Below are positions 1 through 41,561 of a stretch of 41,561 nucleotides of DNA, piece after piece (position 1 is the first letter of the stretch; each line of letters starts with the position of its first letter). This DNA is from Gryganskiella cystojenkinii (Eukaryota > Mortierellomycota > Mortierellomycetes > Mortierellales > Mortierellaceae). The DNA is taken from positions 1 to 41,561 of the forward strand of contig JAAAIG010000277.1 in NCBI GenBank assembly GCA_015852425.1, read 5' to 3'. Made by a program: the position numbers and the translations under genes. The notes beneath the pieces were generated by a model. That model ran no database searches, had not been told where the DNA came from, and worked only from the letters and a program-made list of their open reading frames with translations.

Positions 1-453
1 GATGAAAAGCAAAGAGTATGTCACGCATGGTTTTTTGTCAATCGTAAATGCTACAAGGCCTACAACTTGAGTGGGCTATCTAAGGAAACCCGATCGGATC
101 ATGGTCACATGATTTACCTCTACAATCGGTAAACCTCTTTAAAATCGGTAAACCTCTTTAAAAGAACACAAATCTGATTCGCTCCGTCGGATGAATCATT
201 TCCTTGGAGCACCAAAAAAACCGTTACTGGCTCTGCTGTGGGAACACGGTCATCTTCGGCATCAGCTTTTTCGTTTCGTTGTTTTTGCCGCCATTCCGCC
301 ACAATCACCCGACCGTTATTTTACGTTCCTCTCTCTTCATTACTCTCTACTTCGTTCTCATCCTCCAAAGAGTTTTCTACTCTCTTCCCTTGATTCCTTC
401 TTGCCTTACCCTCTCCTCTCATTCCACGAAGAAAAAAAAAACTGCATTTTCAA
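1..453. other. Left edge, no gene recognised; leader of the carrier gene
   Basis: I see no convincing coding exon here. The last ~150 bases are strongly pyrimidine-rich and end in an A-rich stretch just before the carrier ATG at 454, which fits a 5' leader. A perfect 19-bp tandem duplication lies at 124-161. Short open frames across the interval show no protein-like composition. Confidence 0.5.
124..161. repeat. Perfect 19-bp tandem duplication
   Basis: The unit AATCGGTAAACCTCTTTAA occurs twice back to back (124-142 and 143-161) with no mismatch. It lies about 300 bp before the carrier start codon. It may be a recent slippage duplication or a doubled upstream site; nothing else in the sequence assigns a role. 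Confidence 0.9.
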
Positions 454-1732
454 ATGTCAAGCTCATCCATGCAATCCTCAGGAACAGCCGCATTGACGGT
501 CCCTTCTCTGGTGCCACCAACCCCCATTCCAACTATTGCAACCGCCACAACCACTGTGACAAAGAAACCCTCGGCTTTATGGGGATTCCTCGCGGGAGGT
601 ATTGCTGCCTGTGGAGCTGTGACAATCACTAACCCTGCCGAGGTATGACAGAAAACAAAAAAAATAGGGGATAGATACTCGATCCTCCTCAACTTGTTCA
701 TTTGAGCCCCTTCATCAAAAGTGATATTTTTGTCTGATCTTATCTTTTTCGGTCAAACGTGGCAACGAATAGGTCATCAAAACAAGACTTCAATTGCAGG
801 GAGAGTTAATGCGCCAGGCTCCAGGATCGACTCGGATCTACACCAACTTTGCTCAGGCCTTTGGTCACATCGCCAAATATGAAGGTATTCGAGGACTTCA
901 AAGAGGACTCGGATCTGCGTACATGTACCAGATCATGATGAACGGTACCCGTCTCGGGCTCTATGATCCCATCAAACATTCGATTCACTCCCTCTTGAAG
1001 ACCGATCCGGGGCAGAACAATAACGTAGTTAATATCGCAGCTGGAGGAATCGGTGGCGTTCTTTCCGCAGCGTTGGCGAGTCCGTTGTTCTTGGTCAAGA
1101 CAAGGTTACAATCGTATTCATCCCACGCGGGGTCTCGCGTTGGTCATCAACACAAGTACAGGCACACTATGGACGCGTTGAGATCGATCTATAAGGCCGA
1201 GGGTCTCCGGGGCGTTTACAGAGGAGTTGACGCCTCGATGATGCGAACCGGTGCGGGGTCATCCGTTCAGTTGCCGTTGTATGATGTCGTCAAGCAGAAA
1301 TTGATCACGGTCGGTGGAATGGAGAACGGCGTGTACTGTCACGGATTGTCAAGTATGATCTCAGGATTCTTTCTGTGTATTGTCATGAACCCGTTCGATA
1401 TTATCTCGACAAGAATGTTCAATCAGGCACCTGATCCTGTCACTGGCAAAGGTGGAATGCTGTACAAGTCTCCAATCGATTGTTTCGTCAAGACCATAAA
1501 GGCCGAGGGTGTTGGCGCTCTTTACAAGGGATTCACTGCCCATTATCTGCGCATTGGGTAAGGTTGATTTCTTGTCTGTGCACTTTACTGAAAGGAGGAC
1601 ACGTTTTTAACCGATTCACACTGCCTCTTTTACTTCATTTCTCTATTTTCTTCCATTAGACCACATACCATTTTGACTTTTGTGTTGATGGAATCAGTGC
1701 GCAGTCAGTTCGAAAAGTTTGGCCTCTTCTAG
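454..1732 (+). CDS. OAC1: Mitochondrial oxaloacetate carrier (OAC1 type, SLC25 family)
   Basis: Exons 454-642, 773-1557 and 1660-1732 join into 348 residues. The SLC25 family moves metabolites across the inner mitochondrial membrane through three repeats of two helices each. The repeat signatures are visible: PAEVIKTRLQLQ split by intron 1, SPLFLVKTRLQSYS in repeat 2 and NPFDIISTRMFNQ in repeat 3. SPLFLVKTRLQS and the late TRMFNQ...DCFVKTIKAEG...LYKGF stretch are characteristic of Oac1 and animal SLC25A34/35, which carry oxaloacetate, malonate and sulfate. The last exon encodes the final helix (PHTILTFVLMES) and a short tail ending in GLF. The first ~45 residues are a Ser/Thr/Pro-rich extension before the first helix. 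The start is the first in-frame ATG after an A-rich leader. Family is near certain; substrate is inferred from the motifs. Confidence 0.9.
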
Positions 1733-2253
1733 AAAAGAGGTCCTTTCGTTTCTATGGTTAAAAACCTGCATGCGAAAGGATCTTTTCGGCATGGTTAAAG
1801 CCTTTCAGTTGACGCAGCACGAATTACCTCTTTTCCGTCCTCTTGTCGAAAACGACCACGATTTATACCCTCCTTTCTCTCCTCTCCTCTCCTTCCTCTA
1901 CCCACATGTTACTTTGTCATGTTCTCATCCCTCAACATTTTAGACGATGAAATAGAAAACGAACAGACAAACGTGCAACAAATCAATCTTTTGTTGAAAA
2001 AATGCTCAAAGAAATTGCGTTCATGATAAGTTACATGAAATGAAAAAAATAGAACGGACTCAGCACCAAGGTCCAACTCCATCAATATCGACGAACACCT
2101 TTGTTCATGCCGTTCAACAAAATCTCAAATCATTAAAGGCAGAAAGCACATCGTTTTTTTTTGGTAGATACTATGCTATTCGTATTTATTACAGAAGGGG
2201 AGAGAAGAAATCAAGAGGAAAGAAAAGAAAAAGAATACTAATTTTGTGTGGTT
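1733..2253. other. Convergent intergenic region
   Basis: This is the tail-to-tail space between the carrier (+) and the GATA factor (-). It should hold both 3' untranslated regions. It is AT-rich with T-runs, and I see no exon or RNA gene in it. Confidence 0.5.
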
Positions 2254-4143
2254 TTAAAACAGGTGGTCAATGTTGGACTGCGCATCCGTCTCGGTACTGG
2301 CCAACAGACGGTTACGAAGGACGCCGCAACGACTCTCAAGGATCGAGAGGAATCGGTTCATCTGGTGCGCGTTCATCTGTCCGACCATGTCCGAGAACTT
2401 GTTCTCGTCCATAATCAGGTTCCCAGACAAATTCTGAGCGACACTGTTGGTAGCAGTGGCGGTGGTGGCAGGTTGATGAGGAGCACGGGTCTGTTCTTGA
2501 TGAGAGTGATGATGATCATCCTCCTCGCTGTCACTCGAGTGGGGCGAAGCGACCGAAGGAGAGACTCCCTGCAGTTCTTGAGCACGACGAGACATTTCCT
2601 CGACCATTGAAGCCTCAGCAGAGCAAGCGACATCTTGACCAGCAGACTTGGCTTGTTGTTGCTCTTGAGCCTGAACCTGGGCTTGAACCTGAGCATGGAC
2701 AAACGCCAAGGCCTGGGCTTGAGCTTGAGCCTGGTGAGCGAGGTTACCGCCCCAGTCACGACGACGTCGAGTAATCTTTGACTTGCGCATGGTCACAGGA
2801 CGATCACGGTTATGCAGCTTGGCGTACAGCCCACATGCGTTGCAGATCGGATCACCAGCATCGTTCTTGCGCCAGAGAGGCGTCTGGGTCTGAGAACAGT
2901 TGGCACACTCGATCCCTTGCTTGGCAGTCATCAAGGGAGGGGTCGTCTTCTGGGTAGGAGGACGAATCAGGGCTTCCGAGTACATCTTTGTCAAGTCAGG
3001 GAGCGACTTCAGGGCGGGACCAGACGCGGTGACAGCAGTATCCGACTCGCTGTCGGACGAGGCAGAGGACTCGCGAGCAGACGAAGGGGACGAAGCACGA
3101 GTACCCTGGTTCGAGGGACGAGCATAGGGCATAGTGCTCAAACGAGCCTCGGCAAGGACCATGGGGAGCTTGTGCCGCACGTTCAAGGGGCGATGGGCTC
3201 CATACTGCTTGAGGTAGAGACCGCAGGCATTGCAGAGTGAGTGCTGACGATCAGGAGTCCTACGCCAGAGAGGGGTCTGGGTCACCTTGCAGTTGAAGCA
3301 GATGAGCTGACGGTTGGACTTGGAACTACTGTTGTTGCTGCACTTGGACGACGAAGCCTCAGCAGAAATCTCGGGACTAGGCGAGCGCTCAGCCATGGCC
3401 GACGACGACGCAGGGGACGAAGGCGCGGGTGAGGGAGAGGAAGGAGAATCGACAGAGTCCGAGAGAACGTCGGTGCAATCCATTTGGTTGTTCTCTTCCA
3501 GGTGCGACAAAGGGGCATCCTCGCTCTTGACCTGTTGAATCTGGGCCAGATAGCGGGCCAGACTGTCGGCATCCGCCTGCTGGGTCTTGGCCAATTGCTG
3601 CTTCTGTTGCTCCTGTTCTTGCTGATGTTGCTGTTGCTGAGCCAAAATCTTTTCCTGCTGCTCCTGCTGCTTGCGTTCCTGCTCCAAACGGGCAGCAAGT
3701 GCAAACTCCCAACGTTGCTGCTGCTGCTGCTGTTGTTGTTGGTGGCTGTAAGCTTGATTCTGGGCTGTAAGGTAGGCATGCAAGAGAGCGGCTTGACGGG
3801 CGGTCTCATCCGAGGACGAAGAACCGACAACGGGCATCTGAACGGCGGTAGAAGCGCTAGAATTGTTGACCAGGGGAGGAAAGTTCATCTGTTGCTGACC
3901 GTGCAGAGAGGTAGGTGATGCTGGCGAGAGAGGGCGGAAATCTTGGAAAAGATAAGCACCTCCCAAGTCGGGACTATGCTGTTGAGAGGCAAAGGATTCG
4001 ATCGAAAGAACGGGCGAGTGCGAATCATCCGAGAACGAGGTGTAGTCGAGGACGTCCTGGTTCGAAAGAAGCATCTCATGACTATCGTCGAGCCAGGAGG
4101 ACGAGTTGGCCTGGACCACGCTGCTGTTGGGAGTCGAAAACAT
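2254..4143 (-). CDS. GATA-type transcription factor with two zinc fingers
   Basis: Single exon, 629 residues. Finger 1 starts near residue 281 (CFNC-X18-CNAC, containing TPLWRRTPDR). Finger 2 starts near residue 413 (CANC-X17-CNAC, containing TPLWRKNDAGDP) and is followed by the basic tail RPVTMRKSKITRRRR. Such fingers bind WGATAR-like DNA in the nucleus. A nine-glutamine run lies near residue 135, a Q/E-rich helical stretch spans about 145-190, and acidic/Ser-rich stretches flank the fingers, as expected of activation regions. The C-terminus has an Ala/Gln-rich segment and a His/acid patch. Siderophore repressors of the SreA/Fep1 type also have two fingers, but they carry a cysteine-rich block between them that is absent here. 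The regulon (nitrogen, iron, light or development) therefore cannot be told. The start is the first ATG of the frame; no intron is needed. Confidence 0.9.
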   Translation of the reverse strand: MFSTPNSSVVQANSSSWLDDSHEMLLSNQDVLDYTSFSDDSHSPVLSIESFASQQHSPDLGGAYLFQDFRPLSPASPTSLHGQQQMNFPPLVNNSSASTAVQMPVVGSSSSDETARQAALLHAYLTAQNQAYSHQQQQQQQQQRWEFALAARLEQERKQQEQQEKILAQQQQHQQEQEQQKQQLAKTQQADADSLARYLAQIQQVKSEDAPLSHLEENNQMDCTDVLSDSVDSPSSPSPAPSSPASSSAMAERSPSPEISAEASSSKCSNNSSSKSNRQLICFNCKVTQTPLWRRTPDRQHSLCNACGLYLKQYGAHRPLNVRHKLPMVLAEARLSTMPYARPSNQGTRASSPSSARESSASSDSESDTAVTASGPALKSLPDLTKMYSEALIRPPTQKTTPPLMTAKQGIECANCSQTQTPLWRKNDAGDPICNACGLYAKLHNRDRPVTMRKSKITRRRRDWGGNLAHQAQAQAQALAFVHAQVQAQVQAQEQQQAKSAGQDVACSAEASMVEEMSRRAQELQGVSPSVASPHSSDSEEDDHHHSHQEQTRAPHQPATTATATNSVAQNLSGNLIMDENKFSDMVGQMNAHQMNRFLSILESRCGVLRNRLLASTETDAQSNIDHLF

Positions 4144-5412
4144 AGTTTGTTACGGGGTTGGTTCGAATTGGGTGTGTGAGCGAATTTAAATTATTTTTTT
4201 TGTCGGTTTTGTGACTCGGTGGAGAGGCGAAAAATTTCGGTCGATAAGGAAAAAAGGGGGGCAGAAAGGCGGATTGATTTTGTTGGTTGTCAAAGTTGAA
4301 AGCGGCAGGCGAGGGTGTTTTGTTGTTGATGTTGATGTTGTTGTTGATAGAGGACTTGTCGAGGAAGGTGGAGATTGTTGTTAAAGAGGATGTCGAGGAT
4401 AGAGAAAAGTTGCTGGGTTTGTTGTAGTAGTAGTTTGAGGTTCGGATATCGTACTATTCCGCGTAGGATCAATCGACTTCGCGGCCAACGTGGCCACCGG
4501 AGGTGAGATAGAAATAAGCCATTGTGAATAAGAAATAAAGAAAAAGAAAAAGCTTTTGAGTGTAGTAGAGGGGTTCAGCTAGAGTGCCTGTCTGTTAGGG
4601 TCTAGTGAAGGAAGAGGTTTGTTGGTTGAAATAGATTGATTAAAAAAAAGAAAAGCGGTTGGTCGTTGCCAGTGATGATACGGCAACAACAGTGAAAGAA
4701 AGTAAAAGAGTAGTGAAAAGAGAATTGGATTCTCTTGTTCCTGGATCAGATGTTAAATCGGATCAGGGGTTTTTTTTGCAAGAGCAGATGTAGCTAGGCA
4801 AAGCGGGGTGAATCGCTTGTCGGAGCGGGTGAGGGAATTGTGCAGGAAAGATGGGATAAAGAAGAAGAAAGAGAAAAAGGGTCTCTGGTCTCTTTATGTC
4901 GGGTCCTCGATGGCGACACTTTTTGCGTACGTATTTTTTACAATTCAATACAAAATGACAAAACTCCTTTAAGGGGTGCAAATGGCTGTGGCACGTACAG
5001 AAACTCTTTTCATGATCGAACCACTCACGTGTCAGTTCAACGATAAACGAGAGACCAGCGAAGACTAAGGTTTAGTCCTGGGGACAGGTAGGTTCCCTTT
5101 TGTTCCTTTTTTCTTTGACAAAGAAGAATCTATTCATCCATCGGTTCCCTGTCTAACCTTCTTGACGCTCTTTCGAGAGGAAAGCAAGAAACAAAGCAGA
5201 CCTGGATGTGTGTGTCTTCTGTTGAAGGTCAACCTTCACTGGAGCGAGAGACCCATGAATAGTTCTTAAGGGTGTCGTTTGGTGGCGGAGGGACCAATTT
5301 TGAAAATGGTCATTGCGCTACAGCAAAAATCGATTTGCTCTTTCTTTTGCAATACATTTCATTACAAAGAACCGAAAGACCACAGCATCACCTGCTACCA
5401 GAACCTATCAAC
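4144..5412. promoter_or_regulatory. Divergent promoter region of the GATA factor and GPN2
   Basis: These 1.27 kb separate two genes read outward and so should hold both promoters and leaders. A GTT-rich stretch (4311-4350) lies just upstream of the GATA factor. Three HGATAR-like words (4242-4247, 4345-4350, 4506-4511) could allow self-regulation, but that number is near chance. No coding exon other than GPN2 exon 1 is visible. Confidence 0.4.
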
Positions 5413-6887
5413 ATGCCATTCGCACAGGTACTGCAAACTGGAGATCTCGATTAGAAAGAGGACGCTTGACCCAGGAAAAGGTTGTGAGTGCAGGGCATTT
5501 TGTTCAACGAAACTGATCGCAATGAAACCTTTTTATAACCACATGCGCAGGTCGTAGTAGGCCCACCAGGCTCTGGTAAAACCACGTACTGCAATGGCAT
5601 GTATCAGTTCCTGAACGGCATGGAGAGGTAAATCAACGTGACCCGGTTTGTATACTTTTGATCCGCTCTGCAACAGACAAACACTCAAAGTCAACGCGGA
5701 CAAGCCTTTTTTTCTCTTAACAATCTTTTCTCTCTGTTATATTACTTTTGCCACACTCTCGCACAATCTCCATAGAAAGACAACAATCGTGAACCTCGAC
5801 CCTGCAAACGAGATTGTTCCTTACCCAACCGACATCTCGATCCTGGAACTGATCTCTCTCGAGGACACGATGGAGAACCTGCAACTCGGACCAAACGGAG
5901 GAATCATCTACTGCATGGAATATCTTGCCGACAACATGGACTGGCTCGAGGAGAAGCTCAAGGCCTGTGGCGAGGACTATATTGTCTTTGATTGTCCCGG
6001 TCAGGTCGAACTTTATACACACAACGATGCCATGAAACGGATCCTTGCAAGACTGGAAAAGATCGGCTACAGAGTATGAACTACACACATTTTTTTATTT
6101 ATTTCTCGTCCCCGTTATCTAAAAACGGCTGCGGAGAGAGAGAGAGAACATGATGGAAGGCCTTAACCTTGAAAAATTTCATTTGTTTACTTTTGATGCA
6201 CTTTAGCTCACCTGCGTTCATCTCGTGGATTCACATTATTGCACGGATGCCGCAAAGTACATTTCTGTCCTCTTGCTCTCACTCAAGACCATGCTCCAAC
6301 TCGAGTTGCCTCATGTGAACGTCCTTTCCAAAGTCGATCTGATTGAAACCTACGGGCGGCTGCCGATGGCCCTGGATTTTTATACAAATGTCGCGGATCT
6401 CAGTTTCCTGCAGTACCATCTGAACCAGGATCCGTTCATGGCAAAATTCTCTCAGCTGAACGAGGCTATGTGTGATCTGATCGAGAGTTTTGGACTCGTC
6501 GGGTTCGAGACGTTGTGTATCCAGGACAAGGACTCGGTGACAAAAGTTGTCCGAGCCATCGATAAAGCTGGCGGATACGTCTTTGGAGGATTGGAGGAAG
6601 CGAACGAGAGTATCTTGATGACCGCGATGCGATCCGGATCGGAGTGGGAGAGTACGGTCCATGATGTTCAGGAACGGTATATGGAAGATTGGGATGAGAC
6701 TGGTGAAGATCTCAAAAAGTTTGCAAGAGAGTACAAGACCGAAAACTCAGGAAACGAGAAGGAAAAGGCGAAGGAGGAAGGGGATGTTGTCATGACTGAG
6801 GCCGATAAAGGTCGCACAGTCGAGGTCATTGGCGAGATTGACCGGACGTCTGATGGCAAGAAGCGGGTTGGCTTTGCGGACCAGTGA
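5413..6887 (+). CDS. GPN2: GPN-loop GTPase 2 (RNA polymerase II assembly/import factor)
   Basis: Exons 5413-5427, 5551-5627, 5776-6073 and 6207-6887 give 356 residues. The first exon is only 15 nt (MPFAQ). The P-loop GPPGSGKTTYCNGM follows in exon 2, then VNLDPANE, the GPN insertion LGPNGG that names the family, and FDCPGQVE (G3). The guanine-specificity segment reads LSKVDLIE, and DKANGY-like DKAGGYVFG lies near the C-terminus. The ~80-residue tail is charged. Gpn2 works in the cytoplasm with Gpn3/Gpn1 and Rba50-like factors to assemble and import RNA polymerase II and III. An upstream in-frame ATG at 5272 exists, but MPFAQ matches the usual fungal start. It ends 150 bp from the convergent CMP kinase gene. 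Confidence 0.93.
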
Positions 6888-7037
6888 GGTCTTGCCAATC
6901 GTTACTTGCATGTAATATACACAAACAAGCATTCATTATAAAACAACACAAAACAGCAAAAGACTACATTTTAAATATGCAAGTGTTTATGATGGTGATA
7001 CAAGATATGAAACGGAGGTAACCAGTAGTAGGTTCTC

Positions 7038-8096
7038 CTAGTTTTCGCCTTGGCGGCGAAGAGCTTCCTTAACAATGACATCAACCTGCTGTTCAATCGT
7101 CATGTTGGAAGTATCGAGCTCCATGGCATCCTCGGCTTTACGAAGTGGTGAGACAATACGTGTACGATCCAGCTCGTCCCGTCTTTCCAGATCCTTTTGA
7201 ACTTGCTCCACCGTCTCCAGAACTGCCTTGCTTCCAGCATTCCTTTTCAATTCTTCCAGTCGTCTAACAGCGCGGATATGACTATCTGCGACTAAAAAGA
7301 CCTTCAAATCTGCTGTGGGCAAGACGACGGTACCGATGTCACGTCCATCCATGACCATGCCTTTGCGCGTTTCTGCCGTGGCTGAACGTGTGAGCGTCGT
7401 GACCTCATCGCTTGTCGCACCCAACGCACGGACTTTTTGCAACACCGCCTGACGAACCTCTGCGATGGCCGCGACAGCGGAGACGTGTTTCGAAACGGTC
7501 GAGGTCCTGATCTCGGACGAGACATCCTTTGTGTCGAGAAAGACGCGCGTGGTGGGTAATTGGTTCAAAGATTCGTAGAACTGGGTCTTGAGCCCGATCT
7601 TGGCCTCGTCAGCGATTGAGGCTATCCTGGTGATGTTTTGAGTCTGTGCTGGGTCAATACCCTTTTGAAGAACTGATAACGTCACCTAAACAGCATAAAA
7701 TGAGAATTTGGGAACCATATGTTTGAGAGGGCTGCTTATCAAAAAAAAACCCCCCTCCTTTCGCGAGAGGGAATTCCTAGACAAACAAGTTTTCCGACAT
7801 TTGCGATCAAATCCCTTACACATCTGTAGAAGGCACCAGTGTCGATATAATCGAATCCGAGTCTTTGAGCTACTATCCGAGCCGTGGTACCTATATTAAA
7901 CATTATGGAGTGGTGAGAACTGTCAGTCCTGCAACCCTCTCATGGTCTACGATATGCAAGGCCTTTTTTTTTTGGGCCAGAAATGTGTCAGTCCAGTACT
8001 CTTTCCAGAAGCAGAGGGTCCATCAATGGCGACCTGGAAGGGGCGCGTGCGAGTCGTAGTGGTGTATGCTCTGCGAGTAAGACTCCTGAATGACAT
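7038..8096 (-). CDS. Bacterial-type CMP/dCMP kinase with mitochondrial presequence
   Basis: Exons (coding order) 8096-8000, 7890-7820 and 7685-7038 give 271 residues. The enzyme phosphorylates CMP and dCMP with ATP. Residues 1-21 (MSFRSLTRRAYTTTTRTRPFQ) are Arg/Thr/Ser-rich with no acid, like a mitochondrial targeting peptide. The mature part follows the bacterial Cmk pattern: P-loop DGPSASGKSTTAR, CMP-binding YIDTGAFYR, MDGRDIGTVVLP, the lid arginines AVRRLEELKR, and SPLRKAEDAMELDTSNMTIEQ near the end. The usual fungal UMP/CMP kinase (Ura6 type) is a different, shorter family lacking DTGAFYR and DGRDIGT. A longer reading from an upstream ATG would bury the presequence, so I chose the inner ATG. 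Two introns show it is settled in a eukaryotic genome. Likely role, inferred: CTP/dCTP supply inside mitochondria. Confidence 0.9.
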
Positions 8097-9292
8097 TTCG
8101 ACAAATCGTTCCCAGAGGCAATGAAGCGAATGTATCCGGGAGATATCAGTTTGAACAACGATTAAATTTACACCCTCAAGTGTAAATGAATAGCCGTCAC
8201 TCGTCATGTGACCCAGACAAACCAAATTCTTGGGGAACCCAACGACTTTTTTTCTCCAAGGGGCGATCGTTGATGTTTGCCCTTTGTGGGAAGGACGTAC
8301 ATTGGGCTCGACAAGAGTTGACTGACCCTTTTGAACTTATGTGGCACATTACTGGGGATCTGAGTCTTTACCTCGTTTTACACACCCACAGACCTTTTTT
8401 GGCCATCACCATTTTTTTTTTGCTGTGGTGGGTAGAAAGAATAAAGTTTCATGGGGGCGGACAAAAGGAATATTTATTTGAAAAAAAAAAAAAAAGATTC
8501 AGATAGTCAGGGAGGCTTGCTCGACCTATCGGCGGCTGTGAAAAATGATTCATTGGGATTGAATAATGGAAATATGATGGGAACACACGGATACACCCTT
8601 CAAAAGTTGTTAACTAACAGTTATCATTGGTGGGTCAAGTGGCGCGTTTTTGGGTTTCTTTCTTCCTCACCGCCTCACTGGTCTTGCGCTTGCTGATTTT
8701 TGACTTTATTTTTTGTTGAACGGACTTGATCTGCTTGTCAGTCGAGCAAATTGATACGGATAATGGCTTTGTTATTGAACCGATATCTCATATCTCTTAA
8801 CCCCAGCATTGCTGGTCTCTGGGTCCCTGTCATTTTTTTTTTTTTTTTTTTTTAAAAAAGACGCCAGATGGACAGGCCACCTCAGCCAACAACCCAACAC
8901 TCAACCCATAGAAATGTGCTCCGTGGGTTTCCAACAATTTCTATTTTTTGGGTCGATCAGTCCACTTTTAGGTATCATTCGGTTTTTTTGTTCTTCATTG
9001 TTCACCTGCGGGGAGATCCTCTTCTTCTTCAGCCAAAGCCCATCCTCCCATCATCACCTTTAAATATCGGTCCCAATTTCATCCCATTTTTTCTCCTCTT
9101 ACTTTTCATTTCTTTCATTCCCAACTATTCACGCCTCATACCTCTTCTCGATCCTCCTTTCCCTCCTCGTCCGTTTCTGTGCCATCGTTCTTCTTGTATA
9201 CCATTTTGCTTCTTCCTTTGTTTCATTTTTGCACATAGTACCCTTATCTCTTATCATCCTCTTCTTTTAATTCTTTATTTCTACTCTATATC
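8097..9292. promoter_or_regulatory. Divergent promoter region of CMP kinase and ATP-citrate lyase
   Basis: About 1.2 kb between outward-facing genes. It contains a 15-A run (8481-8495), a 21-T run (8833-8853) and, over the last ~250 bases, a C/T-rich leader before the ATP-citrate lyase ATG. Homopolymer tracts of this kind often keep fungal promoters nucleosome-poor. I see no exon or RNA gene. Confidence 0.4.
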
Positions 9293-12200
9293 ATGTCTGC
9301 CAAAGCCGTTCGCGAATACGATGGAAAGCTCCTCTTGGCCCATTGGCTCCACAGAGTTGATGTCCCAACCACAGAGACATCGTCCTCAAAATTCATCCAG
9401 CCCACAACCCGTTTGGCCCACGTCTCGATCGATACCGCGTTGTTGAAGGACCCCGTCCAGTTTGAGCAGTCTGTCCGTTCGACTTTGGATCAGTTGGAGG
9501 TTCAGCACCCTTGGTTGTTGACGACCAAGTTGGTCGCCAAGCCCGATCAGTTGATCAAGCGTCGTGGAAAATCAGGTCTCCTTTTGTTGAACGCAGACTG
9601 GACCGAGGCTCGTGCCTGGATCGAGAAGCATGCCGCCAAGGATGTTCTTGTAAGTTTTGAATGGTTTTCAATTTTTTGTTTGATATCGATCCCCCTTTTT
9701 TATGTGCTCTGGGTAGAAGTTTTCTTAAACATTTTTCAAATGTTCAAAGTAAAAACTTTCTTTTCGGAGAGAAAATCGAAAAAAATGGGTTGGGATCGGG
9801 TAAAATTTTTGATGGGTCGTTGCTATTCCGTACGGTTTGTGCGACCCATCTATTTTTCTCTCTGTCTGGATTAACAACGCGAGAACAAACAGCCAAGAAG
9901 AGAGGAATCGGATGACAATTTTTTCTTTTGAGAGTACAGTGTGCAGCGTACTGTCTCTTTACGACTCATGTTGCTTTTCATTTTTACTCTTTTACCTTTA
10001 TGTGGAAAAAAGTGAGATGAAAAAAGGCACGAGATGAAAAATCGAGTGAGCAAGGGAGTTAGGCCCGTGGACAGTAGAAAAAAAGGGCACAGGAGGAGAG
10101 CAAAAGAGTGGGACCATTGTTCTCCATGGCATGATTTTTTTTTCATCTAATTTGCTTTAAGGTTAATTTTCGCCCTGACTGCTCCGTTTTGTTCCTTTGG
10201 AGAAACGTTACTTTTTTTTACTTTTACATTTACTTTTTCAAGGCTTAGAAGGTACCATGGAACATTTTTTCTAACATTTTTTCTTTAATTCTCTTGTCTC
10301 GACTTGATGAAAACAAATAGGTTGACTCTGTCGCCGGTGTCCTCAAAACTTTCCTCGTCGAGCCTTTCATCCCCCATCCTTCCAACACCGAATACTACAT
10401 TTGCATCAACTCGGACCGTGACGGAGACAACATCCTCTTCACACATGAGGGTGGTATCGAGGTCGGCGATGTCGATGCCAAGGCCTTGAAGCTCCAAGTC
10501 AAAGTCCAGGATGCCTTCCCTACTCACGAGTCCATTCGCTCCTCGCTTCTCGTTCACGTCCCCGAGGCCAAGCACGATGTTCTCGTTGACTTCATCACCC
10601 GTCTCTATGCCGTCTACATTGACTTGCACTTCACTTACCTCGAGATTAACCCCTTGGTTGTCTTGGACCCTACTGAGGACGAGCCCGCTCGTGTTTACTA
10701 CCTTGATCTCGCTGCCAAGTTGGATCAGACTGCCGAGTTTGAGGCTGGTCCCAAGTGGGCCATCGCCCGTGCCCCCCAGAACATTGGTATCGCTGGTGTC
10801 GTCGCCGCCTCGACCGGCGCTGATGCCGGTCCCGGCATGGATTTCCCTGCTCCTTTCGGTCGCGAATTGACCAAGGAGGAAGCTTATGTTCAGGAGTTGG
10901 ATTCCAAGACCGGTGCGTCCTTGAAGTTGACTATCTTGAACAAGGATGGTCGTATCTGGACTATGGTCGCTGGTGGTGGTGCCTCGGTTGTTTACTCCGA
11001 TGCCATCGCTGCACTCGGACAGGCCGATGAGCTCGCCAACTATGGCGAGTACTCGGGTGCGCCCACCGAGACCCAGACCTATGAGTATGCCAAGACTATC
11101 TTGGATCTCATGACCCGCAACCCTGTCCCCCACCCCGAGGGTAAGGTCTTGATCATTGGAGGTGGTATCGCCAACTTTACCAACGTCGCTTCGACCTTCA
11201 AGGGTATCGTTCGTGCCTTGACCGAGTTCAAGCAACCTTTGATTGCGCACAAGGTTCGCATCTTTGTCCGTCGTGGTGGTCCCAACTACCAAGAGGGTCT
11301 CCGTTCCATGCGTCAGTTGGGAGAGTCTCTCGGAGTCGAGATCCAGGTCTTTGGACCCGAGACCCATATTACCGAGATTGTTCCCTTGGCCTTGACCGGC
11401 AAGCCTTCGGATGATTTGGTCGCCGCTACTGCTGCTGCCAGTGGAAACGCCTCCTCGGGTAACTTGTTGCAGGATCAATTATTGGGCACCAACTCAAGCA
11501 TCAACACTCCCGTCCCAACTGCGCCTGCCTCCCGTGCTGGTACTCCTCCTGCGACCGAGCGCATGACTTACTTCAACGAGGCAGTTGATGCCAACAAGAA
11601 CAGTGGTCATGATGCCAACGTTCCCTTCACGGCCCAGACTCGCTCTTTCATCTACGGAATGCAGCCCCGTGCTGTCCAGGGCATGCTTGATTTTGATTTC
11701 ATCTGCAAGCGTGAGGTTCCTTCCGTTGCCGCCATGATCTACCCCTTCGGTGGTGCTCACGTCCAAAAGTTTTACTGGGGCACCAAGGAAACACTCTTGC
11801 CCGTTTTTACCACTTTGGAGGAGGCTTGCACCAAGTTCCCCGAGGTTGACACTGTTGTCAACTTTGCCTCGTGCCGTTCCGTTTACCAGTCGACCGTTGA
11901 CTTGTTGAAGTACTCGGAACAGATCAAGACCATTGCCATCATTGCCGAGGGTGTCCCCGAGCGTCGTGCCCGTCAGATCCTTTGGGAGGCCAAGGCCAAG
12001 GACGTTTTGATCATCGGACCTGCTACTGTCGGAGGTATCAAGCCCGGTTGCTTCAAGATTGGCAACACTGGTGGTATGATGGATAACATTGTTTCGTCCA
12101 AGTTGTACCGTGCTGGATCCGTCGCTTATGTCTCCAAGTCTGGAGGCATGTCCAACGAGTTGAACAACATCATCTCGCGCACGACCGATGGTGTCTATGA

Positions 12201-13497
12201 AGGTGTTGCCATTGGTGGTGACCGTTACCCCGGTTCGACCTTTATCGATCACTTGCTCCGTTATGAGAACGACCCCAACTGCAAGATGCTCGTCCTTTTG
12301 GGTGAGGTCGGAGGCGTTGAAGAGTATAAGGTTTGCGAGGCGATCAAGAACGGAACCATTCGCAAGCCCGTCATTGCCTGGTGCATCGGTACCTGCGCCA
12401 AGATGTTTGCCACCGAGGTTCAGTTTGGTCACGCCGGTGCTTTGGCTCAATCGGACTTGGAGACTGCTGATGCCAAGAACAAGGCTCTCCGTGCCGCTGG
12501 TGTCGTTGTTCCCGAGACCTTTGAGAAGTTGCCTTTGGTCTTGAGCCAGACCTTCCAGTCTTTGGTCAAGAAGGGTGTCATCCAGCTCAAGCCTGAGCCC
12601 GAGACCCCCAAGATCCCTATCGATTACTCTTGGGCCCAGGAGTTGGGTTTGGTTCGTAAGCCTGCCTCGTTCGTCTCGACCATTTGCGATGACCGTGGTC
12701 AGGAGCTTTTGTACGCCGGTATGCGCATCTCGGATGTCTTCAAGGAGGATATCGGTATCGGCGGTGTCCTTTCCCTCCTTTGGTTCAAGCGCCGTCTTCC
12801 CGACTATGCCTGCAAGTTTATTGAGATGGTTCTCATGCTGACTGCTGATCACGGTCCCGCCGTCTCGGGTGCGCATAACACCATTGTCACCGCCCGTGCT
12901 GGCAAGGATCTTGTCTCTTCCCTCTGCGCGGGTCTCTTGACCATCGGTGATCGTTTCGGAGGTGCTCTCGACGGTGCCGCAGAACAGTTCTCGTCCGCCT
13001 ACGACAAGTCTCTGACCCCCCGTGAGTTCGTTTCGGTCATGCGTAAGCAAAACAAGTTGATCCTCGGTATCGGTCACAAGATCAAGTCCCGTACCAACCC
13101 AGATTTGCGTGTCGAAATCATCAAGGAGTACGCCAAGAAGCACTTCCCCTCGACTCCCGTCTTGGATTACGCCCTGCAGGTCGAGAACATCACGACATCC
13201 AAGAAGGACAACTTGATTCTGAACGTCGATGGTGCGATCGGTATCCTGTTTGTGGATCTGTTGAGAAACTCTGGCGCTTTCACGCGCGAGGAGTCTGAGG
13301 AATACATCAAGATTGGTACCTTGAACGGATTGTTTGTCCTTGGACGTTCCATTGGTTTCATTGGTCATTACTTGGATCAGAAGAGGCTCAAGCAGGGTCT
13401 CTACAGACATCCTTGGGATGATATCTCGTATCTTACCCCCGGTAACGAGCTCGGTCGCACGGTCGCTTCCTTGGACTCGATCAACAAGAAGGCTTAA
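9293..13497 (+). CDS. ACL1: ATP-citrate lyase, single-chain form
   Basis: Exons 9293-9649 and 10321-13497 give 1177 residues. The cytosolic enzyme converts citrate, CoA and ATP into acetyl-CoA and oxaloacetate, feeding fatty-acid and sterol synthesis. Order along the chain: ATP-grasp/CoA-ligase part (exon 1 to ~residue 480, with VEPFIPH and [15 protein letters not shown]); a Ser/Pro/Thr linker around 500-525; the CoA-binding and succinyl-CoA-synthetase-like part with the phospho-histidine loop FGHAGA (His near residue 823, equivalent to His760 of the human enzyme); then the citrate-synthase-like part ([33 protein letters not shown]). The length matches the animal-type fusion, whereas filamentous ascomycetes use two genes. 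Codon choice is strongly biased to C-ending codons, suggesting very high expression. The only intron, 671 nt, is unusually long. AATAAA motifs at 13568-13577 suit 3'-end formation. Confidence 0.96.
9650..10320 (+). other. Long 671-nt first intron of ATP-citrate lyase
   Basis: The donor is GTAAGT after codon 119 and the acceptor is AAATAG before GTT GAC TCT; the frame is phase 0. Most introns in this window are 50-150 nt, so this one is an outlier. It is rich in A- and T-runs. I find no open exon, snoRNA box pair or other RNA gene in it. Confidence 0.85.
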
Positions 13498-13714
13498 GTC
13501 AAGAAGAAAACATGCAATTATCCCCCCCTCATTTGTTCGCCTATCATCACGTCTCTTTCGTTTGTAAAATAAATAAAAAAAATATCTCAAAGAACTATTT
13601 TGATCAAAGCGAATTTGAGGCTTCTGCTTTTTCCTGGGAAAGGTCTTCTTGCTGAGAGTTTTTTGCTTTTTACAATGTTTTGTCCTGTAGTCGCTCAAAA
13701 ATAAACTTTGTTCT

Positions 13715-13844
13715 GTCGACTTTTGTAGAGACNNNNNNNNNNNNNNNNNNNNNNNNNNNNNNNNNNNNNNNNNNNNNNNNNNNNNNNNNNNNNNNNNNNN
13801 NNNNNNNNNNNNNNNNNNNNNNNNNNNNNNNNNNNAAAGTCGAC
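13715..13844. repeat. Inverted repeat GTCGACTTT / AAAGTCGAC around the gap (copy A)
   Basis: The left arm is 13715-13723 and the right arm 13836-13844; the arms are exact reverse complements and the N-gap lies between them. The same pair, with a 33-bp spacer, is found before the paralogous gene (15102-15152), and the bases around the left arm match too (CTTTTGTAG). The true spacer here is unknown because of the gap. Confidence 0.7.
13733..13835. other. Assembly gap (103 N)
   Basis: All bases are N. The gap lies inside the promoter of His-rich gene A, between two arms of an inverted repeat. Its real size is unknown. Any open frame crossing it on the minus strand is meaningless. Confidence 1.
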
Positions 13845-13932
13845 CAGTTGGACGGACCGAGAGATTGGTAGTTTGCTTTTCCTCTTTGTTACACACCCTA
13901 CTATCTTTTATTTTATTTTATTTTTTGAGTTG

Positions 13933-13945
13933 TATAAGTACAAGG
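13933..13945 (+). promoter_or_regulatory. TATA-like box of His-rich gene A
   Basis: TATAAGTACAAGG, 84 bp before the ATG and 89 bp after the right arm of the inverted repeat. The paralogous gene has TATAAATACAAGG in almost the same place, so the element survived duplication. Confidence 0.55.
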
Positions 13946-14016
13946 GGGGGGGGTTCTTTCTCTTATCCGCACTCGCAACCCCAGCCAGGAACAGGAACAG
14001 TCGCTAGATAAAAAAA

Positions 14017-14730
14017 ATGGAGGATCATCACAGCCACGACCACACGAGTCACGATTACTCGAGTCCTGCCACCTCGAGCCACGATCATTCAACTCATGTT
14101 GACAGTGGCCAGTCCTCTTCATCGTTGCACGATTCGTCGTACTCTTATACGATCCTTAATATGGCGGGTTCTTCCAGCATGGGTCACAATAGCCACCTAG
14201 TGGCTCTTCCCGGTTATGAAGAGCAACAGGGGCATAGCCATCACCATCATCATAAGCACAACCAGGACGGAGGTCATCATCACCCTCATCACCCTCACCA
14301 CCCTCACCACCCTCAGCCTCATAATCCAAACAACGACTCTAACACCGCGCCAACGATCGTCCCAGCCCCTATAATCATCTACCCAAACCAAGGTTATGGC
14401 TCGATTCAACCCAGAGTCCTTAGCCAAGAGCCATGGTGTCCACACGAATGCAAAGGTAAGATAAGGAGAGAGAAAATCTGTGCAACAGATAAATACAATT
14501 ACTTTAATATTCGTTTTCAACAAGAACAAGCAACTCACGATAATAAGCAACAGCGACGACTAACAACGGAGAAATCTCACTGTTTTATAATTTTTTCTCT
14601 TCCAGAGTGCCGAAGGGAACGCTTACGTAGGCAAAATGACTCGAACTGTGGCACACCATGTCTGTTTCTGATATTGCTTATCATTTGGATCATCTGTTTT
14701 TTGAATGTGCTCACTGGCGGGCGCCTCTGA
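14017..14730 (+). CDS. Histidine-rich, probably tail-anchored membrane protein (tandem copy A)
   Basis: Exons 14017-14455 and 14606-14730 give 187 residues; the intron splits a Glu codon (phase 1). I do not recognise the family. Residues 1-50 are rich in His, Ser and Asp (DHHSHDHTSHDYSS). Residues ~73-105 are almost all His with Pro, ending in repeated HHP triplets. Then come an Asn/Pro linker, GYGSIQPRVLSQEPWCPHECK, the basic ECRRERLRR, and a hydrophobic stretch CLFLILLIIWIICFLNVL with only five residues after it. There is no N-terminal signal peptide, so a C-terminal anchor with the His-rich part in the cytosol is the simplest topology. Dense His plus a CPHEC-x-x-C cluster suggests Zn, Ni or Cu binding, but this is inference. 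Its tandem partner at 15310 shares exon structure and promoter. Confidence 0.8.
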   Translation: MEDHHSHDHTSHDYSSPATSSHDHSTHVDSGQSSSSLHDSSYSYTILNMAGSSSMGHNSHLVALPGYEEQQGHSHHHHHKHNQDGGHHHPHHPHHPHHPQPHNPNNDSNTAPTIVPAPIIIYPNQGYGSIQPRVLSQEPWCPHECKGKIRREKICATDKYNYFNIRFQQEQATHDNKQQRRLTTEKSHCFIIFSLPECRRERLRRQNDSNCGTPCLFLILLIIWIICFLNVLTGGRL

Positions 14731-15101
14731 GATCTTGGTAATAAAAGGAGGGAGTTAACCCAGGCGGGTGGAACACTATAACTACTTGAAAAATGGGGAC
14801 ACTCCACTTTTCTGATGGTAGTGAACGTTTCGAACAAAAAAAAACATGATGTCAAAGGGAACGAACGAAAAATCTCGGGAATAAAAGTCGAAACACGCAT
14901 TAATAAAAACTCGTTTCTCAAAAGAGACCATATTTGACTGAATATCGTTTAGAAGGAATGGAATGATGAAGAGATGGATAAGAACGAGACGCCCTTGCTT
15001 TCCTTTCCTAGTAAGGGGAAGAAGCGATTCTTTTTTGTCGAGAGGTTCTGGTCTCGTACATGGTATGCCAGATTTTCTTGACGACGCAAAATATAAATTT
15101 T

Positions 15102-15152
15102 GTCGACTTTTGTAGCAACAAACCGCTTGCCCTTTTCGGCCCCAAAGTCGAC
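15102..15152. repeat. Inverted repeat GTCGACTTT / AAAGTCGAC (copy B)
   Basis: Arms at 15102-15110 and 15144-15152 are exact reverse complements separated by 33 bp. Each arm contains GTCGAC, itself a palindrome, so each could bind a dimeric factor. The same pair flanks the gap before copy A. The right arm ends 86 bp before the TATA-like box. Confidence 0.7.
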
Positions 15153-15237
15153 TCGTTGAATGGTTTGCGGGAACCACAGTCGCGGTCCCCCTTCCTGTCT
15201 CTTGTCTTGTTATCCTCATCCTGTTTTTTATATCGCA

Positions 15238-15250
15238 TATAAATACAAGG
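15238..15250 (+). promoter_or_regulatory. TATA-like box of His-rich gene B
   Basis: TATAAATACAAGG, 72 bp before the ATG. It differs from the copy A box at one position. Confidence 0.6.
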
Positions 15251-15309
15251 AATTTGTTCCTTTTAACGCCCACTCCTCACCCTACTGTGCTAAAAACACT
15301 GTATTACCG

Positions 15310-15963
15310 ATGAATGGCCATCATAGCCATGGGCACCACCCGAGTCATGACCAAGGTGGGCACTTGTCATCTTCGCTTCATGATTCGTTGCACTCTCACA
15401 TGACTCTCGATATGACTGGATCTTCGAATGTAGCAGCACCACCGAAATACAAGGACCAAGGAAATCATGGTCACCATCATCCTCACCATCACAAACACGA
15501 GTACGGCCATGACCATCCTCAACCGCATACTCAGACTCGTCACCAGTATGACGACTCGGCGGCTACCATGCCGACCATGGTTCCGGTCACCCGTATGAAC
15601 ATTCACCCATGCCTAGGTTATGGATCAATTCAATGCAGAGTCTCTAACCAAGAGCCATGGTGCCCTCACGAGTGCAAAGGTAAGCAATGAAATGAACTCT
15701 CCCCACAGTCCTTAAAAGCACACGTGTCACATCTGTCGTGCAGTAGTAGCCTTGCACAATTTAAGAGTCAATGTTGCATAACACCACGAAATCTTAAACC
15801 CATAACATTACTTCTCTTTTAACCTTCTTCTTCATTAGCATGCCGAAAGAAACGATATTATAAAGAGCATGACATGCATTGGTTGCAGTGGGTCTTCTTT
15901 CTGGCATTCTTTGTCCTGTGGTTCGTCTTAGAGGTGATATTGATCACCAAACGGCCCTTCTGA
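15310..15963 (+). CDS. Histidine-rich, probably tail-anchored membrane protein (tandem copy B)
   Basis: Exons 15310-15679 and 15839-15963 give 164 residues. The intron is again in phase 1, here completing an Ala codon, and exon 2 is 125 nt as in copy A. The order matches copy A: a His/Ser start (NGHHSHGHHPSHDQGGHLSS), the shared SSSLHDS and L-x-M-x-GSS words, a His cluster (HGHHHPHHHKHEYGHDH), then GYGSIQCRVSNQEPWCPHECK, a basic ACRKKRYYKEHD and a C-terminal hydrophobic helix WLQWVFFLAFFVLWFVLEVILI followed by TKRPF. The anchor sequences differ while the juxtamembrane motif is kept, so selection seems to act on the motif and on having an anchor. An in-frame upstream ATG at 15160 would cross the TATA-like box, so the ATG at 15310 is preferred. 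Function unknown; metal buffering or sensing at a membrane is a guess. Confidence 0.8.
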
Positions 15964-16528
15964 AGTTTCAAGTTAGTGCATTTATAACTCGGGCTGGTAA
16001 AAACTGTTAGACATGAAAATAAGAAACGACACAAATAACCCGCCTTTCTCCCTCTCGTTCTCCTGACGTCCACCCCCTCCTATTTCAAAGTAGTAATGCA
16101 GGGTTTTTTACGGATAGATGTAAAGATCCATCTATAGGGAAGTCTTACTTTGTTCTTTTTATTATAAATATCGCTATGTAGCAAACTTTGTTCAGTGAAG
16201 ACAACATGCGGATTAAATTCTGAACGTAGTGGGGTTATGAAGACAGAGGGGAGATGAGTGTCCACAGTAGAAAAAGTCAATTTTTCCAAACGAAAATCAA
16301 CAAGTTGGAGAAGGGTATATTATTAAGACCAGAATTATGAGGAGGTGGGGAGAAGAGTTGACCGGATTCTTAGACAGAATGGACGATAGATAGTGGGACG
16401 CAAGAAGAGAGGAGCAGCTACGTGAGTGGGGATGGGGACATGCACACATAGATAAAGTCTAAAGGGGAGGGAAGCGAAAGAAAAAAACAAAGTATACACA
16501 TGTAAACTTTTTCAAAATTATATCTCGT
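15964..16528. other. Convergent intergenic region
   Basis: Tail-to-tail space between His-rich copy B and the apyrase gene. It is AT-rich, and I see no exon, RNA gene or third copy of the His-rich gene. Confidence 0.5.
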
Positions 16529-19500
16529 CTAAGGAGACATGACAGTGCCAGAACTTCCGCGTCGAACGTTCTCACTACTGCCTCTCGAGACCAACTGTTG
16601 ATCCTGCTCTGTGATGTTATGACGTCCGAGGACCAAAGAGCTTGTACTCGTGGACACTTGTTGCAAATTAAATAGATGATGTTGCTGTTGTGTTTGAAAC
16701 TGAGGGGCAGAAGACGGCATAGGGCTGACACTTCGAGCACCCGATGCACGGACCGAGATCGGCATCAATCCACCACTTGACCGTCGCCCACGACCTCCCG
16801 TGGAAGAAGCTCCGCTGAGATATCCAGCCTCACTTGCGGATTCCTGTCCATCGTCGAGACTGGTCATGGCCCCAATGCCAGATTCGAAATTGATTCCAGA
16901 CATGATCCCGGTCGCTCGTTGTTTGTTTCGTCCAGTGTGGTTCGGGTTATGATCTGAAAAGGGGATCGCGCTCGCGGATCGAAAAGGCGTATGTGAGTAT
17001 TGTTGTTGGTTGTACTGGACTTGTTGTTGATACTGTTGGAACGCAGCTTTGTTGGTACTGCTACCGGTGTGACTGTTTCCAAAACCCGTGGTCGAGAGAG
17101 AGGAATGATGACGGTCCATGTAACCTTCACCTTCATCATCCCCATCACCACCATCAGCACTCCATTCGTCTCGTTCATCCGCAGAGGTGACGAATCCGGA
17201 CGCGATTCCTGAGGCAGAAGCACCACTATTATTATAATTGCTGCTGCCAAAGTATCCAGCGCCATATCCGCTCAGGTTCACAGACGATGTCGGTGCAGAC
17301 GAAGAACCGTCCTGATGGACGAGTTGTTGTTGCTTGTACCTGGCCATAGGCGTTAAGAGTGGGCTTCCTCCTGCGGACCCGTTGCCGCTCGAGATTGCGC
17401 CCACAGCGTTAAAACTCCGGGAACTTGTTAGCATTGATGGCATTGGTGTTGTTGTTGCATCCGCCGCTTGATCATCCTCAGGAATCCAGCCTTGTTTCCA
17501 TCCACTGCTCAGGTTACTACTGCTTCCAGATCGGGCTGTCAATTCAACAGAGGACTGAAGATGGGGCTGCTTTTGCAAGAGTGCAGTGTTGACGACACAC
17601 CCCTCCACATTCGCGTTCCGACCGTCCTTGCCGTTGCCGTTGCCATTATTGTTGTTGTTTGTGGATGCGAACAGGGACTGAGAGTCACCTGAGAACCGCT
17701 TCTTGTTGATCCTGAAAAACCGCGGCGTGGTCTTGGGTGGACGTGAACCCGAGGAAGAGTTCGACATGCTTGAGTGCGATCGATGGTATCCACCCTCGAA
17801 GGACCCTGGAGGTAAGCCGTTGTTACCGACACCGGACCCCATTTCCGGAATAGCGCTCAATCCTAAAGAACCCAGACTACCCGCAGGTGTGCCTCCGTGA
17901 TGTGAAACTCCGACAATGTTACCGTTTCCAATGCCGAGACCGGGCCCACCATGGGTAGGCGCAGTTGAAGAACTGCCATCGAATCCAGCGATCGTAATAG
18001 ATTCCATCATCTCTTCGGTTCCTCTGGCGCCTGTGTCAAAACTCGTGGGCTCTGGCCAGATCCGACTCGTCAAGGACCACCAGACAGATCGGGTATGATG
18101 GACAACTGATAAATAAAAGACCTTGAAGCTGGCTCGGGGACTGAAACTTCTCCCTCCATACGCTCCTGCACCGACGGCTCCAGACTCTAAAGCGCTATAA
18201 TCCGTGTTGGAAGGCCCACTTGTCCGACGGAACCGACCAAAGAGCGGGAGACCACCGTTGCTTCCACCTCCACCGGGGGACAAGGACGATCCATTAGAGC
18301 CCAACCAGCGCCGGATCGTAGGCCAAGACTTGGAGGACCTTGATCGATAGACCCAAAAGACTGCGAGACCAAACAAGACGATGGCAAGGAGCATGAAATG
18401 GTTATAGCTGTCCAGCATCCGTTCCGGGTATGTGTCCTCATGCGGTGGTCCTTGTTTTGCAGGTGGAAGGACTTGTTCCGTGGGTTTGTGACCTCCATGA
18501 TCGGACGATCCAGTTCCAGCACCGATCCCCGTAGGACCCATAGACCCACTCGAAATTAGCAACATGGCTCCCAGGGTCCATGTGACTTGAATATCCTTGA
18601 TCGCATTGATCGACCGGAACGGCACAGGTCGCCAGTTCTTGCTGTTGATCGACTCGTCTGCCTTTTCGAGGACCTCGTTCGACTGTTCTTTGGATCCTCC
18701 AGCACCGCGTTCACCGAACCTGGGCAGGCCAAAGCCTCCATGAAGGACGTTTGACAACCAAGCGGATTTGAAACACTGCATCTCGAGTCGCTCCTGTAGT
18801 TGTCCCTCATACTCGGGTCGGTCCTTGATATCGTCCCATTCCGAATTACAAAACTCGGCCGATTTCCGTTCAAACTCTGCATAGTCATAAGCACCCCCAA
18901 GTCCGAGAATGTCATGGGAAGAGTACCAGTATTCAGAGACGCCGATGAATGTGTTGATGTTGAAATCGATCGGCGGCGTATGAACGCCGTTAAAGAGACA
19001 AGGGATATCGGAGCACTCCTTGTCCTTGTTCAACAAACCCTCTACTCTCGTAAGACAGCCTGTGAAGGACCCTATGCCACGGAGGTTCACATGCGGTTGC
19101 GTGTGGGTCTCGTTGATGTGAAGGTTCCGGGGCAAACAGGGGTCGTCGATAACCTTTTCGGATTCCACATCTTCTTGATGGGCTGGTAGGAGATATTCCT
19201 TGACGTATCGTCGCCGGGCTTGATTCGACCCATAGCCAAGAAAGGTCGTGACAAAGACGTTGTACTTCATCGTTTCTCCATCCAGGGTCTTCAAGCTAAC
19301 TGCTGTCAGATCATTCGCATGTTCTTCCGAGGCCTTGGGCGAGGGTTCGAACGCGATCTGCGTACTGGCGCCTCCCATGTCCAAAAAACCGAGGGTATGG
19401 CGATGGGACTGGGGTGCTGTCGGATCATCCAGATCGCCATTGTCGTAGTTGGGAGGAATAGACTCTGAATCAGAGGCATCATGTTGTTCGGATCCGGGCG

Positions 19501-20182
19501 CAGGCTTGATCATCTTGATACCTCCCTTATCAAATCCGCCCATGAGATAGTTGATCGCAACCCAACCATAGATGCCCTCTTCCTCGCCAGAGATGTTCCG
19601 GATATGGTCTTTACATGCACCAATGTCGAAGTTGTAGTTTTCCCTGATGTAATGACACGAGTTGGTTAGGATCTTTTCCCGGACGTCGTCCTTGACGAGT
19701 CTTAGACCCGCAGTCGCGAGCAGGTAAATAGGAGTGCTAGCGATCTGGGATTCAGGGATGATTTGGATGGCGTGGTCCAGTAGCGGTTCCAGATGTTCAC
19801 CTACATCCTCCGGTCTGTCCTTAAAGTCGGCTATGCCTGTACGTAATTTAATTTCATCATCAAAGGTCCGAATTATGCGTTAGCCGCAAGAATATTTCTA
19901 TTGCGTTTAAAAATAAGCCGCATAGGAGGGTTTCAAGGCTAATAAAAAAAGTGTACCTGGCTCGGTCTTCTTGGTCCAGTCTGAGTGATTTGACGCATCG
20001 GATTCGACGCCGGGTTCGATGGTTGGTAAGGTTCCTCTGCGGGTGTGAAGGGGTGTGGTCTGTTCGAGATGAGCACGGTCGATCCAGGAGTAGATGTGGA
20101 TCCTAGAGCCGGATGAGCCAGCGTCGATGACGATGCCAAAGTGCCTGTTCCTGAGCCATGCCTCCGAATGGGTCGAGGTCAT
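16529..20182 (-). CDS. Apyrase / nucleoside diphosphatase (GDA1-CD39 family) with long tail
   Basis: Exons 20182-19957 and 19836-16529 give 1177 residues. Apyrases hydrolyse nucleoside tri- and diphosphates; in the yeast Golgi, Ynd1 and Gda1 clear the GDP or UDP left by glycosyltransferases. The apyrase regions are clear: VIDAGSSGSRIHIYSW (residues ~18-33), LLATAGLR, GEEEGIYGWVAINYLMG and GFLDMGGASTQIAFEP. The catalytic part runs to about residue 500. One strong membrane helix (FMLLAIVLFGLAVFWVYRS, near residue 550) follows. There is no N-terminal signal anchor, which fits the Ynd1 layout. Then come about 600 residues of Ser/Gly/Asn-rich, low-complexity tail, far longer than in yeast Ynd1 (about 630 residues in all). 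A perfect acceptor (CCCACAG) abuts the ATG, so a 5'UTR intron or an extra upstream exon is possible. Confidence 0.9.
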
Positions 20183-20823
20183 CTGTGGGATAGGGATTGA
20201 TATTATTATTGTTTGGCGAGATGTAAAATATAAAGAAAGAAAAAGTTGAAATACAATACGAAGAAATGGGAATCAAAAATATCGAAAATGAAATCACGAG
20301 TAATTAGATGATGAAGCAGAGAGTACTACAAGGGTGACATGTACAAGAAAGAGTGAGAGGAGGGAGGAGAGGAGAAGGAGGGAAGATGAATGCAACGCTC
20401 AGTCAGATGTCGATGGATAAAGTGTTGTTGAGAACTGGAATGCAATGATGAAGGGTTTTGTTGTAGGTATTTTTTATTTTTGGAGGTAGTGAGACGGGCT
20501 GTGAGGGGGACAGTGCCCAAAAGGCACACTCTGTGCGTTCTTCAATTCAAAAAAGTCTATTTCCAGTCAGGGGTCTTGGACCAATGCGAAATTGCCATAT
20601 CTTTGTGTGATCACCATCACTTATTATTTTTTTAAATTGCCACCAAACCGCGAACGCTGTGACTGCTCTTTCCCTTTCCTTTCTTTCGCACGTCGTCCGA
20701 AAAAAAAGATCCGCTCTCATGCATTCATACTTTGACATTCATTCATTCATTCATTCATTCATTCATTCATTCATTCATTCATTCAGGCATTCAATTCAGA
20801 AAACGGACGGACTAACAGGAACC
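20183..20823. promoter_or_regulatory. Divergent promoter region of the apyrase and TMEM242-like genes
   Basis: Head-to-head space of 641 bp. A CATT microsatellite lies in the leader of the TMEM242-like gene. A CCCACAG acceptor next to the apyrase ATG suggests a leader intron on the minus strand. No other exon is visible. Confidence 0.45.
20736..20785. repeat. CATT tetranucleotide microsatellite, about 12 units
   Basis: An uninterrupted run of CATT/ATTC units about 40 bp before the start codon of the TMEM242-like gene, most likely inside its 5' leader. Length variation between strains would be expected. Confidence 0.95.
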
Positions 20824-21769
20824 ATGTCGTCATCACCACCATTACCGCCCCAGGCACCATCATTCACTGAAAAGAAGCAAACAGCAGTACCCACCAACCA
20901 GGACCGACCCAGTGCTCAGTTCACGAATGGACTTCTCGTCGCATCAGGAACCGCCTTTCTCACTGGTATCTTTGGTTCGCTCTGGTACCAAGGAAGGCAA
21001 GAAAAACGAAAAGGCATAAGTACGTCTAACGTCTCCAGCTATCCTGTAACTTTGTAGCTACGCTCACCCATAAAGACATACAGAAGATACTTGAAGACTA
21101 ATGAACTGTTTCTCCCTCTCCTGTTTCCCCAAAGATCGTGTTGCAGCAGGAGCAGCAGCAGGACCAGCACTTCAATCTTTGAACGATCTCAAGATGGCAG
21201 AGTCGCTTCTGAAAGAGGGAAGAATGTTGGGATTCAAAGCCTTCGGCATTGCCACAACTCTCTGTCTCTCCGGTGCTGTACTCGTCGTCGGAAGCGCTCG
21301 CTGGGCTTTGGATGTTGAAACGGTATGTTTCTATTTTTTTCTTTATATATTTTATTGCTCAATGTCAAGAAAACGCATGCTATCCTTCTCCACAGTATCC
21401 CCTTTGTCTTACTGGACTCGCTCTTCTTATTCTTATAACAAAAAACAATATCTGTAGATACCCGAGTTCTCTGCAAAGATGAGAGATCTCTTTCCAAAAC
21501 AAAAGACGAAGTTTGTCGAGACTGTCCAGGGAGTGGATCGGGCTGTCTTTGGTGACAACAACTACTCAAGTTCACAACACTCTGCAACAGCTACGGGATC
21601 TTCTGGAGAGGAGATGGACCTGGATCATGAAGAGGACAGCAATATCCTTGGCCGGTTAGAGCGTGAACTCAGGAGGCTAGAGGTCCTGGAAGAGGTCGAG
21701 TTCCAGCCAACAGCAACATCATCATCAGCACCGTCATCAACATCGCCATCTCCATCTCCATCTCCATGA
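20824..21769 (+). CDS. TMEM242-like mitochondrial inner-membrane protein
   Basis: Exons 20824-21019, 21135-21322 and 21458-21769 give 231 residues. Two membrane segments are visible: GLLVASGTAFLTGIFGSLWY (residues ~36-55) and FGIATTLCLSGAVLVVGSARWAL (~105-127). Between them is an Ala-rich loop leading to LLKEGRMLGFKAFG. After helix 2 comes ETIPEFSAKMRDLFPKQK. This layout, notably the short motif F-x-x-KM-x-x-x-FP after helix 2, matches animal TMEM242, an assembly factor for the ATP synthase c-ring and complex I acting with TMEM70. The C-terminal ~90 residues are an acidic, Ser/Pro-rich extension absent from the ~140-residue animal protein. AATAAA follows just after the stop (21776-21781). Homology rests on pattern alone and is moderately sure. 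Confidence 0.72.
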
Positions 21770-21990
21770 ACAAAAAATAAAATCATCTCATACCACAATC
21801 AACACCAATTCGCGGGAAACACAAAGCGGTAACTCGCAAAGGGTTCTCAAACCTCGGTCATTCTCGAGTTAAAGGATGAATGTATATATTTGTTGTTTGT
21901 TCCTTTGTTTCATGTTGTCACTGTTCATGCTCCCATTATGACAGTTACGTGAAAGAAGAGGGGGGCAGATCGAGTTTCTTTTCTTGCTTC

Positions 21991-22900
21991 TTATGCCTTG
22001 TCCTCGATCAAATTGCCAACCAGTTGGTACTTGCCCTCGAAATGCTCGGCCCAATTGCTCAAGGACTCTTTCTCATCCTCATCCAGATCGTCCAACTTGT
22101 CAATTGGTCCATCCAAGGGTGAGATCATGGCCTTATCAAACGAGTTCTTGGCCAAGCCGCGAGACGCGTCTCTTCCAGCAAAATTTCCGTAGGGTCCCTC
22201 TAATGTTATTGGCGCGAGAATGAGAGTAGATGAAAGGCAGTTATGTATAAGTAAGGATGAACACGGAAGAAAATAAAAAAAAGTAGTAAGAGAGGGCATG
22301 GAGGAAAGGAGTGATCATGATGCCCCTAGCGTAGTCTGCCTTGTAAAAGGTCAATATTGTCGGTACAAACGGCTCGGGTTGTGCCGAAGGAGGTATGCGT
22401 AACGTAGGGTCGTCCTCATTATGCATTTAGTCTGGTCCGGCCCGAGTTCCGTGCGACTCATGAGGAACGAACTAAAATCCTGAACCCATGGCATGCTCCT
22501 ATGATTCCATAATGAGCACTCGGCGTTCTCTTTTGAAGAATAGTTCTTCTCTTCGTCATTCTTGGTCCCTGATTCCTCGAAAAAGAATAAACCGCGTGCT
22601 TTTTGTAGAAAAATGACATATTTTTTTAAAAAAAAGAAACGTACCAGGTCCATAAAAGTTCCTGCCACGGGTGACATCAAAGACTTTTCCTTGGACAGCA
22701 ATCAGAATACGGGTATCCTCTGTCCGACCATCAAACTCAGCCAGTTCCTTGGGTGTGTATTCTTTAAAGACGAGTGCTGGGGGGCGAGGACGGGGTGCAG
22801 CCTGGTTAGGCTTGGAGCTGGGACCGGTGAAGTAGTTGTAAGAGATGTACCCGAGCACGCCAGCGAGGACCCAGTTGACGGGGTTGGAGAATGAGGACAT
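21991..22900 (-). CDS. DAP1: Dap1/PGRMC-like membrane haem protein (cytochrome b5 fold)
   Basis: Exons 22900-22645 and 22199-21991 give 154 residues, close to yeast Dap1. An N-terminal membrane anchor (NWVLAGVLGYISYNYF) is followed by a Pro-rich hinge. The cytochrome-b5-like domain starts at KEYTPKELAEFDG and includes ILIAVQGKVFDVTRG, NFYGPEGPYGNFAGRDASRG (split by the intron) and the terminal YQLVGNL. Members bind haem through a tyrosine and not through the paired histidines of true cytochrome b5; candidate tyrosines are present and the HPGG haem motif is absent, as expected. Dap1 supports cytochrome P450 enzymes such as Erg11 in sterol synthesis at the ER. It shares a 374-bp divergent promoter with the EF-hand gene. 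Confidence 0.92.
22200..22644 (-). other. Single intron of the Dap1-like gene (445 nt)
   Basis: Donor GTACGT, acceptor ATTAG, phase 1, splitting the Glu codon of GPEGPYG. Longer than most introns here. I see no nested gene in it. Confidence 0.85.
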
Positions 22901-23274
22901 GATTATGAATGATGATTTATGGAATGAAGAAGGAAAAGAAGAAAGGAGGAGGAAGGAGAGAATGAAGCTGTCACTTTGAACTTTCCGGTTCCTTTTTCTC
23001 GGATAAAAAAAGAGACGACGTGGGACGATCGACAGCGACGTGACGGTCTTCATGGAGCGAGTTCCTTCTATTGGCAGGCATAGTGACGACAGGATGAGCG
23101 CTATTTGTCCATGTGCTGTCCAAGCGCTGCCATCCATGAGGACAAATATTTTCCGGCACAATACATTTTTTCTTCTCTTCGTTCCCTCCTCTTCATTCAT
23201 TTTTCTTGCCTCACAACTTTCTACTCTATCTTTATTCTCTCTCTGATATCCCTCTCTCCCTCTCATTCTCGACC
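22901..23274. promoter_or_regulatory. Divergent promoter of the Dap1-like and EF-hand genes
   Basis: A 374-bp head-to-head space whose two ends are both pyrimidine-rich on the coding strand, i.e. two C/T-rich leaders. No TATA box stands out. Confidence 0.45.
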
Positions 23275-24188
23275 ATGTCCGATATCCGCCCTGACGAGAT
23301 CAAACAAGCCTTTGCCCTCTTCGACCCCCAGAACACTGGCAGGATTGAGCCCCGTGCCTTTCAAGACTTTTTGAACGTAAAAGCCCTACAGAAAACCAAC
23401 GGCTTGTTCTTCTCTATCTCCAACCTTTCGCACCCATTGTCTCCCTCTTTAGCTCCCAAGCCTTAGTGCTGTCTATCTCTTAGTTTCTCTACGGTGCCAA
23501 GTCACTTGCTCTTCAATTACAAGACCAAGACGGACTATACTGATACAACCTACACACACTCTTTCTCCCCTTTGTCCTTTTACATCATTAATTATAGACC
23601 CTGGACGACGATGAACTGAAGGCCACAATTCGTATCCCAACCCAGGCTTTGGATCTCAAGACCTTCACAGACCTCATGAACCGTTACAACGAGGATAAAA
23701 ACAAGGATCCCGAGGAACCCTACAGAAGAGCTTTCATGTCCATCAACAAAGACGCTTCCGGTAATATCTCTTCTCAGGAACTTCGTGTTGCTCTCGAGGG
23801 ATTCTTGGGTCCCAATGTTCTCTCTGAGGTAAAATAATGACTTCAGCAGATGACCGCATATATATATATTTTGGTCCAACTTTACTCTTGGTTAGTGTGT
23901 CCAGTAGACCACGCTCCACTTGAGGGAAAGAGGGACAGAGAAGGCGCGTTTCTGCTTTTGAGGGAGGGGAGGCGCAAAAGTCAAAGAGAATAAGCTCAAA
24001 AAAAAAGTGGTAGAGCCGACCCTCACGCCTTCTTTTCTCCTTCACCTTACTTGTTTCCAAACTAGGCCGATGTCGATGAGATCATCCGTGAGGGCGACGT
24101 CTCTGGAGACGGTCGAATCACCATCGAGGAATTCTTGAAGATAATGCACAAGAGTGAGCAGAAGCACCGTGGCGAGCACGTCCTGTAA
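23275..24188 (+). CDS. Calmodulin-like EF-hand protein (light-chain type)
   Basis: Exons 23275-23376, 23598-23828 and 24066-24188 give 151 residues, the length of calmodulin. Four EF-hand positions can be traced. Hand 1 (DPQNTGRIEPRA) lacks the acidic residue at loop position 12. Hand 2 has no recognisable loop. Hand 3 (NKDASGNISSQE) begins with Asn. Hand 4 (DVSGDGRITIEE) is canonical. At most one or two sites should therefore bind calcium. That pattern fits an essential myosin light chain (S. pombe Cdc4 type) or a diverged calmodulin better than calmodulin itself, which has four good loops. A light chain would sit on IQ motifs of myosins in the actin cytoskeleton. The leader is strongly C/T-rich, as for an expressed gene. 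Confidence 0.85.
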
Positions 24189-24623
24189 AAAAAAGACCCT
24201 GAGTCATCCTTCAGTTCAGTCTTGTTCACATTGCCCTCCCAATGTCACTATTATATATTTCATCCAGGAACCAACCATTAAAAAAAGTCAGGTTCAAAAA
24301 GCACAATGATTTTGACGAACATACAGGGGAAGAGCGGAACAAAGAAATGGCGGACAGTGTGTGCAACCAAGGAAAAGATGACGGCGAACGTTGTCATCAC
24401 CCTTACTACTGTACGTTCCATACTTTTGTTTTTGTTTTTGAAAGGGGTCATTCATCCCAGACAAAGGATTCAATCATCAGTAAGTTCTTCCGCCTCTCTG
24501 AACCAATCCCCCCTCCCTCCTCCCCCCTGTCCCCTAAGCTCTTTATCCTGTCAGCATGACCATAAATTCAATTTTTTATTATCGTTACAACAACCTTTCC
24601 TCCAGGACGACTCATTATCTTAC
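24189..24623. other. Convergent intergenic region
   Basis: Tail-to-tail space between the EF-hand and Sla2 genes, presumably their 3' untranslated regions. Open frames across it have no family resemblance. Confidence 0.5.
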
Positions 24624-27600
24624 TCATTCATCCGTCTGATGATAAGAAACCTTCCTCATCTCGCCCAAAACCCTTCTCGCCAACGTCAACTCCTTCTCCA
24701 ACTTCAGAATTTCGACTTGTTGTCCCATCTCCTTGATCTTGAATTCGGTTGCGTTCATGGCCTGGTAATCGACCGCGTTCTCTCGAGCCTTCATCTCTCG
24801 ATCCATGATCGCCTTCACAGCCCTCACGAGCGCTCTCGACGCCTCAGTCACCGCCTTGGATGCGCGCTCGAGATTATCCTGGGCCTTGGACATGAAGTTC
24901 GCCTTGACCCTCGAGGCCGCGACCAATTGTGCGGTTGCGGCCGCAACTTCGTTCGATGCGACCAACAACTGTTCCATCGAACGTGTCTTTGAAATCACGC
25001 CATCTGCAGTCTCAACCAGGAGCGTTGTCGCAACCGCTACGGCCTTGGCAGCCGAAATGAGACCTTCAGTCCAACGGTTGTTTTTCTTGTAGAACGCCGC
25101 ATTCGTAGAAGTACCGCGACCTTGGGCGACAACCTCTTGTTGCGAGATCGTTGCACACTTGATCAGATGTCCAATCGCCTGCATCATCGCCATTGCACTC
25201 TCAAGAATCGACGCATTGACTTGTAACTCAATCGCAGATAGACCATCGTTCTTGGGCTTCGCCATCAGAGCCTGCAATCGGGCCGTGGCCTCCTCGATCG
25301 TTCTTGCCGCGTTACTCATCTCGGACTCGACCATATCTCCGAGATCCATCTTGGAAGGATCCAATTGGTTGTTCTTTGGGATCAAGTGTTCAGCCGATTT
25401 GGCCAGACGTTCCATCGCAGCCTGGACGGATTCGTTCGACCGTTCGATCGTCTTGATACTGCCCTCGGCGGATAAACCACCAAGGCGAGCCGAAGTCACG
25501 TTTGTAAAGAATTCTTGGGTCGCAACCGCAGACGATTTGGCATGACGGATAATATCCTCCGCATCCTCATCCTTCTTGGCCAGGCGGGTAATGCCCTTAG
25601 CGTTTCCGAGGACGTCGGCCAGGGTCTGAGACAAGTTCAATGCGGTTCGAATCGCCTCGATTTGGCTCACTTCGCTTGAGGGACGAAGGTATTGCAACAA
25701 TGCCAGTTCAAACTCGGTAGAGGCTGTGTGGGCCTTTTCGATCATTGACAAGGTAAATTCGGGTGTTGCGTTCTGATTGCCAAGCTGGGTCGGTGATTCC
25801 AAGTCATAGATGCTCTCCTCGACTTTACTGATGCACGTCTCCAAGATCGAGTCTATATAGCAAAGAAGGTAAAACGTGTTAGCATCTTACCTAAGGATGT
25901 GGCAGCAAGTAGAAAAATTACACTATCCACTCATCACCGTACCAAGAATTTGTTGCATCTTGCGCTTGTGAGAACTTGTCATCTCATCGATGCGCTGTTG
26001 AAGTCCTGAAGAGGTCTCGCTCTGTCCATGCTTCAAGCTTGCAAGTTCTTGGAAGGTCTCGTCCAAGGAACTCTCGAGGACGGCTTTTTCCTCCTCGTTC
26101 TCGAGCATAATACGGTCTAACTCTGCCTTTTGGTCCTCAACTTGACGTATAAGAGAGTCAATTTCGCGTTGTCGGCGCTGATTGTCAGAAAGAAGATCAG
26201 AGTTGAGTTTAGTCAGATACTCAAGTCGGGTCACCATAAAGAATTAGCATATCAGAACACACGCAAGCAACATACGTTTGCAAGATCCTCGAGATCCTGT
26301 TTCTCCTTGTTGTACTTGGCGACCATGGCCCCGACCTCGGTACTCTTGGACCGACCCAGGTCCTCTACGCGACCGTTAGCCATCTCAAGATCTCTCTTTA
26401 ATCTGGCAATCTCATCGTTCTGGGTGTTTTGCCATCGAAGGAGTTCATTCTTGGCACGGTCGCGTTCACGGACCATATCGGCCATCTGCAAGTTTTTGTC
26501 CTTGATCTCCTTTTGCATCTTTTCCATCTTGTCAATGGCCTCCTGAGCAGAGTTAGCCTTGAGTTGGATTGCTTTGTACTTTGTCAACAAGTCCAAATGC
26601 TCCTGACGGAGTTGAGAGTACAACTTGGCCAGGGCCTCGTACTTTGACTTCCAGATGTTGATTTGATCTAAGGGAAAAAGAATAGGAAAGTATTCGCAAC
26701 GTTTAATCTTTAGATGACTGTGATCGCTGGCGATTCCCTCAACCTGTCTTTTTTTTACCTTGGATGTTTCGAATCATCTCATCCTTGGAAGCGAGCTGTT
26801 GTTGAGCATTCATGTTGATCAACTGCATCTCCTGTTCTAAGCCTTTGACTCTCTACAATATGATAACCATCATCAAGTGGTGAGGATGACAAAGGTCAGT
26901 ACCGCTTTTCACGACCGAATAAATATAGAGTAGGACGAGGTACCATAATACGAGAAAGCACTTACTCGATCATACTGATCAATCAACATCTGGTCTCGCT
27001 CGTATTGTCCCCGAAGGGCCAAGACATCCCTCTCCAGTTCTGCAAGTCGTCCCTCTGCCTGACGTTGCATCTGTTCCCGCCCCAACTGTTCTCGCTGAAG
27101 CCGCTCACGTTCCAACTGCAGTCGTTTTTGTTCATCAAACTCCTGTTGCAGGCGCAGGGCCTCCATTTGTTGTTGCTGTTGCTCCAGTTCACGTTGCTGT
27201 TGAAGCCGTTGTTGTTCCAGGTCGTATTCACGTTGTTTACGGGCAATCTCGCGTTGTTGTTCTGCCCAGTCCACACCGGGAGAGGCCGGGGGAGATTCTC
27301 TCACAGGCTGCTTGGGCGTGGCGGGTTGGCGGGCTATCAACAGTGGAGAATCACTTCCAAAGAGGTTCGGTGGGTCCTGAGGTAATTTGGGAACACTGAT
27401 CAGACTAGTTAGGTACTTGAGATTGGAACATTCAAAGTAAAACTTGATGAGGGCATAATGCTGAGCATTGTATCGCTGTCGAAGCAAGATTAAACCATCC
27501 GGGTCGTTTGTGCCTGTTGAAAGAGGAATGAATTACAGAACGGCAATGACGTGTTAATCAACCTCAACCAAGATAAAAAGATGAAGGGCTGATAAACTGT

Positions 27601-28966
27601 AAGCGCTCAAAAGAGAAAAAAAGATACTGAGAGAGACTTACGTTTATGCATGGCACGCAACATGCTGGTCGCAAACTGGTAGATGGCATAACTTTCCTGA
27701 ACAAGCGGAACGAGTGCAGCGATACGACACTCGTTGTTAGACGAAGGTCGAAAGTTGGCAAATATAAGTTTCTGGAACTGATCCATCTGGTCCTGCAGAT
27801 TCATAAGCTCGCTAATAGTCTCGTATCTATGGTCGCCATTCAAAAAAAAAAAAAAAAATGGGAGCAAGTTAGAATTCTTAATTTTGTTCGCTCTTCCACG
27901 AGGGTCCTTAGTAAACCGCGAGTGGATAACTCACCCTTCGTTCGGATCGTCGATTCCCTTCAAAGAGATGTATTCGTTATAATCAAAGGTGCCGTTGAAC
28001 TCTGGATGGTTCCCATGGTATCGGAGCTTTGAATGTAAAAAATCGACGTAAGCACGGATTAAGGTCGCGTATCCTATTCATGACGTCCCCCATTTTCATA
28101 CAGGATTAGTCGTTTCATCCTTCAAGAAAGTCTGACACCATATTACTACGATTTATGATCAGACCTGTTTTTTCTTACCTCGATTGTCATACTGATGGGT
28201 CGATCGAGCGCATTGATCCAACCAATCGGTTTCCTTTTGCGCATCTTTCAAGGCCTAGCAAACAAAAAAAAATCCCCCCGCCCGCGTAAAAAAAACAATG
28301 TGGGTTAGTGAGTTAGCAGCGCAAAACGACACATTCCAGATAAAAAATATAAAAACAAGAGCAAAGTCGAAAAAGTCGTCTGTGGGGGGCGGGGGCCTCT
28401 TCATTTCCGATTTGCGTGAATATCTGCGTGTCGTCATGGAGCTTACAGTGGGATGTCCTTCACGGATAATCTTGTGCACGGAGATGAGGGCTTTAAAGGT
28501 CTGGACCTCATCACCCAACATGGGCTGTGTCCTGAATCCTTGCCAGACCGAGGCCGACGATCGATAGTCCCAGGTATAGACGATACAAGCTTTGTATTAT
28601 AAGATACGGCAAGAAGGAGGGTAAAAAAAAAAGTCAGGCCAGGTCAGGTCAGATCACGAATGAAGTTCACGGAGAAAGAGACAAAAAGTCGAGAGCTTTA
28701 TGCAACTCGGAATTCAATCCTGTCCTCTCTTTGGTGTGGCCCAAGACCATAAACAAAGTGAAAAATTCGTCAAACCGCGGCGTTCCCTCTTGAGGTCGCC
28801 TGCCACTACTCTTTCAGCCAGTCCCTTTACAATCTACAAAAAGAAAAACGTTACCTCGGACATGCTTCTGCTTGGGTGCAGTTTCATCAGGACTGGTCGC
28901 CTTCTTGATATGGAGTTGGAGATCGGCCTCGGCCTTCTCCCTGTTGAGCGGACGGGTCATCGTCAT
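24624..28966 (-). CDS. SLA2: Sla2/End4/HIP1R endocytic adaptor
   Basis: Ten exons (coding order): 28966-28855, 28589-28447, 28254-28179, 28073-27935, 27826-27642, 27513-26966, 26852-26759, 26667-26276, 26219-25943 and 25852-24624. All phases close and give 1064 residues, the usual family length. The N-terminal ANTH domain binds PI(4,5)P2 (KKATSPDETAPKQKHVR, VYTWDYRSSASVWQGF, DEVQTFKALISVHKIIREGHP). The centre is a long coiled coil, Gln/Arg/Glu-rich around residues 420-550, where clathrin light chain and Sla1/Pan1-type partners bind. The C-terminal ~280 residues form the I/LWEQ (THATCH) actin-binding domain, ending EMRKVSYHQTDE. The protein couples the clathrin coat to actin at the plasma membrane. 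The acceptor of exon 9 (CTTGAG before TATCTG) is the least certain junction. Confidence 0.95.
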
Positions 28967-29715
28967 TGTGGAGAAGCGACTGACAAGAACACGGTTATTT
29001 TGTTGTGCCTGCTTGTGAGCCTAGATGATGTCAAGGTCCTTTTTTTTTGAAGCTGAAAGACTTTTGGTGTAGCTGTGTCTTTGTCAGGCTGGTGTTGATG
29101 GGTTGCTTGTTGTCCTTGGCAAAGAGTGGGTTGTCAAGTGTCCTGAAGTTTTCCTAATGAAGGAAGAAGAGAGTGGTCATGGGAGTCAATAGAGACGTCG
29201 CTACATTCCTTGCTCGTGTCAAACAGCACATTTGGGCTAGCCTGCACTCTACCTGTCGTGGGAAACAATGGAATGTGAGTGCGAAGAGAACCGAAAGGAG
29301 GAGGTCTTGTTGGAGAGAACAGTAATGAATGAAGGAGACGAAGGTGAGAGAATGAATGAATGAAGAAAAGTAGACAGCAGAGAGAAAAAAAGGAAGCAAA
29401 GTAAAAAGCCCAGAACAGGACCCAAAAGGGACCCAAAGAAGAAAAAGGGCTGTTGTCACTATTGAAATGGGGTCACTCCAACAAAAGAACGCGCGCAGTG
29501 ACGCGCATCCGAAAAGCACAGACACCTTTTTTTTTTTTTGCTTTCTTCCCTTTCCTTGCTTTCCGCAAATCGTGTCCTCTGAACGTCACCAACGTCTTAT
29601 CATCAACCTTTAAGGTACAGGTTCTTGGCCTGCAAAAGCATAGTGTTTCATCGACATTTCTTCTCTCTCTCTGTAGATGCTTGGACTTTTTAATGCTGGG
29701 CTTAGACGGAACTTT
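28967..29715. promoter_or_regulatory. Sla2 promoter and Mmm1 3' region
   Basis: Both neighbours read leftwards, so the right part should be the Mmm1 3' region and the left part the Sla2 promoter and leader, which is C/T-rich on the coding strand. A GC-rich patch (GAACGCGCGCAGTGACGCGC, 29488-29507) stands out as a possible regulatory cluster. Open frames of 100-120 residues here consist of leader-like Leu/Phe/Ser and are not credible genes. Confidence 0.4.
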
Positions 29716-31256
29716 CTATTTGCTCCCACTATTGCTGGTTTGACTCTTGGCATAGATATCCCGTTTCGCCCAAAACGTTGGCATCGCAATATCCCGGCCA
29801 TTCGGATAAACGCACTTGTCGACAAAGAAACTCCTCAGCTTGGACGTGATCAAATCTGTGACCTTTGGGACATCCTCCAACTTTGTCCTTGCACCCAACA
29901 ACGATTGCACCTCGAATTCCAAGTCAAAATCTGGAAGTGTTGATATTGAGATGTGTTGTTGTCCATCGATGGTGTTGAATTGCATCGTCATCTAAAAGAG
30001 GAGAAAGGGAAGAAAAAAAGGGAGAGCGCATGTCAGAACTAAAGAGCGTCAGCCCGATAACAAGAATTTGATCCGCTTACAGACAAAATTAACATGGCAC
30101 AACACAGCCGGTTCTTGGACATACCGTTGCTTGGAATTTTGTGACAGAGAGAACTAACGAGACCGGCAAGGCCGCTATCCTGGGTCGAGGCCAGTTGATC
30201 AGGACTGACGTCTCGATACCGAGCATAATTTGGTCGTTAAAGTCAATGTCGATCTCTGCTCGCTATTATTGATAATATAGATAGGACGCATAAGAGGGGT
30301 TAGTTATTTCCCTCTTGTTCTCCCCAATATTCTGTTTTGTTTAACGAAGTAAATGTTTAGTTTTTTCACGTATCTATCTTGTGTTTTCATTTACCACCGT
30401 TCCTGCGGGTGAATCTGCCGGTCTGATCCGTGCTCTGCTCAAGACAGGAAAGTCTTCGCCAAGGTTGAGCTCTGTCACACGAATGTGGCCCTATCGAAGT
30501 GGAAAAAAAAGAGCACAGTGTGAGAAAGAGATCCGAAATTTCAAAACAAATCATTCGGGATAGAGAGAGCGATGAGGCTTGATAGATATCATAAACACAA
30601 ACAAAAATAACATTTGACAGTGACAAAAACTCTCTCTCTTACCACCCAGTCCGGTCGGACACCACCGTTCAGAGCCTCAGCAAGGGCTTTGATCAGTCGG
30701 TTGTTGACCTTGGAATCATCTCGGTATTGAGCAATCGCCTGGGCCATCAGGACACTCATCCAGTCTAGCGATTCCGGTGTGTGATCATAAACATCGTAGA
30801 CGGTCTTGTTGAGGATCGTAGTGGTCGAGGGTAAAGACGGTTTTGTCGGTGGTGCTGGTATAGTGATGCCCCTGTTGGAGAATGATCGAGGCTACATGGG
30901 GTAGAAGAAAGGAACAACCAGTTGAGCATGAACGGCTCTAGCAAAAAAAGAAGAGTGCGGCGCATTTTTTTTTCACGATACTGTGATGGATCGATCGCGC
31001 TTTTCTTCGACAAAAAAAACCCCCACTCCCTTCTCACCTTTCGACCATAGCGCACGTCTTCGAGAAGGAGGTACTTGAAGCAGACAATGACAAGCAAGAC
31101 GACGCTGAGTTGTCCAAGAAGTAACCCGGTTGTAAATGACATTCCTGAGGACGAGGTGGTATAATGAGGTGGTTGTTGAGTCCGACCGATGTGTTTTGCA
31201 ATCTCGATCAGGTACTCTTGACCCTCGGGTGCGAGGACCTCGAGGTGGTTTGGCAT
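29716..31256 (-). CDS. MMM1: Mmm1, ER-anchored subunit of the ERMES complex
   Basis: Exons 31256-31038, 30891-30643, 30490-30395, 30262-30125 and 29991-29716 join in frame to 325 residues. An N-terminal helix (GLLLGQLSVVLLVIVCF) follows a short lumenal part and anchors the protein in the ER. The SMP lipid-transfer domain fills most of the rest: SLDWMSVLMAQAIAQYRDD, GHIRVTELNLGEDFPVLS, AEIDIDFNDQIMLGIE, LINWPRPRIAALPVSL, ISTLPDFDLEFEVQSLLGAR, DVPKVTDLITSKLRSFFVDK and a final YPN...IAMPTFW. ERMES tethers ER to mitochondria and passes phospholipids between them with Mdm12, Mdm34 and Mdm10. The join KFQAT-MTMQF at 30125/29991 restores the expected strand; reading through instead meets a stop within 12 codons. 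Confidence 0.95.
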
Positions 31257-31851
31257 CGTTAGATGAACTGTCGGTACCTAATTTCTATGCCGAGTTGAAA
31301 AAACTGTGTAATGCTCTGTCCTGGCTAGGAATCCGATTGTCGATGATAGGAATACGTCGAAAACCGATGTAACGTGAATGAGAGAGAGGGAGGATGCAGA
31401 AGGGAAGCGAAAGGAATTGAAGAGAAGAGACAAGACTCAAAAAGGGAAAAAAATAAAGAGATTTTCTCCGATTAAAATAAAAATTGACGAATAAGAACTG
31501 CAGTAAACTACCAATAGTTTTATTCAAAATATTACCGAGAGTCGTCGAAAATTGGTGGCGTCCTTCCGGGCTATCTTTTTTGACCCAACAAGAGAGTGCA
31601 GTACCCCTGACTTGCCCTAGAAAACAAAGAGCAGTCCACAGTTTTCTCTTGACTTTGTTTCAATTCACATTGCTGGTTTGGAGGCGCGGCTATAACGAAC
31701 GATAGAGCCGCCAATCTCGCGTGGGCACAGCACTTTGAAAGGTTGAGACATTGCTCTTTCTTCCGAAGGCGAAGCATTTCTTTTAGATCCGCTGCGCGTT
31801 GTCGCTACGTATAAATACCTCCAATCACCCGGTTTTTTTTTGTTTCCCTCA
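31257..31851. promoter_or_regulatory. Divergent promoter region of Mmm1 and U2 snRNA
   Basis: Mmm1 reads left and U2 reads right from this 595-bp space. The right end carries TATAAATA 35-42 bp before the U2 start and a T-run after it. The rest shows no exon or second RNA gene. Confidence 0.5.
31810..31817 (+). promoter_or_regulatory. TATA box of the U2 snRNA gene
   Basis: TATAAATA, with its first base 42 bp before the inferred U2 5' end (31852). The position suits a core promoter of a short RNA gene. The exact start rests on alignment by eye to known U2 RNAs. Confidence 0.6.
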
Positions 31852-32052
31852 ACCGCTCGAAGCCTTCCTGGCTAAGATCAAGTGTAGTATCTGTTCTTAT
31901 TATTCCTGACAGAATAATACGACCCTCTCCTCTGGGTCGCTTATCTCTCTTTGATTTTTTAATTACCTGACGAACCCAGCTCTGGCTACGCTAATCTGTT
32001 TGGTCGTCACTGGTATCCTTGGCATCGCACTATCGCCAAGTTTTGATGCCGA
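31852..32052 (+). ncRNA. U2: U2 spliceosomal snRNA
   Basis: Positions 31870-31900 match the near-invariant U2 core, including the branch-point-pairing segment GTGTAGTATCTGTTC. The expected folds follow in order. Stem I is AGCC/GGCT around TTCCT. Stem IIa is TATTATTC (31898-31905) with GAATAATA (31912-31919). Stem IIb is CGACCC (31920-31925) with GGGTCG (31934-31939). The Sm site is ATTTTTTA (31954-31961). Stem III is GACGA (31969-31973) with TCGTC (32004-32008). Stem IV is GGTATC-CTTGGC with GCCAAG-TTTT-GATGCC around loop ATCGCACTATC (32024-32034), a U2B''-type loop. The ~200-nt length is normal for U2, which recognises the intron branch point. The 5' end is placed by analogy with human U2. 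The 3' end is set just after stem IV, about 100 bp before the convergent release-factor stop codon. Confidence 0.96.
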
Positions 32053-32153
32053 ACTTATTTCATCTCTCATAATCCAAAAAGAAAAAAAAATATTAAAAAA
32101 ACAAAACCCCTCCCACACCTCCAAGTGGCACCTTATGAGACGAATATTATAGT

Positions 32154-33140
32154 TTACGCATCCTTGCGCGAGCTCTTTCTCCGAGAAGGCTTTTTATTAT
32201 CACTGGCGAGAATCTCCTCCAAAGTTAAGGAGTGAATCTCGGGTATGATGTCCTTGTTGTCACTGCTGCTGCCACCACTCCTGATTTCCGACACCTCATC
32301 CCGCTCATCGTCATCGGCGGCAGCTCCTGTCTCAGAGTGATACTTTTTGGCAGATTTCCTGGCCATGCGTTTTTTTTTCGTCCGGATCTTGTCCGCCTTT
32401 TGTCCTCGTTTCGACAACTCTCCATTATAATACTCGTCTAGACGACCGATCAAAATCCTGCGGGCCAGTTTCCGATTCTGCGGTAGGGATCTTGTAGCTT
32501 GACATTGGACCACGATCCCAGTCTCAAAATGTTTGAGTTCCACATTCGAGTTGGTCTTGTTGATCTTTTGTCCGCCGTTGCCTCCACCCTTGATGAAGCG
32601 CTCACGAAAATCAGTCTCGAGGAGGACGATCTCCTTGTAGCTCGTAGGTCGGGGTCGTTTGTCTTTGGATACGAGATCTTGTTTTGGGGAGGAGCTTGGT
32701 GCGGACATTGTGATGACTGTGTCACCCTCCTCAAACTCGTCATCTATGTCTTCGTCGTCGTCCTCATAATCATCATAGTCGTCCTCTTCCTCCTCATCGT
32801 CCTTTCTTGTGCTGGTTGCAGTCTCGATTGTTTGTTCCTTGGTACTTGCAGTTCTGCTAGGAGCCTGAGTCTTGAGTAGTAGATCTGGATTATCGCGTCC
32901 TGGCCCGGGTCTAAGGAATGCTGCTCCCCGTATTTGAGAATGATGTTGGAATACGGATCGGGTCCATGTTGCAAATCCGGGGGACAAGCTGTTGTCGAAA
33001 AGAGAGGCAGGTGTTGTTGTTGGACGGGAGAGCGATGGGGCTTCAAAGGAATGCAGAGTTCTGTTAGAGTTCCTTAATGGCGTGTTTCGACAGGGGGAAG
33101 GGATGAATCGACGAGTGAGTTGTTGGGTTATGGTCTTCAT
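32154..33140 (-). CDS. Mitochondrial GGQ ribosome-rescue factor (mtRF-R/C12orf65 type)
   Basis: Single exon, 328 residues from the ATG at 33140. The N-terminus (MKTITQQLTRRFIPSPCRNT) is basic and Ser/Thr-rich, like a mitochondrial presequence. The release-factor domain near residues 175-260 holds GGGNGGQKINKTNSNVEL, with the catalytic GGQ near residue 190, then FETGIVVQCQATRSLPQNRKLARRIL, which closely follows the mtRF-R pattern. The basic region KADKIRTKKKRMARKSAKK suits rRNA binding. There is no codon-recognition domain, so it should release peptides from stalled mitochondrial large subunits, not from ordinary stop codons. An Asp/Glu-rich stretch of about 28 residues lies before the domain, which is odd for an imported protein. 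The same frame stays open upstream of 33140 without an ATG, so the inner start is preferred. Confidence 0.9.
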   Translation of the reverse strand: MKTITQQLTRRFIPSPCRNTPLRNSNRTLHSFEAPSLSRPTTTPASLFDNSLSPGFATWTRSVFQHHSQIRGAAFLRPGPGRDNPDLLLKTQAPSRTASTKEQTIETATSTRKDDEEEEDDYDDYEDDDEDIDDEFEEGDTVITMSAPSSSPKQDLVSKDKRPRPTSYKEIVLLETDFRERFIKGGGNGGQKINKTNSNVELKHFETGIVVQCQATRSLPQNRKLARRILIGRLDEYYNGELSKRGQKADKIRTKKKRMARKSAKKYHSETGAAADDDERDEVSEIRSGGSSSDNKDIIPEIHSLTLEEILASDNKKPSRRKSSRKDA

Positions 33141-33301
33141 TTCAGAACCTGCGTGATTCCCGGAGAGAGTGGGGATTGATGGAGTGAGAGGGAGAAAGAA
33201 AAGCAGAGGAAAGTATCCATGACGGAAGGACAAAAAGATCCCATGTGTGAAAGTGTGACTGTGGAAAAAAACAAAAGGGAAGGGAACACACACCAAAGTT
33301 A

Positions 33302-33315
33302 AGAGCGCGCGCTCT
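33302..33315. promoter_or_regulatory. 14-bp perfect palindrome in a divergent promoter
   Basis: AGAGCGCGCGCTCT equals its own reverse complement. It lies about 100 bp before the Tdp1 ATG and 162 bp before the release-factor ATG, in a 277-bp head-to-head promoter. It is a candidate site for a dimeric regulator serving both genes. Confidence 0.4.
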
Positions 33316-33417
33316 GTAGCTCTTAGCTCTGTGCTTTGACTCTTTACTTTGCCCTTCCTATTTCATTCTCACTCACAATCAAGATTAACAAAGATCCATC
33401 CGACATATAGCAGACCC

Positions 33418-36400
33418 ATGGATTTCCAAGACGAACAAGAAGCCATTGCCGAGGCCATCCGTCTCTCCCTTCTCGAAGCTGAGACCAACGGCAATGGATC
33501 CCAGGAACAGATTACCCCTACTATTGGCCGCAGCAGGACAAACAGCAACACCGGTTCCCCTTCAAGACAACGACGACGACCACCACAACCACAACCATAT
33601 ACGCCGCCAGCTGTTAATCGAGGAGGATCTATTATTGACTTGACCGATGATCTCGAGTCCGACCACGAGGACCTCAACTGGGCACGCTTAGCTCCTCGTG
33701 ACCAACCACAACCACAACGAGCTGGACCTTCTCAACCTGCGCTTATCCTGGACGACGACGACGAGGACGACGAGGATGACGACATCGACTACCTGCAACA
33801 ACAACAAGAAGAAGAGGATGAGGACCTGAAAAAAGCCCTTGCCATCTCTTTGGAGTACGCTCAAACCATGGAGGCCTCGGTCCCAGCAAAGGCATCAAGC
33901 TCCAAACCGCCGGAGACTTCTACGTCGACTTTGGATCAAACGCCGGCTTTAACAGCATCCTCCTCCTTGAACTCAATTCTGGGCATCAGCAGAGCCGAGA
34001 TGGAAAGACAAAGACAGGAACGACTTCAGAAACGAGGATCCTCAGACTCTGTCTCGGCCACATCTACGTCTTCCTTGACCGAAAATAAAAAGGACATTCA
34101 CCACTCTGTGGATATCTTGGAGCCTCCAAGAAAGGTCCCCAAGACTGTGATGTATTCCAGGGACAGGGACGTGTCACCAATCATCGCAGTCTCACCTCCC
34201 GCAGTGTCATCCTCATTTGCATCCAAGGCAGCTTCACCCGGTTTGGGACCAGGATCTACCCTCGCCTCTGCAGCATCATCATCATCATCATCAACACACC
34301 CAAAACCAATGTCACCGTCCTCCTTGCCATCATCCCAGGGTACTGGAAAGTTTGCAAACTTTGTCGAGGCCGTCAAGGAATTTTCCAAACAAGCAACATC
34401 ACGAACTAAACAAATATCAGCATCACCATCAAAGATTACGGCCTCAAACATTTCGGCGCCGCTCTCCTACACTGTCTCGAGGCGAGCCCCCACAACACCA
34501 GCATCTCCGCCAACACCAACTTCTGCATCTTCTTCGTCTTCATCTTCATCTACTCCATCTTCATCGTCTACGACCTCGTCAACGACATCCTACCCGTTAC
34601 GTTACCGCCGCGCCACGTTCTTCAACACTCTCATCAAGGGTAAAAAGCAAGACCAACACTCGATCCAGTTTGGGGATTTGGTTGACACGAATCATATCAC
34701 CAAGGCAGTCCTGACAACTTTTCAATTGGACCCGAACTGGCTGGAAAAGTACCTTCCTCCAAGAATCTCTCAGTGTCGATTCGTCCATTGGTACAAGGAG
34801 CATCGTGAACAGGTAAAAGCAGAGCAGGCAAAAGAAGAATGAGGTTATATCCTATCTTCAAAGTTTTACAGCCGTTCTGATGATGCGCCATGTTACTCTT
34901 GAAATTATTATCTGATTACTTAGCCAGGATTTCACAGAGTCTCACAGAACGTGGTCGAGGTTCACCCACCGTTGAACGGGATGGGTACCTTTCATCCAAA
35001 ACTCATGCTCTTGTTCTACAAGGGATTCTGTCGGGTCGTCGTCTCGTCCGCAAATCTGGTTGATTACGATTGGGAAAAACTCGTGAATACGGTTTTTGTC
35101 CAGGATTTCCCAATCAACCCTGCTGGCCCTGTTGACGATCCTGAAAAGCTAGGTGAATTCGGTTGTGATCTGCATAATTACTTGAAAGTCATGACAGCGC
35201 CGGATCAGGTCCTGAGGGTCCTCTTGTCAATTGACTTTTCGTCCGCCAAGGTATTTTTATTTCGTCGAAAAAGACACCGCACGGGTATTGTGTGGGGGAT
35301 ATGAACGTTTGAGGAAGTCACTCACCATCGACGCGACTTTTTTTTTTTTTTTTTTGGTGCTTCCCCTGTTTGAAAAACCAACTAGGTGCTTCTTATCCCC
35401 TCGGTTCAAGGATCGTTTTCAATTTCAGATCGACATACCTATGGACTTGCACAGCTAGCGAGGATCATGCAAACACGGACCACGCCAACATGTTCCTGGG
35501 AGATGGAGTATCAGGTGAGGGGACGAGGGAAAAAAAGTCGTCGATCAAAAAAAAAGGCCTATTTTCTTCTTAGCCACTCATCCAACCTTTGTTTGCAAAA
35601 TTCTCAAAACAGACGAGCTCACTTGGAAAACTGACGCTACCGTTCTTGACGGATCTCGATCGAGCCTCCAAGGGCCTTGAACCCCGAGTTCGGTCCAGGA
35701 CCGATGTCCAGGAACGTAGACCATCCATCAAAGTCATCTTCCCGACCGAGCGCAGCGTGCGGGCTTCCAAACTTGGTGAGATGGGTGCGGGGACGATCTG
35801 TTTTCAACAACAGTATTGGACAGAGCCAAGTTACCCTCGTTCAGTCATGCATGACTTTGAATGCGTAGGCGAGATGAGAGGATCCTTGATGCATACAAAG
35901 GTAAAAATGATGAAACAAAAGAAATATGCACACAGAAATGGAACCTATCTGTACATCTCGAGATGACATGATCTGACCAAGAAGAAAACAACTGTTTTTG
36001 CAGATGATTCTAGCAAGAGCAGCCAAAACGTCTGCGAAGGGTCACACTTTGTCCTCTACATCTTCATCCGCATCCTCATCCTCGTCAGGACCAAACCAGA
36101 TTGCCGGGTGGATCTATCTTGGGTAATAAGAAAAAAACAATCGTGCTCGTATCGTATGGGGTTGTACTCACCCTGGTGTACTTGTTACGCCAAGCCCGTT
36201 CTAACGACTTATTTTTTTATTATTCTTTATTTGAACCGTCAGGTCCGCAAATTTTACAGAATCTGCATGGGGAAAGGCGTTCAACAAGAAAACGATTCCA
36301 CCTCCCACGACGACGACAACGAAGGGAGGCAAGAAAGGCGCAGTATTTATTCAACCAAAGCCCATAAACGACCTGCAGATCAGTATGCGAAACTGGGAAT

Positions 36401-36558
36401 TGGGGATTCTGTATCCGATCGAGACCGAGGAAGAACTGGAGTCTTACTATGGCACGAATAATGGCAACACGGATCAATCGTTTTTCGGACCTATGCCTGT
36501 ACCGTACAAGCGACCTATTCGACCCTACGTAGCCGAAGATACACCTTGGTTTCGGTAA
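33418..36558 (+). CDS. TDP1: Tyrosyl-DNA phosphodiesterase 1 with ubiquitin- and SUMO-binding motifs
   Basis: Exons 33418-34812, 34924-35250, 35386-35514, 35574-35900, 36004-36122 and 36243-36558 give 870 residues. Tdp1 removes topoisomerase I peptides from DNA 3' ends in the nucleus. The catalytic half begins near residue 400 (FFNTLIKG). The first HKD-type motif is FHPKLMLLF (His ~489, Lys ~491) followed by SSANLVDYDW. The second is LMHTKMILA (His ~724, Lys ~726) followed by GSANFTESAWG. The C-terminus has MRNWELGILYP and ends EDTPWFR, as in the family. The N-terminal ~400 residues are disordered (Ser, Pro, Asp/Glu runs). They hold two UIM-like helices (EAIAEAIRLSLLEAE at ~8-22; EDEDLKKALAISLEYA at ~133-148) and a SUMO-interaction-like IIDLTDD (72-78). 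For exon 2, the acceptor at 34923 gives the best fit. Confidence 0.93.
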
Positions 36559-37016
36559 TCAGACCCCCAAAAAACATAAAAGAAGATATCCTGCGTCAAG
36601 TATCGAGGACGATGAATTTTCAATGAGTATTTTTATTATGCAATGATGAAATGAACGACAAAGAAAGGGGTCAGCGAGAGAGGATGTGAGAGCCAAAAAC
36701 AGGAGGGGGGATTGAGGCCATGAATATTACGCAAGAACGCAGAGTCGGGAAGAAGTGAGCGAAAGTGTATGAAATATGATAAGGGAAAAAAAGTGTACAG
36801 GGAGAAAAACAGTTTTTGTTCATGCGAAATGGCAAAAATGAACGTGCCACGGAGGGAAAAGGCCAGGACGCACAGAAGTTCAGGACAGAAAAGAAGGCAG
36901 AGGATCTTCATCGCTCTTCTTCCACGGCTCCTGTCAAGGCTAATAAAACAAAGGTGATTTCGCGAATAAAAAATAGCATCGACGTTTGGTCAGTTTTACC
37001 GAGCACAATCTCAACG
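36559..37016. other. Convergent intergenic region, possibly a terminal exon at 36908-36939
   Basis: Tail-to-tail space between Tdp1 and the bromodomain gene. A candidate last exon of the bromodomain gene (36939-36908, minus strand) follows a good TTTATTAG acceptor. Otherwise AT-rich with nothing recognisable. Confidence 0.45.
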
Positions 37017-40000
37017 CTATCCGTTCATGTGGTTTGAGGACATACCATCGATTCCAGGGAGAACAATTGGGGTCACATGCCCTCGGCCGGTTCCGCTGTC
37101 ACCTATTCCGATCCCGTTCCCGATACCATTACCGTTCTTGCTCTTGTATCCGATAGCAGCCCCATCCGCATCCAACATGCTGCTGTGGCTGCCCGTGTGA
37201 CCTTGACCTTCAGCGATCGGTGCCGCTGCTGCAAGAGCACCGATGCCACTCAGCTGACTTGGATCCAACGGAGTGTGCATCATGGATCCCATGCCAAAGT
37301 CGACACGTTGCCTCTTGACCGCATTATTATTGTAATCCATCGATTGTTGTTGCTTTGACATCGCGTTCGGTAGGGAAGACAGAGACGATGCTGGCGTGAC
37401 TAGATCATGAGGGGTCGAAGTCGCACTCGAGGTCGCGTACCACATGCTCGCAGCGGCAGCGTCAGCCACTGCTGTTGTTCCTGGCAGCTTGGTCATGTTT
37501 GTGTTCAAGTATGGGTTTACTGTTTTGTGTGTTTTGTGTTCAAAAGTGCAGAGCAAAATCATTTTAGTTAATATCTTCAAAGTTTGAGACTGATGCTATC
37601 GAAAAGGTATCTTGTCAAGGATACTGAATTATACCTGCGTCTTTCGAGCCATCGGCAAGGACGGAAGCCTGTGCCGTCGCGCTGGTCGCAATGTTACTGA
37701 CAGGGACGACACGGCCGTGGTCTGTATGAGACATGCCCGAGAGTCCAAGACCAACGCCCTCTACAGACGGAGGCACCATCGCACTGGAGACCGAGGAGGA
37801 ACTAGGAACCACGCCATAGTTGGACCCCGCCGAGGAGATAGAACTCGTGCTTTGATGATAACTATGACCACTGTGGCCGTGACCTTGACTGCCTCCAAGA
37901 CTGACGTTCATGCCTGTGGTGTCGTGCCCATAGCCGGCTGAAACTTGACCGCCATAAGCCTGCTGCTGTCCTGTTGCGTATTGACTCTGACCGGCATAAG
38001 CGGCCGTAGACATGATTGAAGCTGCAGTCGCTGGCGTGATCGTACTTGAGCTCATGGGCGAAGAGATTGCAGGATACCCCTGTTGCGAGGTTTGGCTCTG
38101 TGTCGACAAGTTTCGCTGGTGAAATCCTGGGTATTGTTGTGGCTGTTGCTGCTGATTCATTTGCTGTTGCTGAATCTGCTGATGAGCCAGCTGCTGTTGC
38201 TGCGCCAGGTACTGTTGTTGGACCATCTGTTGTTGCTGAGCCAACCGCTGTTGCTGTGCCAGCTGTTGTTGTTGTTGGATCGACTGTGGGTCCAGATTGG
38301 AGTGTGCAGAGGGTGACGGAGTCGACGCCAAGGGTTGAGGAAGACCTCTGTTGTTGTAAGGATACTGTTGGTGAGACGAGCCTGGGTACGATTGCTGAGG
38401 ATATTGTCCATAAGGTTGAGAAGCAGCATACCCCCCATGTGATCCATAACCCTGCTGTTGTTGGAACTGGGCAGTATTATAGGTTTGTTGCGGGTACCCA
38501 GGATGTTGTTGTGATTGCATCGAGTATGGCTGTCCATATCCCTGTTGATTGTACGAGTTGGCATTGTATCCCTGAGATCTCGCTCCTCCTACTCCTGCCG
38601 CTCCTCCTGATTGCATTTGATAAGCGGTGTACTGCTGTTGTTGATAAGGGTCGCTCCGAGGAGGTACAGTGTACATTGACTGCTGTTGCTGCTGCTGCTG
38701 TTGTTGTGGATGAGCTGAGTAAGTCCCTCCAGGGTACATGCCCTGTTGTTGCATTCCTCGCGATGACGATGACGTGCTGGAAGGGTACTGCTGCGCGGGA
38801 TTGTACGCGTTGTAGGCTGTTGGTGGGTACCCACTTTGGCTCATTAGAGGCGCTACATTTTGTTGAACAGGAACAGCTGCGGTAGGAGTTGGCGCGGGCG
38901 GTGAGGCGACAGCATCCACGCCAGGTGTTTCAGATAATTTTTTGGGTCGCCCTCGCTTAAGTGCTGGCATAGAGGGTGCATTTGTCACTGTGCTCGCGTG
39001 TTCCGCAGCAACATGCCTCATCAATTCCTTGTCATTCGAGAACACCCTATAAAGTATATAAAAGTAGTGAGTAGGGGAGGTTGTTGGAGATCACAAAAAT
39101 AGGGCTTTCTCGGTGACGTTTCCATCAATTCTAGCACGGACACACTTTCAGCAACTTACGTAGCACACTGCTTATTCGTAGTAAGGTTCGTGTAGTTGCA
39201 TCTGTACCGTTGATGAGTCGGGGAACCTAGCATCTGGTATGTAGCCGGGGTAGTGTGATGTGGTTGCTGGACTTCCCTAGATTGTTGTTGCTGATTCTGG
39301 TTGACAAACCGCGCCGCTGTCGCTTTAGGCTGAGCATCATTACTGGCGCTGGTACTGTCCTGCTGCATCTGGGCGGATTTGCGTTTGTTCGACTTTGTTG
39401 TTTTTGGTGCTGTGGCCTTGGCAGCAGCAGATTTGGGAGCAGGTTTCGGTGTTGGTGCGGGTGTCACACTTGGTGATGATCCATAAGATGAAGCATCGTC
39501 GCTGCTCTCCTGCGGCGTGCTTGCCCTTGAAGGAGGCTCACTTGTGTCGACCCTACCTGCCTTCTCCATCATTGATGCACTTGGAAGTTTCTTGAGCACC
39601 AAGGGTTCCTTGTAAGGGATGAGCTCCAAGTCTTCGGCCTTGTGCCCAGGCGGGAAAACCTTGATCCAGGTTTTCAGCTTTGTCAAAAGCTTGTCCGCTT
39701 CGTTGTAACGTTGCTCGCAGATATAGATCTTCTGGCCCTCCCTCCATTTCGCTGGTCGTCCTCGAATGTAGTCCCTTGGCTGGAGAATGAAGCATCTCTC
39801 GATGACCTCGCTTATCGCATGAGGGTGGACTCCAGAAGCTTTGAGGACTTCGTCCGCATAGAATCGGCTCGAATACGGACGAACAATCTGCTCAGGACGA
39901 AGAAACCAGACGGCATCCATAGATTTTTGACCCCTAGTAAAATAAGAATAGGTTAGTTTCAGCCAACACTTGTTTCTATGCATGAAATATTGCGAAGATA

Positions 40001-41561
40001 ACTATGAGGACATACTTTTCTTCCCATAGACTGTAAATAAGAGCGATCAGAGGCTTGGAAGGATCCGAGTTGTTTTGTAGATGAACAAAATCGCCTAATG
40101 GGTAAATGTGAAGTGTTGACGTTAGTATCGGTGCCGAGATGTCCCGAAGTCGATTCTTTCCGTAGAACAAATACAGTCGACTTTTAGAACCTGTTGCATA
40201 CCAACTCTAAACGTGTCGTTTCCGTGAACAACCTCTTTCAGTTCGTTTTCGTGTTTCCTTGGCCGTTTCGTTTTTACTTGGCGTCCTCGTCCATTTTTAC
40301 CGATCGTGGTCCAGAAGAGTCGCTGTAACAGGAACAAAAAACAAACAAACAAGCGAGCAAACAAACAAATGTAAGTTATGGATGCGTGCGTTGACTGATC
40401 CTACTCACAGTTTCGCAGGTGAGAGGTTTCTTCCGTCCAACGGAATTAATGAATGTTGAAGTCCAAAGGATCATAGAAATATTTACCTGTAATACTTCTG
40501 CATCGGCGTATACGTCCGAGCCTTCCACGTTGTATTGCTTTGCGTTATCAAACATCTGGTTCATGTCCTTTTCAAATGCCTCCAGTGTCGGGTATTCGTC
40601 CTTTTTGATTTTCTTTTCGATATCCTCAACCGCGATCGGCCGCAAAATCTAGATAATTATGAAGAGGTGAAGGTCAGTCTTTGAGTAACGAATCTTGTAG
40701 GGCATGAAAAATTATCCGTGGAAACTCTGTTCTTAGTGTCGCGTCTAATAGTACCTCTTCGTAGTAATCCGGGTATTCATCCTCATCAGGCAACTCCAAG
40801 AAAAGTTCTGCGAGTTGTCGTCCCCTAAATCAGTGTAATTGTCGTAAGTGTCCGTTTCTTACATTTCCGTGATGGACATAATTCTACAGTCACCAAAACC
40901 TGATCGAAATTATGCAATAAATAACATGTACTTACTCTTCATCATTATGGTCCTTGATAATGTTTAAAACCTTGAAACAGTAACCTTGCGAAAACTATAT
41001 AACAGGACAGAATATTAATAAAACAAAAAAAGTAGAGAGCACACAGTCAGCGCCACGTTGCTATTGTTTGCCCGCCGCCACCAAGTCGGCGCTCTTTGGA
41101 AAATGAAAGAAGAGCAGAGAGGGATCGCCTTTTTTGTACCTGTTCCAGAGTCGACTCTTGGCTTCCGTCATCCGTAAGAGCTTTTACTGCGACATCAATG
41201 TAGCTCTAGAACAAAGCAAAAAAAATAACAAACAAAAAAGAAGGAAAAAAACGGCCCCGTAGCTCGTATTAGATCAGAGACTATACACGGACATCCAATC
41301 CATGGGTAATTCCAACAGTGATTGATCAACCGGTTCCCGGGGGGAGGCACTCACCTCCAGAGTCGTAGCATCCCGGTGAACCATGGACCCTTCTCTGTTG
41401 TATTGCTTTGCGTTGGCAGTCATGGTCCTGAGATCCTCTCCAAATTTGTCAAGCTTCTCATCGTTGTATTCGCCTGTCTCCAGTCTCTCCTGTCGAGAGT
41501 AAAAGAGAAAAAAAGGACTGTTAGCAGTGCATCTGAAAAAATATTTACAGAAAGACATGCC
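37017..41561 (-). CDS. RSC1/RSC2-type bromodomain-BAH chromatin-remodelling subunit (5' end outside window)
   Basis: Exons resolved in coding order: 41489-41355, 41205-41140, 40994-40936, 40824-40755, 40648-40487, 40322-40202, 40094-40016, 39933-39160, 39046-37635 and 37519-37017. All phases close. The window cuts into the first bromodomain (ERLETGEYNDEKLDKFGEDL...NAKQYNREGS). A second bromodomain (LPDEDEYPDYYEE...MFDNAKQYNVEGSDVY) and a BAH domain (GDFVHLQNNSD...MDAVWFLRPEQIVRP...CFILQPRDYI) follow. Two bromodomains plus BAH is the layout of yeast Rsc1/Rsc2 and animal polybromo, which read acetylated histones for SWI/SNF-class remodellers. Next are a C2H2-like motif (CNYTNLTTNKQC...HVAAEH, split by an intron), an AT-hook-like KRGRPKK and ~500 residues rich in Gln/Tyr/Ser/Gly. 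The end is ambiguous: a GTATGT donor at 37045 could splice to 36939, giving a stop at 36908. Confidence 0.9.

What the first reader, a model, noticed from the sequence alone, without database searches (positions are those of the whole stretch)
14017..15963. Tandem pair of histidine-rich, probably tail-anchored proteins of unknown family
Two neighbouring genes encode proteins with dense His clusters, no signal peptide and one hydrophobic helix at the very C-terminus. Intron position and phase are identical and exon 2 is 125 nt in both, so they are duplicates. The His-rich parts and the anchors have diverged while the segment GYGSIQ-x-RV...QEPWCPHECK is kept. I know no named family with this layout. 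A membrane-tethered metal buffer or sensor is a reasonable guess but not shown.
Basis: partly seen in the sequence, partly recalled or inferred. Interest (0 to 1): 0.75.

Follow-up and report, generated by a model that had tools for sequence, protein, structure and literature searches.

The report
Paired His-rich, probably membrane-anchored orphan proteins
Two neighbouring duplicated genes in a fungus-like genome encode histidine-rich proteins that probably sit on a membrane by their tail end; they match no named family that was searched, one relative turned up, and they look like metal-binding tethers that may recruit a ubiquitin ligase, though this is untested.

Summary
Gene A (14017-14455 + 14606-14730, 187 aa) and gene B (15310-15679 + 15839-15963, 164 aa) are diverged tandem duplicates (BLASTP E 3e-24): same intron site and phase, 125-nt second exons, 15-16% His, one C-terminal hydrophobic stretch. 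No Pfam, NCBIfam or PDB match is significant. No third copy was found in the 35 Mb assembly. One relative was found among 5.8 billion proteins: P0001, 138 aa, which ends two residues past the shared splice site. New here: all three carry a PY motif ([LP]PxY) at one aligned position, the kind that recruits Nedd4/Rsp5 ligases, and three loci of the genome have three WW domains beside HECT. Both genes share a 14-base promoter word with no other exact copy in the assembly. Best explanation: a cytosol-facing, tail-anchored metal-binding tether, possibly a PY adaptor, that works like a minimal LITAF/Bsd2-type protein without belonging to LITAF (second Cys knuckle absent). Metal binding, topology and function are inferred, not shown. 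Moderate interest.

The parts
14017..14455 (+). gene A exon 1: His-rich N-terminal part and conserved GYGSIQ...QEPWCPHECK block
   Evidence: P0001 aligns to 14017-14460, E 4.2e-32, 57% identity
14456..14605 (+). gene A intron, 150 nt, phase 1, in frame and without a stop
14606..14730 (+). gene A exon 2, 125 nt: third Cys, basic stretch, C-terminal hydrophobic helix
   Evidence: helix at residues 17-35 of the 40-aa exon-2 peptide
14206..14217 (+). gene A LPGY, PY-type motif
14425..14454 (+). gene A QEPWCPHECK block
15310..15679 (+). gene B exon 1: His-rich N-terminal part and conserved block
   Evidence: P0001 aligns to 15310-15684, E 1.4e-17, 52% identity
15680..15838 (+). gene B intron, 159 nt, phase 1, early in-frame stop
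15839..15963 (+). gene B exon 2, 125 nt: third Cys, basic stretch, C-terminal hydrophobic stretch
15439..15450 (+). gene B PPKY, PY motif
15649..15678 (+). gene B QEPWCPHECK block
13715..13728 (+). promoter word GTCGACTTTTGTAG upstream of gene A
   Evidence: one of 2 exact places in the assembly
13836..13850 (+). second arm AAAGTCGACCAGTTG upstream of gene A
   Evidence: 6 places in the assembly for AAAGTCGACNNGTTG
15102..15115 (+). promoter word GTCGACTTTTGTAG upstream of gene B
15144..15158 (+). second arm AAAGTCGACTCGTTG upstream of gene B

Best explanation
Two tandem duplicates of an apparently lineage-restricted gene make small membrane proteins whose N-terminal 120-145 residues face the cytosol. 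The disordered His-rich part loosely binds divalent metal (Zn, Ni, Cu or Co); the membrane-proximal block C-P-H-E-C-x2-C gives a tighter site; the C-terminal helix of about 19 residues holds the protein in an endomembrane. The [LP]PxY motif between the His clusters would let a Nedd4/Rsp5-type ubiquitin ligase dock, so that metal loading could be coupled to ubiquitination of a membrane partner or of the protein itself. Shown by sequence: duplication, gene structure, His content, hydrophobic C-terminus, motif at an aligned position, shared promoter word. Inferred: topology, disorder, metal binding, ligase recruitment, coupling.
For: His 15-16% in A, B and P0001. CPHEC and the P and Y of PxY are invariant in 3 of 3 sequences, CPHEC-x2-C in 2 of 2 with a known second exon. 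Residues 126-152 of A change slowly against B (dN 0.14, dS 0.62) while residues 153-187 change letters (dN 0.92, dS 0.69) yet stay hydrophobic, with 4 of 24 identities in the last 24 residues, as expected for a lipid anchor. AlphaFold2 on A's exon-2 peptide alone gives one helix, mean pLDDT 93 over residues 21-30. An [LP]PxY arises by chance in 0.057, 0.030 and 0.023 of 5000 composition shuffles of the N-terminal parts of A, B and P0001. Rsp5 WW domains recognise PPXY or LPXY, and the membrane proteins Bsd2, Tre1/2, Ear1 and Ssh4 are such adaptors (PMC2810449, passages seen; LPxY and Rsp5 also PMC1557994, passages seen). Three WW domains beside HECT matches on C624, C533 and C235.
Against: No metal-binding, localisation or interaction data. 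Short motifs are weak evidence: PY motifs are in about 4% and LPxY in about 7% of yeast proteins (PMC1557994), and A has LPxY, not PPxY. His tracts can be low-complexity drift. The three sequences are homologous, so shared motifs are not independent. Only exon 1 of the relative is known. P0001 folded alone gave no secondary structure (mean pLDDT 55), compatible with disorder but also with lack of an alignment; the exon-2 model too is from a single sequence. B's tail was not folded.
Confidence: 0.4

Rival explanations
1. Plain membrane-tethered metal buffer: the His-rich part and Cys block bind metal at a membrane surface; the PY motif is chance and no ligase is involved.
For: His density and CPHEC-x2-C are the strongest features; a PY-type motif alone arises in 2-6% of shuffles per sequence.
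Against: P and Y of PxY are invariant at one aligned position in 3 of 3 while much of the surrounding His-rich sequence has changed.
Confidence: 0.3
2. Diverged or truncated LITAF-family protein: monotopic, both ends cytosolic, with the second Cys knuckle lost.
For: LITAF has an N-terminal PPXY and a Cys knuckle before a 22-residue hydrophobic stretch (PMC5095921, passages); weak Pfam hit of A's last 64 residues to zf-LITAF-like, E 0.049.
Against: Below the curated cut-off (14.2 against 23.8 bits); absent in the full-length scans of A and B and in the scan of B's last 64 residues; no second knuckle follows in the frame of either gene, and none that could be joined was seen to 15310 after A and to 16700 after B; nothing over the LITAF cut-off in the assembly, best 20.5 bits (introns can hide a domain there).
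Confidence: 0.12
3. His-rich tracts are neutral low-complexity expansion, and the real function lies in the conserved GYGSIQ...QEPWCPHECK block as a protein-protein interaction or sorting signal (YGSI in A and B, YGAI in P0001, fit a YxxPhi pattern).
For: The block changes least between A and B; [GS]YG[SA]I in three of three; the YxxPhi motif is recalled, not from a call.
Against: His content is similar, 15-16%, in all three and His positions near the N-terminus align.
Confidence: 0.18

Closest known systems
LITAF / CDIP1 (zf-LITAF-like, PF10601)
   Same: N-terminal PY motif; Cys knuckle before a hydrophobic stretch of about 20 residues near the C-terminus (LITAF features: PMC5095921 passages)
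   Different: No second Cys knuckle; His-rich N-terminus; profile match not significant
Bsd2 / Tre1 / Ear1 / Ssh4 membrane adaptors of Rsp5
   Same: Membrane protein with PY motif; Bsd2 and Tre1/2 act on the metal transporter Smf1 (PMC2810449, passages)
   Different: No Pfam match of any kind; one hydrophobic segment at the very C-terminus, where Bsd2 has several (recalled)
Tail-anchored proteins inserted by the GET pathway
   Same: No signal peptide-like stretch, single C-terminal hydrophobic stretch, four residues after its best 19-residue window
   Different: Topology and insertion route untested
DUF2116 (PF09889) and TIGR04104 putative zinc-finger families
   Same: Cys knuckle, basic stretch, then hydrophobic stretch (layout recalled); weak hits of B, E 0.031 each: B's last 64 residues to DUF2116, whole B to TIGR04104
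   Different: Below cut-offs; not matched by A

Membership tests
LITAF (PF10601) | Significant match to the domain profile | tested here: not met
   E 0.049, 14.2 bits against cut-off 23.8, A's last 64 residues only
LITAF (PF10601) | Two Cys knuckles flanking the hydrophobic stretch | tested here: not met
   only the first is present; both proteins end four residues after the best 19-residue hydrophobic window
LITAF (PF10601) | Monotopic, both ends cytosolic | not testable with these tools
   needs a topology experiment
Rsp5/Nedd4 membrane adaptor | PY motif in the cytosolic part | tested here: inconclusive
   [LP]PxY in 3 of 3, sidedness unknown
Rsp5/Nedd4 membrane adaptor | Ligase with WW domains and HECT present in the genome | tested here: met
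   C624, C533, C235, by neighbouring matches; gene models not built
Rsp5/Nedd4 membrane adaptor | Binds the ligase and promotes ubiquitination of a cargo | not testable with these tools
   needs binding and turnover assays
Tail-anchored protein | Single hydrophobic helix within the last 30-50 residues, no signal peptide | tested here: met
   by hydropathy for both; helix predicted for A only
Tail-anchored protein | C-terminus crosses the membrane | not testable with these tools
   needs a topology experiment
His-rich metal-binding protein | Dense His clusters | tested here: met
His-rich metal-binding protein | Binds metal | not testable with these tools
   needs purified protein

The most novel reading that the evidence does not exclude
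A lineage-specific family of metal-gated, membrane-anchored ubiquitin-ligase adaptors: metal binding to the His clusters that flank the PY motif switches recruitment of a Nedd4-type ligase, and both copies are co-regulated by a private promoter element of two GTCGAC arms.
Probability: 0.13. Interest if true: 0.65.

Novelty: new variant of a known kind. Interest (0 to 1): 0.42.

Why it matters
If true, it adds a case of small PY-motif membrane proteins that link metal status to protein turnover, outside the families where this is described, and gives a tandem pair with a shared promoter word, unique as an exact word in its assembly, for testing metal response.

Tried and rejected
Named-family searches: Pfam, NCBIfam and PDB gave no significant match. 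Weak hits not listed elsewhere: whole B to Zip (PF02535) E 2.7 and to NF040487 (CigR family) E 0.15. PDB: 15 distinct sequences at E 0.025 or worse with the full profile, 7 at E 0.67 or worse with the core; most of the 15 lie in the His-rich part, several at chain starts, and I read them as purification-tag or composition matches. PHROGs and PADLOC were not searched. A second Cys knuckle was looked for in three + strand frames of 14600-15310 and 15835-16700: the three hits (15875, 16596, 16680) are out of frame, broken by a stop, or inside the overlapping downstream gene. The five sub-threshold LITAF places in the assembly showed no LITAF domain that I could recognise in a Cys-motif scan of three frames. 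No relative in viral contigs (507 pattern places, none confirmed). A retained-intron form of gene A is open, but the same intron has an early stop in B, and P0001 ends two residues past the site, so I do not take it as the conserved form. A wider regulon of the promoter element: the exact paired form with a spacer of 20-50 occurs only at gene B (gene A's arms lie further apart across an N run); within one mismatch the 14-mer has 18 places besides the 2 exact, the reversed control 6, not followed up. Papers: the searches (listings only: 20 of 1,263, 5 of 5, 3 of 3 and 8 of 196 papers) showed no title describing such a pair; this is not proof of absence.

Limits: two-sequence dN/dS with few sites; N-terminal dS saturated. 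Promoter shuffles kept single-base composition only: longest shared word 15, best shuffle 14, 0 of 1000 reached 15. The protein database may hold few fungal proteomes.

Full report
Observation. Both genes are where the finding puts them. A: 14017-14455 and 14606-14730; B: 15310-15679 and 15839-15963; introns of 150 and 159 nt in the same place and phase; second exons of 125 nt each. The proteins are 187 and 164 aa, 15.5% and 15.9% His, and similar at E 3e-24. Each has one strongly hydrophobic stretch, at the very end (Kyte-Doolittle 2.89 and 2.72 against at most 0.54 and 0.55 outside the last 35 residues). AlphaFold2 on the exon-2 peptide of A alone gives a single helix at residues 17-35 of 40.

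Age and constraint. The introns share no alignment beyond 7-base words, so the copies are old. Nei-Gojobori counts give dN 0.14 and dS 0.62 for residues 126-152 of A, and dN 0.92 and dS 0.69 for residues 153-187; numbers are small (27 and 35 codons) and the N-terminal dS is saturated. I read the block as under purifying selection, and the tail as keeping hydrophobicity rather than letters (4 of 24 identical at the end).

Distribution. Within the assembly (34,989,676 bases, 1050 contigs) searches with A's core and B's core (E up to 10, three candidates each past the first look), P0001 (two candidates) and a GYGSIQ pattern found only these two genes; a back-translated WCPHECK pattern found these two exactly and six other places with two mismatches, the reversed control one. 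Among 5.8 billion proteins, A's core alone gave none of two candidates, the A+B profile one of 451, P0001, E 3.7e-28, and the three-sequence profile only P0001 itself among 1341. P0001 comes from a 1283-base ENA contig without a name; it is 54% identical to A's exon 1 and 48% to B's in the alignment and ends CPHECEGK. Both window introns begin GTAAG, which read on in frame gives the same GK, so P0001 fits a gene call running into the same intron (inference). The database is of public genomes and metagenomes and may hold few fungi, so rarity there does not show rarity in fungi. That the host is a fungus, perhaps of the Mortierella kind, is my inference from gene content (one-piece ATP-citrate lyase, GATA factor, I/LWEQ protein, U2 RNA) and recall; no call names it.

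Motifs. M-x-x-HH, the P and Y of PxY, and CPHEC are invariant in three of three. PxY is LPGY in A, PPKY in B and PPRY in P0001, which has a further PPLY. Such motifs bind Rsp5 WW domains (PMC2810449 and PMC1557994, passages seen). The assembly has 23 WW matches at E up to 0.001, 22 marked over the cut-off, and contigs C624, C533 and C235 each have three WW matches next to HECT matches on the same strand (the 14 control genomes gave none for either family), the layout of Nedd4/Rsp5 ligases (recalled). A PY motif, a Cys block and a C-terminal hydrophobic segment recall LITAF, but the second knuckle is missing and the profile match is not significant (LITAF features from PMC5095921 passages).

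Promoters. GTCGACTTTTGTAG has two exact places in the assembly, both strands searched, starting 302 and 208 bases upstream of the two start codons (the first distance counts 103 N). In B it is followed by AAAGTCGAC, giving two inverted arms 51 bases end to end, the only such exact pair in the assembly for spacers of 20-50. In A the second arm follows the run of N. AAAGTCGACNNGTTG occurs six times in the assembly, three on this contig, two of them these promoters. I read this as a retained regulatory element of the duplicated unit; it may also be only a remnant of the duplication, though the introns and most of the promoters have lost similarity. Near matches of the 14-mer elsewhere (18 with one mismatch, control 6) were not followed up.

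Verdict. A real, old tandem pair that matches no named family searched, with a plausible but untested role as a membrane tether that binds metal and may recruit a Nedd4-type ligase. No step of the mechanism beyond sequence anatomy is shown.

Noticed in passing
window 31851-32058 (+): U2 spliceosomal RNA gene, 82.1 bits.
   Followed up: no
window 13733-13835: Run of 103 N between the two GTCGAC arms of gene A's promoter; an assembly gap or withheld stretch, so the true spacing is unknown.
   Followed up: no
window 14456-14605: Gene A's intron is 150 nt, in frame and stop-free, so an intron-retaining mRNA would encode a 237-aa protein with the same tail.
   Followed up: partly
window 37296-37310 (+): A third AAAGTCGACNNGTTG on this contig, away from the pair.
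   Followed up: no
window 10321-13497 (+) and 16529-19879 (-): Neighbours: one-piece ATP-citrate lyase upstream and a GDA1/CD39 nucleotidase downstream; no evident functional tie.
   Followed up: partly
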